Part shown: positions 1 to 64,000 of the stretch, piece after piece
Position numbering within the stretch: the stretch's first letter is position 1
Layout of the letters: every line of letters begins with the position of its first letter
Assembly (NCBI GenBank): GCA_947495135.1
Contig: CANLXN010000002.1
Location: 310,001 to 374,000, forward strand
DNA from: an uncultured Flavobacteriaceae bacterium
Lineage (GTDB): Bacteria; Bacteroidota; Bacteroidia; Flavobacteriales; Flavobacteriaceae
Direction: 5' to 3'
Length of the DNA stretch: 64,000 bases
Made by a program: the position numbers and the translations under genes
Notes under the pieces: generated by a model
What the model saw: only the letters and a program-made list of their open reading frames with translations
Told to the model about the DNA's origin: nothing
Databases searched by the model: none

Positions 1-116
1 CTTTGTCCTGTTCCCAACATATCGTGAAATTGCTTAGGAAATTGTGAAGTGCTTACTGGCCAAAACCTTGACCCTATCCCTCCGGCCATTATTACTGCGT
101 GATAGTTTTTATTCAA
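1..116 (-). CDS. manC: Mannose-1-phosphate guanylyltransferase, N-terminal part (cut by window edge)
   Basis: Reading the minus strand from position 116 gives a protein that starts NKNYHAVIMAGGIGSRFWPV and continues through SxxQFPKQFHDMLGTG. This is the nucleotide-binding signature (GGxGxRxWP) of GDP-mannose/mannose-1-phosphate guanylyltransferases, which make GDP-mannose from mannose-1-phosphate and GTP for cell-surface glycans. The best start is a TTG at 114-116, because no ATG lies in frame upstream before a stop. The gene follows the SprT-like gene by 73 bases on the same strand. Only about 38 residues are visible, so the family call rests on the N-terminus alone. Confidence 0.8.
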   Translation of the reverse strand, partial: MNKNYHAVIMAGGIGSRFWPVSTSQFPKQFHDMLGTGQ

Positions 117-189
117 TGTGAGTTCGTTTTTGAAGTAAGAATGTATGTACAACACATTCTATGTTCTGTTCTTAATTTTTAGTGTAATG

Positions 190-786
190 TTATTTTAAAA
201 ATTCCACCTCCGCGTTCGGATTGAATAAATAGATTCTCCCAGTTGAAATTTCCATGCATTCATAACGCTTTACCTTTTTATTTCCTCGTCTAAAAATCCT
301 TCCATTGTAAAGTCGAAAGGTGCCTCCAAACGGTATTTCAAAGATATAGTTTTTATCGTTGGGTGCATCAAATTGCTTTAAAGCAAGAGACAATTTTGCA
401 TCGGTATCGCTGCTTGCCTTTGGGTTTTTGAAATGCATAGCCAACACTGGCAACAACTGATTCGGAAAAATCTCTGGCCGCAAAAATGGTAACATTAAAT
501 GTTGAAAGGTAAGTTTCCACTCTTTACCGTGCGGCTTTATGTAGCGGCCATACTTCGTAAAAGCCACCAAGTGGGCTATTTCGTGAACCAAGGTCACTAA
601 AAAACGATAAGGATTCAAATTAGAATTTACCGTAATTTGATGTTGCCCATTAGGCATCTTTCTATAATCCCCATGTCGCGTAACACGTTCATTAACGATC
701 TTGAGATGTACGTTATTAACCTTAATCAATTCAAACGACTGCATTACTGCGGCTTGCGGAATGTATTTCTCAAGAATTTCAGTCAT
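190..786 (-). CDS. SprT-like zinc metallopeptidase domain protein
   Basis: A 198-residue protein with a zincin motif HEIAH at residues 68-72 in the context LVTLVHEIAHL, followed by a HGKEWK segment. This is typical of the SprT-like family (bacterial relatives of SPRTN). The family's two histidines and glutamate are intact, so it is probably an active zinc protein. No signal peptide is present, so it should be cytoplasmic. Its start is 3 bases downstream of the SDR stop codon, so the two are probably co-transcribed, with the guanylyltransferase following. The substrate is unknown. A DNA-protein crosslink role is inferred from eukaryotic relatives only. Confidence 0.8.
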   Translation of the reverse strand: MTEILEKYIPQAAVMQSFELIKVNNVHLKIVNERVTRHGDYRKMPNGQHQITVNSNLNPYRFLVTLVHEIAHLVAFTKYGRYIKPHGKEWKLTFQHLMLPFLRPEIFPNQLLPVLAMHFKNPKASSDTDAKLSLALKQFDAPNDKNYIFEIPFGGTFRLYNGRIFRRGNKKVKRYECMEISTGRIYLFNPNAEVEFLK

Positions 787-789
787 ATA

Positions 790-1473
790 TCAAGGCGTAG
801 AACTGGAAACCTCTAGTACTTTCCCGTTGTAATATTTATGAGCGGTCAAAGAGAAGTCCATAATATATTCTGCCATGCCTTCTGCGGATATTGGTGCTTT
901 AAATCCTGGGAAAGCTTCTTCAAGCATTTCAGTTTGTACGGCTCCCAAAGCCAGTACATTAAAAGAAGGACCGGTCTCTTTATATTCTTCTGCCAGCACC
1001 TCTGTAAGAGTTATTATCGCTGCTTTGCTACTACTATATGCGGCCAGACCCGGAAACTTAACGCTGCCTTGTACTCCTCCCATACTGCTAATGTTAACAA
1101 CATGCCCCTCTTTTTTCATATAAGGCAAAACAGCTTGGGTTAGTGCTGCCGCACCAAAAACATTGACTTCATAAGACATTTGAAAATCTTCTTTTTTTAG
1201 CTTGGCAAATGGTTTATTCACGAGATAACCAGAGTTATTAATTAGTACATCTACGTGTTTCCAATTTTCATTTAGAAAAATAGGTACTTTTTTAATATCG
1301 CGCTGATCTGTTATATCACATGAAAAGCAAGTACAGTTTGACCCACCCATCCCAGAAACGGGAACTTCATTTCTAGACAAAGCCAAAACATTGTGGCCTG
1401 CATTTGTGAATAAGGCTACCAATTCGTAACCAATACCACGACTGGTTCCTGTAATAATAATGTTTTTCTTCAT
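790..1473 (-). CDS. Short-chain dehydrogenase/reductase (SDR)
   Basis: A classical SDR of 227 residues. The cofactor motif TGTSRGIG is at residues 8-15, the NNSG motif at 79-82, the catalytic serine near 129-130 and the YSSSK catalytic Tyr146/Lys150 pair further on. I chose the start at 1473 (MKKNIIITG) because the upstream in-frame ATG adds five residues that do not belong to the Rossmann fold. It probably uses NADP(H), but the substrate cannot be read from the sequence. A hairpin terminator lies just upstream, separating it from pdhC. It appears to lead an SDR-SprT-guanylyltransferase gene run. Confidence 0.85.
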   Translation of the reverse strand: MKKNIIITGTSRGIGYELVALFTNAGHNVLALSRNEVPVSGMGGSNCTCFSCDITDQRDIKKVPIFLNENWKHVDVLINNSGYLVNKPFAKLKKEDFQMSYEVNVFGAAALTQAVLPYMKKEGHVVNISSMGGVQGSVKFPGLAAYSSSKAAIITLTEVLAEEYKETGPSFNVLALGAVQTEMLEEAFPGFKAPISAEGMAEYIMDFSLTAHKYYNGKVLEVSSSTP

Positions 1474-1486
1474 ACTTCTAAGATAC

Positions 1487-1523
1487 AAAATCCCGCTATC
1501 TCCATGAAGAGTAGCGGGATTTG
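1487..1523 (-). terminator. Intrinsic terminator after pdhC
   Basis: ATCCCGCTA (1490-1498) pairs with TAGCGGGAT (1512-1520) in a perfect 9-bp stem. On the minus strand the stem is followed by TTTTG. It lies between the pdhC stop (1546) and the SDR start (1473), so it ends the pdhA-pdhC transcript. Confidence 0.7.
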
Positions 1524-1545
1524 GTTTTAAATGAAAGATTCCAGA

Positions 1546-3168
1546 TTAAACAAACATTGTTACTGGATTCTCTATATAATTTCTCAGTGTTTGTAAAAAC
1601 GCAGCACCTGTTGCTCCGTCGACCGTTCTATGGTCACATGCAAGTGTTACCGTCATTGTATTTCCAACGGCAATCGCTCCATTCTTAACTACTGGTTTTT
1701 GAACAATTGCTCCAACCGATAAAATCGCAGAATTTGGCTGATTAATAATTGAAGTAAATTCCTTGATCCCAAACATACCAAGGTTAGAAACCGTAAAAGT
1801 ACTCCCTTGCATTTCGTCTACTGTCAACTTTCTATTTCTCGCCTTACCTGCTAGATCTCTAACACTAGCTCCAATTTGAGAGAAAGTCATATTATCTGCG
1901 AACTTCAGTACAGGAACCACTAGCCCATCTTCAACAGCTACAGCAACTCCTACATGAATATGTTTAGCAATAACAGTGGCCTTATCTGTCCATTGCGTAT
2001 TCACCCTAGGATGCTTCCGCAATGCCATAGCACATGCCTTTACGATCATGTCGTTAAAAGAAATCTTGACATCTGGATCGCTATTAATTGCTGCACGCGA
2101 AGAAATAGCTTGATCCATATCCAGCTCCACAGTAAGATAATAATGCGGCGCAGTAAACTTCGATTCTCCTAAACGCTTTGCAATGGTCTTTCGCATTTGA
2201 GAATTTGGCACCTCTTCAAAACTTTCGGTACCTACTGGTACGTAAGCCGCAGATCCACCTGCCGAAGGCTGATAATTTTCAATATCTTTTTTAACAATCC
2301 GTCCGTTTTCACCACTACCTTGTACTAGGCTCAAACTAATTCCTTTGTCTTCTGCTAACTTTTTAGCCAAAGGAGAAGCGAATATACGTTCGTTGTTAGA
2401 AGCTACAGGTTTTGAACTTTCTGTTTTGGCTTCCACTTTCTTTTCTTCTTTTTTAGGCTCTTCGGAAACTTTCTCAGACTTAGAAGCGGTCGCTGAAGGA
2501 GTTTCCTTCGGAACTGAAGTGACTCCAGACACATCTGTTCCGGCTGGACCTATGATCGCCAATAAAGCATCTACCTTAGCGGTTTCGCCTTCTGAAATCC
2601 CTATTTTTAGTAGTGTTCCATTATGAAAGGATTCAAACTCCATAGTAGCCTTATCTGTTTCGATCTCGGCTAAAATATCTCCTTCCGAAACTTCATCTCC
2701 TTCTTTCTTGAGCCAGCTAGCAACGGTACCTTCTTCCATGGTATCGCTTAAACGAGGCATTGTGATAATTTGAACTCCTTCTGGTAAAGATGAAGCAGTA
2801 CTCGCCTCTTCACCATCTGATGTATCACTCTTTTCTTCGTCCGTAGTTTCAGGGGCATGCGCCTTATCTGTGGTTGAAGATTCATCCTGTCCAGTACTAC
2901 TTCCGTCCAACAATCCCGATATATCTTCTCCTTTTTCACCGATGATCGCCAAAAGCGCATCGACATTTGCTGTTTCTCCCTCCGAAATACCAATATGTAA
3001 AAGAGTCCCTTCATGAAAAGATTCAAATTCCATCGTGGCTTTATCTGTTTCGATTTCGGCCAAGATATCACCCTCTGCAACTTGATCTCCCACTTTCTTG
3101 AGCCAGCTAGCAACGGTACCTTCTTCCATGGTATCGCTCAAACGAGGCATAGTTATTACTTGAGCCAT
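1546..3168 (-). CDS. pdhC: Pyruvate dehydrogenase complex E2, dihydrolipoamide acetyltransferase
   Basis: E2 core component of the pyruvate dehydrogenase complex, 540 residues. It transfers the acetyl group from lipoamide to CoA. Two tandem lipoyl domains carry the lipoylated lysine in TDKATMEFES (Lys43 and Lys173), each followed by an acidic/Ala/Pro-rich linker. An E3/E1-binding domain sits around residues 261-299, and the C-terminal catalytic domain contains DHRTVDG with His513. It starts 3 bases after the pdhA stop and is clearly in the same operon. E1-beta and E3 genes are not in this window; in many Flavobacteriaceae pdhB lies elsewhere. LipB, which supplies the octanoyl/lipoyl precursor, is at 60.8-61.5 kb. 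Confidence 0.95.
   Translation of the reverse strand: MAQVITMPRLSDTMEEGTVASWLKKVGDQVAEGDILAEIETDKATMEFESFHEGTLLHIGISEGETANVDALLAIIGEKGEDISGLLDGSSTGQDESSTTDKAHAPETTDEEKSDTSDGEEASTASSLPEGVQIITMPRLSDTMEEGTVASWLKKEGDEVSEGDILAEIETDKATMEFESFHNGTLLKIGISEGETAKVDALLAIIGPAGTDVSGVTSVPKETPSATASKSEKVSEEPKKEEKKVEAKTESSKPVASNNERIFASPLAKKLAEDKGISLSLVQGSGENGRIVKKDIENYQPSAGGSAAYVPVGTESFEEVPNSQMRKTIAKRLGESKFTAPHYYLTVELDMDQAISSRAAINSDPDVKISFNDMIVKACAMALRKHPRVNTQWTDKATVIAKHIHVGVAVAVEDGLVVPVLKFADNMTFSQIGASVRDLAGKARNRKLTVDEMQGSTFTVSNLGMFGIKEFTSIINQPNSAILSVGAIVQKPVVKNGAIAVGNTMTVTLACDHRTVDGATGAAFLQTLRNYIENPVTMFV
2703..3138. repeat. 46-bp identical direct repeat inside pdhC (lipoyl domains)
   Basis: Bases 2703-2748 and 3093-3138 are identical and lie exactly 390 bases (130 codons) apart. 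They encode the same stretch of lipoyl domains 1 and 2. The identity runs through third codon positions, which suggests recent duplication or gene conversion between the two domains. Confidence 0.85.
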
Positions 3169-3171
3169 AGT

Positions 3172-4170
3172 CTATAATTTATGAGGTAAAAATGGATAAT
3201 CTTCTTGGTCATACACAACGTCATACATCACGCTTTTGTCTGGATAAGGAGAGTCCTCTGCAAACTTTTCACACTCGCTTACTAGGTCTTTAACACGCTT
3301 ATCTATCTTTTTAATTTCCGCTTCTGTAGCATACTTCTTCTTATAGATAATATCCAAAACATAACTAATTGGGTCTTCATCTTTCTTTTGAGCTACTTCT
3401 TCTTTAGTTCGGTAATGCTGAGCATCACTCATAGAATGACCTCTATATCGATAGGTTCTTATTTCTAAAAAGGTAGGTCCTCCGCCATTTCTAGCTCTAG
3501 TGATAGCTTCGTCCATTTCCTTTGCAACTACTTCAGGCTTCATACCATCTATTGGACGACAAGGCATTTCATAACCAAGTCCTAGTTTCCAAATTTCTTC
3601 ATGATTAGCAGTCCGTTTTACTGAAGTACCCATTGCATAACCATTATTTTCGCAACAGAATACAACCGGAAGATTCCAAAGCATTGCAAGATTGAAAGTT
3701 TCGTGCAACGATCCTTGACGCACTGCACCATCTCCCATATAAGTAAGCGTAACTGCACCCCTGTCATGGTATTTATCCGCAAACGCCAAACCAGCACCAA
3801 GAGGAATTTGTCCTCCAACGATACCGTGTCCACCGTAAAAGCCTTTTTCTTTCGCAAAAATGTGCATCGATCCACCTAATCCCTGAGATGTTCCCGTTCC
3901 TTTTCCGTAAAGTTCAGCCATTACTCTTTTGGGATCTACCCCCATACCAATAGGCTGAACGTGGTTCCTGTAAGCAGTAATCATTTTATCCTTCGAAAGA
4001 TCCATGGCATGTAACGCTCCTGCTAAAACGGCTTCTTGGCCATTATACAGATGGAGAAATCCACGTACTTTTTGATTGATATAAACTTGAGCTAACTTGT
4101 CTTCGAACTTGCGCCAGAAGAGCATATCTTCATACCATTTGAGGTACGTTTGCTTGGTAATTTTCTTCAT
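3172..4170 (-). CDS. pdhA: Pyruvate dehydrogenase E1 component, alpha subunit
   Basis: A 332-residue thiamine-diphosphate-dependent E1-alpha subunit that decarboxylates pyruvate and passes the acetyl group to the lipoyl arm of E2. The ThDP/Mg motif begins GDGAVRQG (146-148) and ends with ENNGYAM (Asn175-Asn176). The phosphorylation-loop region YRYRGHSMSD is conserved. Length is typical for the alpha subunit. The partner E1-beta is not adjacent, since pdhC follows directly. A good promoter (4223-4252) lies about 50 bases upstream. Confidence 0.95.
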   Translation of the reverse strand: MKKITKQTYLKWYEDMLFWRKFEDKLAQVYINQKVRGFLHLYNGQEAVLAGALHAMDLSKDKMITAYRNHVQPIGMGVDPKRVMAELYGKGTGTSQGLGGSMHIFAKEKGFYGGHGIVGGQIPLGAGLAFADKYHDRGAVTLTYMGDGAVRQGSLHETFNLAMLWNLPVVFCCENNGYAMGTSVKRTANHEEIWKLGLGYEMPCRPIDGMKPEVVAKEMDEAITRARNGGGPTFLEIRTYRYRGHSMSDAQHYRTKEEVAQKKDEDPISYVLDIIYKKKYATEAEIKKIDKRVKDLVSECEKFAEDSPYPDKSVMYDVVYDQEDYPFLPHKL

Positions 4171-4222
4171 GTATAGAAATATGATAGTCTCTGAACTATT
4201 TCAGAATGAAATTCATGAATAA

Positions 4223-4252
4223 CAAAAATACTACATTATTAGCTACTACAAA
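4223..4252 (-). promoter_or_regulatory. Promoter of pdhA-pdhC
   Basis: On the minus strand TTTG (4249-4252) is followed after 18 bp by TATTTTTG (4223-4230), matching the Bacteroidota sigma-A consensus TTTG-N19-TAnnTTTG. The predicted leader before the pdhA ATG is about 45 bases. Confidence 0.6.
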
Positions 4253-4373
4253 ACCCGAATTTCCTAAAAAATAACGAAAACGTTATCGTAATAATAAATT
4301 CTTAACATGCTTAATAACAAATAAATTTTCAGAAGTAAGAGTAGAAAAAAATAATCTAGTTTGATCCAAAAAA

Positions 4374-4859
4374 CTAAAGATAAGAACTGTCAAAAACCAA
4401 CGGCAACAGATCCTTTACAGAATCCACTTTAACAACCTTCCCCATTTCACCCATAAAATAAATAGGAATTGGTTTTTTCTGATTTACCTCGTATTCTGCC
4501 AACGACTGTCTGCAGGCACCACACGGTGGAATTGGCGTGATGGTGGTTTGTTTAAGACTCCCGGCGGTAAGAGCGATTGCATGAAATGCAACTCCTGGGT
4601 ATTGTGATCCAGCATAAAACGCAGCCACCCGTTCGGCACATAATCCAGAAGGAAAAGCCGCATTCTCCTGATTGTTCCCTGTGACCACCTCTCCATTGGC
4701 TAATTTAATCGCTGCACCAACATGGAAAGACGAATAAGGCGCATACGCACTATTCCGTGCCGCATGCGCCTTATTCATTAATTCTTGTATACTTTCAGGA
4801 AGATCAGAAACAGATTCAAAAATTTCTAATTCCGTTTCAATTTTTATCTTCTTTGTCAT
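4374..4859 (-). CDS. cdd: Cytidine deaminase
   Basis: A 161-residue zinc enzyme that converts cytidine or deoxycytidine to uridine or deoxyuridine in pyrimidine salvage. The zinc site is complete: CAE (Cys74, Glu76) within FPSGLCAER and PCGAC (Cys113, Cys116). A short N-terminal extension of about 30 residues precedes the usual AxxAYAPYSxFxVGAA motif. It starts 3 bases after the porV stop, so it is probably translated from the porU-porV transcript, an odd pairing of a salvage enzyme with a secretion system. Confidence 0.93.
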   Translation of the reverse strand: MTKKIKIETELEIFESVSDLPESIQELMNKAHAARNSAYAPYSSFHVGAAIKLANGEVVTGNNQENAAFPSGLCAERVAAFYAGSQYPGVAFHAIALTAGSLKQTTITPIPPCGACRQSLAEYEVNQKKPIPIYFMGEMGKVVKVDSVKDLLPLVFDSSYL

Positions 4860-4862
4860 ATG

Positions 4863-6029
4863 CTAGTATTCGTCATACTCGTCTCCAAAGTTGAATGTTA
4901 GTCCAAAACGAAGCGTACCTTCTAACGGACTTCTAACCTTTGAAGTTGAGAATAAATATGAAAGGTCAATATTAATAGAGGTATATCTAAATCCAGCTCC
5001 TAAAGAAAGAAACTTTCTAGATCCTTTTTCCGCACTTTCATTAAAATAACCCGTTCTGAATGCAAATACATCTTGGTACCAATATTCAGCACCTAATGCC
5101 CAAGTAAATTCTTTCAGTTCTTCGCTAAACCCGTCAGGCGCATCTCCAAAAGAAGAAAACACTCCAGATAAAAAGCTGATATTTTGGTAATCTTCAATCT
5201 CTCGAGCACGCTCATCATCTGTAATCTCACCATCTCCATTAGTATCCAAGTCTGGAGGGGTTGGAACTAATAATTTATTCAACTCTGCATTTACACCAAT
5301 TTTGTTGTATTGATCAAGAATGAAATCAAATCCACCACCAATACCTAGGTTGGTTGGAATAAAATTTTCCTGTCCTACTTCGTCGTATTTTAACTTCGGG
5401 CCTACATTCGAAATATTGAAACCTGCTCTCCAGCGACCGTCAAAGTCGTTGTAAGCAATTTCCTCACTCTGGTAGTACCCAGCAACATCAACTGCGAAAG
5501 TATTTGCCGCAGAAGCTTCTTCGTTACCCGTTTGCAATCTAAGGTCGGACCTAATATATCGTCCCGCTACTGCCATAGAGAATCGTTCGCTCAATCTTAA
5601 GGCATAGGATACATCAAACGTCAATTCGTTTGGCTTTACAATTAGCGGTTCCTGATCGAAAGTTTCTCTTAACTCAATTTCACCATTACTAAAATATCTA
5701 AAACTAGCTGCAACTGCGCTCTGCTCATTTATACGATTGTAGTAACTGAAATTCCCAAGGAAAATATCATTCACAAGATTGCTCAAGTAAGGTGTGTAAG
5801 TAAGACCTACTCCCTGCTTTGAAATTGCAAATGCGTGCTTCGCCGGATTCCATTGTTGCGAAAAGGCATCCGCAGATGTCGCAACACCAATATCCGCCAT
5901 ACCGCCTGATCTTGCATCAGCCGCAATTAGCAAAAAAGGCACTCCAGTGGTGATTACTCTGTTAGACTCTTGCGCCACAGCTTTAAGTGAGATAAGAGCT
6001 AACAAAATGGGTATAAAAACTTTCTTCAT
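4863..6029 (-). CDS. porV: Type IX secretion system outer membrane protein PorV (LptO)
   Basis: A 388-residue outer-membrane beta-barrel with a cleavable signal peptide (MKKVFIPILLALISLKAVAQ). PorV (LptO) is a core T9SS part: it carries type A cargo from the translocon to the PorU sortase. Characteristic features are the N-terminal RSGGMADIGVATSADAFSQQ segment with WNPAKHAF, and the C-terminal strand ending in GLTFNFGDEY. It lies 35 bases downstream of porU, as in Flavobacterium johnsoniae. The acidic loop DTNGDGEITDDE resembles a calcium-binding sequence. Confidence 0.93.
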   Translation of the reverse strand: MKKVFIPILLALISLKAVAQESNRVITTGVPFLLIAADARSGGMADIGVATSADAFSQQWNPAKHAFAISKQGVGLTYTPYLSNLVNDIFLGNFSYYNRINEQSAVAASFRYFSNGEIELRETFDQEPLIVKPNELTFDVSYALRLSERFSMAVAGRYIRSDLRLQTGNEEASAANTFAVDVAGYYQSEEIAYNDFDGRWRAGFNISNVGPKLKYDEVGQENFIPTNLGIGGGFDFILDQYNKIGVNAELNKLLVPTPPDLDTNGDGEITDDERAREIEDYQNISFLSGVFSSFGDAPDGFSEELKEFTWALGAEYWYQDVFAFRTGYFNESAEKGSRKFLSLGAGFRYTSINIDLSYLFSTSKVRSPLEGTLRFGLTFNFGDEYDEY

Positions 6030-6064
6030 AACATGCGTAATTTTAACAAATATACTTTTAATTT

Positions 6065-9000
6065 TTAAAGGATAACTAACTTTTCATATTTTTCAGTTTG
6101 CTGATTAGTTAACGTAGATTTCACGGTAATCTTATATATATAGGTGCCTTTTCCTATTCGATCTCCGAAGTCGTCTCTTCCGTCCCAAACAATGTCACGC
6201 GATAAAAACCCATCTGTATTTATAATCTGATTTTGCGTCCAAACCACCTTACCTGTAACGGTAAAAACTTGTACCTGAACCTCTAAGGGCTCAAAAGGGC
6301 GGTTGTGATTGAACCAAAATTCGGTATAATTAACGAAGGGATTAGGGTAGTTCAGAACCCTGCTAATAGATATTTCGTCGTCTCCAGCAACAATAAATTG
6401 AATCTCAGAAGTGGAAGAATTATTATAAACATCCCAAGCTTTTAACGTGAGCGTATGCAAACCTTCTTCCAGATTTCTTAGTTTATAGCTAGTCACACCT
6501 CGAGTGTAATCATCTACTTCAGCTTGGTAATATTCGTTCAAAACAAAAGGATTCTCCTCATCACCATCCAAAACAGCAACAATATCATGCCCTATTCCGC
6601 TGGACGTATTAATTCCATTCTCATCCTCTAGATTTGCTAATAGAAGTGGAGAATCGTTGGTAATACCTCCGGACACAAACGACTCATCATTCATAAAAAG
6701 TTGAATCTGAGGCCCCTCATTATCTTCTGGTGCATTTTCATCTAAACCACCTACCTGAATATCTAAGTTAGCACCTGTTTGATCTTCTAAAACTCCATTT
6801 CGTTGTGCGTACAAGCTCACTTTACCCTGTCCTTCTTGAATCTGAATATCTCTTGGAACTACAAAATCAACTTCAAATTGTCCATTTGTTACACTGGCTT
6901 GCCCATTAAATAAAACCTCTCCTAAAGTAACAAAGTCGAGGATTAACAACTCTCCTGAAGAGCTTTGAGATGTTGTCCCATCGTTCCCCAAGGTCTGCCT
7001 TTGTTGATTTTTATCGAACACCTTAATTTCTGCTACTCCATTATAATCTGAAAGTAAATTTCCAGCTTCGTCCAAGACCACTCCACCCATGGTAATTTTG
7101 CTCAACGCCTTCAACACCACTCCAGAACTGGCAATAGGCTGACCATTTAAAGTAGTAAGTTCAACTCGTTGCTTCGGAAAAGCCAATCTCAAAGCCGGAT
7201 CGCCGACATAAAAAACAACCCTTCTATTTACATTTCCAATTCGGTTCTTTGAAAGTCTTAAGGCTTCTGCCGGAGGAACCGGAATATCGAGACCAAAACC
7301 GAATAAATCCACCGCTAACTCTTGATTGAAGGTCACACCTAAAGAAACCGAAATAGATCTGGTGGTTGTAATAAGTGAAACTGCCCCCCCTTCTCTATTC
7401 CAAAATGTCAGTTCACCTGCCGTTATTCGCAAGGGATTGTCAAATTTTGTGAATTCACAGGTAACAGTAACAATACACGGATAGTTATTTTCATTTTTTA
7501 GGTCTTCAGCAACTCCTTTTGTATAAATAAATTCTTTCGCTAATCCATCCTCTCCTCCGTGTCCGAAATAGTTTAGTATTAAAGCTCCCACCTCTATACC
7601 ATTGATAATAGCTTCTTTTACTTCGGGGTACCTATTACCTCCAGCCGAAGTTTCCTGTTGATAGGAATCGGAATGTATTTTCTTGACATTTACATATGGT
7701 TTCTCCACAGTGATCTGATCACCAATACCATCGAGGACTACCTGTAGCCTATCGTGCTCCCAATCTACATCCACATCATCCGACACGAGCACCAAATTAT
7801 TTCGCCAATTACCATAGGATGATTTTTCTGAGTAGTCAACAATCTTATCAACCATGGCATTTGCAAGCGAAACATTGTCTGCTAAAATCCTTCCAACTGC
7901 AATATCCAGTTTATCGGTATTCACTAAGGTTCCTTCAGGATCGGACATCATTCCAAAATAATCGTCTGTTACAAAAGAAGAGAATGTACTAATACTTGAA
8001 ACGGTATGAAAAGAGGGAACTATATTATTATTGTTAGATAGTCTATCCTTATAATCTACCGAAGTATCGCCGAATAGACATAAATATTTTAGTCTATTAT
8101 TCTCGGAAGAAGCATTGCCGTAGATATATCTTACAAAGTTCCTGATCGCTCCAATATCCTGCTTTCCCGAGCTAAACTCTTCGTAAATTTTATCGGTAGT
8201 AACCACTTTAACACGCAATCCAGAGACTGTTTTATGATGATTTGCAAGGCGCAAAGCAGGTTGTAGAAGAAAAGGAGCCGTAACAATTAAATAATCGACA
8301 TCTTGGAAATTTCCAGAGGCATCTTCCATAATGGTTCCTTTCAAATTCTGATTCGCAACCCTCGATACTGCTGCCTGAGTAGGTGTAAAATAATCGTTCG
8401 GGTTGATCGCAACATATTCACGAACCGAACCCAACGTTGCCTTAAAAGAAAAACTATTGGCTCCATCCTCATTTTGCTTGGAAGAAATAAAGGCTGGATT
8501 GGTAACATCCCAAACTTGACTAAATTGAGACGCGTTTCCTATTTGGTATTCACCTACCCCAAGCAAATTAATCGCGTTATCAAACCTAAAAGACATTTGC
8601 CCATCGACACCAATTAAATTCCGCAATGCGCTAACACCTATGTAATCCAAATACCCAATACTAGATGGGTTTCCAGAATTATTATAATCTAAATCTACCG
8701 TAACTGTATCGCCTGAAGCAGAAATCTCACCATTGTAAAAAGCCTCTCTTAATAATGTAGGATCGGCAATACTTCCAAAACTTAAAGGATTTACACTGGT
8801 TGAGTTAATAGTAATTGCCATACTGGTGCCTACTTCAGAAGCAGCAGCAGCAACAATTCTAATTGCAACTGGTTCGCTATTACTAATATTTGGAAAATTA
8901 AATTCAAACGATTGTTCATTTTCAACATCGAATCTATTTCCGTACCACTTACGACCTACTTTAGCTGGACTAAACGCATCCTCTTCATGAAAGGCATAAT

Positions 9001-9955
9001 CGTTAAAGGTTGTAATGGTATTGGTAGCAGCGGCTGTTGGCTCCACCATTGGCTGGACTCTTTTACCTGCAGCGCCGCCCGCTGTGATATAATAGTACAC
9101 CTCGTCACTGTAGGGATTCAGATTAGACCCGTTTTCTCCAAGACTGTCTTGAAAATCAGCGCCTTGAGGTGTTGGAGTAGTAGTTAGACCTGCACCTTCA
9201 GCATAAAACAAAATAAAGTCGCTATCATTAAAAGAACCATCCTCTTCTCCTATTACTTGAATAGAGGTTTCCGGTAAATCGAAAATAGTATTGTCTGCAT
9301 TTACTAACGGAAGAGGCTTCCCTCCATTCCCATAAACTTTAATACTCCTAGGGTCAATACCGTTTGTATTCATCCCCAAATCGTTTAGAAAGTTTTTCGA
9401 AATGCGATAAATTCCTGTTTGATCAATTTTAAATTTGTACCAATCCCCAGTAGCAAGAACAGAATTAGTCAATGTTATGAATGAATCTGCCTGCGTTGAA
9501 GTTGAATAGCTATAATTAACTGAAAATGATTGAATCTTTCTCAACTGACCATTCACGTTTACAACAGGGGAAATAGTCATGAAACTATATAAAATAGATC
9601 GAGCTTTCGAACTTTGTAGACTATAAGTAGGTGTCGTTGGCACCAGATTTGTATTAATTCGCTTTAATTCTTCAGAAGAAAGCGTTCCATAAGAAATGTT
9701 CGTCACTTGAACTGAACGTTGATCAACAAATCTATTGTCCTCCCATTGGTAATAGAAAGCCAACTGATCTTCTTCTAGAACCAAATTTACTTCCGAAAGT
9801 CGCTGATCGGTTTTAGTTTGATCATTAACCCCGGTAGCTTTGGAAACAGCAGAAAAGTTATTAGCATCCCAATGAATAGTAATATCACGAGATTGGGCGT
9901 AAACTAGGGCAGGCGCAAACGTAATAATTAAAAGTAAAAATATTTTTCTCATCAT
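6065..9955 (-). CDS. porU: Type IX secretion system sortase PorU (C25 family cysteine peptidase)
   Basis: A protein of about 1296 residues with a signal peptide (MMRKIFLLLIITFAPALVYAQ). PorU cleaves C-terminal sorting domains from T9SS cargo at the cell surface and transfers the cargo to A-LPS. The gingipain-type C25 catalytic domain has GHGG (His799) and TVTCEFTKF (Cys833). The C-terminus holds a FlgD-like Ig fold and a sorting-type end (NYPNPF ... KLVIL). I place the start at 9955 or 9952: the longer frame beginning at 9994 would translate through the promoter element TATCTTTG and lacks a signal peptide. It is divergent from gldJ. Confidence 0.93.
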   Translation of the reverse strand: MMRKIFLLLIITFAPALVYAQSRDITIHWDANNFSAVSKATGVNDQTKTDQRLSEVNLVLEEDQLAFYYQWEDNRFVDQRSVQVTNISYGTLSSEELKRINTNLVPTTPTYSLQSSKARSILYSFMTISPVVNVNGQLRKIQSFSVNYSYSTSTQADSFITLTNSVLATGDWYKFKIDQTGIYRISKNFLNDLGMNTNGIDPRSIKVYGNGGKPLPLVNADNTIFDLPETSIQVIGEEDGSFNDSDFILFYAEGAGLTTTPTPQGADFQDSLGENGSNLNPYSDEVYYYITAGGAAGKRVQPMVEPTAAATNTITTFNDYAFHEEDAFSPAKVGRKWYGNRFDVENEQSFEFNFPNISNSEPVAIRIVAAAASEVGTSMAITINSTSVNPLSFGSIADPTLLREAFYNGEISASGDTVTVDLDYNNSGNPSSIGYLDYIGVSALRNLIGVDGQMSFRFDNAINLLGVGEYQIGNASQFSQVWDVTNPAFISSKQNEDGANSFSFKATLGSVREYVAINPNDYFTPTQAAVSRVANQNLKGTIMEDASGNFQDVDYLIVTAPFLLQPALRLANHHKTVSGLRVKVVTTDKIYEEFSSGKQDIGAIRNFVRYIYGNASSENNRLKYLCLFGDTSVDYKDRLSNNNNIVPSFHTVSSISTFSSFVTDDYFGMMSDPEGTLVNTDKLDIAVGRILADNVSLANAMVDKIVDYSEKSSYGNWRNNLVLVSDDVDVDWEHDRLQVVLDGIGDQITVEKPYVNVKKIHSDSYQQETSAGGNRYPEVKEAIINGIEVGALILNYFGHGGEDGLAKEFIYTKGVAEDLKNENNYPCIVTVTCEFTKFDNPLRITAGELTFWNREGGAVSLITTTRSISVSLGVTFNQELAVDLFGFGLDIPVPPAEALRLSKNRIGNVNRRVVFYVGDPALRLAFPKQRVELTTLNGQPIASSGVVLKALSKITMGGVVLDEAGNLLSDYNGVAEIKVFDKNQQRQTLGNDGTTSQSSSGELLILDFVTLGEVLFNGQASVTNGQFEVDFVVPRDIQIQEGQGKVSLYAQRNGVLEDQTGANLDIQVGGLDENAPEDNEGPQIQLFMNDESFVSGGITNDSPLLLANLEDENGINTSSGIGHDIVAVLDGDEENPFVLNEYYQAEVDDYTRGVTSYKLRNLEEGLHTLTLKAWDVYNNSSTSEIQFIVAGDDEISISRVLNYPNPFVNYTEFWFNHNRPFEPLEVQVQVFTVTGKVVWTQNQIINTDGFLSRDIVWDGRDDFGDRIGKGTYIYKITVKSTLTNQQTEKYEKLVIL

Positions 9956-9969
9956 AACAAATAACGTTT

Positions 9970-9977
9970 CAAAGATA
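9970..9977 (-). promoter_or_regulatory. -7 promoter element of porU-porV-cdd
   Basis: TATCTTTG on the minus strand is a perfect TAnnTTTG match, 15 bases upstream of the porU ATG at 9955. The -33 element is weak (TTTA at 10000-10003, 22 bp away). Its position inside the longer reading frame supports the shorter porU start. Confidence 0.5.
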
Positions 9978-10109
9978 CACTTAGTATAAGGCAAATTTTT
10001 AAAGTTTATTATAAAAAATTCATCGATATAATATAACTTCGTCGATTACGTTTGTAGTTGGTCGGTTTTATGTAAACTTTCATTACAAACGATTAATATT
10101 AAAATAATG

Positions 10110-10138
10110 TTGTCATTTTATCGTTAATTACTATATTG
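10110..10138 (+). promoter_or_regulatory. Promoter of gldJ
   Basis: TTG (10110-10112), 19 bp, then TATATTG (10132-10138), close to the Bacteroidota consensus with one T missing in the -7 box. It ends 28 bases before the gldJ ATG. Confidence 0.45.
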
Positions 10139-10166
10139 CGAACCCAATTTTTTCATATTTGAAATT

Positions 10167-11858
10167 ATGAACTTTAAGAAAAACCTATTAGTTAAGCTAT
10201 TTATCGCAGTGGCTACAACAACTTTATTATTTAGTTGTAGTAAATCTAGAGACTACAAAGATAGTTCTAGAGCCACCGGCTGGAAGATGAACTCCAAAGA
10301 AGGAGGATTCCAGTACAACCCCAAAGCGAAAGAACAAGAAACCGGCCCCGGACTCGTGTTTATTGAAGGAGGTACTTTTACCATGGGTAAAGTACAAGAT
10401 GATCCAATGCATGATTGGAACAATGCTCCAAATCAACAACACGTGCAGTCCTTTTACATGGACGAGACTGAAGTGAGCAACTTAATGTACCTTGAGTACC
10501 TTGATTGGATCAAGGAAGTTTTCCCTCCCTCAGATGAAAATTACCGTAGAATTTATGAAGGTGCTGTACCAGATACATTGGTATGGAGAAACCGTTTAGG
10601 TTACAACGAAGTAATGACAAACAATTACTTGCGTCACCCAGCATATGCCAACTATCCAGTTGTAGGAGTAAGTTGGATCCAAGCGGTTGAATTTAGTAGT
10701 TGGCGAAGTGATCGTGTAAACGAGTTGATTCTAGAAGAAGAAGGATTTACTTCTAGAAATGCTCGATACGAAGTAGAAGCTGGACAAACGTTTAGCACAG
10801 ATACTTATCTGAATGCTCCAACCATGACGTATGGAGGAAACGATTCTATCACTAGAGGTGGTAAGCGATCAGACCAATTAGCAAAAAGAAACGAAGACAG
10901 TACCAACCTATACGTACAACGTAAAGATGGTTTATTGATGCCATCTTACCGACTTCCAACCGAAGCAGAGTGGGAATACGCTGCATTAGGCCTTGTAGGA
11001 TTGCGTAATTACAATGTATACAGAGGTAGAAAGAAATATCCTTGGGATGGGCAATACACTCGTTCGAAAAACAGAAGGTCACGTGGTGATCAAATGGCCA
11101 ATTTCAAACAAGGAGATGGTGATTACGGAGGAATTGCAGGATGGAGTGATGATGGAGCTGATATTACCGCAGAAATCAAATCTTATGAGCCAAATGATTT
11201 TGGACTTTATGATATGGCAGGTAATGTTGCTGAATGGGTAGCAGATGTCTACAGACCCATAGTTGATGATGAATTTAACGATTTCAACTACTACCGTGGT
11301 AATGTTTACACCAAAAACTACATTGATAAAGACGGACAAGTAAAGATTGTTACCGCAGATTCAATTGTATACGATACTTTAAGTAATGGTAGAATAGTTG
11401 CTAGAAACCTTCCAGGTGAAATCCTACAGGTTCCTATTGACGAAGACGAAACTTACTTAAGAACCAATTTCTCAACTAGTGACAACCGTGACTACAGAGA
11501 TGGTGATAAGCGTTCTACGCGTTACTACCAGTCGTTTGGCGGTGAAGACGATGATGCAGAGCAAGACGATAGCAAACGTATGTACAATTCTCCAACGCAC
11601 CGAGTTAGTGCAAGTGAGGACAGTATTTCGGATAACGAATTAGACCGTCAGTACGATAAGTCTTCTGGAAGAACAACACTAGTAAATAACGAAGTGCGTG
11701 TTTACAAAGGTGGTTCATGGAGAGACCGTGACTACTGGTTAGATCCAGCACAAAGACGTTACTTCCCACAAGATATGGCAACAGATTACATCGGTTTCCG
11801 TTGTGCAATGTCTCGTGTAGGTTCTAAATCGAAAAAAGGCAAGCGTCCAAGACACTAA
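10167..11858 (+). CDS. gldJ: Gliding motility lipoprotein GldJ
   Basis: A 563-residue lipoprotein with lipobox LLFSC (Cys24). GldJ is required for gliding in Flavobacterium and stabilises other Gld/T9SS parts, GldK among them. The body is a formylglycine-generating-enzyme/sulfatase-modifying-factor fold: FIEGGTFTMG near residue 67, RLPTEAEWEYAALG mid-protein, YDMAGNVAEWV, and GGSWRDRDYW ... YIGFRC near the end. A charged insert of about 130 residues splits the fold before the last part, as in GldJ and GldK. The tail ends in basic residues (KSKKGKRPRH). Order and divergence from porU match F. johnsoniae. Confidence 0.95.
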   Translation: MNFKKNLLVKLFIAVATTTLLFSCSKSRDYKDSSRATGWKMNSKEGGFQYNPKAKEQETGPGLVFIEGGTFTMGKVQDDPMHDWNNAPNQQHVQSFYMDETEVSNLMYLEYLDWIKEVFPPSDENYRRIYEGAVPDTLVWRNRLGYNEVMTNNYLRHPAYANYPVVGVSWIQAVEFSSWRSDRVNELILEEEGFTSRNARYEVEAGQTFSTDTYLNAPTMTYGGNDSITRGGKRSDQLAKRNEDSTNLYVQRKDGLLMPSYRLPTEAEWEYAALGLVGLRNYNVYRGRKKYPWDGQYTRSKNRRSRGDQMANFKQGDGDYGGIAGWSDDGADITAEIKSYEPNDFGLYDMAGNVAEWVADVYRPIVDDEFNDFNYYRGNVYTKNYIDKDGQVKIVTADSIVYDTLSNGRIVARNLPGEILQVPIDEDETYLRTNFSTSDNRDYRDGDKRSTRYYQSFGGEDDDAEQDDSKRMYNSPTHRVSASEDSISDNELDRQYDKSSGRTTLVNNEVRVYKGGSWRDRDYWLDPAQRRYFPQDMATDYIGFRCAMSRVGSKSKKGKRPRH

Positions 11859-11880
11859 TCAAAACGTTTAAAAATAGATT

Positions 11881-11919
11881 AAACCCTCCCATATGCTTAG
11901 GCAGATAGGAGGGTTTTTT
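11881..11919 (+). terminator. Intrinsic terminator after gldJ
   Basis: AAACCCTCC (11881-11889) pairs with GGAGGGTTT (11908-11916), followed by a T-run. It separates gldJ from murF. Confidence 0.8.
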
Positions 11920-11951
11920 GTAATTTTATTTCTACCGAAAACCCGCCTATT

Positions 11952-13232
11952 TTGAAAATAGAACAGCTCCATAAATATTTCCTTGAAAGCAACGGCATTT
12001 GTACCGATACTCGAAAAATTACTCAAGGATGTTTATTCTTTGCTCTTAAAGGAGAAAACTTTGACGGCAATAAATTTACTCAAGAAGCCCTTAACAAAGG
12101 TGCATTCAAAGTAATTATAGATGACATTAGATATCATAAGAACACTGGAGAAACCATATTGTACGGAGATTCGCTAACGCTTCTTCAAAAGCTTGCAACT
12201 TTTCATCGAAGCTATTTAAACATTCCAATTATCGCTCTTACGGGAAGCAATGGCAAAACCACTACAAAGGAGTTGATCAACGCCGTTTTATCTAGAAAAT
12301 ATAGGACAAGTGCCACAGCCGGAAATTTGAACAATCATATAGGAGTTCCACTCACCCTTTTATCCATGAACAAAGAAACGGAGATTGGTATTGTGGAAAT
12401 GGGAGCAAATCACCTTAAAGAAATTGAACTTTTATCCAATATTGCGAATCCGGATTTTGGATATATCACCAACTTTGGAAAAGCTCATCTAGAGGGCTTT
12501 GGTGGTGTTGAAGGCGTGATTCAAGGTAAAACAGAATTGTATAGACACCTTAAACAACATAAAAAAAGCGTCTTTATTAATGCAAATGATCCAAAACAGC
12601 TAGAGCTTTCGCAAGGAATTGATCGTTTTACTTTTGGTAACGAAGAACAAGACTTTTACATCCAATTAAAAAACGCGTCTACCACCGTGCAATCAAAATT
12701 TATGGGGGTAGATATCAACAGTCAATTAATTGGAACCTACAACTTTCACAATATTGCAGCAGCCATAGCCATTGGCGCTCATTTTGGTATCTCCGCAGCG
12801 GAAATTAAAATAGCAATAGAGGAATATATTCCAGAAATGAATCGTTCCCAAATTATAAAGAAAAATGGCCATACCATTATATTAGATGCCTATAATGCCA
12901 ATCCCACGAGTATGATGGCTGCATTGGAAAACTTTCAACAGTCGCAAGGTGAAAATAAATTAATGATATTAGGAGATATGTTCGAATTAGGTTCAGTGGC
13001 AGCAGAGGAACATCAGTTTATTTGTGATTTTCTCAAGAAGAACTCCTTCGGGACTGCTCTTTTAGTGGGAAGCAACTTCTACGGAACGAAAATTTCCGAA
13101 GAAAAAAACGTGCTACTAGAAACATTTGAGGACCTTAAAAAGTATATCGAGAACCATCCTCCAAAAAGTGCATTCATCCTTATTAAGGGATCTAGAGGAA
13201 TGGCGCTGGAAAGAATATTGGAAAGTTTGTAA
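11952..13232 (+). CDS. murF: UDP-N-acetylmuramoyl-tripeptide--D-alanyl-D-alanine ligase
   Basis: A 426-residue Mur ligase that adds D-Ala-D-Ala to UDP-MurNAc-tripeptide in the cytoplasm, the last cytoplasmic step of peptidoglycan precursor assembly. The ATP-binding loop TGSNGKTTT is at residues 97-105. It is followed by GNLNNHIGVP, by EMGANHLKEI and by DAYNANPTSM, all MurF signatures. The start is TTG at 11952: upstream there is only the gldJ terminator, and the N-terminus MKIEQLHKYF fits the family. Its 3' end faces the TPR/PD40 gene with 16 bases between. Confidence 0.95.
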   Translation: MKIEQLHKYFLESNGICTDTRKITQGCLFFALKGENFDGNKFTQEALNKGAFKVIIDDIRYHKNTGETILYGDSLTLLQKLATFHRSYLNIPIIALTGSNGKTTTKELINAVLSRKYRTSATAGNLNNHIGVPLTLLSMNKETEIGIVEMGANHLKEIELLSNIANPDFGYITNFGKAHLEGFGGVEGVIQGKTELYRHLKQHKKSVFINANDPKQLELSQGIDRFTFGNEEQDFYIQLKNASTTVQSKFMGVDINSQLIGTYNFHNIAAAIAIGAHFGISAAEIKIAIEEYIPEMNRSQIIKKNGHTIILDAYNANPTSMMAALENFQQSQGENKLMILGDMFELGSVAAEEHQFICDFLKKNSFGTALLVGSNFYGTKISEEKNVLLETFEDLKKYIENHPPKSAFILIKGSRGMALERILESL

Positions 13233-13248
13233 AGCTGATTACGTAAGG

Positions 13249-14520
13249 TTATTCTTTTACTCTAATCACTTTGTAAATATCATCATCCCCTGCACCATTT
13301 TCTCGGTTACTTGCAAAATAACCTTCGTTGGTTTCGCTATTAATTATAAACGTAAAGTCGTCTTTCGGACTATTTACGGGAGCACCTAGATTGGTTACTT
13401 CCGTATTTTCTTCTGAAATATTCACTACAAAAATATCCAAACCACCTAAGCCAGGGCGGCCATCTGACGCAAAATAAAGCTTATGATCTTTGCTAATAAA
13501 CGGAAATGTATCTCTCGCCTCTGTGTTGATATCCTTTCCTAGATTGACCGGATCTCCATACGTATCACCCTCGATCGAAACCTTATACAAATCAGACATT
13601 CCCTCACCTCCTGGCATATCACTTGCAAAATAAAGGGTTTTTTCATCTGGACTCAAAGCAGGATGCCCAATGGAATACGCATCGCTATTAAAAGGTAATT
13701 CTGTTATCTCCCATCGATTATTTTTAATACGAGTTGCCTTATACAACTTGAGCCTATTAATACCAGAACCATCTTGTTTGTACCAACCATCGGTAAAATT
13801 ATTTCGAGTGAAATAGAGTGTATTAAAATCCTTTGTAAAAACCGTAGTAGATTCGTGGTACCTAGTATTAATGTCTCCTTTAAACCGAATACTCTTCAAC
13901 TTTCCTTTATCTGTGATCTTGGCCGTAAAAAGATCGAATAAGGGTTGATTATTCCAAGTATGGTTACTTTTTACTATCTTATTTTCCTCACCATTGGAAG
14001 CATAGACTACTTCGTTTCTATAAAATGAAGGAGCGAACTCCGAGCTATTTGAACTGAACATTGCTAGTCGTACTTCATATTTACCCGACAGTGCTTCAAT
14101 ACGCGCTAAATACTCTTTGTCGCTATCAAATAAGGCGGCTCTCTTATCGGTTGCTGAAGCACGCTCTTTGAATTGCATCATTACCTCATCCGACTTGGCA
14201 TATTGCTCAGTACTTTTAAGTGAAAGGGCATACCTGTAGAAATAGGTTGGATCCACCGATTCGTGCTTGGAAGTCAAACTTTCGTACCATTTTGCGGCAT
14301 TTTTATAATCTCCGGTAAAATAGAAAGCATCGGCTAGTCTTTCCAAAACAGCGGCATCTTCACTCCCCCTTTTAACTGCTCGTAAATAGAACTTCTGAGC
14401 TCGCGAATAAGACTGAGCTTCAAAAGCCACATCTCCCTTTCGCTGAGCACTCCTTTGGGCCTCAACAGATGTCGAAACACCAAGAAAAAAGATGAACAGT
14501 ACGTAAGCAAAACATTTCAT
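13249..14520 (-). CDS. TPR / PD40 (TolB-like) repeat exported protein, lacks OmpA domain
   Basis: An exported protein of about 423 residues. I prefer the ATG at 14520 (MKCFAYVLFIFFLGVSTSVEAQ, a signal peptide) over the upstream GTG at 14541. TPR-like helices occupy roughly residues 20-125, followed by PD40/WD40-like blades with signatures such as GHPALSPDEKTLYFASDMPGG and KDHKLYFASDGRPGLGGLDIF. Genes downstream of PorP/SprF usually encode TPR-PD40-regulatory-OmpA proteins (PorE-like) that bind peptidoglycan. This one stops after the propeller, and only 16 bases separate its stop from murF, so the OmpA part is truly absent. It is third in an operon with a T9SS adhesin and PorP/SprF. Confidence 0.8.
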   Translation of the reverse strand: MKCFAYVLFIFFLGVSTSVEAQRSAQRKGDVAFEAQSYSRAQKFYLRAVKRGSEDAAVLERLADAFYFTGDYKNAAKWYESLTSKHESVDPTYFYRYALSLKSTEQYAKSDEVMMQFKERASATDKRAALFDSDKEYLARIEALSGKYEVRLAMFSSNSSEFAPSFYRNEVVYASNGEENKIVKSNHTWNNQPLFDLFTAKITDKGKLKSIRFKGDINTRYHESTTVFTKDFNTLYFTRNNFTDGWYKQDGSGINRLKLYKATRIKNNRWEITELPFNSDAYSIGHPALSPDEKTLYFASDMPGGEGMSDLYKVSIEGDTYGDPVNLGKDINTEARDTFPFISKDHKLYFASDGRPGLGGLDIFVVNISEENTEVTNLGAPVNSPKDDFTFIINSETNEGYFASNRENGAGDDDIYKVIRVKE

Positions 14521-14552
14521 TTTCAGTGGGAATTTAAACACACATAAATAGA

Positions 14553-15542
14553 TTAAAAGAACCTTGGCGACACAAGACGATTTGCAGAATCGAATAACTC
14601 AAAGCGCAATAAAGCCTCATAGGTCCCATTATTATATTGAACTAAATCGGTTGTCGCCCTGTCATAAGCAACCCCTACAAGTATTTGATTTGTTAGTTGA
14701 AACCCTGCCATAAAACTCACTGCCGCATCCCATCTGTATGCAGCTCCAAATGAGAATCTCTGACTTACTAGGAAACTACCAGAAAAATCCACCTGTAAAG
14801 GTGCACCCTCAACATATTTGGTTAAAATGGCAGGCTTAAACTGAATTTCCCTAGTGAGCGGAAGGGTGTAACCAGATATAAAGTAAAAATTAATTCTTTC
14901 TTTAGCCGTAGTGAGCGAATTATTACTATTATCACTAGTTTCAAAATGCTCTGTCTCTATAAAATTAGGCACACTTGCTCCAACATAAAACCTTGGAGTA
15001 TAGAAATAAGCTCCAAAACCAACTTGAGGTGAAAATTTACTATCGATATTAATCTCAGAATCAGGGTCACCTATATTGAATGGCCCTGTTACAAGTTTGG
15101 TACTATTAATATCTAATAAATGAACCCCTCCCTTAACTCCCAACGCTAATTTACTTTTTTTAGAAAGGTTTAGCGTGTAGCTAAAATCAAAATCGGCATA
15201 GGTCTCACTCGTAATAAACACATCATCTCTTACCACATTAAAACCTAACCCCACATTCTTACCTACTGGTGAGTGTAATGAAAATGTGACGGTACGCGGA
15301 GTTCCGCTCAAACCTACCCATTGATCCCTATAGAGTCCAACAATACTAAACACATCCCGAGAGCCTGCATAAGCCGGATTAATACTTAAGGTGTTATACA
15401 TGTACTGCGTGTACTGCGCATCTTGCTGGGCAGAAATTTCCTGGGAAGCAAAACCAATTCCAAGAAGTATAAATAATCCCAGAGTCTGCCATGGTTGCCC
15501 GCCATACCTTATATCTTTGGTTCTTAAATTCAGACCCCTCAT
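14553..15542 (-). CDS. PorP/SprF family type IX secretion system membrane protein
   Basis: A 329-residue outer-membrane protein with an N-terminal hydrophobic export segment and the family start QQDAQYTQYMYNTLSINPAYAGSR, the PorP/SprF hallmark. In Flavobacterium, SprF-type proteins sit next to large adhesins with type B (CHU_C) C-terminal domains and are needed for their secretion. It starts one base after the stop of the adhesin-like gene at 15544, so pairing with that protein is very likely. The 3' neighbour is the TPR/PD40 gene, 32 bases away. Confidence 0.9.
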   Translation of the reverse strand: MRGLNLRTKDIRYGGQPWQTLGLFILLGIGFASQEISAQQDAQYTQYMYNTLSINPAYAGSRDVFSIVGLYRDQWVGLSGTPRTVTFSLHSPVGKNVGLGFNVVRDDVFITSETYADFDFSYTLNLSKKSKLALGVKGGVHLLDINSTKLVTGPFNIGDPDSEINIDSKFSPQVGFGAYFYTPRFYVGASVPNFIETEHFETSDNSNNSLTTAKERINFYFISGYTLPLTREIQFKPAILTKYVEGAPLQVDFSGSFLVSQRFSFGAAYRWDAAVSFMAGFQLTNQILVGVAYDRATTDLVQYNNGTYEALLRFELFDSANRLVSPRFF

Positions 15543-15543
15543 A

Positions 15544-18192
15544 TTATTTCCTGTTTATATACATTGGACCTGCTTTTTCTCTTAAATCTCCTTCAGCATT
15601 TTGATATATAAGAACATAATAATAGGTGCCTTCTGGTAATTGCGCGTTAGGTTCTACTGTAACACGACCACTAGACATCCCCCTAAAGAAATTATCATTC
15701 TGTCCATACCCTTTCGTCTCATAGACTAAAACTCCCCATCTATTATAGATATGCAATTCATTTTCTGGATATTGCTGTAATCCACGAATTACAAAAACAT
15801 CGTTCAGTCCATTTTCATTAGGGCTTAAAAAATCATAAGCTTGTAAATTATCTTCAACATCTTCATCTCCAATATTGAATTCGATGAAATCGGGTATTCC
15901 ATTGTTATTGTCGTCAGCAATTTCATCTCCATTTGGTATTCCGTCTACATCACAATCTGCATTTAACCAAGATTCTGTATTTGGGAGAGTCCTACTTTCA
16001 GGAAGAAACGAACATATATCTAACGGTTCCGTTTCATCTATAATTTCATCTACATTAATTACGCTATCCTCATCACAATCCAAATTATCCCACTCTTCGC
16101 TTGGAAGTACCGTTTGGCTTGCCGTTAGGAAGTCGCACAAAACTTGCGGATTGGTTTCATCACCTAATTCTGTCTCATTTATCACTCCATCTCCGTCGCA
16201 ATCGAGATTTTGCCATTCTATCGAAGTAGGCACTTCCTGATTCCGAAGAATATAGTCACAAGGATTAAGAGGATTCGTATCGTTAAACTTTTCACGTTGA
16301 TTGGTAACACCATCCCCGTCGCAATCAAAGACTGCCCATTCTGCCGAACCAAAAGTAGTTTGGTTACCCCATACAAAGTCGCAAAACTCTTTAGTATTGG
16401 TCCCATCGATGGTCTCTATCGAATTTATTACCCCATCCCCATCACAATCAAGAGCACCCCATTCTTCAGAAGGCTCTACCGTTTGACTTTCAACCTCGTA
16501 CTCGCATTTCATTCTAGGGTTTGTATTATCTTCTAATTCTGTGCCATTTACCACACCATCTCCATCACAATCCAAAGCATTCCATTCTTCAGAAGTTGGC
16601 ACTGTTTGGCTTTCCAAAACAAATCGACACGGTTCTAGAAAATAAACCCATTCGTCCTGATTGATCACCCCATCTCCGTCGCAGTCAAGATTCCTAAACT
16701 CATCTGTAATCGGCACAGACTGGCTCTCCCTTATTAAACTACAAGGGTTAGCAGGATCTGTTCCATCCTCAATTTCCACGCCATTAGGAACACCGTCTCC
16801 ATCACAATCGTTCACTGGAAAAAGCAAACAATCTCCAACAAAAATTGTGACGGTGGCAGTATCGCAATTATTAACATTGAGTCGTTCGCACAACGTATAT
16901 TGAAGTGTGTATGTTCCAGGGAGTATGCCGGGAAGCACATCTACGGTTCCATCAGAGTTAATACCAATGGACCCAATGGTGGTAGGTGTTATAATTACCA
17001 CTGCTGGATTTATTTCCAAGCCATTTAAGCGATCGTTATCTAAAATATTCTCAAAGCTTCCTCCAAAAATACCATTAATAGGCATATCGGTATAATCGTC
17101 GTTTACCGCATCTATTACGGGAGCAAATACGACGAGTGTGGCAAAAGCCGTGGCGCAATTGGAAGGATTAATAGTCTCGCATATTTGATATTCCACCACG
17201 TACGTTCCTTCAGGAGTTGGCGAAGGTAGAAACATAGTTCCATCTGGATTCACAGACGCTCCTGGCAGGCCATCATCATCAATAACCGTTGCTGTAACAG
17301 CTTCGGCGGCAAAAGGCATCCCATTTATGGTATCGTTATCGTAAATGCTGGTTAATGTACTTCCTCCTTCAAATCCATTGAAAGGAGTGGCACTAAAATC
17401 GTTGTCGGCGGCCGATATGGATGGAGGAAACATCTGAATTGCGACAATAGCCGAACTGCAATTAGACGGATTGTTCGCTTCACAAATTTGATATTCTACC
17501 TCGAAAATTTGTGCTGGAGTATTAGGAGGCACTGTAATTGTTCCGTCTACATTAAACACCACACCCGTTAAACCGTCATCATCAATTACACTTCCTATCA
17601 CATCCGTATTAGAAAAGGGAGCTCCATTTAACGAATCATTACCATAAACCGAAGCTGTAGTACCACCATCAAAACCGCTTATAGGAGTGCCAGTGAAATC
17701 GTCTACTATCGCTTGTATAAAAGGAGGGTTTACTAAAATAGTGGCTACCGTGATATCGCAACTGAGATTATTAATTGCTTCGCAAATTTCATATTTAATT
17801 GCATATAGGCTAGCTGGAGTTCCTGCCGGGACCGTAAGCGTACCGTCTGGGTTAATGACGACCCCTGTCAAGCCGTCGTTATCTACTATAAGTGCCACGA
17901 CATCTGTATCTGCAAAAGGAGCACCATCTATGGTATCATTATCGTAAACGCTCGATGTAGTACCTCCAACAAAACCGTTGATTGGAATTGAAGAGAAATC
18001 ATCCTCGACCGCATCAATTACTGCAACAGGTTTATCTACATAGGAAGAGACATTTTCTATCCCAACGCTGTTTAGTGTTGGCAAAACATTGGCCATAGCC
18101 TCCGTTATTATAAATAGAAACATGAGTAGACACAAACAAAGACTTCCTATATGTGGAGGCATTGTAAAATCTCTGTAAACACGAAAGTTCAT
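15544..18192 (-). CDS. T9SS type B secreted repeat adhesin (gliding motility-associated C-terminal domain)
   Basis: An 882-residue secreted protein. An N-terminal hydrophobic signal is followed by four Ig-like repeats of about 88 residues (each with NDxxxGxPF, DDDGLxGV, and EYQICE), then eight calcium-binding repeats of about 40 residues built on CDGDGVxN (thrombospondin type 3-like), each with paired cysteines. The C-terminus is the CHU_C/type B sorting domain (FLSPNENGLNDVFVIRGL, then LHIYNRWGVLVYE, ending in GPMYINRK). The adjacent PorP/SprF gene supports type B T9SS export to the surface. A shorter start at 18162 is possible. Confidence 0.9.
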   Translation of the reverse strand: MNFRVYRDFTMPPHIGSLCLCLLMFLFIITEAMANVLPTLNSVGIENVSSYVDKPVAVIDAVEDDFSSIPINGFVGGTTSSVYDNDTIDGAPFADTDVVALIVDNDGLTGVVINPDGTLTVPAGTPASLYAIKYEICEAINNLSCDITVATILVNPPFIQAIVDDFTGTPISGFDGGTTASVYGNDSLNGAPFSNTDVIGSVIDDDGLTGVVFNVDGTITVPPNTPAQIFEVEYQICEANNPSNCSSAIVAIQMFPPSISAADNDFSATPFNGFEGGSTLTSIYDNDTINGMPFAAEAVTATVIDDDGLPGASVNPDGTMFLPSPTPEGTYVVEYQICETINPSNCATAFATLVVFAPVIDAVNDDYTDMPINGIFGGSFENILDNDRLNGLEINPAVVIITPTTIGSIGINSDGTVDVLPGILPGTYTLQYTLCERLNVNNCDTATVTIFVGDCLLFPVNDCDGDGVPNGVEIEDGTDPANPCSLIRESQSVPITDEFRNLDCDGDGVINQDEWVYFLEPCRFVLESQTVPTSEEWNALDCDGDGVVNGTELEDNTNPRMKCEYEVESQTVEPSEEWGALDCDGDGVINSIETIDGTNTKEFCDFVWGNQTTFGSAEWAVFDCDGDGVTNQREKFNDTNPLNPCDYILRNQEVPTSIEWQNLDCDGDGVINETELGDETNPQVLCDFLTASQTVLPSEEWDNLDCDEDSVINVDEIIDETEPLDICSFLPESRTLPNTESWLNADCDVDGIPNGDEIADDNNNGIPDFIEFNIGDEDVEDNLQAYDFLSPNENGLNDVFVIRGLQQYPENELHIYNRWGVLVYETKGYGQNDNFFRGMSSGRVTVEPNAQLPEGTYYYVLIYQNAEGDLREKAGPMYINRK
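15880..16815 (-). repeat. Eight tandem thrombospondin type 3-like repeat units (DNA period about 117-125 bp)
   Basis: The codons for CDGDG recur near 15945, 16070, 16192, 16315, 16438, 16560, 16678 and 16800. The last units are degenerate (CDEDS, CDVDG). The regular spacing makes this stretch look array-like at the DNA level, but it is in-frame coding sequence. Confidence 0.85.
16830..18020 (-). repeat. Four tandem Ig-like repeat units (about 260 bp each)
   Basis: Four units of about 88 residues with the shared pattern DDF/Y..xPIxGF.GG, NDxxxGxPF, IDDDGL, NPDGT, YEICE.....C. They form the N-terminal half of the secreted adhesin. Confidence 0.8.
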
Positions 18193-18301
18193 ATAATTAT
18201 ATTTATTCTTCGCTTTTATTTAATTGTGGAATATAGTGATAAACGTTTAATGCGCTTTAGCTAATACTTTTTAATCACAAAGACCTGGTTATGCAAAAAT
18301 G

Positions 18302-18325
18302 CAAATATAAGTTTGACGAGGTCAA
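18302..18325 (-). promoter_or_regulatory. Promoter element and palindrome upstream of adhesin operon
   Basis: TATATTTG on the minus strand (18302-18309) is a perfect -7 match. Directly upstream lies the inverted repeat TTGACGAGGTCAA (18313-18325), 5-bp arms with a 3-bp spacer. The palindrome sits where the spacer of the promoter would be, so it could be an operator. The predicted leader is long, about 105 bases. Confidence 0.35.
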
Positions 18326-18468
18326 TTCCATCCTTATTTATAAAAAATTTCCAACCAGATTAAATCTAGTTCATTATGGTAGTGTTATTTCCCTAGCTTA
18401 AAAATTCTAAAATCAATAAGCGCTATCTATATGCTATAAATGAAGATGAAAGTGTCTATAAATCTTCG

Positions 18469-18476
18469 TAAATTTG
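18469..18476 (+). promoter_or_regulatory. -7 promoter element of the DUF2452 gene
   Basis: TAAATTTG matches TAnnTTTG perfectly, 58 bases before the ATG at 18535. No clear -33 box is seen. Confidence 0.35.
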
Positions 18477-18534
18477 AAGAAAAAGAAGAACATTCAGAAA
18501 CTATTGACTGAAATGTGACAATAATAAAAAAAAT

Positions 18535-18930
18535 ATGAGTAAAAAACCTGATCAGGTCGTGTTTAATGAAGAGGAACAACGCTATGATGCTGCCTTAAAA
18601 CCTTATGCAACTGGAGTTGGCGCACCTGCCATTACCACTTTAGATACAATTGCTTGGAAGAATGTTAATATTGATAAAGTTAACAAACAGGTAAAAGCGA
18701 AGTACAACGAATTGAAAGCAGAGTTTGATGCGTTGATGGATAAATTTGAATACAATAACTTGGTTTATCAGGCAAAATTTAATTTTGAACCTTCCGTAGG
18801 TGAAACGTACCATCTCTATAAGGATAAAAAAGAACAGATGTTTCTGTCAATTATTTCTCCTAATGAATGCAATTTTAATCACTTAGGAACTTTCAAATTG
18901 AATGCAGATAAAATGTGGGAGAAATTATAA
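18535..18930 (+). CDS. DUF2452 family protein
   Basis: A 131-residue cytoplasmic protein that matches my memory of the DUF2452 family: KPDQVVFNEEEQRYDAALKPYATGVGAP at the start, a central helical stretch, and YQAKFNFEPSVGETYHLY near the middle. The function is unknown. It stands alone between the adhesin operon and tRNA-Val. An A/T-rich hairpin (about 18941-18962) follows and may act as a weak terminator. Confidence 0.75.
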   Translation: MSKKPDQVVFNEEEQRYDAALKPYATGVGAPAITTLDTIAWKNVNIDKVNKQVKAKYNELKAEFDALMDKFEYNNLVYQAKFNFEPSVGETYHLYKDKKEQMFLSIISPNECNFNHLGTFKLNADKMWEKL

Positions 18931-18971
18931 TCTATGGATTAAAAAAAAAGATTCTTTTTTTAATATAATTA

Positions 18972-19002
18972 TTTGCGGGTTCTAAAAACTAACTTATATT
19001 TG
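18972..19002 (+). promoter_or_regulatory. Promoter of tRNA-Val
   Basis: TTTG (18972-18975), 19 bp, TATATTTG (18995-19002): an exact match to the Bacteroidota promoter consensus, about 60 bases upstream of the tRNA. Confidence 0.75.
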
Positions 19003-19062
19003 CACCCGCCTACGCAACTAAAAAGAGTTGTTTCAGCAAAAAAGGCCCGCCTTTTAAAAAAC

Positions 19063-19137
19063 GGGCGCTTAGCTCAGTTGGTTCAGAGCACTTGGTTTAC
19101 ACCCAAGGGGTCGGGGGTTCGAATCCCTCAGCGCCCA
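19063..19137 (+). tRNA. tRNA-Val (anticodon TAC)
   Basis: A full cloverleaf of 75 bases can be drawn. The acceptor GGGCGCT pairs with AGCGCCC and the D stem is GCTC/GAGC. The anticodon stem CTTGG/CCAAG holds the loop TTTACAC (anticodon TAC, valine), and the T arm is GGGGG-TTCGAAT-CCCTC. The 3' CCA is not encoded. It is preceded by a perfect promoter and followed by an intrinsic terminator. Confidence 0.96.
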
Positions 19138-19147
19138 CATCAAATAG

Positions 19148-19177
19148 AAAACCGCACTCGTTAGAGTGTGGTTTTTT
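19148..19177 (+). terminator. Intrinsic terminator after tRNA-Val
   Basis: ACCGCACTC (19151-19159) pairs with GAGTGTGGT (19164-19172) around a GTTA loop, followed by a run of six T. Confidence 0.8.
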
Positions 19178-19289
19178 GCTTTACGCAAAAGCCAAGCAAG
19201 GCTTGAAGCTTTGGAGTAAAGTAAAAAACTAGGACGATAGTACGCAGGTTTTAATTTGCAGCAGCGGTCTCGCAATAGGGATCATGAAA

Positions 19290-20126
19290 CTATTGACCAG
19301 CTTGATGTAAATGTACATCTCGTTGTGGAAATGGAATACTAATACCAGCAGCCTCCAAACGTTTTTTAGACTCTTCAATAGTATAAAATTTCACATTCCA
19401 GAAGTCTTCATTCAATGCCCAAAACCGAACTGTTAGATTCACAGAACTATCCGCTAACTCAGCGACTGCAACCATGGGCATCCGCCCCTCTTCCTTAATA
19501 ATTGCCTCCTGTTCATTGAGCAAATTAAGTAATATTTCTTTGGTCAAAGCCAAATCACTTGAATATGAAACACCAATAGTTAGTGCCTCACGCCTAACGC
19601 CCTCCACTGTGAAATTGACTATACTCTCGTTCGATAATTTTCCATTTGGAATAATGGCCTGTTGATTCCCAAAGGTTAAAAGTTTGGTGGTGAAAATTGA
19701 AATCTCCTTTACGGTACCCTCTAGACCTTGCGCCTTAATAAAATCTCCTACTTTAAAAGGCTTAAACAAAAGAATAAGTACTCCTCCAGCAAAATTTGCC
19801 AGCGACCCTTGAAGTGCTAACCCAATGGCTAGTCCAGCTGCTCCTACAATGGCAACCAGAGAAGTAGATTTCACTCCTAACTGAGTAATGACGAGTACAA
19901 AAAGAATTATTTTGAGGGACCAGTTAATAAGATCGGCAGTAAATTTTTCCAACGTAGGATCGTAATCCTTTACAGCAAAAAATCTACGAACCATTTTATT
20001 AATAAACCTGATAATTGCAAGTCCAAAAAAGCCAATTATCAACGCCGCTATGAGGCCTGGGGCAAAATCCCAGAACCATTTCACCAATGCTTTTATGTAA
20101 TCCTGATAACTATTCAAATTATTCAT
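19290..20126 (-). CDS. mscS: Small-conductance mechanosensitive channel (MscS family)
   Basis: A 278-residue inner-membrane channel that opens under membrane tension and releases solutes during hypo-osmotic shock. Three transmembrane helices occupy roughly residues 18-40, 70-85 and 88-120. The pore helix is rich in Gly/Ala (GAAGLAIGLALQGSLANFAGG), then the beta domain (FKVGDFIKAQGLEGTVKEI) and an alpha/beta C-terminus ending IPFPQRDVHLH. Length and order match the short E. coli-type MscS. It appears to be a single-gene unit. Confidence 0.93.
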   Translation of the reverse strand: MNNLNSYQDYIKALVKWFWDFAPGLIAALIIGFFGLAIIRFINKMVRRFFAVKDYDPTLEKFTADLINWSLKIILFVLVITQLGVKSTSLVAIVGAAGLAIGLALQGSLANFAGGVLILLFKPFKVGDFIKAQGLEGTVKEISIFTTKLLTFGNQQAIIPNGKLSNESIVNFTVEGVRREALTIGVSYSSDLALTKEILLNLLNEQEAIIKEEGRMPMVAVAELADSSVNLTVRFWALNEDFWNVKFYTIEESKKRLEAAGISIPFPQRDVHLHQAGQ

Positions 20127-20194
20127 TTCAATTTTTATTTGATCTAATATTAAGAATTAAGGTAATGACTTTACAGACTCTCGAGATAATTTAC

Positions 20195-21412
20195 CTACAA
20201 AACTTCTGCGACTACAAAAGTACTACCTCCAATATAAATGAGGTCATTTTTTGATGCTAATTTCAAGGCAGCGTCATAAGCTTCCCTTACATTTGAGTAA
20301 CACGCTCCTTTAAGATCAAATTTAGCAGCCTCTAGAGCTAGATCTTCAACTTTTAAAGCTCTTGAAATTTGAGGAGCACAAAAATAATAGATTGCATCTT
20401 TAGGAAAAAGCGGAAGAATATGCTCCAAAGATTTATCACTTACCACACCTAAAACTATGTGTAATTTGTCAAATCTTTGCTGGGTCAATTGCTTCAATGT
20501 ATAACTGAGCCCCTCCTTATTGTGAGCGGTATCACAAATAACCATGGGTTCTTCTTTTAATAATTGCCACCGCCCTTGAAGCCCTGTACTTTTTACTACA
20601 TACAATAAGCCCTGTTCCATTTGCTCAGGTGAAATTTTCCACCCACCTTGTTGCAGCACTTTCAAGGTAGTTTGAACGGTACGTATATTTTGTTTTTGAT
20701 AATTTCCTTTCAGATCTGATGGAAGTAACTCCGTTTCCTCATCTTCAGAGAAATAGACGGGGGCATTTAAACTTTCAGAAACAGAAAGAAAGACCGACTT
20801 TGTTTCCTTGTGTTTTTCACCTATAACAACTGGAACATTTGCCTTAATAATTCCGGCTTTTTCTCGAGCTATCAATCCTAAAGTATTTCCCAAAAATTGA
20901 GTGTGATCTAATCCAATATTTGTAATCACAGAAACTTCCGGGCTTACAATATTTGTGCTATCTAACCTCCCACCTAATCCAACTTCTACAATTGCAATGT
21001 CCACTTTTTCTTTTCTGAAATAATCGAACGCCATTCCAACGGTCATCTCAAAAAACGACAGCTGTTCTTTCTCAAAAAAGCCTTGGTGCATACTTATGAA
21101 ATTGATCACCGCTTGCTCAGGCATCATGGCGCCATTGATTTTTATTCGCTCCCGAAAATCTTTGAGATGTGGAGAAGTATAAAGCCCTACCTTATATCCC
21201 GCCTCCATTAAAACCGATGCTAGCATATGGCTCACAGAGCCTTTTCCATTGGTCCCAGCCACATGAACGCTTTTAAACGAACGCTGGGGGTGATCTAAAT
21301 ATGAGGCAAGTTTCCAGGTATTGGTTAAATCGGTTTTGTAAGCCGCACTTCCAACTCTTTGATACATGGGCAATTGAGAAAAAAGCCAGTCTAGGGTTTG
21401 CTTATAGGTAAT
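20195..21412 (-). CDS. folC: Folylpolyglutamate synthase / dihydrofolate synthase, probably ATT-initiated
   Basis: FolC adds glutamate to dihydropteroate and folates in the cytoplasm. The Mur-ligase-type ATP loop AGTNGKGSVSH is present with LYTSPHLKDFRERI, EVGLGGRLDSTN and CDTAHNKEGL. The usual N-terminus TYKQTLDWLFSQLPMYQR is encoded from an ATT codon at 21412, 17 bases after the stop of the upstream gene. No ATG, GTG or TTG lies between the preceding in-frame TAA and a TTG at 21373. Starting at that TTG would remove 13 conserved residues. I therefore annotate 405 residues with ATT start; the alternative is 392 residues from 21373. Confidence 0.88.
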   Translation of the reverse strand: MTYKQTLDWLFSQLPMYQRVGSAAYKTDLTNTWKLASYLDHPQRSFKSVHVAGTNGKGSVSHMLASVLMEAGYKVGLYTSPHLKDFRERIKINGAMMPEQAVINFISMHQGFFEKEQLSFFEMTVGMAFDYFRKEKVDIAIVEVGLGGRLDSTNIVSPEVSVITNIGLDHTQFLGNTLGLIAREKAGIIKANVPVVIGEKHKETKSVFLSVSESLNAPVYFSEDEETELLPSDLKGNYQKQNIRTVQTTLKVLQQGGWKISPEQMEQGLLYVVKSTGLQGRWQLLKEEPMVICDTAHNKEGLSYTLKQLTQQRFDKLHIVLGVVSDKSLEHILPLFPKDAIYYFCAPQISRALKVEDLALEAAKFDLKGACYSNVREAYDAALKLASKNDLIYIGGSTFVVAEVL

Positions 21413-21429
21413 AACAGTAACTTTTTAAG

Positions 21430-23913
21430 TTATTTAATGATCAGTTTTTTGACCGCGCTATTGTTTCCTTCTGAAATTTTCACATAATAGATTCCTGCGG
21501 ATATCCCATCCAAATCGAGCGTAAAATTGCTCGTGTAATTCTCAGCTTGAAGCACTGTCTTCCCTAGCACATTATATACCTCAACCGAAATTCTACCACT
21601 AACACTCAAAAGATCTATGGTTACAGATTCTGAAGCAGGATTAGGATAAAGACTCACATGAGCCTCCAAAGAAGCATCTTCAATGCTAAATATGTCATTT
21701 GAAATATCGATCATATACGCAGATCTACCATAGGTAGCCGCATATAACACCTCTCCGTCCTCCTGTATATGCATATCGGTTACCACAACCGAAGGCATAT
21801 TTTCTCCAAGAACCTCCCAATTTAAACCATCATCTCCACTTATAAACACTCCAACATCTGTCGCCAAATAGAGGTTCCCGTAGCTATCTTTTAAGATATC
21901 ATTCATTGGAATATCCGGCAAAGAAGTGCCGATGTCTGTCCAAGTAGCACCATTATCTGCAGTCTTATAAACATGTCCCGAATCTTCGCCATATCGATAA
22001 CCAGAATAAGTCGCGTAAAACGAATTTACGTCATCTCTATCTGCTAACACTTTGGTCACCCATCGGTTAGGCAAGCTGCTGGAAACGTTGGCCCAATTAG
22101 AACCTCCATCCAAAGTCACAGAGATATTTCCGTCGTCTGTCCCAACTATGATAACATCACTGTTTAAGGGGGAAACATCGAAAGAGTAAATGGTTCCAAA
22201 GGTAAGATTACCTCCTCCAGAGCCATTTGTTAGATCCGGACTTATAGCATTCCAAGTACCTGCTCCATTTGTCGACTTGTACAACTGGCTGGATCCATAG
22301 TAAACAATTTCAGAATCACTAGGGTCTAGAAGAATAGGCGTATTCCAGTTCTTACGACCGTTAGGTTCATTTACTCCGTTAAAACTATTTGCGTCGTTTG
22401 TTGATTTACCCATGTTTCCATTCTGGGATAATACATAAATTACATTTGTGTTGTTGGCGTCTACCAAAGGCTGAAAGCCATCTCCTCCATAAATAGGAGT
22501 CCAATCACTTAGTCCACCGGTAGTTGTTCTAATGGTATTATTGTCTTGTGTCCCGCCATATCGCTTATCGTCATTTTGTGGATCCACATAAAAGCGATAG
22601 AATTGCGTAATAGGAAGTGTTAGGTCTTTTACTGAAGAAGCTCCATCATCTGCACTTTTGTAGAGTCCGCCGTCATTTCCTAGCAATACTTCACCATTTT
22701 CGCTGGCATTGAAGGCAAGGGCATGTTGATCCACATGTACATTTGGAAACGCGGTAAACCAACTATTACCACCATCGGTCGATTTTTCAACTACAAAATC
22801 TACATTGTAGATAGTGTTCTCATCCGCAGGATCAACGAAGATTCCTCTAAACCACCAGTGAAAACCTACATTAGAGAGCTGGGAAGAATTTACTTCTATC
22901 CATGTATCACCGCCATCGGAAGTTCGATAAACACCTTGAATACTACCGCTTGCATCTGCATAGCGCGCATATAAAACGTTCGGATTGGATGAAGAGATAT
23001 CTATACTTATTCGTCCTTTCTGTGTTGGGTTACTAGGGAGACCATTGGTCATTTCGGTCCAATTATCACCTCCATCTAGCGATCGATGCAATCCAGAACC
23101 TGCTCCACCATACTCTCTATTTTGAGGAGTTCTCACACGCTGCCAGCTAGCGGCATAGAGAATATCTCCATTGGACGGATGCATAGCCATATCAATAACC
23201 CCAGTGATTTCATTCACCAACAAAACTTGATCCCAAGTATCACCTCCATCGGTTGTTCTATACACTCCCCTGTTTAAATCTGCCCTAAACAATGGCCCCA
23301 TTGCGCCTACAAACACGGTATTTTCATCACTTGGATCGATTAAAATTTTCCCTATACTACCAACGTCTGGAAGTCCTTTGGTTTCCCAGGTCGTTCCGCC
23401 ATCCGTACTTTTATAAATTCCGTCACCATCGTAAGCAAGCGATCCTCCTCCAGCATTTACCTCTCCCGTTCCAACCCAAAGCACATCTGTATTGTTCTTT
23501 GAAATTTCAATATCGCCAATGGATAGCATTTCCTGATCGTCAAAAATTGGCAACCATGTATTACCTGCATCGGTAGTCTTGAATATACCTCCAGAAGCTG
23601 CTCCTACATAGTAAGTTTGTGCTTGATCTACGGGAATTTCAATATCGGTTATTCGGCCTCCCGTATTTAACGGACCCACCAATTCCCAGATAGCGGCACT
23701 TGATCTTTGCTCCCCCAATTTCTCTCTTTTCCAAGCAACTGCATTAGAGTAGGCATTGGTGTTAATTTCTCCTGTTGGGTAAGCTCGCTGCATGAACATA
23801 AAATCATGTGGAGTTTCTTCTGAAGAAGACAAAATTTCTTTTTGTTTATGAGATGTTTCTTGACAACTTAAAACTGTAAAAGCTAGAAAACAAAGGGCAA
23901 TTAAACGATTCAT
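21430..23913 (-). CDS. Secreted BNR/sortilin-type beta-propeller protein with T9SS type A sorting domain
   Basis: A protein of about 827 residues. I chose the ATG at 23913 (MNRLIALCFLAFTVLSCQ), which gives a lipobox-like signal; the longer frame from 23970 runs into the upstream gene region. Many BNR/Asp-box motifs (STDGGxTW, TSDGGDTW, SLDGGDNW) indicate a double sortilin/VPS10-like beta-propeller, as in carbohydrate-binding or glycosidase-like proteins. The C-terminus (LYPNPASESVTIDLL ... GIYYVKI ... KKLIIK) is a type A T9SS domain. No catalytic residues can be assigned. It is co-directional with folC, with a very short gap. Confidence 0.88.
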   Translation of the reverse strand: MNRLIALCFLAFTVLSCQETSHKQKEILSSSEETPHDFMFMQRAYPTGEINTNAYSNAVAWKREKLGEQRSSAAIWELVGPLNTGGRITDIEIPVDQAQTYYVGAASGGIFKTTDAGNTWLPIFDDQEMLSIGDIEISKNNTDVLWVGTGEVNAGGGSLAYDGDGIYKSTDGGTTWETKGLPDVGSIGKILIDPSDENTVFVGAMGPLFRADLNRGVYRTTDGGDTWDQVLLVNEITGVIDMAMHPSNGDILYAASWQRVRTPQNREYGGAGSGLHRSLDGGDNWTEMTNGLPSNPTQKGRISIDISSSNPNVLYARYADASGSIQGVYRTSDGGDTWIEVNSSQLSNVGFHWWFRGIFVDPADENTIYNVDFVVEKSTDGGNSWFTAFPNVHVDQHALAFNASENGEVLLGNDGGLYKSADDGASSVKDLTLPITQFYRFYVDPQNDDKRYGGTQDNNTIRTTTGGLSDWTPIYGGDGFQPLVDANNTNVIYVLSQNGNMGKSTNDANSFNGVNEPNGRKNWNTPILLDPSDSEIVYYGSSQLYKSTNGAGTWNAISPDLTNGSGGGNLTFGTIYSFDVSPLNSDVIIVGTDDGNISVTLDGGSNWANVSSSLPNRWVTKVLADRDDVNSFYATYSGYRYGEDSGHVYKTADNGATWTDIGTSLPDIPMNDILKDSYGNLYLATDVGVFISGDDGLNWEVLGENMPSVVVTDMHIQEDGEVLYAATYGRSAYMIDISNDIFSIEDASLEAHVSLYPNPASESVTIDLLSVSGRISVEVYNVLGKTVLQAENYTSNFTLDLDGISAGIYYVKISEGNNSAVKKLIIK

Positions 23914-23962
23914 ATCAACTAATTTTAAGCATAAAGATACCAAAAATACGTTTGCTAAAAGT

Positions 23963-24655
23963 CTAAACAAGCCAATTGTAAGAGTTAAATTTCTCCTTTA
24001 TATGAATTACAAAATAAACAAAAGAGAACTGAGCTATTATTTCTGCTGCATTTACAGTTCCTATTAAAAGGGTACTACCCGACAACAATTCATGAATAAA
24101 GGTTCCTAAACATACTAATGTATAGCCCGCCCCTGTTATAAAAGCAAATAACAACTTTGGATGTTTGCTGAACGCAGCAACGTAGAAACAAGAGAAGATA
24201 AAAATACAAAAGGGAACGGCCCCTAAGGTAATTAAGCTAAAATCTTTCATCTCATTTACCGAAAGGATAAAAACCAACGCAATAATGTATAGTAAACCTG
24301 CTACGGCTATGAAGCCTACGAAAATATCGATCCATTTCAGCCTAACGGAGGTCGCTGCTAACACAGGTCTAAGCAACACGATTCCAGTTGTAAAAAAAAT
24401 AGCAAACAACGGTGCTATATAGTTGAAATTTTGTTCGAAATCTGCAGCTGCAAAGTATTCTCCAATCATTGCACTTCCTAGAAACAAAGCCAAGGTTCCA
24501 TTCCATTTTTTAGTAGACAATGAGTAAAAAGAAAATAAGAGTATATGAAATACAGGCTTAATAAATCGAGTGTCTTCATTGCCGTATACAACAGACACTA
24601 AAACCGAGGTAAGACCCACGGCTAAGGCTAAATATTTAAGTACATAAGGTTTCAT
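23963..24655 (-). CDS. Eight-helix integral membrane protein, possibly YhhN/TMEM86-like
   Basis: A 230-residue, very hydrophobic protein with about eight predicted transmembrane helices. The topology and length, an early FIKPVFHILLF segment and GSAMIGEYF are compatible with the YhhN/TMEM86 (lysoplasmalogenase-like) family, but I cannot confirm the diagnostic residues by eye. It is located 49 bases upstream of the BNR protein gene on the same strand. Treat the function as unknown. Confidence 0.6.
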   Translation of the reverse strand: MKPYVLKYLALAVGLTSVLVSVVYGNEDTRFIKPVFHILLFSFYSLSTKKWNGTLALFLGSAMIGEYFAAADFEQNFNYIAPLFAIFFTTGIVLLRPVLAATSVRLKWIDIFVGFIAVAGLLYIIALVFILSVNEMKDFSLITLGAVPFCIFIFSCFYVAAFSKHPKLLFAFITGAGYTLVCLGTFIHELLSGSTLLIGTVNAAEIIAQFSFVYFVIHIKEKFNSYNWLV

Positions 24656-24813
24656 TGGGACATGAAATGTGGCGCAAAATACTACTATTCTTTTAATTAC
24701 CCAGAATTAAAAACAAAATGCATTTGTATTCATAAAGCCCAACTGCTCAATAAAGCCTTTCTTTAGCAAATAACTTATCGCATTACACTATCTTTATCAC
24801 ATAAACACAATCT

Positions 24814-25659
24814 TTGCTAAGAGGAATTATCTACATACTTATTGCAACGTTTGCCTTCTCTTGGCTTAATTTGTTCGCTAAATATCTAAGTGGCTTCCAT
24901 CCATTACAAGTGGTCTTTTTTAGAGCGCTTGGAACCTTTATATTTATTTTTCCATACATGATTAGCAAACGTATACCCATTATAGGTAATAATCCAGGGT
25001 GGTTAAGTTTACGCGCGCTTTTAGGCTTTCTGTCACTGGCCATTTTTTTTGCAGTCGTACAAAGAGTTCCACTAGGTCCAGCAGTATCCATTAGATATAT
25101 TGCACCCGTATTTGGCGTTTTATTGGCCACCTATTTTCTCAAGGAAAGGGTTAAAATAGGCCAATGGATAAGCTTTTTGATTGCTATTATTGGAGTAGTT
25201 ATTCTTAAAGGTGTTGATATTAGAATTGATCAGTTTAGCTTTTTACTTGCCCTTTTATCAGCTGCCTTACTTGGAGGTGTTTTTACGCTCATTCGCTATT
25301 TAGGTTCTCGCGAACATGCGCTCACTATCATTAATTATTTTATGGTAATCTGTTTAATGGGAAGTCTCATATCGATACCCAGTTGGAGAATGCCTATTGG
25401 AAACGAATGGTTTTGGATGGGGGGAATTGGTATATGCGGACTTATTGGACAGGTATTTATGACCCGTGCATTTCAACTAGCAGAAACAAACACTATTGCA
25501 CCTTTTAAATACATGGAATTGGTTTATGCCTTGCTAATGGCATGGCTCTTCTTAGACGAAAAGAACGGGTTCTATGCCCTCATTGGAATGGTTCTAATTA
25601 TAATTGGAATGGTATTAAACGTCTACTTCAAGGGAAAAGGACATCAAAAGAAGCATTAA
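24814..25659 (+). CDS. DMT superfamily (EamA) permease
   Basis: A 281-residue inner-membrane protein with ten predicted transmembrane helices in two EamA halves (residues 1-130 and 140-275). Typical features are FRALGTF after helix 2, RYIAPVFGVLLATYFLKERV at the end of half one and KYMELVYALLMAWLFLDE in half two. These transporters export or exchange metabolites; the substrate cannot be told. The start is TTG at 24814 (MLRGIIYILIA). It converges with tonB, with 3 bases between the stops. Confidence 0.85.
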   Translation: MLRGIIYILIATFAFSWLNLFAKYLSGFHPLQVVFFRALGTFIFIFPYMISKRIPIIGNNPGWLSLRALLGFLSLAIFFAVVQRVPLGPAVSIRYIAPVFGVLLATYFLKERVKIGQWISFLIAIIGVVILKGVDIRIDQFSFLLALLSAALLGGVFTLIRYLGSREHALTIINYFMVICLMGSLISIPSWRMPIGNEWFWMGGIGICGLIGQVFMTRAFQLAETNTIAPFKYMELVYALLMAWLFLDEKNGFYALIGMVLIIIGMVLNVYFKGKGHQKKH

Positions 25660-25662
25660 TTA

Positions 25663-26484
25663 TTAATTCGATAATTGGAAGTTGTAAACGATTTTACCAA
25701 TTTGTTTAGCTGGGGCATTGGCATCCGAATTAAATTTTGTGGCCAGCGCATTTTCTCTTGCTTTATCCAATAGACATTTCGTATTATTTTGAGTACCCCT
25801 AACACCGGGTGTTGCACTAATCACCTTACCGTTGCGGTTTACCTCAATACTCACTACCACTTTCCCAGACTCATTACAATCTTGCGGATTACGTGGCTTG
25901 GTTATAGGTTTTCTTCCGCCCAGCATATAATTGCCATCTCCGTCTAAACCTTTTCCGCTTCCGTAATAGCTTTTGGCATTGGGATCGCCGTTTGGATCTC
26001 CTTTGTCTCCAGCCTTGTCATCATCTCCTTCGCTACCTTGAGCAGTACCATTGTTTTTTGGTCCATTAATTAGACTGGATAATGCGTCTTTTGTGGACTT
26101 ATCTGGTGTTGGCTCTACTTTCTTTGGCACTTCTTTTTTGGGCTCTTCCTTAGGAGTCTCCTTTACTTCTTCCTTCTTCTTTTCTTCTTTTTTAATCACC
26201 GGGGCGTCTTCCGCATCCTGCGTCACCACTTCCTCTTTTATTTCTGTTTTAGTAACAGGAACTGGCTCTGGCGAAGTCTCTTTGGGAGCGGTCTTTATAG
26301 GTTCATTGGGTTGATTATCCCCTTTTCCAAAATCGGTTGTCCCAAAATTAACCGCGATTCCATCTTCTGGTGGCGGGTCTAAATACGTAAAGCCGAAGAA
26401 AAACAAAAGTATGAGAATAAGCACGTGCACGATTACCGTAATCGTCATGCTTTTCTTTTTATGTTTTGTATCTACTAAACCCAT
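25663..26484 (-). CDS. TonB-like energy transducer
   Basis: A 273-residue protein with a single N-terminal membrane anchor (about residues 12-30), a long Pro/Lys/Glu-rich periplasmic linker (about 45-135) and a C-terminal TonB-type domain. The C-terminal domain has GKVVVSIEVNRNGKVISATPGVRGT, then CLLDKARENALATKF and GKIVYNFQLS. With ExbB and ExbD it should pass proton-motive energy to outer-membrane TonB-dependent receptors. It is third in exbB-exbD-tonB. The 179-base spacer from exbD contains a structured repeat (26569-26661). Confidence 0.88.
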   Translation of the reverse strand: MGLVDTKHKKKSMTITVIVHVLILILLFFFGFTYLDPPPEDGIAVNFGTTDFGKGDNQPNEPIKTAPKETSPEPVPVTKTEIKEEVVTQDAEDAPVIKKEEKKKEEVKETPKEEPKKEVPKKVEPTPDKSTKDALSSLINGPKNNGTAQGSEGDDDKAGDKGDPNGDPNAKSYYGSGKGLDGDGNYMLGGRKPITKPRNPQDCNESGKVVVSIEVNRNGKVISATPGVRGTQNNTKCLLDKARENALATKFNSDANAPAKQIGKIVYNFQLSN

Positions 26485-26568
26485 TTTTTTGTTAGATGTT
26501 AGAAATTAGACTTGAGCTCTAAGACTAGCCTCCCGCCTATAGTAATTCAAGATTTATACCAGCTTTTT

Positions 26569-26661
26569 GCAAGAGGGATTGAGGCTTTGTTGAAGCTCTC
26601 CTACTTCGCCAGAGGCTACGTAGGAAGCGACTGCCGAAAGCCCGACCCTTGGGTCTTGCCC
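26569..26661 (-). repeat. Structured intergenic repeat, copy B (between exbD and tonB)
   Basis: Read on the minus strand it begins GGGCAAGACCC and has TCGGGCTTTCGGC near the 5' side, then a strong hairpin (TCCTAC ... GTAGGA), and ends TCAATCCCTCTTGC. Ends pair (GCAAGA with TCTTGC) and GACCC pairs with GGGTC. Copy A at 36860-36941 has the same blocks in the same order. It lies in the exbD-tonB gap on the transcribed strand. Confidence 0.65.
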
Positions 26662-26663
26662 AA

Positions 26664-27056
26664 CTAATTAGGCCTCACTGCTAACACTACTTTAAAATTA
26701 TTCTTATTCGCAATGTCCATTACAAAAACAGCATCTTCAATGGGCACTCCTTCTTCGGCGCGCAGGATTAGAGTTGGCTCTTCCTGTCCAGCCAATATAC
26801 TTTTCAATTCTTTTTCTATACTGAATTCGCTTACACGTTCTTTATTTACATAGTAAGCGCCGTCTTTTGTTATACTCACGGACGCCTTTTGCTGATTGGT
26901 AGACTTTCCTTTTGCTTTCGGCAAAATAAGGTCCAGCGCATCTGGAGTAATAGCAGGTGAGGTGAGCAGAAAGAAAACGAGTAGCAGAAAAACTATATCT
27001 GTCATCGAACTCATACTGAACTCAGGGCTCACTTTATTTCTTCCTCGTAAATTCAT
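26664..27056 (-). CDS. exbD: ExbD biopolymer transport protein
   Basis: A 130-residue ExbD/TolR family protein with one transmembrane helix (about residues 19-40). The helix contains the conserved aspartate in SMTDIVFLLLVFFL, the proton-path residue. A periplasmic domain follows. It overlaps the exbB stop codon by one base (TAATG), which indicates translational coupling. It works with ExbB and the downstream TonB. Confidence 0.93.
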   Translation of the reverse strand: MNLRGRNKVSPEFSMSSMTDIVFLLLVFFLLTSPAITPDALDLILPKAKGKSTNQQKASVSITKDGAYYVNKERVSEFSIEKELKSILAGQEEPTLILRAEEGVPIEDAVFVMDIANKNNFKVVLAVRPN

Positions 27057-27757
27057 TACGCAGGTTCGTTTAGGATATCAAGGAAATCTACAGCAGTTGC
27101 CTCCATTTGATGCACTACTTTGTCTGTTTTTACCACCAAGTGATTGTAACCCATGTAGGCGATAATACCTACAATAAGTCCTGCTACAGTTGTTGTCATG
27201 GCTGTATAAATCCCCTCTGCGAGCGAACCCATCTCTGCTTGTCCACTGCTGGATGCTAACTCATGGAATGCCAATACCATCCCAATAACGGTACCAAGAA
27301 ACCCAATCATAGGTGCCGCACCCGCAATTGTGGCTAGAATACTGACGTTTTTTTCCAGTTTATACACCTCTAAACGGCCGGCGTTTTCTATGGCGGTGTT
27401 GATATCGTCCAACGGACTCCCAATTCTGGAAATCCCTTTTTCTGTTAAGCGAGATACAGGGCTGTTTTGTTGGATACAGAGTGTTTTTGCCCCCATAATG
27501 TTACCAGAAGAAACATGATCTTTAATTTGATTCATAAAGTTCCCATCCATTTTGGACGCTGCTTTAATAGCGAATAGACGTTCAAAATAAATATAAACAG
27601 CAACAAATAGTAAGACGAACAAGACTCCAATGATTACTTGTCCTCCAACACCGCCATTGACGAGTAGGTCCATAATGGACAAGGTCTTTTCAGTAGCTTC
27701 GGGCTCTAAATTTTCTAAGCCCTCCTGAGCTGCATCCTGTATAAAGATGTTAAGCAT
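27056..27757 (-). CDS. exbB: ExbB / MotA-TolQ proton channel protein
   Basis: A 233-residue inner-membrane protein of the MotA/TolQ/ExbB family with three transmembrane helices: about residues 38-57, 145-170 and 185-210. The conserved Gly/Thr-rich channel motifs are GAAPMIGFLGTVIGMV and AMTTTVAGLIVGI. It forms the proton channel that energises TonB. It is the first gene of exbB-exbD-tonB and starts 45 bases downstream of nhaD, with which it may share transcription. Confidence 0.93.
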   Translation of the reverse strand: MLNIFIQDAAQEGLENLEPEATEKTLSIMDLLVNGGVGGQVIIGVLFVLLFVAVYIYFERLFAIKAASKMDGNFMNQIKDHVSSGNIMGAKTLCIQQNSPVSRLTEKGISRIGSPLDDINTAIENAGRLEVYKLEKNVSILATIAGAAPMIGFLGTVIGMVLAFHELASSSGQAEMGSLAEGIYTAMTTTVAGLIVGIIAYMGYNHLVVKTDKVVHQMEATAVDFLDILNEPA

Positions 27758-27802
27758 AAGTATATTATTTAGGTTATTAACGGGGTAAGCTTGCGGAAAT
27801 TG

Positions 27803-29185
27803 TTAAACGTGACTAAATATGACGCGTTCAATTAATAAAAAGACACCAGCTCCTGCGATGAATCCAATAAATGCGAGCCATGAAATCTTTTTTAGATACC
27901 AGATAAAATCGATACGCTCCATTCCCATTGCTGCAACACCAGCCGCAGATCCAATGATAAGCATACTTCCTCCAGTTCCTGCAGAGTAAGCAATGAAATG
28001 CCATAAAACAGAGTCGGTTGGTGCGTCGTACATTCCCATAGATGCAGCTACAAGAGGCACGTTGTCTATAATTGCTGATAGCACTCCCAACAGGAGTACC
28101 ACAACATCCTGATTAGGAATTGCGCCCTGTAGAACTTCGGCTAAATAGCGAAGTGTTCCTACTGGATCTCCATTTTCGGCAACTCCATAGACTAAGCTTT
28201 CCAAACCGGCTACTGCCATCAAAATCCCTAAGAAAAAGAGAATACTTGAAATTTCAATTCTAGACAATGCTTTGTGTGCGGAATATAAATGTCTACGCTC
28301 TTTACTAAAGTCTTCTTCTGGATGAATGTATTCCGAAACGAGCCAAACAACTCCTAGAGCCAACATCATTCCTACATATGGAGGTAAATGAGTTAATGTT
28401 TTAAACACTGGAACCGAAACGATCATTCCTAGTCCTAGGAATAACATAGTACGACTACTTAACAGTTTTTCGGCAACCACATCTTCTGTAGTATCCACTT
28501 CAATATTTCCTTTGAAGGGTTTCATATATTGTGCAATCACAAATGGAACAATAAAACATGCAATAGAAGGTAGCACAACATATTCTATTAAGCCCATAGC
28601 TGTTACATTCTTGGCAATCCACAACATGGTAGTCGTTACGTCACCAATTGGAGACCATGCACCTCCGGCGTTGGCTGCAATTACAACCATAGCGGCGAAC
28701 CACAGACGTTCGTTTTTATTTTGAATAAGCTTACGTAAGAGTGTAATGAGCACAATTGTAGCAGTTAGGTTATCGATAATAGCTGAAAGGATAAAAGCTA
28801 AAATACCAATGATCCATAATAACTTGCGCTTACTTTTAGTGCGAACGGCCCCTTTCAGCACCTCGAAACCTCTGTGCAGATCAATAATCTCCACAATAGT
28901 CATTGCTCCAATTAGGAAAATAAGTATCTCTGCAGTTTTCCCAAGGTGATGCAACAGCGTGTTTTCAAAACCATGCTCGGCAGCTTCTCCTCCTTTTAAA
29001 AAGTCAAAAACTTCCTCATGTGTATCAATTACCGTAAACCAGCCTGCGTGGAATCCCACGGCAAGAAACGCCCATATTAAGGCCGCCATAATAAGAGCGG
29101 GCACCGTTTTGTCGAGTTTGAGCGGATGTTCTAGTGTAATAGATAAATATCCAATAACGAAAATTAGAATGAGAATAGATTCCAT
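27803..29185 (-). CDS. nhaD: NhaD-type sodium/proton antiporter
   Basis: A 460-residue inner-membrane antiporter of the NhaD/ion-transporter superfamily with about 12 hydrophobic segments. Family features are GAMTIVEIIDLHRGFEV, SAIIDNLTATIVL, NAGGAWSPIGDVTTTMLW and the second AIIDNVPLVAASMGMY. The paired IIDN motifs resemble the ion-binding helix breaks of the family. It exports Na+ (or Li+) in exchange for H+, which fits a marine or brackish habitat. Confidence 0.92.
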   Translation of the reverse strand: MESILILIFVIGYLSITLEHPLKLDKTVPALIMAALIWAFLAVGFHAGWFTVIDTHEEVFDFLKGGEAAEHGFENTLLHHLGKTAEILIFLIGAMTIVEIIDLHRGFEVLKGAVRTKSKRKLLWIIGILAFILSAIIDNLTATIVLITLLRKLIQNKNERLWFAAMVVIAANAGGAWSPIGDVTTTMLWIAKNVTAMGLIEYVVLPSIACFIVPFVIAQYMKPFKGNIEVDTTEDVVAEKLLSSRTMLFLGLGMIVSVPVFKTLTHLPPYVGMMLALGVVWLVSEYIHPEEDFSKERRHLYSAHKALSRIEISSILFFLGILMAVAGLESLVYGVAENGDPVGTLRYLAEVLQGAIPNQDVVVLLLGVLSAIIDNVPLVAASMGMYDAPTDSVLWHFIAYSAGTGGSMLIIGSAAGVAAMGMERIDFIWYLKKISWLAFIGFIAGAGVFLLIERVIFSHV

Positions 29186-29330
29186 AAATTTGGCTGGATT
29201 AGAGGTTAGCGCCTAAGGGATTAAATTTAATAATTTTTATGCCCAATCCAATTAAAATAATTGATGGATTTAAAATCTTCTTAAAAGATTAACATTGAAG
29301 AGACTCACATAGCTGTTTCACAATACATTA

Positions 29331-29382
29331 AAAAACCACAAACTGAAGCTCACTATTTAAAAGTAATCTATAATTTGTGGTT
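29331..29382 (-). terminator. Hairpin terminator after the amino-acid dehydrogenase
   Basis: AACCACAAA (29334-29342) pairs with TTTGTGGTT (29374-29382). On the minus strand the stem is followed by a T-run. The loop is long (31 bases), so efficiency is uncertain. Confidence 0.5.
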
Positions 29383-29409
29383 ATGAGGTATTATTTCTAA
29401 GGTCTTTAT

Positions 29410-30636
29410 TTAGACCAACTGACTCAAGGCAATCTCAAAAGCAGTACTACTAATATTTGTTTTTGAATTATCGCTATTGTAGGCATTCTGCAGTGCCGCT
29501 CGAATAATATTGGAGGTGTCGTTGAAAATTGCATCATCCGTCATCTGAACTTTTCTTTCCATAAAGTAGGCAAAAACACGAGCCATTCCGCAATTAGAGA
29601 TGAAATCTGGAATTAAACTCACACGCTCATCTGTATATTCCATTATTGGACCAAAAAAGATTTCCTTATCTGCAAATGGCACATTTGCCCCACAGCTAAT
29701 TACTTCTAATCCAGTATCGATCATACTAGATATTTGCTCTTTTGTGATTAATCGCGATGCCGCACAAGGCGCAAAAATTTCGGTTTGAAGATTCCAAATA
29801 CGCTCATTCATTTCGTCGAACGGAATAAGGTTCTCCACTTTGAGGTAGTTTCCATCTTTTTGAAGAAACATATCCTTTATTTCTTCAAATGTAAAGCCTT
29901 CTTCATTTATAACTCCTCCTAGACGATCAATGATCCCAACAATTTTGGCTCCCATTTGAGATAAGTAATAAGCCGCTGCTGCGCCCACATTACCAAACCC
30001 TTGAACAATGGCGCGTTTTCCTTCTATTGAACCTCCATAAATGTCATAATAATGACGTACTGCTTCGGCTACTCCGTAACCAGTAATCATATCTGCAACC
30101 GTATATTTTCTAGAAACGTCTGGAGAGAAAGCTGTATTCTCAATCACTTTAATCACTCCTTGTCTCAATTGACCAATACGGTTAATTTTATCTGCTTCAG
30201 TTGGAGTAAAATGTCCATTAAAAACTCCTTCTTGAGGGTGCCAAACTCCACTTTGCTCTGTAATTGGAATCACTTCGTGAATTTCATCTACATTAAGATC
30301 TCCACCCGTCCCATAATAGGCTTTCAACAACGGAGACACTGCTTTATACCAGCGCTCTAAAACTCCTTTTTTACGAGGGTCACTTGGATCGAAATTAATT
30401 CCAGACTTAGCTCCACCAATGGCTGGTCCTGAAACGGTAAATTTTATTTCCATGGTTTTTGCCAAAGATAATACCTCGTTCTGATCAAGACCAGGTCGCA
30501 TTCTGGTTCCACCTCCAGCAGCACCACCGCGAAGGGAATTGATAACCGTCCAGCCTTCTGCCTCAGTTTCAGGATCATTCCAGTGAAATACAATCTCTGG
30601 AGTTTTGTCTTCGTATTTTTTAAGTAGTTCTTTCAT
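29410..30636 (-). CDS. Glu/Leu/Phe/Val family dehydrogenase
   Basis: A 408-residue NAD(P)-dependent amino-acid dehydrogenase. The dimerisation/catalytic domain has RGGAAGGGTRMRPG and GPAIGGAKSGINFDPSDP, whose lysine is catalytic. The Rossmann domain has VQGFGNVGAAAAYYL and CAASRLIT. It deaminates glutamate or a branched-chain/aromatic amino acid to the oxo-acid. The sequence does not settle which; the glycine-rich N-terminal motif and length fit the flavobacterial Glu/Leu/Phe/Val group rather than the longer NADP-GDH. Confidence 0.88.
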   Translation of the reverse strand: MKELLKKYEDKTPEIVFHWNDPETEAEGWTVINSLRGGAAGGGTRMRPGLDQNEVLSLAKTMEIKFTVSGPAIGGAKSGINFDPSDPRKKGVLERWYKAVSPLLKAYYGTGGDLNVDEIHEVIPITEQSGVWHPQEGVFNGHFTPTEADKINRIGQLRQGVIKVIENTAFSPDVSRKYTVADMITGYGVAEAVRHYYDIYGGSIEGKRAIVQGFGNVGAAAAYYLSQMGAKIVGIIDRLGGVINEEGFTFEEIKDMFLQKDGNYLKVENLIPFDEMNERIWNLQTEIFAPCAASRLITKEQISSMIDTGLEVISCGANVPFADKEIFFGPIMEYTDERVSLIPDFISNCGMARVFAYFMERKVQMTDDAIFNDTSNIIRAALQNAYNSDNSKTNISSTAFEIALSQLV

Positions 30637-30727
30637 CTAAAAAGAAAAATTTAATCGCTTACTGTAAATAAGAACGCCGAAACAGGGCTACTATGCCACT
30701 GTTTTTCTTAGACTTCGATTGCGAACG

Positions 30728-30735
30728 CAAAGATA
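30728..30735 (-). promoter_or_regulatory. -7 promoter element of the amino-acid dehydrogenase
   Basis: TATCTTTG on the minus strand is a perfect TAnnTTTG, 91 bases before the ATG at 30636. The -33 box is not obvious. Confidence 0.35.
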
Positions 30736-30916
30736 AAGAAATGGAAATGCCATCCAGATATGAATCCGCAAATATTTTATCACATTAAAAATTAGACCCC
30801 TAGGAAAGAAAAATTACAAACATTCTCTCTTAGTTTTAACAAACCTACTGTAACAATCGAAGAATCTAATGGTCTATTAAAGTATAGCTAATCCAAATGA
30901 GCGCAAATTGTTTACA

Positions 30917-32227
30917 ATGAAAAATCTAGCAATCACCTTGATGCTCGTCGTATTACTCGTGAGTTGTGATTTCACAAGGCAACCCGAAAATATTGTCACT
31001 ACAGACATTGATAACTTTTGGATGGCTTATGACGCAGTCATTACCACAAAGGACAGTACAAAACAGCAAGCCTATCTAAAAGAATTGTTTCTTGAAAAGG
31101 GAACTCCTGGTCTCGAAGCAATTATGCAGGCGAGACGCTATACACCTCAATCCTATTTGGATGCTATAAACAACCACCCCTTGTTTTGGGAGTCGATGCG
31201 GGAGAACATGGAAAAAGCAAAAGACCTAGGGGGTGAAATGGAGACCGGAATTAACCAACTAAGAAAACTATACCCCGAACTTAAACCCGCCAAAGTCTAT
31301 TTTACGGTAGGCGCGTTTAAAACCAACGGCACCACCTTAGACAGTCTTGTTCTAATTGGCAGCGAATTAGCACTGGCAGACTCTACAACTGTTAGCAAGG
31401 AATTTTCTGAAAAACACAGTCATTTGAAACCTTTCTTCGCTAGTAATCCTAGAAAAAACATTGTGTTTCTAAACGTTCATGAATTTGTTCATACTCAACA
31501 GAAAAATGCAGTAGGATCCAATTTACTAGCACGCTGCCTGCATGAGGGAGTAGCCGAATTTATAGCTGAACAGGCCACCGAGCAGCCTTCACCTAACTAT
31601 TGCATCTCCTTCGGAAAGGCGAACAATTTCAAAGTTAGGGATGCTTTCGAAAAAGAAATGTTCTCACCGTATATCTACAATTGGCTCATGAACGATTTTA
31701 ATAACGAGTTCCAACAACGAGACCTTGGATACTACATAGGGTACGCCATTGCCAACAACTATTTCTTAGCTGCTCCGAACAAAAGCATAGCAATTAAAGA
31801 AATGATTGAATTAGATTATACAGACGAATATGCCCTTGAACAATTTATAGATAAGACCAGTTACTTTTCTAGGCCTCTTTCAGAATTAAAAGAAAAATTC
31901 GAAAAAAGCAGACCCACTGCAACTATTCTGGCTCCTTTCGAAAATGGAGACCAAAATGTTGACCCCAACACCAAAATTATTACCTTGAAGTTCTCCAGTA
32001 GGATGGACAAAAACAGTCGTGGGTTTGAACTCGGTCCCTTAGGTGCAGACAATGTCCTTTCAGTAAAAAAAGTAATTGGCTATAACGAAGACGGAACCCA
32101 ATTCTCTTTTGAAGTAGAAATGAAACCGAACAAACACTATCAGGTAGAAGCAAGCAGTTCTTTTATGGACGCTAACCAGCTTCCTTTGCACCCGCTGCTA
32201 ATTGATATAAGGACTTCAGCAAACTAA
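30917..32227 (+). CDS. Lipoprotein with gluzincin-type metallopeptidase domain and C-terminal Ig-like domain
   Basis: A 436-residue lipoprotein with lipobox LLVSC (start chosen at the ATG at 30917, just before a typical signal). The core contains HEFVH (residues 188-192), followed by HEGVAEFIAE (209 onward), where Glu214 is a plausible third zinc ligand. This is a gluzincin arrangement resembling DUF2268-like predicted Zn proteases. The last 100 residues (ATILAPFENGDQNVDPNTKIITLKF on) look like a bacterial Ig-like (Big_5) domain. It is single on its strand and divergent from the dehydrogenase. The substrate is unknown. Confidence 0.7.
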   Translation: MKNLAITLMLVVLLVSCDFTRQPENIVTTDIDNFWMAYDAVITTKDSTKQQAYLKELFLEKGTPGLEAIMQARRYTPQSYLDAINNHPLFWESMRENMEKAKDLGGEMETGINQLRKLYPELKPAKVYFTVGAFKTNGTTLDSLVLIGSELALADSTTVSKEFSEKHSHLKPFFASNPRKNIVFLNVHEFVHTQQKNAVGSNLLARCLHEGVAEFIAEQATEQPSPNYCISFGKANNFKVRDAFEKEMFSPYIYNWLMNDFNNEFQQRDLGYYIGYAIANNYFLAAPNKSIAIKEMIELDYTDEYALEQFIDKTSYFSRPLSELKEKFEKSRPTATILAPFENGDQNVDPNTKIITLKFSSRMDKNSRGFELGPLGADNVLSVKKVIGYNEDGTQFSFEVEMKPNKHYQVEASSSFMDANQLPLHPLLIDIRTSAN

Positions 32228-32249
32228 ATTCTAATTTTGAGGCATCTAA

Positions 32250-34235
32250 TTAATTGAGAATAACAAAGCGTGCCAATCGACAAGGACGATTAGAATTATC
32301 AATTACCCATAACATATACGGTCCGGGAGGGGCCACACCTCCATTCGGAGGCGCAACTACTGATAAACCATTATCTGTTATAGAAAAATGCAACCCAACA
32401 TATCGCTGATCTCCATCCCAGGCATGTGTTACAGACCCACAACGCATGAGCGCGACTCGTTCAGTTCGTTCAAATGCGGTGACGTGAACGCTAAAAATCT
32501 CTCCATAATTAAGCTCACTGGGTGCGGTTAAAATTTCTGGACGATTCACATCATGAAAATAATCTGGCGTATAAATCTCTATTCTATATTCCTTCACATC
32601 ATCCCCTCCAGATTGTCCATCGAGATTTGAGCCAGCCGTTAATACCCTTCCATTCGGTAATAAAAGTGCAACCGAATGATAATTTCTTGGCACATGAGCA
32701 CGGGGAAGAGTGGTCCATTGCTCATCTTCAAAGGTAATGCTGTTGCTCTCCCAATTGATACCCGGAGAATAGAGCTCTCCAAAAAGGGTGGCGTCGTCAT
32801 CTGGCAGACCAACACCTTCTGTACTGTTAATCCCCCCGGTAAAAATAACATCCCCTGTTGGTAATAAAGTAGCACAGCCATGTCTCCGCAATGGAGGTGG
32901 TTGTTGCCAGTCTCTTGCTACCGTTGGCTGCCATTCTGGGGGTTCATCTTCAGAGAAGTCTGCCAATGTAATTCTATGAGGCCCTTGCATTCCAAAGAAC
33001 AAAAAATGCGGTGTATAATCATCTCCAGGCAAAAGAGGTAACATTACAGCCGTGTGATTTGTTTCTGCAAAGGTTACTCCATGTGGAGGTGCTGCAATTT
33101 GCACAGGATTAACAAGTCCAGTATTTGGGTTGTACCAGCCACAAAATCCATCATTGGGTGAAACCATAAAGACATCCCCCCCAGGAACCACGAACATTCT
33201 TGGATAATACAAGTAGTTCCACCTACGATCTGGATTGCTATCGGGTCTAGTTTGCCCCTCTGGAAATTCAACTAATTCTTGTAAATTTCCTTCATCATCT
33301 AGAATAGGATCTCCTGGTATAGGCATATCACCTGGTTCCTCTCCAGGAGTAGATGGCTCCCTAAGTACGGCTAAATCTGCCCAATTTACGTAGATCCAGT
33401 GTCCACCAACGTACGCCCACGTGTTGGTTTCGGGGTTGTATATTTCTGGCATCCAATTACCATGCCTACCGTCTGATAATCTAGGATGTCCGCCTACCGC
33501 TAATATTCGACCATCTTGTAGTGTAATAAGAGTTGGGTACCACCTACCTCCTCCTCGTTCGTCTTGTCCTGGCTCGGGTAACATATTGGCCGCTGGATCC
33601 CACGTTCCGTCTAGCGTGTAAATCGAACACTCTATGGCTCCACTCCAGTGATCACGTGCCTGACCATGCATATCAATATGATCTGGCTGCTCATGCCTCC
33701 AAAATTCGGTTCCACCTCCTACAAATAGATTTCCATTGGGTAAAAAAGCATGACCACAACAAAATACATCCGCAGCAGGAGGAGGCACATCAGACACCTC
33801 GTTAAGCGCTACGTCATACAAACGAGAATTAAAAATATCTCCGTTATCGGCATTATTAGAATCATGCTCGTCTCCACCTAGCATTAGTACCTGACCCTGC
33901 GCTCCACCCGGTAGAACGGCTGCATGAATGGCTAAAATTTCAGAATTTTCTAATGCTACTTCCCAAGGATTGAATTGAAGAATAGGTAAATTATCCAAAT
34001 TGTTACCCTCAGTACTATCTGGCACTGTCCTTAAATAAGGTCCGTATTGCCCATTTACAACATATATTCTTCTTAAACCATTACTTCCTTGGACGTTATA
34101 TTCGTGTATCTCTCTCACAATATCATCTATTGCCCATTCGGTTTGTCTTTGCCCCCAAGATTCTTCTGGATTACCTATCGCTAGGATGTCGCCTTGGGTA
34201 TTTCTATACGTGTGTGTTACTAATCTCTCCGCCAT
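32250..34235 (-). CDS. DUF3892 - galactose/glyoxal oxidase-like copper radical oxidase candidate
   Basis: A 661-residue protein (ATG at 34235; the longer TTG start adds two residues). Residues 1-85 match DUF3892 (GDILAIGN, GPYLRTVPD, NNLDNLP). A kelch-type propeller follows, then an early-set DUF1929 domain. The residues of the galactose/glyoxal oxidase copper-radical site all appear in order. They are Cys159 (VFCCGHAF), Tyr233 (GRWYPT), Tyr519-His520 (RNYHSVALLLPNGRV) and His604 (VTHAWD). So it may oxidise alcohols or aldehydes to give hydrogen peroxide. No signal peptide, lipobox or T9SS domain is visible, which is strange for such an enzyme. Confidence 0.8.
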   Translation of the reverse strand: MAERLVTHTYRNTQGDILAIGNPEESWGQRQTEWAIDDIVREIHEYNVQGSNGLRRIYVVNGQYGPYLRTVPDSTEGNNLDNLPILQFNPWEVALENSEILAIHAAVLPGGAQGQVLMLGGDEHDSNNADNGDIFNSRLYDVALNEVSDVPPPAADVFCCGHAFLPNGNLFVGGGTEFWRHEQPDHIDMHGQARDHWSGAIECSIYTLDGTWDPAANMLPEPGQDERGGGRWYPTLITLQDGRILAVGGHPRLSDGRHGNWMPEIYNPETNTWAYVGGHWIYVNWADLAVLREPSTPGEEPGDMPIPGDPILDDEGNLQELVEFPEGQTRPDSNPDRRWNYLYYPRMFVVPGGDVFMVSPNDGFCGWYNPNTGLVNPVQIAAPPHGVTFAETNHTAVMLPLLPGDDYTPHFLFFGMQGPHRITLADFSEDEPPEWQPTVARDWQQPPPLRRHGCATLLPTGDVIFTGGINSTEGVGLPDDDATLFGELYSPGINWESNSITFEDEQWTTLPRAHVPRNYHSVALLLPNGRVLTAGSNLDGQSGGDDVKEYRIEIYTPDYFHDVNRPEILTAPSELNYGEIFSVHVTAFERTERVALMRCGSVTHAWDGDQRYVGLHFSITDNGLSVVAPPNGGVAPPGPYMLWVIDNSNRPCRLARFVILN

Positions 34236-34365
34236 AACCAATTATTTAATTAACTGAAAAACAATTAGTTAAAGTTAAATAAATTGAAATTTATGAATAT
34301 AAAATATGTAACATAATTAACAAAGAATGTAACACCAAAAGCAGATAATTATTTGAAGAATCTAA

Positions 34366-35451
34366 TTACGGTTGATAGATAAAACCACCACTGTGATCTT
34401 TTTCTGCACCTGTAACGCTACTTAAACAATTATTTTCCTCCCTAATTCTCAAAACACCTAATAAAGCGAAAACGAGTGCTTCTTTAAATTCTAATAACTT
34501 TGGTGCTGGGATAGCAACGGTAAGTTCTTTGTAGAAGGCAACACGTTGCAAAAGATATTTATTGTAAGCTCCACCACCAGTAATTAGCACAGAACTTCCT
34601 TTTTCAAATTGATTGGCTAATTGAATAGCAATGTGTTCAACAAATGTATGAAGTAAGTCTTCGTTGGAAATTTCATATTCATTCAATACGGGCCATACAT
34701 TTTTTTGAACCCACTCCAAGCCTAAAGACTTTGGTGCCGGATTTTGATAAAATGGCAGCTCATTCAATTTTGATAATAAGCCTGTATGGAGTTTCCCGCT
34801 CGATGCAATCCTTCCTTCGTTATCGTAAGGACGATGGAACCTTTCAGCTAAACTATTCATCACAATATTTACTGGACAGATATCATAGGCAATTCGCTCG
34901 TCATTTCCTTCGAAAGAACAGTTTGCAAAACCTCCTAAATTAAGGCAATAGTCGTATTCAGAAAACAAAAGTCTATCACCTATTGGTACCAAAGGCGCTC
35001 CCTGTCCACCCAAAGCAACATCTTGCACTCTAAAATCACAAACCGTGCGCATGCCAACCATCTGAGCTATTTCAGGCAAATTACCAATTTGGAGGGTAAC
35101 TCCTTTAGCAGGCTGGTGTAAAATAGTATGTCCATGACTACAAACCGCGTCCAAACCGCTGATAGAATTGTTTTGGATGAACTCAGATATTATATCCCCT
35201 AACAGAAGTGTATATTCCTTGTTTAAGGTATGAAGCCGTCCTTTAGAAAAATGAACTCCTTCCTGTAAGCGCCTTTTCCATTCTGGAGCATAAGAAACGG
35301 TCTCCGCTACACCTATTTTATAATTCCATTGAGGCTTATGGTTGACGGTATCAATGGAAACATTTAAATAGCACAACGCCAAATCTACTCCATCTAAAGA
35401 AGTCCCGCTCATCACACCCAAAACCTTATATGTACTTTGCCCTTCTGTCAT
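34366..35451 (-). CDS. anmK: Anhydro-N-acetylmuramic acid kinase
   Basis: A 361-residue ASKHA-fold kinase that opens and phosphorylates 1,6-anhydro-MurNAc to MurNAc-6-phosphate in peptidoglycan recycling. Signatures are GVMSGTSLDGVDLALC at the N-terminus, CSHGHTILHQP, FRVQDVALGGQGAPLVPIGDRLLF, LNLGGFAN and TGGGAYNKYLL. Length is normal. It stands alone, divergent from the acyl-CoA dehydrogenase. Confidence 0.94.
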   Translation of the reverse strand: MTEGQSTYKVLGVMSGTSLDGVDLALCYLNVSIDTVNHKPQWNYKIGVAETVSYAPEWKRRLQEGVHFSKGRLHTLNKEYTLLLGDIISEFIQNNSISGLDAVCSHGHTILHQPAKGVTLQIGNLPEIAQMVGMRTVCDFRVQDVALGGQGAPLVPIGDRLLFSEYDYCLNLGGFANCSFEGNDERIAYDICPVNIVMNSLAERFHRPYDNEGRIASSGKLHTGLLSKLNELPFYQNPAPKSLGLEWVQKNVWPVLNEYEISNEDLLHTFVEHIAIQLANQFEKGSSVLITGGGAYNKYLLQRVAFYKELTVAIPAPKLLEFKEALVFALLGVLRIREENNCLSSVTGAEKDHSGGFIYQP

Positions 35452-35565
35452 TATATTGAATTAGACTAAGATAATAATCACATCCATATAAATCCCAAAT
35501 TGCTAACAACAAATCTCAAAAGAAAAAAAGCAATTTAGAATTGGGAATTTTATAAGAAATTGAGA

Positions 35566-35596
35566 TTTGAGATTTGCATTTTAAGCAGTATCTTTG
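35566..35596 (+). promoter_or_regulatory. Promoter of the acyl-CoA dehydrogenase gene
   Basis: TTTG (35566-35569), 19 bp, TATCTTTG (35589-35596): an exact consensus match 40 bases before the ATG at 35636. The longer in-frame start at 35594 would lie inside this promoter, so 35636 is preferred. Confidence 0.75.
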
Positions 35597-35635
35597 CAGC
35601 CCAAACGAAAACGTTTTAGAAACAAAATATATATT

Positions 35636-36778
35636 ATGGATTTTAACCTTTCCGAAGAACACCTAATGATCCGCGATGCTGCGCGTGACTTTGCAAAAGC
35701 TGAATTACTTCCAGGCGTTATTGAACGCGACAACAAACAAGAGTTCCCTTACGAGCAAGTAAAGAAAATGGGAGAACTTGGTTTCTTAGGAATGATGGTA
35801 GATCCCAAATACGGCGGTGGCGGTATGGACACCGTTTCTTATGTGTTGGCAATGGAAGAACTCAGCAAGATCGATGCGTCTGCTTCCGTTATTGTTTCTG
35901 TAAACAACTCATTGGTATGTTATGGAATACAAGCATACGGTACTGAGGAGCAAAAACAAAAATACCTTACAAAATTAGCTACGGGAGAATCCATTGGAGC
36001 CTTCTGTTTAAGTGAACCTGAAGCGGGAAGCGATGCAACTTCGCAAAAAACTACCGCCATTGATATGGGAGACCACTATCTGCTTAACGGTACCAAAAAC
36101 TGGATCACGAATGGAGGAACAGCAGATTACTACCTGGTTATAGCCCAAACAGATAGAGAGAAAAAGCATAAAGGAATTAACGCTTTCATCGTAGAAAAAG
36201 GATGGGAAGGATTTGAAGTAGGGCCAAAGGAAGACAAACTAGGAATTCGTGGAAGTGACACCCACTCTCTTAATTTCAACGATGTAAAGGTTCCTAAAGA
36301 AAATAGAATTGGTGAAGACGGATTCGGATTTAAATTCGCCATGAAGACACTTGCTGGCGGACGAATTGGAATCGCTGCTCAAGCCTTAGGAATTGCCTCT
36401 GGAGCTTACGAAATGGCGCGCGATTATTCAAAAATTAGAAAGGCGTTTGGAACCGAAATCTGCAACCATCAAGCAATCGCTTTTAAATTAGCAGATATGC
36501 ACACAGAAATCGCAGCAGCTCGCCACATGGTAATGAAAGCTGCTTGGGATAAAGACCAAGGAAACAATTACGACATGAGTGGTGCAATGGCAAAGTTGTA
36601 CGCGAGTAAAGTAGCAATGGATACTACCGTTGAAGCCGTGCAAATCCACGGTGGAAATGGATTCGTAAAAGAATACCACGTAGAACGTTTAATGCGTGAT
36701 GCCAAGATCACACAGATCTATGAAGGGACTAGCGAAATTCAAAAAATCGTTATTTCAAGAGGATTGTTGAGAGACTAA
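35636..36778 (+). CDS. Acyl-CoA dehydrogenase
   Basis: A 380-residue FAD flavoenzyme that introduces the alpha-beta double bond in acyl-CoA. It starts MDFNLSEEHLMIRDAARDFA. FAD-binding motifs are AFCLSEPEAGSDATS and WITNGG; the later RKAFGTEICNHQAIAFKLADM and QIHGGNGFVKEYHVERLMRDAKITQIYEGTSEIQ are the family signatures. The glutamate in YEGTSE is the catalytic-base position of short/butyryl-CoA dehydrogenases. It is probably a short-chain enzyme, single-gene unit with its own promoter and terminator. Confidence 0.93.
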   Translation: MDFNLSEEHLMIRDAARDFAKAELLPGVIERDNKQEFPYEQVKKMGELGFLGMMVDPKYGGGGMDTVSYVLAMEELSKIDASASVIVSVNNSLVCYGIQAYGTEEQKQKYLTKLATGESIGAFCLSEPEAGSDATSQKTTAIDMGDHYLLNGTKNWITNGGTADYYLVIAQTDREKKHKGINAFIVEKGWEGFEVGPKEDKLGIRGSDTHSLNFNDVKVPKENRIGEDGFGFKFAMKTLAGGRIGIAAQALGIASGAYEMARDYSKIRKAFGTEICNHQAIAFKLADMHTEIAAARHMVMKAAWDKDQGNNYDMSGAMAKLYASKVAMDTTVEAVQIHGGNGFVKEYHVERLMRDAKITQIYEGTSEIQKIVISRGLLRD

Positions 36779-36816
36779 CTTCTAGTATTAGAATATTCAT
36801 ACCCCACAAAATAATG

Positions 36817-36848
36817 AAGCCTGGCTTTTTAGAGTCAGGCTTTTTTTA
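36817..36848 (+). terminator. Intrinsic terminator after the acyl-CoA dehydrogenase gene
   Basis: AAGCCTG (36817-36823) pairs with CAGGCTT (36836-36842), followed by a T-run. Confidence 0.8.
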
Positions 36849-36859
36849 TTGTTTTTTTT

Positions 36860-36941
36860 GGGCGAGCCTAGCGGCCGGGCTATACGCTTTTACTCCTCCC
36901 GCTTCTAGCGGATGCGGGGTAACCGCTTCTATCCCTTTCGC
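36860..36941 (+). repeat. Structured intergenic repeat, copy A
   Basis: Begins GGGCGAGCC, continues GGCCGGGCTATACGC, has an internal hairpin (CCCGC ... GCGGG) and ends TATCCCTTTCGC. The 5' GCGA can pair with the 3' TCGC and GCC pairs with GGC around TAGC. It shares block order with copy B (26569-26661) while the stem sequences differ. It lies between the convergent acyl-CoA dehydrogenase and ABC ATPase genes. Confidence 0.65.
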
Positions 36942-36958
36942 AATAGTCTCTACACTTT

Positions 36959-37786
36959 CTAAGAAGCCATCATCGCAGCTTTGATCTGTTTTACCACTTC
37001 AATGTGGTCTAATCCAAAATCTTTCCAAGCTAGTTCTAGTTCTTTCATGTCCACATGCTTCACGATAGTCCCATAATCCTGTAACTTTCCATCAATAGTT
37101 GGATAACCAATCACATAAATACTATCTGCCAGTTCTACCGCTAGCTCAATATCGTGTGTGGAATATATAATGGTATTAAATTCATGAGACGCTGTGATAA
37201 GATCGAATGCATTCTTTACGGCTTCAATATTACCTACATCCAGGCCAGAAAACGGTTCATCTAGAACCATATAATGTCCTGAACAAAATATCTGCTCGAT
37301 AATAGCCGTCCGTTGTCTTTGACCTCCAGAAAGCTCGTTGGGATATTGATCTTTTACACTTTCCAGTCCCCAATCTTTTAAATACTGCATGATCTGTTCA
37401 TGCTTTTGTTCTTTAGTCTCTTGGTTGTTGCGCAATGCAAACATTAGTGCTTGATAGACCGTTTTATTCCTGAAAAGCGTGTACTTCTGATTTACAAAAC
37501 CAATATCACCTTCTTTTACTTCCTTTGCATCGTTATCGAGACCAGTAGCCGTATTGGCAATTAACACCTTTCCAGAGGTTGGTTTCACCAAACCAGTTAA
37601 TGCTCTAAACAAAGTAGATTTACCACGACCAGAACGCCCTACTACGGCGATCACTTGCCCAGTAACCTTCCCTTCACGAAGTACATCCTTCTCCACAAAA
37701 TTAACGTCTTTGATGACCATTTTTGGACCATATGCGACACTGAGGTCTTCAACATATAGTAAAGTATTTTCTATAGTGTAGTTCAT
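36959..37786 (-). CDS. ABC transporter ATP-binding protein (NitT/TauT-like)
   Basis: A 275-residue ATPase, starting at the ATG at 37786 (MNYTIENTLLYVEDLSVAYG); the upstream extension overlaps the permease gene. Walker A is GRSGRGKST (the usual second Gly position shows variation), the signature is LSGGQRQRTAI, Walker B is YMVLDEPFSGLD, and the H-loop is STHD. It resembles ATPases of nitrate/sulfonate/taurine importers. It starts 4 bases after the permease stop and is the last gene of the AAA+/OmpA-SBP locus. Confidence 0.9.
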   Translation of the reverse strand: MNYTIENTLLYVEDLSVAYGPKMVIKDVNFVEKDVLREGKVTGQVIAVVGRSGRGKSTLFRALTGLVKPTSGKVLIANTATGLDNDAKEVKEGDIGFVNQKYTLFRNKTVYQALMFALRNNQETKEQKHEQIMQYLKDWGLESVKDQYPNELSGGQRQRTAIIEQIFCSGHYMVLDEPFSGLDVGNIEAVKNAFDLITASHEFNTIIYSTHDIELAVELADSIYVIGYPTIDGKLQDYGTIVKHVDMKELELAWKDFGLDHIEVVKQIKAAMMAS

Positions 37787-37790
37787 TGCC

Positions 37791-38561
37791 TTATATTTTT
37801 GAGTATCTAAAAAAGGTTTTTCGTAAGTAGTCCAATACAAAATCGATAAACAGACCTACACCAAGTATCACAATTTGAAGTGCAATAATCCGACCGTGAT
37901 TCATGAATTTATCCGAGTTCTTAATAAGGAATCCGAGTCCGCCAGCGGCCACAAGAATAGATTCAACCGTTACTAACATCATCCACACAATTGCAAGGTT
38001 CTGTCTAATCACTTCAATTACATGATCTATTCGTCCTTTTACTACTACCTCCCATAATACTTCCCATCGATTGCACTTTAAGGAGCGGGCGTGATCAAAT
38101 TCTTCTTGACTAATGGCAGCTACCATCCCCAGCAAAGAAGTAGTAAGATAGGTGCTCATAAAAACCACCAACACCCAAACCTGCATGGTTCTGGCATCAC
38201 TTATTATAATTGCTAAATAAAATGTTATTCCTGTTAGCGGCAAATACCTCAACTTACTAATAGCAGTGGTAATGGGCTTAACTACAGGTATGGTCGATAA
38301 ATAAGTTAGAATTAAAGAAATTACAACCGCAATAATAATCGCTTTGAAACAAAGTAACAAGGAGCTACCAATATGTACCACCAGTCCTTCATTATAAAGC
38401 TCTTTAAAACCCGTAAACACCTGCTGCGGCGATGGGAATAAATGTCGCTCTCCCATACTGGAGACAAACCAAATGACGACAACTGAAATAATCCAAAACA
38501 ACACTATTAGTAGCCTTGTGTTTTTGGTAAGCTTTTCGAAAGGTGTGAATAAATGTTTCAT
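37791..38561 (-). CDS. ABC transporter permease (NitT/TauT-like)
   Basis: A 256-residue inner-membrane protein with about six transmembrane helices and an EAA-like cytoplasmic loop (AAISQEEFDHARSLKCNRWEVLWEVVVKGRI). This is the binding-protein-dependent transport family seen in nitrate, sulfonate and taurine systems. Length is normal. It is separated from the upstream SBP-OmpA gene by 78 bases that contain a strong terminator-like hairpin. Confidence 0.88.
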   Translation of the reverse strand: MKHLFTPFEKLTKNTRLLIVLFWIISVVVIWFVSSMGERHLFPSPQQVFTGFKELYNEGLVVHIGSSLLLCFKAIIIAVVISLILTYLSTIPVVKPITTAISKLRYLPLTGITFYLAIIISDARTMQVWVLVVFMSTYLTTSLLGMVAAISQEEFDHARSLKCNRWEVLWEVVVKGRIDHVIEVIRQNLAIVWMMLVTVESILVAAGGLGFLIKNSDKFMNHGRIIALQIVILGVGLFIDFVLDYLRKTFFRYSKI

Positions 38562-38580
38562 AGTGTAATTTGGTTAGTCA

Positions 38581-38624
38581 TAAAAAATAAGGCTGTACTT
38601 ATATTAATTATAAGACAGCCTTAT
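38581..38624 (-). terminator. Terminator or attenuator hairpin between SBP-OmpA and the ABC permease
   Basis: TAAGGCTGT (38588-38596) pairs with ACAGCCTTA (38615-38623), with an inner CTTAT/ATAAG extension. On the minus strand the stem is followed by six T. It would stop or reduce transcription from the SBP-OmpA gene into the two ABC genes. Confidence 0.7.
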
Positions 38625-38639
38625 GTATTTCAATCCTTA

Positions 38640-40454
38640 TTACTTCAATAGAGTAATAACTACACGTCTGTTTTTGGCTCTACCAGACGGGGTAGAATTA
38701 GTATCAACCGGCTCATCTTCTCCTTTACCAATAACAGTTTGGAAACGAGACTGAGGAATTCCTCTTCCTCTAAGGAAATTCACTACCGCCTGTGCTCTAC
38801 GCTGAGACAGGTCGTAATTAGCTTGTGCAGGACCTTGATCGTCTGTGTGACCCTCAAGTTTCAACTTAGTATCTTCGGCCTGAATTAACAGGTTGTAAAT
38901 AGACTCCAAAGTACTTGCGGACGAACTAGAGATATTGGCACTTCCAGTATCGAAATTAATATTCCATTCACCAGATGCTAATACTTCGTTGGCGGTTTCG
39001 GTATAATTTGGTTTATAAGCAGAACCTGCATCAATATCATTTATATTCTTGATAAAGTAAAGGTTTACAGCTTCATCATAAGGAACAATTCGCTTAACAG
39101 ATTCATTAAAACCAAATGGATTTAGCTCGGCCAAATAAGAAGACACTTGGTTGTACACCGCTTTATATCGGTTAGTACCATCGGTAATCCCGTAATATTG
39201 CATAACATCTGCATAGTTGAATACTCTAGATCCTCCCATGTTGTATTCAACACCGTTCTTACTTCCCTTTTGTCCTTGGAACATATCGTACCAATATTGA
39301 GGTGATTCTAGTTCGTAGGTAGTTGCAACAGCTTCAGAAGCTCTTACTCTCCACTCGTCGTATTGCTTCATTTGGTTAGAAGCAGTCAAAGCAGACTTTA
39401 GAATATTACTTACAATATCCGCATGGTTTACAGACCATTCTTTAACTGCAATAACAGTGGTTGCCATTTGATTGTTGAATTCTTTGGTTGACACGATATC
39501 GGTAAACCCACTCAACTCATCAAAAACCATTTTATCTCCTGGAGTCCAAGTTGCACAACCATCGATTTTTTTATTGATGGTTTTACCAGTTAGTTTTCCA
39601 TTTTTCACTTCCTTCAAAGGAACGGTCCATCCTGCTTTCTGAGACTTGATCAATTCTTCAGCAGATTTGATGTAATCATCATCTTGAGAAGGGTAGAAAT
39701 TCACAGCTTCAGGATCGTAAGTAGTTACATCTGGATTTACTTTTAAACCATTCGCAAAGGCGTAATTTAATGCAGTTACCCAGTCTCCATCACCTAATAC
39801 AGTAGAGATAAGTGCTCCCTTCATACTCTTGGGATCTACTTTCCAGCTTGGCGGCCCAATCAATTTATCTTCACCATAACTAAGGCCTACAGCTCCTACT
39901 ACTTGCACATGGTACTTGTCTTTTCCAAACTTATCGTCCAATGCCTGTTGCATGGTACTAATATAGAATGGCGCACCATCACCCATCATCATGATAGCAA
40001 ATGCACTTTTATCTGAATCAGGAAACTCCTCTCCTCGATCGTACTCTTCTACAAATTTCATCTGCATGTTTCGCAGCTCCGAAAGCCAATCTTGTCGAAT
40101 AATTTCTAGATTTACTCCGTTTTGCTCCATTAAAGATCCTTTGGTAGTCTTAGGTCCTCCATTGGCGACAATAATTCCAGACTGAGCATTCCATGCATAA
40201 GCGGCAATGCGCACTAAAGGCTTATTCTTTACATCACTAGAGGTTCTAGTAGAAGGAAGCTCCATCTTCTCTGAAGTAATCACATTGTTTACTTCATTTT
40301 TATCGATATTTAACTCTTCCAACTGCTTAGCCTCTCCAACACGAAGTCCTGGCGCAAAATAATAAACCGCGCCCAAAATACCTCCTAGTAGTACCACTAC
40401 AATAAGTAATTCGGACAGTGTCGTTAATTTCTTGGTTCGTAAAATTTTTCCCAT
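38640..40454 (-). CDS. Membrane-tethered ABC substrate-binding domain fused to OmpA peptidoglycan-binding domain
   Basis: A 604-residue protein. An uncleaved-looking N-terminal helix (about residues 13-33) is followed by a periplasmic substrate-binding domain of the nitrate/taurine type (VRIAAYAWNAQSGIIVANGG, then TTVIAVKEWSVNHADIV). The last 108 residues or so form an OmpA-like domain (INFDTGSANI, LEGHTDDQGPAQANYDLSQRRAQAVVNFLRGRG, AKNRRVVI) that binds peptidoglycan. Annotation pipelines call related proteins phosphate ABC transporter substrate-binding/OmpA family protein. The build would link inner membrane to cell wall. It follows the coiled-coil genes by 22 bases. Confidence 0.88.
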   Translation of the reverse strand: MGKILRTKKLTTLSELLIVVVLLGGILGAVYYFAPGLRVGEAKQLEELNIDKNEVNNVITSEKMELPSTRTSSDVKNKPLVRIAAYAWNAQSGIIVANGGPKTTKGSLMEQNGVNLEIIRQDWLSELRNMQMKFVEEYDRGEEFPDSDKSAFAIMMMGDGAPFYISTMQQALDDKFGKDKYHVQVVGAVGLSYGEDKLIGPPSWKVDPKSMKGALISTVLGDGDWVTALNYAFANGLKVNPDVTTYDPEAVNFYPSQDDDYIKSAEELIKSQKAGWTVPLKEVKNGKLTGKTINKKIDGCATWTPGDKMVFDELSGFTDIVSTKEFNNQMATTVIAVKEWSVNHADIVSNILKSALTASNQMKQYDEWRVRASEAVATTYELESPQYWYDMFQGQKGSKNGVEYNMGGSRVFNYADVMQYYGITDGTNRYKAVYNQVSSYLAELNPFGFNESVKRIVPYDEAVNLYFIKNINDIDAGSAYKPNYTETANEVLASGEWNINFDTGSANISSSSASTLESIYNLLIQAEDTKLKLEGHTDDQGPAQANYDLSQRRAQAVVNFLRGRGIPQSRFQTVIGKGEDEPVDTNSTPSGRAKNRRVVITLLK

Positions 40455-40476
40455 TTTTAATTTTCTCTTTTAATTA

Positions 40477-41598
40477 TTAATCAAACATATTTCCAAATCC
40501 GCCACTTTCCTGTTTGTCTTCTGCTGAAAGCTTATAGTTTGGGTTGTTATACTTTTTGGCATCTGGAATATAATCCTTACCTGTTTTAATTTTGTCTGCC
40601 AATGTATCCAGTTGCGCATACAATTCGTCACTATCCACATCATATTTGGATGTTAGTGTATCAATATCAGACAGATTTTCTTGTGTTTTTGCAATATCCA
40701 TTGCGATTGTTTCGGTCACAACATCTAGCGCATATTCCAGCTCCCAGTCCTTGGTAAACAACATGGCAGATTTTGCTCCATCTGTCGCTGCTTTCGCAGT
40801 TTTCGCAAACTTATATTCCTTTTCCAACATGGTAATGGTTACATCAAAGTCGGATATTTTAATATCAATTGCAGTACCTGCTAGGGTTAACTTTCGATCT
40901 AATTTCCCCATCACACTGGCACGGCTTCCGTATTTCTGAATAAAGCTCTTACTCTGTTGTAATTGATGTGAAATACGTTGAGACTGAGAAAGTTTTTTAG
41001 CTAACTGACTGTGAAGCTCCACATACTCGTCGGTATCCTTTCCTGCATTTCCTTTTTCACCAACGATACGTTCCATTTCAGATTTAATTTTCTGAGCATG
41101 CTTTTGAAGTGCTACTACTTGATCCTGAAATTGCTTAGCCTCCTTTTCTGCCTTAAAGGCTTCCGCCTCCATATTGTTCTTCAACGCCTTAATTTTAGCT
41201 TTGGAATCTTTGAAAATTTTTCGATTTCTCAACATTTTCTGCTTTTGTTCCTGAAGTTCTCCAAAAGGATCGTGGCGAATTAGCGATTGATGAATTCCAC
41301 GGGTAATTCTTCGCAAACCTTTAAAAATGATTGGTAACATCATTACGAAAAATACCAGAAAAACGGCTACTCCAGCAAGGGCAATTACTTGACCTAAAGC
41401 TGTAAATAATGGTGGCAATACATAGATCCATGCAGCGTATCCTAAACCAGCAAACAAGGCGATTTTCAAGGCAGCATTTAACCCTTTTTCCCCATTTCTC
41501 CACTTATTCGGATTTAAGGAAATTTCTCCTTTCTCATCATCAAAGTGCTTGAGGATAGGTAAATCTAATACATGACTTTTTGATTCTTTAAGATCCAT
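40477..41598 (-). CDS. Membrane protein with long coiled coil, unknown family
   Basis: A 373-residue protein. Two transmembrane helices lie near residues 42-62 and 70-95, then a charged coiled coil (about 115-215) and further helical segments to the end, closing with GGFGNMFD. The cytoplasmic helical part has the look of PspA/IM30- or TelA-type stress proteins, but no sequence motif supports either assignment. It starts 7 bases after the upstream coiled-coil gene stop, so translation is probably coupled. Confidence 0.75.
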   Translation of the reverse strand: MDLKESKSHVLDLPILKHFDDEKGEISLNPNKWRNGEKGLNAALKIALFAGLGYAAWIYVLPPLFTALGQVIALAGVAVFLVFFVMMLPIIFKGLRRITRGIHQSLIRHDPFGELQEQKQKMLRNRKIFKDSKAKIKALKNNMEAEAFKAEKEAKQFQDQVVALQKHAQKIKSEMERIVGEKGNAGKDTDEYVELHSQLAKKLSQSQRISHQLQQSKSFIQKYGSRASVMGKLDRKLTLAGTAIDIKISDFDVTITMLEKEYKFAKTAKAATDGAKSAMLFTKDWELEYALDVVTETIAMDIAKTQENLSDIDTLTSKYDVDSDELYAQLDTLADKIKTGKDYIPDAKKYNNPNYKLSAEDKQESGGFGNMFD

Positions 41599-41605
41599 AA
41601 GTTAG

Positions 41606-42295
41606 TTATAGGTTATTTTTAATACCGTTTACAACGGTCATGATAGTTTCTAATATTTTAGCTCGCGCCATATCATTTGCAGCGATCTTTTGATCGATTT
41701 CAGATACATCATTCAGCAAACTCGAGTCTAAGGAAGCCAATTGATCTTTCTTCACACTTATCTGATTCTGAATTTCAATTAGTTGTTTTTCCAAAGCTAA
41801 GATCTCTGCACTCAAATTGGATTTTTCAGCTTTCTTCGCCGCCGAAATTTGGTCTTTCTTACTATTTCCCTGTTTTTGATACTGTTTATGAACCTTATCG
41901 ATTTCATTTACATAAAACTCACCCTGTGTCAATAGTTTAGCCTTAGACACACCAGAATCAACACTCTGCGCCATGGTTAATGCCATCTTATAAACACTTG
42001 CGTCGTTCGAACCTACAGCCTTGATAGCCTTAAAGAATTCGTAAAAATCGTAACCTGGTTGATTGAGAGATTCGAATCCAGATTCGTACATTTCAACAAC
42101 CGTAGCAAGCGTGCTGTTCGCTATGTCACTTGCTTTCACAGTAGACTGCGGGAATTTTGTCTCCGTGGGGTTCGTTTGTGGAAAAGAAGTAGTTGAAGTT
42201 TCTGATTTTGGAGCTGACTTTTCTACAGGTTGATCGTTATCTGCTCCTTCATCATTTATGAATAATCCTTTCCAATTAAACTTTTCTTTTGCCAT
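41606..42295 (-). CDS. Soluble coiled-coil protein, unknown family
   Basis: A 229-residue cytoplasmic protein. The first 50 residues are Ser/Thr/Pro-rich and probably disordered, the middle is helical (SDIANSTLATVVEMYESGFESL), and residues about 140-200 form a coiled coil (LSAEILALEKQLIEIQNQIS). I recognise no family. It heads the second part of the locus and may have its own promoter at 42345-42376. Confidence 0.75.
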   Translation of the reverse strand: MAKEKFNWKGLFINDEGADNDQPVEKSAPKSETSTTSFPQTNPTETKFPQSTVKASDIANSTLATVVEMYESGFESLNQPGYDFYEFFKAIKAVGSNDASVYKMALTMAQSVDSGVSKAKLLTQGEFYVNEIDKVHKQYQKQGNSKKDQISAAKKAEKSNLSAEILALEKQLIEIQNQISVKKDQLASLDSSLLNDVSEIDQKIAANDMARAKILETIMTVVNGIKNNL

Positions 42296-42344
42296 TTATT
42301 AAGTATTTGGTTGGTTTTGGCGCATACGCGCTCTATTAAAGGGC

Positions 42345-42376
42345 TAAATTTATATAAATTTTACCAGTTCATTCAA
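42345..42376 (-). promoter_or_regulatory. Possible internal promoter of the coiled-coil / SBP-OmpA genes
   Basis: On the minus strand TTG (42374-42376), 21 bp, TAAATTTA (42345-42352), one mismatch to TAnnTTTG. It sits 50 bases before the ATG at 42295 within a 160-base gap. Confidence 0.35.
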
Positions 42377-42455
42377 TTTTTTAAGTCTTTACTGAAGGGG
42401 AAAATACTGAATTGCCCCTTATTAGTCTCAAATTTTATATTTTGTTACGCCCATA

Positions 42456-42956
42456 TTAGCGCTTTAATCTGGCCCAAGCAATTCTCAAAATGATAAAAAG
42501 AACAACAAATACGGCTATAATATGTGTAAAACTACCTAAGAACAACACTCCAAAATAGGTGCGTTGGAGCACGAAAATAATTCCGAAACATATACCAATA
42601 ATAAGCATCAAACTAGACAGCTTATCAAAACCAGGGATTTTACTCATCGATACTTTCCTACTTAGAATAATTAAAACGGCTACCATTGTAATAATTGGAA
42701 CGAAATAGGAGATTACACTTACGTTCAATAGACTAGTTCTAATAATTAGCAATGAATACAAAGTGAGCAAAAGCGCTAATATGCCAGGTACAGTTACTCC
42801 AAAAACCACTACGCTCATCACGTATCGCAATTGTTTAAAATTACTCTCCTTCACTATTAAAGTTAGTAATATCGCCAATAGCAGAAGAGAAACATAATAC
42901 CCAAGAATTGCATACTCATGATTACTAAACCAATCTATTAAATTCTGTATTGTCAT
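42456..42956 (-). CDS. Small integral membrane protein, unknown
   Basis: A 166-residue hydrophobic protein with about five transmembrane helices: near residues 15-33, 43-68, 73-97, 110-130 and 138-160. I recognise no family. It lies between the AAA+ ATPase gene (47 bases upstream) and the coiled-coil genes, and belongs to the locus by position only. Confidence 0.7.
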   Translation of the reverse strand: MTIQNLIDWFSNHEYAILGYYVSLLLLAILLTLIVKESNFKQLRYVMSVVVFGVTVPGILALLLTLYSLLIIRTSLLNVSVISYFVPIITMVAVLIILSRKVSMSKIPGFDKLSSLMLIIGICFGIIFVLQRTYFGVLFLGSFTHIIAVFVVLFIILRIAWARLKR

Positions 42957-43002
42957 AATATATTGTTTGGAAAAGAGGTCATTTCTTAAAACCCTTTGTG
43001 TC

Positions 43003-44493
43003 TTATTCTTCTTCGTTAAACAAAATTATTTCCTTGACTGTTTTTAAAATTTCAGGAATATCTTCTTCGGTTAAAGTAATCAATAATTCTTCAGTGATCT
43101 TTTCATGCCCGACAATACGATTAGCTTGTCGTTCAATAATTTTCTCAAAAAGATTACGCATGGTTCTGGCATTCCCAAAACCTCGGTGGCGTTTTTCATG
43201 AACCGCATGAATTATTTCGCCCAACTTGTCTTCAGCATCTGGTGTTAATTTAAAATCTCCTTTAGCCGTATTCAACTTAAAGATCTTCATTAAATCATCA
43301 GCATTAAAATGATCAAACTCGAAATAGCGATTAAATCTAGATTGAAGTCCAGGATTGGACTGGATAAACCCTTCCATTTCATCTGGATATCCCGCAACTA
43401 CAACCACCAAATTGTCTCGATGATCCTCCATACGTTTTAGCAAGGTTTCAATGGCCTCACCACCAAAATCATTAAAGCCACCCGAACTAAGCGCATAGGC
43501 CTCATCGATAAATAAAACACCTCCCAAAGCAGCAGTTATAATCTCATCTGCCTTAATAGCTGTTTGCCCCACATAACCCGCTACCATTCCGGCCCGGTCT
43601 GTTTCTACCAAATGCCCTCTCTCTAAATAGCCCAAATGTTTGAAGATTCTACCCAACATTCTTGCTACGGTAGTTTTACCAGTACCTGGAGGCCCCATAA
43701 ATACCGCATGCAAGGTGTTTCTTGAAGTTTTTAGACCTTTCTCGTCTCGTAACTTCTGGACCTTTAAAAAATTGGTTAAATCTGCGACGCTTTTTTTAAT
43801 GTTGGGCATCCCCACCAACTCATTTAATTCTTTGAGGACAATTTCCAAGGTATCATTTTCGGGAACTTCGTTATACTTCCCTTTATTCACAATAATTTTT
43901 GGTTTATTGATTCGATCTGAAACTTCCTTTAGCATTTTCTCTTCTTCTTTCGAGATTTGAGTGTCTGCTCGAGCCACCAGCAAAGCCATTCTATTGAGGA
44001 AGGAAGCAAAGGATTGAAATTCGCCGCTGTTCGTTTTTTTCAAAACTGCCGTTGAAACAAATTCCGATTTCATTTCATCGATGGGTTGAAAAAATGAAGT
44101 TTCTCTAATAGTTCTTACATTCTTCTCAAACAAACTTGACTTTGTTAATTTATTGAGTCTACCAAGGTCATAATTCTCACTTAAATCCTTCCCTTGAAGT
44201 TTTTCGTAAAAGTAGATAAGTGTGAATTTGGCTTTAATAGGAATTCTACTCACCGCATCGTTAAGCGTAGCAAATTCATTAAACACCTTCACCAAATCTC
44301 GCATTAACAGATGTTCTGCCTTATAAGAAATTTTAGAGAAAGACTCATCGGTCATTGCTTTTACTCCACCAGTAAACGTTCTATCTGCATTGAGTGTTAT
44401 ACAACTTGCCCAAGCCTTGTTCCCCTCTTTTCTGAGGATCTCGATAAATTCTGGAGTGATAGGTAAAGGTTGATCCCCGGTAGTTTTAGTCAT
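43003..44493 (-). CDS. AAA+ ATPase, CbbX/SpoVK-like
   Basis: A 496-residue protein. The C-terminal half is a CbbX/CfxQ/SpoVK-type AAA+ module. It contains Walker A GPPGTGKT (267-274), the GYVGQ loop (306-310), Walker B VLFIDEAYAL (326-335), an SRF arginine-finger region (about 385-387), and a C-terminal helical lid (RGFGNARTMRNLFE). The first 200 residues are helical, with DTQISKEEEKMLKEV resembling a TerB-like segment. CbbX relatives remodel partner proteins such as Rubisco; here the likely targets are the coiled-coil proteins encoded next to it. It is the first gene of the seven-gene locus. Confidence 0.9.
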   Translation of the reverse strand: MTKTTGDQPLPITPEFIEILRKEGNKAWASCITLNADRTFTGGVKAMTDESFSKISYKAEHLLMRDLVKVFNEFATLNDAVSRIPIKAKFTLIYFYEKLQGKDLSENYDLGRLNKLTKSSLFEKNVRTIRETSFFQPIDEMKSEFVSTAVLKKTNSGEFQSFASFLNRMALLVARADTQISKEEEKMLKEVSDRINKPKIIVNKGKYNEVPENDTLEIVLKELNELVGMPNIKKSVADLTNFLKVQKLRDEKGLKTSRNTLHAVFMGPPGTGKTTVARMLGRIFKHLGYLERGHLVETDRAGMVAGYVGQTAIKADEIITAALGGVLFIDEAYALSSGGFNDFGGEAIETLLKRMEDHRDNLVVVVAGYPDEMEGFIQSNPGLQSRFNRYFEFDHFNADDLMKIFKLNTAKGDFKLTPDAEDKLGEIIHAVHEKRHRGFGNARTMRNLFEKIIERQANRIVGHEKITEELLITLTEEDIPEILKTVKEIILFNEEE

Positions 44494-44622
44494 TTAAGCG
44501 TGGTTATTTGGAAGTTAAAAATAGTGGTTTTCACCTGTAATTTCCTAATCTGGGATATTTCTTACGCCCTTATAACGAATTATAACGTTCCAAAACTACC
44601 TAAAAAGAGTGAAAAAGAGGCA

Positions 44623-46527
44623 CTATAAAAAGAAGTCCCAAACAAATCCAAACCTTATCGCCGCATCTCTGTACGGATAACCAGGAGCCGAGAATTGGCT
44701 ATTGGTCGAGCTAAATAATTGATTAACGTGCTCGTATTTTAAATAGATTCTGGTTTGTCTAATTTTTACGTTAAAGAAAACATCTACCAGAGGAAATGCC
44801 CCTAATTCCATATTGTTCTGGACATAAAACTCTCCCAATACCGGATCGTAGGCATTGGCATTGTAGGAAGTGAAATATTTAAACCCAATTCCAGTTTGTA
44901 CAAACATGGCCTTTTTAAACCACACATCTTCATAGTAAAGCGACTGTCTTGTAATTATTTCAGGAACATTAAACACCTCTTCTCCACTAAGCACTTGTTG
45001 GTACATAATTGTATTCATAAGTGCAAATCGGCGCCAACGGAATTCGCGTTCCGCTTTAATTTTCAGATAATCGACCCGCCCATCAAATTGTTGAGGAGTT
45101 GGAGTAATGCCATCTTCCTCGATCGTAAAAAAGGCGTAATCATCTATCCCAGTATAACTTACTGAAGCATCTAACAGTTTTTTGGAGGCAATCTCAAATT
45201 TAAGCTCTTGTGTTTTCACATTATTAAAAGCAGTTTGCCAGTTATAATTAACATAATCGCTCTGGTTCAAAAGAAAATTGAAATTGGGAGCGGCACTGTG
45301 CACTTTTATAGAAGCTTCAACCAAATTTTCAGGGTCCAAAGCATATGAGGCACTTCCGAAGAGGTAATTTCCATCAAAATCCCCAGAAACATTTACGGCC
45401 GCTTTTCCGAAGAGATTAAAACCACGATAATTTTTCTCATACGAAGCCCCTGCCTCCACAATGGTTCCTAACAAACGATTTGTAATTCTACCTTCATCCA
45501 AATCTACCACAGAATTATAACCGTAATTATAATCGGTATAACCAATATGGGCCGATATTTTCCCTAAAATTGAATTGTCTAAAGTTGCACTCATTTGGGC
45601 TTGGAAATCTTGGATGGTCGTTTTCTTACCCAATGCAGAAGCAAGGTACGCATCCCCAAAACCTTCAAAATCATCGTCTTGATTAAATTGATAAAATTTT
45701 TCTTCGTAACTCAAGGTGTTGCTTAGTGTAAGCAAGGTATAATCTAAACTGTCCTTTTTACTTATAAGATCGTATTCCTGATTAACAAAAAACCTCCGAC
45801 CCTCCAGCCTATTATCTGCATTTTCAAAATTAACATCCAATCTTCCTCGATCTGCAAATTCTGAATCTCCCGCTTCAAACAACTCGATCGAATTCTCCGT
45901 AAGACCACCATTTTGATTATTCAGTATGTCCTGCACCGTCATATGAGCGCGTAGTCTGTATCTTTTATTTTTTGTGTTATATGAAGAAGAGAACCGAAAA
46001 TTCCCAGTACTGGTGAGTCGGTTTTGATATTGTCCCAAAGAACGTAATCCTTTATAAGCGACCGAAAAATTGAATCGCTCACTTGTATTTATGGTAAAAA
46101 AGGCATCCAATTGCTGTCCTTGGTTAAATGCGGTTTTAAAATAAATCTCTGTTAGTGGAGTGGGTACATTATAATAGTAAATATCCTCAACGCCCATAAA
46201 ATTAAAGTGCTGCGCTTGAGCAACAAACTTCGGTTTTAGATGAAAATCGTTGAAACTATATGCGAGAGAATTATAGGTTTGTCCCACGTTAGCAAAAGGA
46301 AGTAGCTCAAAATTATCACGTCTTAAATAGTTGTATTTATAATCTTTAGCAACGGTTAGACTTGTATCTACTGCAGTGGTATCACCTGCAATGGATATCA
46401 TCTTGTACAGCTCAATTGGAGGTTTATCTTTTTTGGGTTTATTAGGGCTAAACTTGGTGGGTTTGGTTTGGGAAAACACGGTTGCACACGCGCAAAATAA
46501 TAAAAGTAGCAAAAGTGTCTTCTTCAT
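44623..46527 (-). CDS. Putative Bacteroidota outer-membrane porin
   Basis: A protein of about 634 residues, start chosen at the ATG at 46527 (MKKTLLLLLLFCACATVFSQ, a clear signal peptide). After a Lys-rich linker the protein is a long beta-rich barrel sequence ending AIRFGFVWDFFL with a terminal aromatic, as expected of an outer-membrane barrel. It fits the putative porin family (PF14121) common in Bacteroidota. The transported solute is unknown. It is divergent from rnhB. Confidence 0.8.
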   Translation of the reverse strand: MKKTLLLLLLFCACATVFSQTKPTKFSPNKPKKDKPPIELYKMISIAGDTTAVDTSLTVAKDYKYNYLRRDNFELLPFANVGQTYNSLAYSFNDFHLKPKFVAQAQHFNFMGVEDIYYYNVPTPLTEIYFKTAFNQGQQLDAFFTINTSERFNFSVAYKGLRSLGQYQNRLTSTGNFRFSSSYNTKNKRYRLRAHMTVQDILNNQNGGLTENSIELFEAGDSEFADRGRLDVNFENADNRLEGRRFFVNQEYDLISKKDSLDYTLLTLSNTLSYEEKFYQFNQDDDFEGFGDAYLASALGKKTTIQDFQAQMSATLDNSILGKISAHIGYTDYNYGYNSVVDLDEGRITNRLLGTIVEAGASYEKNYRGFNLFGKAAVNVSGDFDGNYLFGSASYALDPENLVEASIKVHSAAPNFNFLLNQSDYVNYNWQTAFNNVKTQELKFEIASKKLLDASVSYTGIDDYAFFTIEEDGITPTPQQFDGRVDYLKIKAEREFRWRRFALMNTIMYQQVLSGEEVFNVPEIITRQSLYYEDVWFKKAMFVQTGIGFKYFTSYNANAYDPVLGEFYVQNNMELGAFPLVDVFFNVKIRQTRIYLKYEHVNQLFSSTNSQFSAPGYPYRDAAIRFGFVWDFFL

Positions 46528-46664
46528 TCTTTGGTATCTTAAAAAGCAAAGGTAAATTATTCCTTTTAATTGCCTCACTCCTTTAACGATTCCTAAAGTT
46601 CTTTATTTCTTCTGAAATTTTCACACACGTAGAACTGTGATTTAGAATTTGTATTTTGCATGGC

Positions 46665-47264
46665 ATGTTGCAATTAAAAATCCACCAAGAACTGATAGAA
46701 TGCGGAACCGATGAAGCCGGCCGCGGATGTTTAGCTGGCCCAGTTACGGCGGCAGCAGTTATTCTTCCCGACGATTTTTCCCATCCTTGGCTAACCGATT
46801 CGAAACAACTCTCTGAACGCAAACGAATGGAATTAAGGCCTATCATAGAAAAAGAAGCCTTGGCATTTGGCGTGTCCCACGTAATGATGGAAGAGATCGA
46901 CCAAATCAATATCCTCAATGCATCTATTCTTGGAATGCATCGTTCCATCCAACAACTTTCCCTTCAACCACAATTTATCGCCATAGATGGGAACAGATTT
47001 AAACCGTACCAAAAAACACCCTACGAATGTGTAATAAAAGGAGACGGAAAATACCTTCATATAGCAGCAGCATCTATTTTAGCCAAGACGTACCGTGACG
47101 AATATATGCAAAAGCTTCACGAGGAATTTCCTAATTATAACTGGAAAAAGAATAAAGGTTACCCAACACTCGAACATCGGGCTGCTATAAAAAAACATGG
47201 TCCAACTCCATACCATCGAAAAAGCTTTAAACTTTTACCCGAACAATTAAAATTGAAATTTTAA
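46665..47264 (+). CDS. rnhB: Ribonuclease HII
   Basis: A 199-residue enzyme that cuts the RNA strand of RNA-DNA hybrids and removes misincorporated ribonucleotides. Start at the ATG at 46665 ([21 protein letters not shown]) rather than the TTG three codons upstream. Catalytic acids are in GTDEAGRG (Asp16, Glu17), and the remaining RNase HII motifs [25 protein letters not shown] and [13 protein letters not shown] are complete. Confidence 0.95.
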
Positions 47265-47336
47265 CTTCCATTCAACCTTTAAAACTTCCGTTCAACATCT
47301 TGCTTTTTAAAAGAGAGCCTTCTTATGCTACATTTA
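47263..47336 (+). promoter_or_regulatory. Direct repeat and promoter upstream of the beta-helix gene
   Basis: AACTTCCATTCAAC (47263-47276) and AACTTCCGTTCAAC (47283-47296) form a tandem repeat with a 20-base period. A -7 element TACATTTA (47329-47336) follows 32 bases later and the ATG is at 47358. The repeat core CCGTTCA resembles half-sites of LytTR regulators, and a LytTR gene lies just downstream (48833). Confidence 0.4.
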
Positions 47337-47357
47337 GTTCAACTAAAAAACAGCACT

Positions 47358-48749
47358 ATGAGACTTTTTATTCTATCCGCCTTCGTGGCACTCTTTTATT
47401 TTAATTCGTTTGCAGCAGATTTGCTAGTTCCCTCACAATATCCTACCATACAGACCGCTATTTTCGCCGCTGCTTCAGGTGATGTGATTATTGTGGACAA
47501 TGGAACTTACTACGAAAACATCAACTTTTACGGAAAGGATGTTCTACTTACTAGTAATTTTCACACCACAGGAGACCCACAGGATATAAAAACTACAATT
47601 ATTGACGGGAGTCAGCCAGCAGATTCCGACTATGCAAGTTGTGTGACCTTTTCAACTAGTGAAACCACAGCTTCTATCCTAAAAGGTTTTACAATTACTG
47701 GAGGAACTGGAACTAAGACATACAACGCTGCCGAAGATTTGTTCTTCAGGACGGGCGGAGGAATCCTCATAGATGGAGCCTCTCCAACCATTGTCAACAA
47801 TATTATCACTAACAACGAATGTACTGCTGAAGAAGGTGTGTTTGGCGCAGGAGGCGGAGGAATTAGAATGGGCTTCGGACTTCCAACCATCGAGAATAAT
47901 ATTATTGACGGAAACACTGGAGGATATGCCGGCGGAATTATGATTGCCTATTGTGGAGGAGCCGTTCTGAAAAACAACCTCATTATTAATAACACTGCTA
48001 CAGGTTCGTTTAACGGCGGTGGCGGAGTTTATGTAGATTGGGAGTCCATTACACTAGAAAATAATACGATAGCCAACAATCATTCTGGAGATCAAGGAGG
48101 GGGAATTATTTCAACCGGAACTTCCACCATTATTACTAATTGTATAATTTATGGAAATACAGCGGTTAATGGATCTTCACAGATCATGAAACGATTTGGT
48201 GGAAATGCAACAATTACTTACACCGCAATTGAAGGCAGCTGGGATGGAACAGGAAGCGAAGAAGGTGTTATTTCCAGTGATCCAGCATTTGAAAACACCG
48301 ATTCGTTTATACTTACACCTACTTCTCCTTGCGTTGATACAGGTAATCCAGATACAACCTACAATGACGTAGAAGATCCTGCTTCCACTGGAAATGCACT
48401 TCCTCCCTCAAAAGGGACCATAAGAAACGACATGGGTACCTATGGTGGACAAGGAACTGCACTTATCCTTTCGGCCTCAGACTATCTCATCGAGCCAGAA
48501 ATAATTAATTTTAACTATGCCAACCCATACGACAATGCAGGCATTTATGTTTCGTCTAAAGAAACTGTAGAGGTTTCCATTGATCAATTTAGCTTTGATG
48601 GAAAAAAGCTAGCAAAGACACAATTGGCGATACTTAACGCAGGTGTAACTCGTATTCCTGTTTCCATTTCTACTACCGCTTTGGTAATTTTTAAAACCAA
48701 GACAGGAGTAACCAAAACGATTCAACTCATAAAAAATAATAATAATTAA
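47358..48749 (+). CDS. Exported right-handed beta-helix repeat protein
   Basis: A 463-residue protein with a signal peptide (MRLFILSAFVALFYFNSFAA) chosen at the ATG at 47358. Residues 30-330 are a parallel beta-helix of pectate-lyase type with repeats like NNIITNNE, ENNIIDGN, KNNLIINNTA and ENNTIANN. This fold is seen in polysaccharide lyases and adhesins. The C-terminal 80 residues (IEPEIINFNYANPYDNAGIYVSSKETVEV) are a small beta domain without a T9SS signature. Catalytic function is not evident. Confidence 0.8.
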   Translation: MRLFILSAFVALFYFNSFAADLLVPSQYPTIQTAIFAAASGDVIIVDNGTYYENINFYGKDVLLTSNFHTTGDPQDIKTTIIDGSQPADSDYASCVTFSTSETTASILKGFTITGGTGTKTYNAAEDLFFRTGGGILIDGASPTIVNNIITNNECTAEEGVFGAGGGGIRMGFGLPTIENNIIDGNTGGYAGGIMIAYCGGAVLKNNLIINNTATGSFNGGGGVYVDWESITLENNTIANNHSGDQGGGIISTGTSTIITNCIIYGNTAVNGSSQIMKRFGGNATITYTAIEGSWDGTGSEEGVISSDPAFENTDSFILTPTSPCVDTGNPDTTYNDVEDPASTGNALPPSKGTIRNDMGTYGGQGTALILSASDYLIEPEIINFNYANPYDNAGIYVSSKETVEVSIDQFSFDGKKLAKTQLAILNAGVTRIPVSISTTALVIFKTKTGVTKTIQLIKNNNN

Positions 48750-48832
48750 CGCCTTGTCATTTATCTGCGTTTAAGATTACACTACTTTTAAATTATTACT
48801 ACAAACAATAATTTAAACTTGAGTGAATTCTT

Positions 48833-49213
48833 ATGGCTCCAATTAGCGACATTGTTCCGTCTTCGCAGCGAAATACAACTTATAAATCTCGTTTTTTTTC
48901 TAAAATAAATCAGACAGTATATTCCATTAGAACCAATGAGATTAGTTGCTTTCTATTCGAAGACAACGTCACCATTCTAGTTACAAACAACAACCGCAAC
49001 TACATTATTAATTACAGTTTGGAAGCCTTAGAAAATCTTCTTGACCCCTGTGATTTCTTTAGAATTAACCGCCGATGTATTATAAAAATAGACAGTATTA
49101 AAAAAATGCACCTCTTATCAAAGAGCAGGATTGAGACCATCTTAGAAAACGGAATGAAAGAAATGGTGAGTCGTTCTAAAAATACAGCTTTCAGATCTTG
49201 GCTGGACTTATAA
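48833..49213 (+). CDS. Stand-alone LytTR DNA-binding regulator
   Basis: A 126-residue protein consisting almost only of a LytTR domain (EISCFLFEDNVTILVTNN, LDPCDFFRINRRCIIKIDSI, RIETILENGMKEMVSR). No receiver or membrane domain precedes it, so its input signal is unknown. LytTR proteins bind direct repeats upstream of promoters. It lies 83 bases downstream of the beta-helix gene and 78 bases before the large lipoprotein gene, which are candidate targets. Confidence 0.88.
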   Translation: MAPISDIVPSSQRNTTYKSRFFSKINQTVYSIRTNEISCFLFEDNVTILVTNNNRNYIINYSLEALENLLDPCDFFRINRRCIIKIDSIKKMHLLSKSRIETILENGMKEMVSRSKNTAFRSWLDL

Positions 49214-49291
49214 ACCACCTGTTGAAAACACGTCGATAAACTCTTCTTAAAACATAAAAATGAAGGTGATTTCCTCTTTATTTTTGTAGAG

Positions 49292-51673
49292 ATGAAATTA
49301 TTTCTGAAATTAAGTTATCTAATTGTTTTCGCCATTCTAATTGGTGCCTGCGATGCTAAAAAAGAGACCAAAGGAGACCTGGCAGATTATGTGCCAAAGG
49401 ATGCGTCTGTGGTATTAAAAATTTCAGATTTAGACAATTTTAAAAGTGAAGCACTTAACAACGAGCTTTTTACTTCATTCCGAACAGGAGCGTTGGTTCA
49501 AATATTTTCTGAGAAAGACAATATTTTCGAACATTTATCACCTAAGAAAGAATCCCTATTGTGTCTTCAAGCCAAGAATGACAGTATCACAGATTATGTC
49601 TTTATAACAAGGCTCGATTCTACTTTTGTGATGAACGACAGTATTGAAACCCTCCTCAAAAAAACCGCTTTCACTGCTACCAAGGATAGTATTTTCTTAG
49701 CGACCTCCTCTTCACAATTACTAACCAAGTTACTCGATGGCAACTCCAAAGACGACCGCCAGTTTAGAAAAGTATTTGGAATGAAGAACAACTCGGGTAT
49801 TATGGCCATATACGAGGAACCAAAAGAACTAGTCGATAGCAAAGCGTCCTTTGCTTCTCAACTCGCATTTGACATGAGCTTCACATCTAATGGAATTTCT
49901 GCTTCAGGAGTTGCATTGGCTCAAGACACCATCCCCCAATTACTTTCTGCATTTAAAGGGCAGACACCTCAACAAAACGATTTAGAAAGTGTTTTACCTA
50001 CCAGTGCAATTTCTGCAACTTCCTTCACTTTCAGTGATGCAGCTCTTTTTATCAATAGACTGCAAAAATTTCGTCAGGATTCTTTAGCCGAAATAGCAAC
50101 CCCCTTATTTGAATCGGTCAACGAAGTGGGGTTCATCAAATTTCAGAATAGCAAAGCAGTGGTACTGAAAAGTATTGACCCAGAATTAACAACAGAAGAA
50201 CTAGCTCCACTTATTTCTGAAAGAGGGAGTTTTAGAGAAATCACGCTTTTTAGTTTTGACACTCCAGCGCTTTTCCAAAAAACCTTTGCCCCCATAATCC
50301 AAGAAACCAACCCAACAATAGCATTTAAGTGGGAAGAGTTTTTTATTTTTTGTGAAAGCCAAGAAGCAGCAGAATCGATGATTACCTCCATTAAAAATAA
50401 TGGATGTGTGGACAAAACTGCTTATTTTGAGGAAAACAACACACAGTTAAGTAATGCTTCTTCATTACTGTTGTTTGCCTTAAATAGTGGTGTATCTTCC
50501 ATGGTATCTAAGGCTATTACGGGCGAAACACTCCAAACAAAAGAAACTCTAAAACGTTTTCCTTTTGCCGCGATGCAGTATACCTACGATCGTAATTTTG
50601 CGCATGTTAATTTTGTATGTAGAGAAGCTTCAAAAAAGCAACAAATAGCTGGTAACATCTCGCAACTATTTAGTGTCACACTCCCGCATCATATTTTAGG
50701 AGAGCCTCAATTGTTCACTAACCATAGAACAAAAGGAAAAGACGTAGTAGTTCAAGATATAGAGCACCAATTATACCTCATCTCAAAGTCGGGTAAAACA
50801 CTTTGGAAAAAACAATTATCGGGGCCAATTCTGGGGAAAATTCATGAAATAGACCTCCTGCGCAATGGAAAGAAACAACTTGCTTTTACCACCGCCAAAG
50901 CCTTCTATGTCTTAGATAGAAATGGCAAAGAAGTGGCGCCTTTTCCGAAGAAATTCAACGATAACATCACCCAACCTCTCTCCGTATTTGATTATGAAAA
51001 TAACCGAAAGTACCGTTTTGTAATCACCCAGGGTAAGAACCTATTTATGTACGATAGCAAAGGGAAAATAGTAAGCGGATTTAAATTCAAAAAAACTAAA
51101 ACCGACATCGTTTTACCACCACAACATCTACAAATGGGCAATAAAGATTATATCGCCATTCCAGAAAAAAGCGGAAAACTTAATCTCTTGAGTCGTGTTG
51201 GAAAAGAACGTGTAAGTTGTAAAACTGAGTTTGACTTTTCAAAAACTCCTATCGGTTTAGAAGGAAATAGTTTTGTGGTCATCGACAAGGATAACAACAA
51301 ACATAGTATTCTAGCATCCGGAAAAGTTACTAGCAAAAAAATTAAAACCAATGGTAACTATCACTTTGTTACTTTGGGAAGTAGTAAGGTTACATTAGAC
51401 GACAACCTACTTCGCATTAATGGAAAGTTAGTAGAGCTACCTTTTGGGATCTATGGACGACCTCAACTGTTCAAAACCTTTAGAAAAACCTATGTCGCGG
51501 TAACCGAGACTCAGGAAAAAAAGGTATTTCTATTTAACCATTCTGGAACATTACAACCTGGCTTCCCTGTTTACGGCACTTCCGCCATTGACCTATCATC
51601 ACCTAATAGCAATAAAGCGCCCTTGTTGATCGTGAAAGGCGAGGCTGGCGAATTAATTCTCTATTCACTTTAA
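49292..51673 (+). CDS. Large lipoprotein, DUF3352-like with C-terminal beta-propeller
   Basis: A 793-residue lipoprotein with lipobox LIGAC. The N-terminal half (LADYVPKDASVVLKISDL) resembles DUF3352-like proteins. Residues about 470-793 form a PQQ/WD-like propeller (DIEHQLYLISKSGKTLWKKQL, KAFYVLDRNGKEVAPFP, LFLFN-type repeats). The function is unknown. It sits 98 bases upstream of the hybrid regulator gene, on the same strand. Confidence 0.7.
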   Translation: MKLFLKLSYLIVFAILIGACDAKKETKGDLADYVPKDASVVLKISDLDNFKSEALNNELFTSFRTGALVQIFSEKDNIFEHLSPKKESLLCLQAKNDSITDYVFITRLDSTFVMNDSIETLLKKTAFTATKDSIFLATSSSQLLTKLLDGNSKDDRQFRKVFGMKNNSGIMAIYEEPKELVDSKASFASQLAFDMSFTSNGISASGVALAQDTIPQLLSAFKGQTPQQNDLESVLPTSAISATSFTFSDAALFINRLQKFRQDSLAEIATPLFESVNEVGFIKFQNSKAVVLKSIDPELTTEELAPLISERGSFREITLFSFDTPALFQKTFAPIIQETNPTIAFKWEEFFIFCESQEAAESMITSIKNNGCVDKTAYFEENNTQLSNASSLLLFALNSGVSSMVSKAITGETLQTKETLKRFPFAAMQYTYDRNFAHVNFVCREASKKQQIAGNISQLFSVTLPHHILGEPQLFTNHRTKGKDVVVQDIEHQLYLISKSGKTLWKKQLSGPILGKIHEIDLLRNGKKQLAFTTAKAFYVLDRNGKEVAPFPKKFNDNITQPLSVFDYENNRKYRFVITQGKNLFMYDSKGKIVSGFKFKKTKTDIVLPPQHLQMGNKDYIAIPEKSGKLNLLSRVGKERVSCKTEFDFSKTPIGLEGNSFVVIDKDNNKHSILASGKVTSKKIKTNGNYHFVTLGSSKVTLDDNLLRINGKLVELPFGIYGRPQLFKTFRKTYVAVTETQEKKVFLFNHSGTLQPGFPVYGTSAIDLSSPNSNKAPLLIVKGEAGELILYSL

Positions 51674-51771
51674 TCGTATTGTTTCGGATAAGGCTGTATT
51701 TCACGGCCAAAATATGCAGTTCCCTGATTTGCTTATTATTGTGTATTTTTAGGCAAATACAAATCCCTTTG

Positions 51772-54714
51772 ATGAAAATCTTCCTAACCATTAGCTTCCT
51801 CATCTTTATCGCTGCAAGCAGTTTTTCTCAAAACCGTTCTTACAACGAGCATATTTCAAAAAAAGACTCTCTTTCTCTTGTAAACTATAGAGGCAAAATA
51901 ATTCAGCATGTAAACGCGACTCCAGACTCGGCCATTATATACGCAAAAAAATACATTCATCTTTCTACCGAGCTTCAATACGGTAAAGGAATTGTTGATG
52001 GACAATACCTAGCTGGACAGTGCTACAAGAGAATGCAGTTCAACGATAGCGCCATTAACTCTTTCACCACTGGACTAAACTTATCCAAGCAAATTACGTA
52101 CCCAAGCGGTGAAGCAAAGGCCTATAACTCACTTGGTCGCACCTATTACCTCATGGGGAAAATGGAAGAATCTGTAGCAGCCTGTGAGAAAGCGATTGCA
52201 CTCACCACTAAATTTGAAGATGAAGGTAATTTAGTCTTAGCCGATTCTCATATTGCGCTTTCAACTGCCTACGCCCGACAAAACCAAATGCAGGCAGCAG
52301 TTCAAAACTTATTAATCGTGGACTCCATCCACAATAGTGCCTCACTTCGTCCCGATGTGATTGCCGCGGCTTATCAAAATCTCGGGAATGTTTACCTTGA
52401 ACTCAATGAATATAATTTCTCTGAAGAGTACTACATAAAGGCCAACGATCAATTTAAGAAGCTTCCCGGAAATGTAGATTACTATCTTAATACTACTCAT
52501 ATTAATTTGGGTAGGGTTTATTCCTTGAAAAACAATCTGGCAAAAGCGGATAGTTTATTGACCATTAGCCACGACTATTTTTCAAAACTGAAAGACGAAA
52601 GAACAGTTGCCGAGGTAAGTGCTTTCCTAGGAGAGGTGAAGCTGAAAAAAGACGAATTTGACCAAGCCGAAGAATATTTTACCGAAAGTTATGATATTCA
52701 TAAAAAATACGACCGTAGTTATGAAGCTTCGATGAGCGCGGTAGAGCTAGCAAAGTTAGAATTGGCTCAAAAAAATCCCGGTAAGGCCATTTCCTATTTA
52801 AAACAAGCTCAAAACTTGAACGTAATAAGTAACAACAGTAAGGTAACGCAGGAGCTTATTCAGTTATTCTCGAAAAGTTACGCTCAAAAAGGTGATTACA
52901 AGCAAGCTTTCCTTTACACTAATATTTCAACGAAGCTAAAAGACTCATTACAAACCTTGCAAAGTGCCGACCGGATTAAGGAACTCGAAACTATTTACCA
53001 GACCGAAAAGAAAGACCAAGAAATCGAATTACTCACCTTCAAAAATGAATTAGCTGAAGAGCAAAAAAACAATCAGCGTAACCTCTTCTTGGGTGGTATC
53101 GGACTCACATCGGTAGCCGGACTTTTCTTCTTTTTCCTATTCCGAAATAGGCAGAAAACCAATAAAAAGTTAAAAGAACTAGACGCTGCAAAATCTGCTT
53201 TCTTTGCGAACATTTCGCATGAGTTTAGAACTCCACTTACCTTAATTAAAGGCCCTGTTGAAGATCAACTCGAATCGGAAAACATTACTCCTGGCCAGCG
53301 AAAAAACCTTTTTACTGCTTTTTCCAACACCAAAAGACTGGAATCCCTCGTAGACCAATTGTTAGCGCTTTCAAAATTAGAAAGTGGAAACATGCACCTC
53401 CAAATACAACCGGGCAATCTCCATCAATTTGTTAGAGTGCAAGCTGAAGGTTTTAAACTTAAAAGTCTTGACAAAAATGTACGCTATTCGATAGAAATTC
53501 CGAATGAGCAATTGGATGTGTGGTTTGACAGAGATGCTGTTCAAAAAATAGTGGCTAACCTGCTAGGAAACGCTTTCAAATACGCACCAGACAATGGCGA
53601 GATCACGATAAAAGGAGTTCAAGACGGTGATTACTTTGAAATAGAAGTATTTAATTCGGGGAGTTACATTTCCGAAGAAAACCAAAAAGACATCTTTGTT
53701 CGCTTTTATCAAACCAGCACTCACAATCCTGGAACTGGTATTGGCCTAGCACTTACAAAGGAACTGCTCGAACTACATCAAGGAAGTATTGAAGTAAGGA
53801 GCAGTCAAGGCCAAGGCACCACGTTTACAGCAAGGTTAGATGTTGTAAAAGACCATTTTGAACCTACCCAAATTCTTTCTGAAAATCTACGCATCAAAGA
53901 AACTGATGATGCGTCGATCGCTCTGGATAGCTCATTGACAACTGAAATAGAAACAGTGCAAGACGCACCAATTTTATTAGTCATAGATGACAACCAAGAA
54001 ATTAGGGAGTACATCAATACTATTTTTGATGGAATCTATCGGGTTCACCAAGCGCGTGATGGAAAAAAAGGGCTTGAAAAAGCCATAGAATTGATCCCGG
54101 ATATAATTATTAGCGATGTAATGATGCCTGAGATGGACGGGTTCAGTCTTACTGAAAGGCTAAAAACACATGAATTAACGTCTCATATCCCAATTATATT
54201 ATTGACTGCCAAAGCTGGAGATAATAGCAAGCTACAGGGTATTGAAACTGGAGCGGATTCTTACCTCACCAAACCTTTTAGTTCTAAAATTCTCGTAGCC
54301 ACTGCACAAAACCTCATCGATAACCGAAGAAAACTGCAAGAACGATTCGCTCAGGACATGATTCTCCAACCAAAAGAAATAGCGGTATCCTCGGCAGACG
54401 AAGAGTTTTTAAAGCGTCTTCAAGTAGTAATTGACGAGAACTTGACCAACCCCGATTTCTCTTCTCAAAAGTTTGTAGAAGAAATGGGGGTAAGCAGAAT
54501 GCAATTACATCGCAAATTAAAAGCCCTTTCTGGACAATCGACTTCAGAATTTTTAAGGAGCCAGCGTTTAAAAGCAGCCGTACAATTAATTAAGAGTGAA
54601 AAAATCACTATTTCGGAAGTGGGATATTCGGTTGGATTTAATGATCCTTCCTATTTTACAAAGTGTTTTAGGCAAGAATTTGGTGTCTCTCCTTCAGAAT
54701 TTATCAAAAAGTAG
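51772..54714 (+). CDS. Hybrid two-component system regulator (TPR sensor, histidine kinase, receiver, AraC DNA-binding)
   Basis: A 980-residue one-protein phosphorelay. I start at the ATG at 51772 (MKIFLTISFLIFIAASSFSQ, signal peptide). A periplasmic TPR region (to about residue 400) is followed by a transmembrane helix (NLFLGGIGLTSVAGLFFFFLF). The HisKA H-box is SHEFRTPLTLI (His483), the HATPase has NLLGNAFKYAP and GTGIGLAL, and the receiver has SDVMMPEMDG (Asp782). The C-terminal AraC helix-turn-helix motifs are RMQLHRKLKALSGQS and GFNDPSYFTKCFR. Most HTCS sensors are beta-propellers; this one uses TPRs. Its probable target is the adjacent operon at 54853. Confidence 0.93.
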   Translation: MKIFLTISFLIFIAASSFSQNRSYNEHISKKDSLSLVNYRGKIIQHVNATPDSAIIYAKKYIHLSTELQYGKGIVDGQYLAGQCYKRMQFNDSAINSFTTGLNLSKQITYPSGEAKAYNSLGRTYYLMGKMEESVAACEKAIALTTKFEDEGNLVLADSHIALSTAYARQNQMQAAVQNLLIVDSIHNSASLRPDVIAAAYQNLGNVYLELNEYNFSEEYYIKANDQFKKLPGNVDYYLNTTHINLGRVYSLKNNLAKADSLLTISHDYFSKLKDERTVAEVSAFLGEVKLKKDEFDQAEEYFTESYDIHKKYDRSYEASMSAVELAKLELAQKNPGKAISYLKQAQNLNVISNNSKVTQELIQLFSKSYAQKGDYKQAFLYTNISTKLKDSLQTLQSADRIKELETIYQTEKKDQEIELLTFKNELAEEQKNNQRNLFLGGIGLTSVAGLFFFFLFRNRQKTNKKLKELDAAKSAFFANISHEFRTPLTLIKGPVEDQLESENITPGQRKNLFTAFSNTKRLESLVDQLLALSKLESGNMHLQIQPGNLHQFVRVQAEGFKLKSLDKNVRYSIEIPNEQLDVWFDRDAVQKIVANLLGNAFKYAPDNGEITIKGVQDGDYFEIEVFNSGSYISEENQKDIFVRFYQTSTHNPGTGIGLALTKELLELHQGSIEVRSSQGQGTTFTARLDVVKDHFEPTQILSENLRIKETDDASIALDSSLTTEIETVQDAPILLVIDDNQEIREYINTIFDGIYRVHQARDGKKGLEKAIELIPDIIISDVMMPEMDGFSLTERLKTHELTSHIPIILLTAKAGDNSKLQGIETGADSYLTKPFSSKILVATAQNLIDNRRKLQERFAQDMILQPKEIAVSSADEEFLKRLQVVIDENLTNPDFSSQKFVEEMGVSRMQLHRKLKALSGQSTSEFLRSQRLKAAVQLIKSEKITISEVGYSVGFNDPSYFTKCFRQEFGVSPSEFIKK

Positions 54715-54742
54715 TCTAAACTACCCTTTATTTATAGTACTT

Positions 54743-54780
54743 CACAAGCCTTGTTACATATGCACAAGCCTTAGTTACAT
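54743..54780 (+). promoter_or_regulatory. Direct repeat upstream of the fibre/OmpA operon (candidate activator site)
   Basis: CACAAGCCTTGTTACAT (54743-54759) recurs as CACAAGCCTTAGTTACAT (54763-54780) with a period of about 20-21 bases. It lies 29 bases before the -7 element TAGATTTG, an ideal position for an upstream activator dimer. Confidence 0.6.
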
Positions 54781-54809
54781 TACTCATAGCCCTCAGAGGT
54801 AGATGCGTA

Positions 54810-54817
54810 TAGATTTG
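54810..54817 (+). promoter_or_regulatory. -7 promoter element of the fibre/OmpA operon
   Basis: TAGATTTG is a perfect TAnnTTTG, 36 bases before the ATG at 54853. No good -33 box is present, which suggests an activator-dependent promoter. Confidence 0.5.
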
Positions 54818-54852
54818 TATAAACAAACTACTATTCATCTCATTCAAACCTC

Positions 54853-56181
54853 ATGAAAAAGTTACTATATACTGCGCTATTCCTATTATACAATCTAACA
54901 TTCGCGCAGGTAGGAATAAATACAACCAATCCAGATCCCTCAAGTATCATAGACGTAACAGGAACCGATAAAGGAATGCTCGTGCCAAGAGTTGGCCTAA
55001 GTGACGTTACGACGGTATCCCTAGATGGTACTAATACTGCGGCTACAGGTCTTCTTATATGGAATACCAATGGAACAGTAACTGGGGGAGATGGAATCGG
55101 CTTTTACTATTTCAATGGAGCAATTTGGGAAAAAATAGCAACAGGCGCCGTGAATAGTGAAAACGGTTTAAGTTTAACCGGTACGACCCTGCGATTAGGT
55201 GGGAATTTAAATCAGAATACTACTATTAACCAGGGTAATTTCAATCTCGACTTTGACCTCAATGGCACGGGAGACTTTCTAATTACAGACGGCGCAACTC
55301 CCTTTTTCGAAATACTTAATGACGGTAACTCAACTTTCTGGGGAAATATTATCGCGCGAGATGAAGGTGGAACCGGGCAAATTACAGCTAGAATAGTAGA
55401 TGCGGGCGATCAAGGAATAATGGACGTCTACAATGACGGGATCGTACAACACAGACTGGATGCCGGAGCAGAGTCTGTGATTAATAGTCGAGGGCTTAAC
55501 TTCGATTTTAGAGTAGAATCCAACAACGAACCTAACTTACTTATCGTGGACGCCAGTGATGATGTATTAAGAGTTGGAGGTAATTCTACACTCGGACTCC
55601 TAAACAACGGCGCCACCGTGAACGGAGCAGTTACGGTAGAATATGTCGCTGCCTTTTATGAAGGAACCACCAACGGCACATCTGTCCAACTCGGATCGAC
55701 AGAGTATGTGACCGATATAGGCAACTTATTGATGTCGGTTTACGGTGGCTGGGTACCTTATACAGATAATAATTTCGATCTGGGGAATTCGACTTTTAGA
55801 TGGGACGATTTGTACGCCACCTCTGGGGTCGTAAATACTAGCGACATTACTCTTAAAACGAATGTCAAGAAATTAGATTATGGTTTAGCTGAAATTCTAA
55901 AACTCCAACCTATTTCCTATCAATGGAAAGAAGCGCGGGACCCAGATGAAATTAAGCTTGGATTTTCTGCCCAACAACTATTGGAAGTACTTCCCGAAGT
56001 AGTTAAAACCCACGACTACGTTTATGAAGACGAAAATGCCGCTCCCGTAAAAAAAGAGAATGATAAACTAGGTGTCTACTACAGCGATATTATTCCTGTG
56101 CTTACTAATGCCATTCAGGAGCAACAACAACTCATTAAGACCTTAGAAAAACGCATTCAAACATTGGAACAAAAAAACTAA
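54853..56181 (+). CDS. Exported protein with C-terminal S74 (intramolecular chaperone) domain
   Basis: A 442-residue protein with a signal peptide (MKKLLYTALFLLYNLTFAQ). The N-terminal half resembles Bacteroidota fibre-like secreted proteins (GINTTNPDPSSIIDVTGTDKGMLVPR). From Ser330 on it is a peptidase S74 domain (NTSDITLKTNVKKL, GFSAQQLLEVLPEVV), ending in a coiled coil (QQQLIKTLEKRIQTLEQ). S74 domains trimerise tail-spike-like fibres and cut themselves off before the serine. First gene of a five-gene operon; no phage genes are near. Confidence 0.88.
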   Translation: MKKLLYTALFLLYNLTFAQVGINTTNPDPSSIIDVTGTDKGMLVPRVGLSDVTTVSLDGTNTAATGLLIWNTNGTVTGGDGIGFYYFNGAIWEKIATGAVNSENGLSLTGTTLRLGGNLNQNTTINQGNFNLDFDLNGTGDFLITDGATPFFEILNDGNSTFWGNIIARDEGGTGQITARIVDAGDQGIMDVYNDGIVQHRLDAGAESVINSRGLNFDFRVESNNEPNLLIVDASDDVLRVGGNSTLGLLNNGATVNGAVTVEYVAAFYEGTTNGTSVQLGSTEYVTDIGNLLMSVYGGWVPYTDNNFDLGNSTFRWDDLYATSGVVNTSDITLKTNVKKLDYGLAEILKLQPISYQWKEARDPDEIKLGFSAQQLLEVLPEVVKTHDYVYEDENAAPVKKENDKLGVYYSDIIPVLTNAIQEQQQLIKTLEKRIQTLEQKN

Positions 56182-56185
56182 CACT

Positions 56186-56803
56186 ATGAAAACACTAATT
56201 CAACTATTATTCTTTGCCATATTGGTAAGCTGCAATTCTAATGTAGAAAGCGATAAAGCGCTAACTGTAGAGAAAGCTAGCAACGATAATCCTACTGCTT
56301 CAGAAAAGATAGAGAAGGCTAAAAATACTGAACAGAACTCAAAAATAAATCTCAAACAGAACGGAGATTACACCTCACTCTTTTATGCTGGTGATTGTTC
56401 CAAAGTAGTGAACGCAGCTACGGTTGCAGAAATCGTTCGCACAGAAGTTAAGGTCTCTCCAAGTGCCCGAATCTGTAGGTTCGTATATGCGCAATACGGG
56501 GTTGAAATATACATGACCGTTTCTATCAATGATATGAGTAATTATAACATCGAAAAAGAGATCGAGAATTCTATGACCAACCCACCTTTCCTAGCACATG
56601 AAATCAGTAAAACAGGAGACAGCCATATCTGTAGACAAGATTCTCATAAAAGATTAATTATCTATAACACCAACTACGATCACTCAGTTGCAATAAGTTA
56701 TGGTGTAAATGGCGAAGGCACAATCACCAAAGAACAAAAGACTGGATTAAAGGACCAAGCTGTTGATCTTGCCAATCTACTTTTAAAAAACAACCAAAAA
56801 TAA
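56186..56803 (+). CDS. Lipoprotein of unknown function
   Basis: A 205-residue lipoprotein with lipobox ILVSC. A low-complexity Lys/Asn-rich linker (about 25-60) precedes a compact domain with four cysteines (AGDCSKVV, ARICRFVY, SHICRQD). I recognise no family. It starts 4 bases after the S74 gene stop, so it is translationally linked with it. Confidence 0.75.
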   Translation: MKTLIQLLFFAILVSCNSNVESDKALTVEKASNDNPTASEKIEKAKNTEQNSKINLKQNGDYTSLFYAGDCSKVVNAATVAEIVRTEVKVSPSARICRFVYAQYGVEIYMTVSINDMSNYNIEKEIENSMTNPPFLAHEISKTGDSHICRQDSHKRLIIYNTNYDHSVAISYGVNGEGTITKEQKTGLKDQAVDLANLLLKNNQK

Positions 56804-56810
56804 CACAGTT

Positions 56811-58148
56811 ATGAAACCACACCATCTTATAATTACCTGCCTCCTATTTGCCTTTTTTTGCCCAAATATAAATGCTCAACCCTTTTCATTAGACGAAAAA
56901 ATAAAACCTGTCAAATTGGTACTCTTAGACGATAAAGAGAACGAAGGTGGCAAAGGAATTGTTGCCAACGCCACCATTGAAGATGAATCCCAATACTGGT
57001 ATGTAAATGGACACGACCTTTTTCAAATGATTGATGTGTATGTGTTCAGCAACTACGGAAATCCAAATTTTACTGTAGAACTGGCATCCACCAACTGGAA
57101 TGCGCCAGACGATTCTCAAACAACCCATGAAGCGAAAGACGGAATCATTAATTTCAAGATTAGCACTCAGGGAGATTTTGGCATCCATGTACGCCCTGGA
57201 GAAGAGAAAATTAACTATACCATTGTGGTGAACGCTAGTCCGCCCGTACAAGAATACTTAGGTTCGGCATTTGTAAAAGCTAAACCCAGCGATTTCAACC
57301 CAAATGAAGGTGGCAACGCGGCAGTCACGGGAAATACAAATTCAAACGGCGACGGTGGATCTTCCCCAACTATCCTCTACATTATTATTGGAATTGCCCT
57401 ATTAGTTATTGGGTTTCTTGCATCCAAAGTGATGAGCAAAAATAAAACCGCAACTGTTTTATTACTCTTTCTAATACCCATATGTGGTCTCGCTCAACAA
57501 CACGGCGGAAACACTTGGGATCTAAGTGGTATTAGTGGCGGTCAGTATGAAGCATGGCTCAGACATCAGGGTGAACAAAATAGAAGTGGCGGCTGGCAAG
57601 CTGCCAGTGAAATTGGCGCTGGACTTAAAAGGTTAGGAAGTCTTGGAAGCAAAGTGGGAAAAGCCGTAGGAACTTATAATGCGGCCAACAATGCATACAA
57701 AGCTTATACAGATCTCAATGGCTGTATTAACCGAGTTCCTCCAAAGGGAATGCCAAGGGTTCCCAGTTTTTGCGAGACCGATGACTGCGAAAGCTGTTTT
57801 GTGGATGCTAGACGGCGTTTTAATCAGAACCGTTATACGTTCGAAAAACTAAAAGCCATTTACCAGTGTACCCGAAGTTTTACGGACGCGGCAATTGCAT
57901 TTGGCGATAATGTTTCCGGATATCATGGTGTCTCTGGACTAGCATGGCAAAGCCAAAAAGGTGGAATTAACAAATCTATTCAAGAATTAGTTAAGGCCTA
58001 CGATAAAAAGTATGCTGAATTACTCGAAACACAGCATGAAATCCTCATGGAATTAGATGGATGTGAGGCCGAACATGGTATATCAGACTGGTACGACCGC
58101 TTTGGATATTTATATTTTGAATTTACTAAAATGAATTACCAACGATAG
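56811..58148 (+). CDS. Two-part membrane/exported protein with internal signal-peptide-like segment, unknown
   Basis: A 445-residue protein. Part one has a signal peptide (MKPHHLIITCLLFAFFCPNINAQ), a beta-rich domain (residues 25-150) and a transmembrane helix (about 187-206). Part two begins MSKNKTATVLLLFLIPICGLAQQ (about 209-230), which looks like a second signal peptide with a cleavage site. It is followed by a Gly/Ala-rich segment and a helical cysteine-containing domain (CETDDCESCF). It may be a gene fusion of two exported proteins, or a hairpin membrane anchor. Starts 7 bases after the previous stop. No family recognised. Confidence 0.75.
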   Translation: MKPHHLIITCLLFAFFCPNINAQPFSLDEKIKPVKLVLLDDKENEGGKGIVANATIEDESQYWYVNGHDLFQMIDVYVFSNYGNPNFTVELASTNWNAPDDSQTTHEAKDGIINFKISTQGDFGIHVRPGEEKINYTIVVNASPPVQEYLGSAFVKAKPSDFNPNEGGNAAVTGNTNSNGDGGSSPTILYIIIGIALLVIGFLASKVMSKNKTATVLLLFLIPICGLAQQHGGNTWDLSGISGGQYEAWLRHQGEQNRSGGWQAASEIGAGLKRLGSLGSKVGKAVGTYNAANNAYKAYTDLNGCINRVPPKGMPRVPSFCETDDCESCFVDARRRFNQNRYTFEKLKAIYQCTRSFTDAAIAFGDNVSGYHGVSGLAWQSQKGGINKSIQELVKAYDKKYAELLETQHEILMELDGCEAEHGISDWYDRFGYLYFEFTKMNYQR

Positions 58149-58157
58149 ATCTAATAC

Positions 58158-59987
58158 ATGAAAGCACCTTTATATATATTATTTATTGCGTTCGTTCTTT
58201 GTTCTTCCTGCGGAAATAACAACAAAAAAGAACCAGTTGAACAGGAACAACACACGAAAGCGACTTCCAACTCGACTCTTAACGAAAATGACAATGAGGA
58301 AGATAAAAACGATCTTGGTTCATTTCTGAATGATGCCTTAGAAGATGGATGGGAGATAGATGGTGAGAGCATGGAACTTCTAGATGCCCTAAACGATCTC
58401 TCCTCATCTGGAAACCTTCAGATAGATGAAGAAGCCTTGCGAGTTATGCTAGAAAAAAGTGGAAAGACCTTGGAAGATTTTCAGTCTCATCTGGAAAAAA
58501 CAGGTAATACAGCCAATAGTTCGGATGGAGATTCATCTCTTTCCGATCTAGAAAACATGCTGGGAGACTTACAAAATGGCAATCTAGATCAGTTTAAAAA
58601 AGCGCTCGAAGCCACCGGTGTAGATATTTCCGAAGGAGCTATGAAAAACCTTCTTAAGCAAAACAGTGGGTCGGGAAAACGTCTTACCGCAAATAATAAG
58701 GAAGACAATGCAAGAGCTGTTTTAGACAAAATTTACCCGGAGGCAGATCAAAATTTGATCGAAGAAGAAATCATGAAACCCAGAACTGGAATGAGGTATG
58801 AGCGTCTCGAAATGTTAGAAAAATTGGGGAATAGCAACTCAAAAGAAGAAGCAAATGCAATCATGGCTTCCTTTTTAACCGTTTCTGAAGAAGAGCTCTT
58901 ACTTCTGCAAACCCTACCGCCAGAAAAACAAGCCGTCTGGTCCGAAAAAGACGCCATAAAAATGGACAAGTACATTATGCCCCAAGCAGTGGAAGCTTAT
59001 TTAAAAAGTGGTAAGGCAAGTCCTAAATTTATTGATCTTGTAGAACTAAGTACCACAAGACGCCAAAAGGCTATTTCTCGGTTTATTAGAGAGAGTAAAA
59101 AGGCAAGAGAGAAATTTTTTAAGCAAAACCCAAGTTGGTTCACGGAAGGATCGACACAAGGCAATACCTATAAAGATCAAAGAAACAAATACATCTTCTT
59201 ACCACTGGGTGAATTATCTTTTGCAGACAAGGTGATATCGCATGAACTAGGAAGTCCAGAAGGAGATTATAGCGAGGGAGCTATTGGAGCCCCAAATATG
59301 GATATGCGTGATTACACGGACAAGGATCCTAGGGTGTGTAATCTAGGAATTAAAGGAGTCCTCACCTTAGAATTTACAGATAATGCAATCACCAACGTAG
59401 TAGGACCAGATTTGTATGTTTTTGAATTAGGAGCCGTTGAGCCAACAAACTTAGAAATCTCTAAGGATGGAAAAGAGTGGGTCAATGTTGGAAAAATTGA
59501 AGGAGGAACTGCGCTTGTAGATATCGAAGAATTTGTTGAACAGAACGAGACATTTCGGTATATCCGCCTAACAGATTTAGATTCGTCGAGTGCCGTGCCA
59601 GGCGCAGATGTAGATGCAGTTGCTGCTATTGGTGGAGCGGTTAGGTTGAATATTGATAGTTCGGTACTCTTTGATACAGGAAAACACAATTTGAAAGAAT
59701 CTGCAGCTTCAGAGTTGGATAAACTTGTATCGAAAATAGAAAAATTTGAAAAGGGAATGATCGTTGTTGAAGGGCATACCGACAATGATGGTAACCCTAA
59801 GAGCAACCAAGCGCTTTCACTGAAGCGCGCCAAAGAAGTAAGTAGTTATTTGCAAGCCCACTTATCAAACGAATATAAATTTCAACAAAAAGGACTAGGA
59901 GAGAATCAACCTATTGCTCCAAATGACAGCGCCGAGAACAAGCAAAAAAACAGAAGAGTAGAAATTTTAGTATTACCTTTAAAATAA
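58158..59987 (+). CDS. Lipoprotein with F5/8-type-C-like and OmpA peptidoglycan-binding domains
   Basis: A 609-residue lipoprotein with lipobox LCSSC. An acidic helical region (about 30-280) is followed by a discoidin/F5-8 type C-like beta domain (about 350-490, VLTLEFTDNAITNVVGPDLYVFELGA, EWVNVGKI, RYIRLTD). The C-terminus is an OmpA-like domain (VLFDTGKHNLKESAASELDKL, VEGHTDNDGNPKSNQALSLKRAKEV, KQKNRRVEIL). It should sit at the outer membrane and grip peptidoglycan, a possible anchor for the S74 protein encoded upstream. Starts 9 bases after the previous gene. Confidence 0.82.
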   Translation: MKAPLYILFIAFVLCSSCGNNNKKEPVEQEQHTKATSNSTLNENDNEEDKNDLGSFLNDALEDGWEIDGESMELLDALNDLSSSGNLQIDEEALRVMLEKSGKTLEDFQSHLEKTGNTANSSDGDSSLSDLENMLGDLQNGNLDQFKKALEATGVDISEGAMKNLLKQNSGSGKRLTANNKEDNARAVLDKIYPEADQNLIEEEIMKPRTGMRYERLEMLEKLGNSNSKEEANAIMASFLTVSEEELLLLQTLPPEKQAVWSEKDAIKMDKYIMPQAVEAYLKSGKASPKFIDLVELSTTRRQKAISRFIRESKKAREKFFKQNPSWFTEGSTQGNTYKDQRNKYIFLPLGELSFADKVISHELGSPEGDYSEGAIGAPNMDMRDYTDKDPRVCNLGIKGVLTLEFTDNAITNVVGPDLYVFELGAVEPTNLEISKDGKEWVNVGKIEGGTALVDIEEFVEQNETFRYIRLTDLDSSSAVPGADVDAVAAIGGAVRLNIDSSVLFDTGKHNLKESAASELDKLVSKIEKFEKGMIVVEGHTDNDGNPKSNQALSLKRAKEVSSYLQAHLSNEYKFQQKGLGENQPIAPNDSAENKQKNRRVEILVLPLK

Positions 59988-60014
59988 GAATAACCATTTT
60001 AACCTCAATTGATT

Positions 60015-60701
60015 ATGAAAAAACTAGTTTTAAGTTTCGTATTTATGCTCGCTGTATTTTCTTCAGCATGGAGTCAAGACTGCAGTAGATTTTATCCTTT
60101 TTCTGAAGGAACTAAAGCCGAAATCACCAATTATGGAAAGAAAAATAAAGTAGTAGCCACTACAGAATATATAGTTACCGCTGTAACTTCTAATGGAGGA
60201 ATCGAGACGGCGGCCATACACACCAAAGTACATGATGCTAAAGGAAAGCTTATTGTAGAATCTGATTACGACATTACCTGTCAATCCAATCGCATCTCCA
60301 TTGATATGAACTCCATGATGAGTCCAGACCTATTTCAACAGTTTCAAGATGCCAAGGTTGAGGTAAGTGGAACCAATATCGATTTACCCAATGACCTCTC
60401 TGCTGGAATGACTTTACCAAATGCCGAAATGAACGCATCCATCGATCTCAGCGGAATTAAAATGAAACTAGATGTAATGATGACCGATCGCAAAGTAGAA
60501 GGTACTGAAAGTGTAACAACACCTGCCGGAACGTTCGATTGTTATGTAATCACTTATACTTCTTATGTAAAAATGGGGTTCAAAAGAACAGGAAGCGCCA
60601 AACAATGGCTGGCAGAAGGGGTAGGTTTAGTGAAACAAGAAGACTATAATAAAAAAGGAAAAGTAACCAGCAGTAGTTTGCTCACTTCTTTAACTAGATA
60701 G
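60015..60701 (+). CDS. TapB family / DUF3108-like exported protein
   Basis: A 228-residue exported protein with signal peptide (MKKLVLSFVFMLAVFSSAWSQ), start at the ATG at 60015. The motif VTTPAGTFDCYVITYTSYVKMGFKRTG ... AEGVGLVKQE is typical of DUF3108-like/TapB proteins, a periplasmic lipocalin-like beta fold of unknown ligand. It is last in the five-gene operon, 27 bases after the OmpA lipoprotein. Confidence 0.82.
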   Translation: MKKLVLSFVFMLAVFSSAWSQDCSRFYPFSEGTKAEITNYGKKNKVVATTEYIVTAVTSNGGIETAAIHTKVHDAKGKLIVESDYDITCQSNRISIDMNSMMSPDLFQQFQDAKVEVSGTNIDLPNDLSAGMTLPNAEMNASIDLSGIKMKLDVMMTDRKVEGTESVTTPAGTFDCYVITYTSYVKMGFKRTGSAKQWLAEGVGLVKQEDYNKKGKVTSSSLLTSLTR

Positions 60702-60740
60702 AGCTTTACAAAACAAATTCTTAGGGAGGATTTGTTCTAT

Positions 60741-60772
60741 AAACCGAGGCTTAGGCTTCGGTTTTGCTTTTT
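60741..60772. terminator. Bidirectional terminator between the operon and lipB
   Basis: ACCGAGGC (60743-60750) pairs with GCTTCGGT (60755-60762) around a TTAG loop that includes the lipB stop codon; T-rich sequence follows on the plus strand. It serves the convergent TapB-like and lipB genes. Confidence 0.6.
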
Positions 60773-61464
60773 AGTTCGGCTTCAAAAAGAACGGCAAAAT
60801 GCTTTAAGAGTTTTTCTTTTACTTCGTCCATAGACACTTCTGCTTTTCCCAGTTCAACATTTAAAGAAGTAACGGCTTTCCCCTTAATCCCGCAGGGAAT
60901 CATATGATCGAAATAACCCAAATCCGAATTTACATTTAAAGCAAACCCATGCATGGTTACCCAACGACTTGCTCTTACTCCCATAGCGCAGATTTTTCTG
61001 GCAAACGGAGTTCCTACGTCTAGCCAAACCCCGGTTTCGCCATTAGAACGTTCAGATTTAATACCGTATTCTGCCAGGGTAAGAATAACCATTTCCTCCA
61101 ATAATCGCAGGTATTTGTGAATGTCCGTAAAGAAATTTTCAAGATCCAAAATAGGATAACCCACAATTTGCCCTGGCCCATGATAGGTAATATCCCCACC
61201 TCGATTGATCTTGTAGAAGGTCGCTCCAATTTCGGCCAGTTTTTCTTCTGAAACCAGCAGATTATTCAAATCTCCACTTTTCCCTAAGGTAAAGACATGC
61301 GGATGCTCGACATACAGAAAATAATTAGGCGTTTCTAAATTGAGTTCTTCTCTCCTATTTCTAATCTTAACATCTAGAATCTCCTTGAAAAGTTTTTCCT
61401 GATACTCCCAGGTTTCGTTATAATCTTTTCTACCTAAGTCTTGTATTTCTACTAATTTATTCAA
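60751..61464 (-). CDS. lipB: Octanoyl-[acyl-carrier-protein] transferase (lipoate biosynthesis)
   Basis: A 237-residue LipB that moves octanoyl from ACP to the lipoyl domains of PDH and related complexes, such as the E2 at 1546-3168. Motifs: RGGDITYHGPGQIVGYPI, RKICAMGVRASRWVTMHGFALNVN, and IPCGIKGKAVTSL, whose cysteine and lysine are the catalytic pair. Length is normal. Confidence 0.95.
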   Translation of the reverse strand: MNKLVEIQDLGRKDYNETWEYQEKLFKEILDVKIRNRREELNLETPNYFLYVEHPHVFTLGKSGDLNNLLVSEEKLAEIGATFYKINRGGDITYHGPGQIVGYPILDLENFFTDIHKYLRLLEEMVILTLAEYGIKSERSNGETGVWLDVGTPFARKICAMGVRASRWVTMHGFALNVNSDLGYFDHMIPCGIKGKAVTSLNVELGKAEVSMDEVKEKLLKHFAVLFEAELKSKTEA

Positions 61465-61479
61465 CGGTTTTTGTAATAA

Positions 61480-61500
61480 GTGAATTCGTTCACAAAAGTA
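61480..61500 (-). promoter_or_regulatory. lipB -7 element with overlapping inverted repeat
   Basis: TACTTTTG on the minus strand (61493-61500) is a perfect -7 match. GTGAATTCGTTCAC (61480-61493) is an inverted repeat right at the expected transcription start and could be an operator or a 5' hairpin of the leader. Confidence 0.4.
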
Positions 61501-61619
61501 GACATAATCTATCTTAAACCATTTTAATTGAAGTTAAAAACCTCATTAAAATCTCATTCTCTCTGTTTACCATAGGCTTTCTATTGTATCTTAGCAGTAG
61601 AAAAATAAATTACCGCACT

Positions 61620-63872
61620 ATGAAAAACAGAATAAACACATTTGTGTTTGCCTTCGCATTGCTATGCGTTGGCAATAATGCTTTTGCCCAAAGCAATAAC
61701 TTTTGGAAGAGCACTACCCAGTCGCGAACGGCTTCTATGGAATTAGAATACCGAAATGTGACACCAACCAACTATCAACTTTTTAAATTAAACTCTGAAA
61801 GTTTTATTTCAACAATTGAGAACGCTCCTACCCGAAAGAGTAATTCTAAGTCCAATACGATTATAACGTTACCTTCTATCAATGGAGAATTGCAAGAGTT
61901 TCGTGTAATGGAGGCTTCTGTCTTTAGTGATGGATTAAAAGCAAAATTTCCTTCTATCAACTCTTATGTAGCTCAAGGTATTGACGATCCTTCAGCGATC
62001 GCACGATTTAGTGTTTCAAAAGTAGGTGTTCATGTAATGATTACATCTGCAAACCACCCTACTCAATTTATTGACCCTTACACAAAAGATAAGAGTCATT
62101 ATATTCAGTATTCGCGAGAGGATGTATTACACTACACCAACCAATTTGAGTGTCTTGTAGATGAAAACATAGATTCGAATGTTTCAGTAGAAAATGAGCT
62201 TCAAGAAAGAAATGCTGATGATGGTACTTTAAGAACTTTTAGACTAGCCTTGGCTTGTACAGGAGAATATGCTACTTATCACTTAAATCAGCAAGGAGTT
62301 CCTACTACAGCAACAGACGAAGTGAAAAAAGAAGCCGTACTCTCTGCTATGAATGTGTCTATGACTCGTGTAAATGGTGTATTTGAAAGAGATGTTGCTA
62401 TTAGCATGGAAATTATTCCTAATAATACAGATATTATTTTCCTAAATGCCGCAACCGATGGTTATACCAATAACGACCCATTTGCTCTATTAGATGAGAA
62501 CCAAAATAAGTGTGATGGAGTAATTGGTAATGCAAATTACGACATTGGACATGTGTTTAGTACTCAAGGAGGTGGGGTTGCACAACTTAACTCTCCCTGT
62601 GTAACAGGCTCAAAGGCTCGTGGTGTAACCGGAATTGGAAATCCAATTGGTGATTTTTACGATATCGACTACGTAGCGCACGAAATGGGTCACCAATACG
62701 GGGGTCAGCACACACAAAACAATAACTGTCAGCGTAGCGGATCTTCTGTAGAACCAGGTAGTGCATCTACTATTATGGGATATGCTGGAATTTGCCCACC
62801 AAATGTGCAAAATAACAGTGATGATTATTTCAATGGCGTAAATGTTATTCAGATGTGGAACAACATTACCTTTGGAAATAGTACTTGCGCTACACCAACA
62901 GATACTAATAATGACCCACCAGTTGCAGATGCGGGTAGCAACTATCAAATTCCTGCTTCAACACCATTTATTCTTGAAGGCGCCGCAACAGATCCAAATG
63001 GCGCAGATGTATTAACGTATTGCTGGGAGCAAATTGATCCACAAGCTGCGACCATGCCACCATCGCCAACTTCTACTTCTGGACCTAACTTTAGATCATT
63101 AGATCCAAGTCTTTCTACAGACCGATTTATGCCAGCCATCGAGACGGTACTGGCAGGAAATACACAAACCACTTGGGAAGTAGTTCCTGCAGTGACGCGT
63201 ATTATGACATTTAGATTAACGGTGAGAGACAACGTTGCTAACGGAGCCTCTTCTTCAAGTGATGCTGTTGCAATATTTACAAATGATACTGCAGGTCCTT
63301 TTGTTGTGACTTCTCAAACCGCCCCTACTACCGAATGGGTAGTTGGAACAACAGAAACTGTTACTTGGGATGTAGCAAACACTACTGCCGAGCCTATAAA
63401 CGCTGCTAATGTTGATATTTTAATGTCTACAGATGGCGGACAAACGTTCGATGTAGTTGTGCTTGCAGGAACACCCAACGATGGAAGTCAAGAAGTAAAT
63501 GTTCCTAATTTGAATACTACTGAAGCGCGCTTGATGGTACGTGGATCTGAGAATATTTTCTACAATGTAAACGCCACCAATTTTGAAGTAAGCGGAGAGT
63601 TAGGAACTTCAGATTTCGACTTAGAAGACTTAAGCATCTGGCCTAATCCAAGTTCAGGGAATATCAATATTTCTTTTACTGCACAAGCCGAAAAAGTGGA
63701 ATTAAGTCTATACGACCTAAGAGGAAGAAGAATCACATCTAGCAACTATAATGCTGGAGCTGGAAGTAATTTCAATCAGTCTATAGATTATAGCACTATG
63801 GCCAAAGGAATGTATTTCATACAGATTAATAACGGAGACTCATCTGTTACCAAGAGAATTATCTTAAAGTAA
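61620..63872 (+). CDS. Secreted reprolysin-like metalloprotease with T9SS type A sorting domain
   Basis: A 750-residue exported protein (start at the ATG at 61620, signal peptide MKNRINTFVFAFALLCVGNNAFAQ). The catalytic zinc site HEMGHQYGGQH (residues 354-364) is the metzincin HExxHxxGxxH signature, followed by TIMGYAGIC with a Met-turn. A PKD/Ig-like region follows (VADAGSNYQIP on, and TTEWVVGTTETVTWDVA). The end LSIWPNPSSGNINISF ... FIQINNGDSSVTKRIILK is a type A T9SS domain. It is probably a broad-specificity extracellular protease. Single gene, terminator behind it. Confidence 0.94.
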   Translation: MKNRINTFVFAFALLCVGNNAFAQSNNFWKSTTQSRTASMELEYRNVTPTNYQLFKLNSESFISTIENAPTRKSNSKSNTIITLPSINGELQEFRVMEASVFSDGLKAKFPSINSYVAQGIDDPSAIARFSVSKVGVHVMITSANHPTQFIDPYTKDKSHYIQYSREDVLHYTNQFECLVDENIDSNVSVENELQERNADDGTLRTFRLALACTGEYATYHLNQQGVPTTATDEVKKEAVLSAMNVSMTRVNGVFERDVAISMEIIPNNTDIIFLNAATDGYTNNDPFALLDENQNKCDGVIGNANYDIGHVFSTQGGGVAQLNSPCVTGSKARGVTGIGNPIGDFYDIDYVAHEMGHQYGGQHTQNNNCQRSGSSVEPGSASTIMGYAGICPPNVQNNSDDYFNGVNVIQMWNNITFGNSTCATPTDTNNDPPVADAGSNYQIPASTPFILEGAATDPNGADVLTYCWEQIDPQAATMPPSPTSTSGPNFRSLDPSLSTDRFMPAIETVLAGNTQTTWEVVPAVTRIMTFRLTVRDNVANGASSSSDAVAIFTNDTAGPFVVTSQTAPTTEWVVGTTETVTWDVANTTAEPINAANVDILMSTDGGQTFDVVVLAGTPNDGSQEVNVPNLNTTEARLMVRGSENIFYNVNATNFEVSGELGTSDFDLEDLSIWPNPSSGNINISFTAQAEKVELSLYDLRGRRITSSNYNAGAGSNFNQSIDYSTMAKGMYFIQINNGDSSVTKRIILK

Positions 63873-63890
63873 AATTTATTACTTGCAATA

Positions 63891-63923
63891 AAAAAAAGGT
63901 GAACATTTCTGTTCACCTTTTTT
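63891..63923. terminator. Intrinsic terminator after the metalloprotease gene
   Basis: GGTGAACA (63898-63905) pairs with TGTTCACC (63910-63917) with flanking A-run and T-run, so it can work on both strands. Confidence 0.85.
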
Positions 63924-63945
63924 GTTTTCTTTTATTTGAAGTCGA

Positions 63946-64000
63946 TTACTTTACACTGCTAATTTTATGCGAAGTCTCATCCACTGTAAAATCAAGTTCA
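63946..64000 (-). CDS. C-terminal end of an unidentified gene (cut by window edge)
   Basis: Minus-strand frame open from the edge to a TAA at 63946-63948; the last residues read LDFTVDETSHKISSVK. It faces the metalloprotease across a two-way terminator. Too short to identify. Confidence 0.4.
   Translation of the reverse strand, partial: ELDFTVDETSHKISSVK

Follow-up and report, generated by a model that had tools for sequence, protein, structure and literature searches.

A conserved operon of ABC transporter, OmpA-fused substrate-binding and coiled-coil proteins shared by Bacteroidota and large phages

Seven co-directional open reading frames occupy the minus strand at positions 36959-44493 of the window, the 64,000-nucleotide stretch of DNA analyzed here (Table 1). 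This seven-gene set had been described in an initial annotation, and its presence and placement are borne out. The ATPase gene g1 is listed as an open reading frame of 36959-37840, and because most homologues begin their alignment at residue 19-21, its start probably lies near 37786, 18 codons downstream of the listed start. Scanning the window for promoters and terminators gives fewer than expected, with 20 promoters against a shuffle mean of 23.8 and 3 terminators against a shuffle mean of 5.3.

Table 1. Genes of the locus, with coordinates in the window and the basis of each assignment
Gene	Coordinates	Strand	Product	Basis
g1	36959..37786	-	ABC transporter ATPase	Pfam ABC_tran, E 7e-27
g2	37791..38561	-	Probable taurine/nitrate-type ABC permease	BPD_transp_1 (sub-cut-off); SaoP/TauC likeness (sub-cut-off); conserved place between g3 and g1
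g3	38640..40454	-	N-terminal TM helix, NMT1/TauA-like substrate-binding domain (SBP), C-terminal OmpA domain	Pfam OmpA, E 1e-20; fold
g4	40477..41598	-	2-TM hairpin and cytoplasmic coiled coil, without known family	Topology flanks
g5	41606..42295	-	Soluble; low-complexity N-terminus and C-terminal coiled coil, without known family	Alignment A1
g6	42456..42956	-	Small polytopic membrane protein (5-TM per the initial annotation), optional	Locus count; relatives
g7	43003..44493	-	AAA+ ATPase, SpoVK/CbbX/EccA class, own N-terminal region, optional	Pfam AAA and AAA_lid_6

The nucleotide-binding motifs of g1 are preserved across its homologues. Walker A, signature, Walker B and H-loop motifs are found in 80, 79, 80 and 80 of 80 chromosomal proteins and in 62, 64, 64 and 59 of 65 viral proteins. 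The permease g2 scores 23.8 bits against Pfam BPD_transp_1 (cut-off 26.4), and its NCBIfam scores of 51.9 bits for TauC and 58.3 bits for SaoP both lie far under the equivalog cut-offs. A simple EAA-loop pattern matches about half of the g2 proteins (42/83 and 36/68) and is not used as evidence. The binding-protein domain of g3 has no Pfam match and is identified through its fold. An AlphaFold2 model of g3 (pLDDT 87.1, pTM 0.84) resembles TauA (Z 25.2, rmsd 3.8 across 291 residues), CmpA (Z 24.2) and also SsuA, and it matches the OmpA domain of TagL (Z 18.9). At E <0.001, a BFVD fold search with g3 returns matches to the OmpA domain only, and neither the g3 profile nor the g4 profile finds a meaningful match among PDB sequences.

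Residues of the OmpA motifs bind peptidoglycan. Among g3 proteins of at least 520 aa, GxTDxxG is present in 84/84 chromosomal and 71/71 viral sequences and LSxxRA in 83 of 84 and 71 of 71; together with the NRR pattern, each is found in 154-155 of the 155 full-length proteins. The substrate-binding domain keeps 31 invariant positions across 17 sequences whose identity to the window protein is as low as 27%, a degree of constraint that suggests conservation of a ligand or an interface.

Neither of the remaining core proteins, g4 and g5, is convincingly matched by a family in the libraries searched, Pfam, NCBIfam and PADLOC among them; the operon brings two protein families that none of these libraries names. 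Positive flanks lie on both sides of the g4 hairpin in 122/152 homologues, and the AlphaFold model of g4 is poor (pLDDT 64.4, pTM 0.39). Kinship with TelA was considered and rejected: hhalign assigns a probability of 0.4% to g5 and 0.1% to g4 against a shallow profile of six TelA proteins, and the Pfam TelA model matches neither protein up to E 1. By Pfam search alone, g4 does not match XpaC. The PADLOC library (2023) yields no specific anti-phage match, only generic ABC, AAA and ZorB/OmpA-domain matches and weak coiled-coil matches. Zorya was rejected as well, with ZorB matches confined to the OmpA domain and the sole ZorA match falling on the g4 coiled coil (E 0.066).

Homologous loci were collected from chromosomes and viral contigs. 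The chromosomal sample takes the best 80 of 297 confirmed matches, ranked by likeness to the window, supplemented by nine further chromosomal genes drawn from the class sample; thinning of rows >85% alike left 84. Some of the 73 viral contigs are near-identical to one another (e.g. L123/L147 and L022/L155). All five core genes are detected in 125 loci (68/84 chromosomal, 57/73 viral), and the order g5, g4, g3, g2, g1 is the same in 125/125. Three viral loci that first lacked a g3 call also carry g3-g2-g1, and g3 accompanies g4 in 36/36 viral contigs found through g4, 34 of them already among the listed viral carriers and 2 confirmed separately. Across 395 Bacteroidia genomes, the same for the g3 and g4 censuses as judged from identical listings and handles, g4 is present in 15/15 g3-positive genomes versus 11/380 g3-negative genomes (Fisher p 1.5e-20, a value that is too small since the genomes are related). 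Of the 11 g4-only genomes, one (G791, locus L258) holds a distant full operon and another (G068) has a marginal match; in the others, g3 was not seen beside g4. dN/dS is 0.01-0.25 in seven differing viral pairs and 0.02-0.19 in two chromosomal pairs.

The first question raised by such a locus is whether an ordinary nitrate/taurine importer merely lies next to unrelated coiled-coil and AAA+ genes. The AAA+ gene is missing from 73/73 viral and 29/84 chromosomal loci and the 5-TM gene occurs in only 18 loci, as accidental neighbors might. The invariant order of the 125 five-gene loci, the co-occurrence of g3 with g4 and the two alternative positions of g7 all speak against this explanation, which is hardly credible for the locus as a whole and is refuted for the five-gene core. 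The initial annotation had named a lack of conserved adjacency as the observation that would refute its grouping, and the outcome supports the grouping: the coiled-coil genes are conserved beside the SBP-OmpA and ABC genes in Bacteroidota and phages. The seven genes are a conserved system whose five-gene core is a single conserved unit, with purifying selection acting on it both in chromosomes and in large phages. What needed amending is the extent of the grouping: the widespread part is the five-gene core, to which the AAA+ and 5-TM genes are optional additions.

The AAA+ gene g7, present in 55/84 chromosomal and 0/73 viral loci, occupies either of two positions, upstream or downstream depending on the locus. 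Its proposed linkage stands as an association and not as an obligate one. Full-length g7 occurs in 4/80 genomes tested, all four of them g3-positive; three further g3-positive genomes do without it. The protein matches CbbX structures (E 2e-69) and EccA1 (E 8e-60), and it shares the AAA and AAA_lid_6 domains of CbbX, SpoVK and EccA ATPases. It differs from these equivalogs in its own N-terminal region, its transporter-operon setting and its scores, which lie under all three NCBIfam cut-offs (SpoVK 296.3 vs 422.95, CbbX 229.5 vs 459.25, EccA 227.5 vs 466.65). A TerB-like N-terminus of g7 was set aside, as one of four members gives a match (E 0.014). Each of the 18 loci with g6 also carries g7. 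Homologues of g6 occur together with g4 in gene runs L251-L253, which lack the ABC part; by hydropathy, these homologues have 4-5 TM segments.

More distant loci show how the parts combine. Two distant operons (L250 and L258) keep the same gene order and encode a bona fide NMT1-OmpA protein; these homologues and that of L209 score over the Pfam NMT1 cut-off and under the cut-offs of the SsuA/taurine models. A g4 call is missing in 14 chromosomal loci; seven of them were tested, and a g4 homologue lies elsewhere in 7/7 of these genomes, with g5 adjoining the remote g4 in 4 of 5 genomes read. Because these g4 copies are distant, and because one of the two in G323 belongs to L209, a distant operon that includes a g3 of its own, they need not partner the g3 in question. 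In L252-L254, the coiled-coil pair lies beside a quite different TM protein without ABC genes, indicating that g4 and g5 can exist without import; the profile of the L252 TM protein finds no meaningful match among PDB sequences.

These ABC-free loci bear on the idea, raised in the initial annotation, that the locus senses wall spacing or envelope stress. Under an FtsEX-like logic, the ABC part would be non-transporting and would couple ATP use to the state of the wall via g3, from which a signal would be relayed to g4/g5 and g7. The inner-membrane helix and peptidoglycan-binding-type domain of g3 would suit such a sensor, as would the occurrence of g4 with g5, g6 or both in the absence of the ABC part (L251-L254). 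The sensor is nonetheless improbable: the ABC genes resemble those of importers, the invariant positions of the substrate-binding domain suggest a conserved ligand or interface, and the secreted gene of phage loci is better explained by transport. The strong conservation of the ATPase, OmpA and SBP parts means that real transport fits at least as well as the signaling use suggested in the initial annotation.

A whole ABC import operon is unexpected in a phage. Viral carrier contigs reach 578 kb. Of 26 large viral records tested, 19 encode a T4-type gp23 capsid protein, 16 a terminase and 21 either one, with 19/26 over the curated cut-off for a hallmark; in control cellular genomes, gp23 is found in 0/14 and terminase in 6/14. 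Five of the 26 records have neither hallmark, and their viral status rests on the IMG/VR label. A small secreted gene lies between g3 and g2 in 20/73 viral and 0/84 chromosomal loci, and its protein profile finds a single chance-level match among PDB sequences. Upstream of phage g5, TATAAATA, taken here to be the T4-type late promoter motif, is not enriched (2/67 versus 46/968 other ORFs). Stop-codon recoding in L166, L169 and L177 was rejected, as the genes there run uninterrupted under translation table 11. Two trees built with FastTree, both carrying long-branch warnings and over-sampling near relatives of the window because the best 80 of 297 matches were ranked by likeness, indicate that the set moved between chromosomes and phages more than once. 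This gene exchange points to Bacteroidota as hosts of some of the phages. Two records, one titled Limnohabitans (L075) and the other Thermoanaerobaculia (L079), probably represent Bacteroidota sequences placed in the wrong bin; the phylum sample for L075 gave Bacteroidota genomes already seen. Among the matches listed in a literature search of titles and abstract openings, no paper on the five-gene operon appears, and term searches within PMC12619734, PMC12363816, PMC13282480 and PMC13037316 turn up neither an ABC transporter nor OmpA.

Chromosomal distribution is patchy, with the set carried by 7/296 and 15/395 genomes. No catabolic gene is evident in the commonest neighbor clusters, which is unusual for a nutrient importer and counts against an importer reading. 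Patchiness, presence in large phages, repeated movement between phages and bacteria and the lack of evident catabolic neighbors would all suit a Ter/TelA-like barrier, in which g4 and g5 make up a structure beneath the membrane and the SBP-ABC part, anchored to the wall, detects or stops phage DNA or toxic compounds on their way in, serving as defense in chromosomes and as superinfection exclusion in phages. The portions consulted of two earlier reports are compatible with such a role: Ter components in jumbo phages may resist superinfection (Iyer 2021, PMC7824862), and phage proteins with a predicted membrane location may influence whether other phages can infect (Al-Shayeb 2020, PMC7162821). 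Against this stand the lack of relationship of g4 and g5 to TelA, by comparison with a shallow TelA profile and by the Pfam model, and the purely generic nature of the PADLOC matches. Nearly 30 Flavobacterium loci, moreover, lie outside any obvious defense island and stably adjoin genes resembling F1 ATPase subunits and dUTPase. A barrier is rather unlikely.

The reading that best accommodates the locus, with about even confidence, is an ABC importer anchored to the wall and equipped with a dedicated sub-membrane coiled-coil scaffold, a set that phages may use during infection. The permease g2 and ATPase g1 would form an ATP-driven inner-membrane importer with g3 as its binding protein. With its N-terminal helix in the inner membrane and its OmpA domain on peptidoglycan, the tethered g3 would capture a small solute near the permease rather than diffusing. 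The inner-membrane protein g4, its coiled coil in the cytoplasm, would form with soluble g5 a scaffold by which the transporter is clustered or positioned. The CbbX-like g7 might remodel this scaffold in some of the Bacteroidota, with g6 as an additional membrane component. In roughly a quarter of phage loci, the small secreted, barrel-like protein may supply an outer-membrane step. In phages, the set would support uptake and envelope upkeep through a long infection; phages may use it for uptake, for envelope upkeep or for excluding rivals. If true, the view of huge-phage infection would have to change to include phages that equip the cell with a wall-anchored transporter of their own.

A broader proposal, more speculative than the wall-anchored importer, is that these genes represent a new class of envelope machinery, exchanged between Bacteroidota and T4-like phages of huge size. 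An ATP-driven, wall-anchored SBP and its scaffold might then remodel or seal the infected envelope, and the g4/g5 scaffold might accept interchangeable periplasmic parts, namely SBP-OmpA with ABC genes in most loci and an unrelated TM protein with g6 in others. Culturable carriers, among them Cellulophaga baltica (whose strain DSM 24729 is a known phage host), Flavobacterium saccharophilum and Aquimarina muelleri, make the function open to testing now.

Besides the CbbX, SpoVK and EccA ATPases compared above, three groups of known systems come close. Ter/TelA sets likewise combine sub-membrane and membrane parts and, according to the portion consulted of PMC7824862, occur in bacteria and jumbo phages, but g4 and g5 have no detectable homology to TelA, and Pfam finds no TerC or TerD among the seven window genes. 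Peptidoglycan anchors of the MotB/Pal/OmpA type share the OmpA domain motifs, and MotB also pairs an N-terminal TM helix with a periplasmic OmpA domain. Unlike these anchors, g3 has a whole solute-binding domain inserted, no MotA-like partner and, by eye in the alignment, no conserved acidic residue in its TM helix. The importers TauABC, SsuABC, NrtABC and CmpABC share with the operon the SBP fold and the type of ATPase, and g2 resembles their permeases at scores under the cut-offs. Relative to these NMT1/TauA-type importers, the binding protein of the present operon is fused to a membrane helix and an OmpA domain instead of being free or lipid-anchored, g4 accompanies it in every g3-positive genome of the census, and huge phages are among the carriers of the set.

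Five genes form a core whose order is the same on Bacteroidota chromosomes and in viral genomes: a soluble coiled-coil protein (g5), a two-TM coiled-coil protein (g4), an SBP-OmpA fusion (g3), an ABC permease (g2) and an ABC ATPase (g1). Matching stretches numbered 342 in the GTDB collection (297 confirmed, best 80 of 297 kept) and 104 in IMG/VR (84 confirmed, best 80 of 84 kept, giving 75 loci). In a census of 157 loci, 73 viral and 84 chromosomal (window included; the chromosomal sample is biased to the best 80 of 297), all five genes are detected in 57/73 and 68/84 loci, respectively, and the order g5-g4-g3-g2-g1 is kept in 125 of 125. Three viral loci outside the census (L166, L169, L177), left out for want of a g3 ORF call, were later shown to carry g3-g2-g1.

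The coiled-coil genes are closely linked to g3. Among 395 Bacteroidia genomes, a wider g3 profile matches 15 and g4 is found in 26, including all 15 with g3 (Fisher p 1.5e-20, a value too small since the genomes are related). The eleven g4-only genomes include G791, whose distant full operon the g3 profile missed, and one marginal match. Each of the 36 viral contigs detected with g4 has g3 as well (34 already in the IMG/VR list, two checked). On chromosomes, g4 is called in 70/84 loci; some of the other 14 lie where the contig ends, and the seven of these tested all have a g4 homologue elsewhere in the genome, beside g5 in four of five genomes read. We only infer that separately placed g4 and g5 partner the g3 of the same genome, because these homologues are distant ones, and a G323 copy belongs to a distant operon that includes a g3 as well (L209).

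The CbbX-like AAA+ gene (g7) is optional. It occurs in 55/84 chromosomal and 0/73 viral loci, upstream of the core in some and downstream in others, and the small 5-TM gene (g6), present in 18 loci, always accompanies it. Full-length g7 matches (over 800 bits) are confined to four of 80 genomes, all from the window's family and g3-positive in the window-SBP search; three other g3-positive genomes lack g7, and eight further genomes give AAA-domain matches. Among 26 viral records, eight give weak AAA matches alone (best E 4.5e-9).

Coordinates of the locus, its neighbours and variant or phage-borne genes
Sequence	Feature	Coordinates	Strand	Remarks
Window	g1-g7	36959-44493	-	seven ORFs, all same direction
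Window	Porin_10 putative porin	44623-46578		next upstream of g7; E 1.5e-154
Window	RNase HII-like ORF			by eye; beyond Porin_10 gene, upstream of g7
Window	another OmpA-domain ORF, ~610 aa	59667-59954	+	outside operon
L107	DNA ligase-like ORF	5534-6934		by eye; between g3 and g2
L160	nicotinamide phosphoribosyltransferase-like ORF	6080-7255		by eye; directly upstream of g5
L251	g4-g6 alone	7332-9061		
L252	TM protein in g3's place	7330-8397		g5-g4, TM protein, g6 homologue
L253	TM protein in g3's place	6729-7775		g5-g4, TM protein, g6 homologue
L254	TM protein in g3's place	8348-9433		g5-g4, TM protein; no g6

Domain searches identify part of the locus. Pfam recognises ABC_tran in g1, OmpA in g3 and AAA plus AAA_lid_6 in g7, while g2 scores slightly under the BPD_transp_1 cut-off; g4, g5 and g6 have no convincing Pfam or NCBIfam match. 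Judged by sequence, g1 probably starts near 37786, since homologues mostly align from its residue 19-21. Although the window's g3 matches no Pfam SBP family, its AlphaFold2 model (mean pLDDT 87.1, pTM 0.84) shows an SBP domain preceded by a single N-terminal helix and followed by an OmpA domain. Compared with PDB structures, the SBP part resembles TauA (Z 25.2, rmsd 3.8, 291 residues), CmpA (Z 24.2, rmsd 3.8, 335 residues) and SsuA (Z 22.9, rmsd 3.2, 285 residues), which bears out the initial annotation's placement of the transporter in the nitrate/taurine group; the OmpA part resembles TagL (Z 18.9, rmsd 1.2, 112 residues). Flank charges place the g3 SBP on the periplasmic side (the N-flank is the more positive one in 133/164) and assign the coiled coil of g4 to the cytoplasm (hairpin flanks both positive in 122/152); the predicted g4 model is poor (pLDDT 64.4).

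The g4/g5 pair appears to be a module usable with other membrane parts, because in L252-L254 it accompanies a TM protein (348-355 aa in L252 and L253) and ABC genes are absent; these loci form a variant system of their own. The L252 protein has a weak exopolyphosphatase-like match (E 0.0072) and no PDB match; possible exopolyphosphatase/actin-like motifs were seen by eye in all three. L251 ties g6 to g4 outside the operon, and L250 and L258 keep the core order, a genuine NMT1-OmpA protein taking the g3 position.

These features fit a wall-anchored ABC importer that would be arranged by a scaffold beneath the membrane, a reading with about an even chance of being right. No catabolic gene is prominent in the 45 commonest neighbour clusters (representatives of eleven read), which argues against a plain nutrient importer and leaves two rivals in play. 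The main one, in which the locus would keep out phages or toxic compounds, draws on analogy with the Ter/TelA sets of jumbo phages (PMC7824862); Pfam and a comparison with a shallow TelA profile found no TelA homology in g4 or g5. We consider it rather unlikely. The other, the initial annotation's proposal that the locus senses or maintains inner membrane-to-wall spacing or envelope stress, seems more doubtful still. The window's Porin_10 porin is absent from the same 45 clusters.

Carriage is sparse. The window SBP part matches 7/296 genomes of the phylum; 1/50,697 annotated phage records matches (LR756500, uncultured, 462 kb), two divergent queries adding no other, and 0/72,556 plasmid records match either of two queries. 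Among 26 large viral records, 16 match terminase and 19 the gp23 capsid protein (21 either, five neither); control cellular genomes match gp23 in 0/14 and the terminase family in 6/14. Most operon carriers are therefore phages whose capsid is of the T4 type, and they reach 578 kb. L160, a 416-kb IMG/VR contig, is among the five with neither hallmark. Across the five core genes, dN/dS is 0.01-0.25 in seven differing viral pairs; L146/L134 are identical, hence uninformative. A small-protein gene lies between g3 and g2 in 20/73 viral and 0/84 chromosomal loci, and nearby in five more viral loci; judged by eye, its product begins much like a signal peptide and alternates in a barrel-like way, and neither Pfam nor the PDB gives a convincing match. 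L104-L106 have ORFs sized like the L107 ligase-like ORF in the same position.

The operon has most likely passed between phages and Bacteroidota on several occasions (at least two), because the unrooted tree requires at least four virus/chromosome changes (three counting only well-supported branches) and, rooted on three distant NMT1-OmpA proteins, has phage and chromosomal members in both main lobes; the chromosomal sample is biased (best 80 of 297). Within Flavobacterium, nearly 30 loci (L044 and others) adjoin F1 ATPase alpha/gamma- and dUTPase-like genes (by eye), which suggests vertical inheritance.

PHROGs and PADLOC searches of the window genes returned nothing beyond shared domains. 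The closest solved relatives of g7 are CbbX and EccA1, and its scores fall under the cut-offs of NCBIfam AAA+ models. Judged by titles and abstract openings, no paper among those listed in the literature searches describes the operon, the g4 and g5 families or carriage of the whole operon by huge phages; the importer genes represent a variant on a known type.
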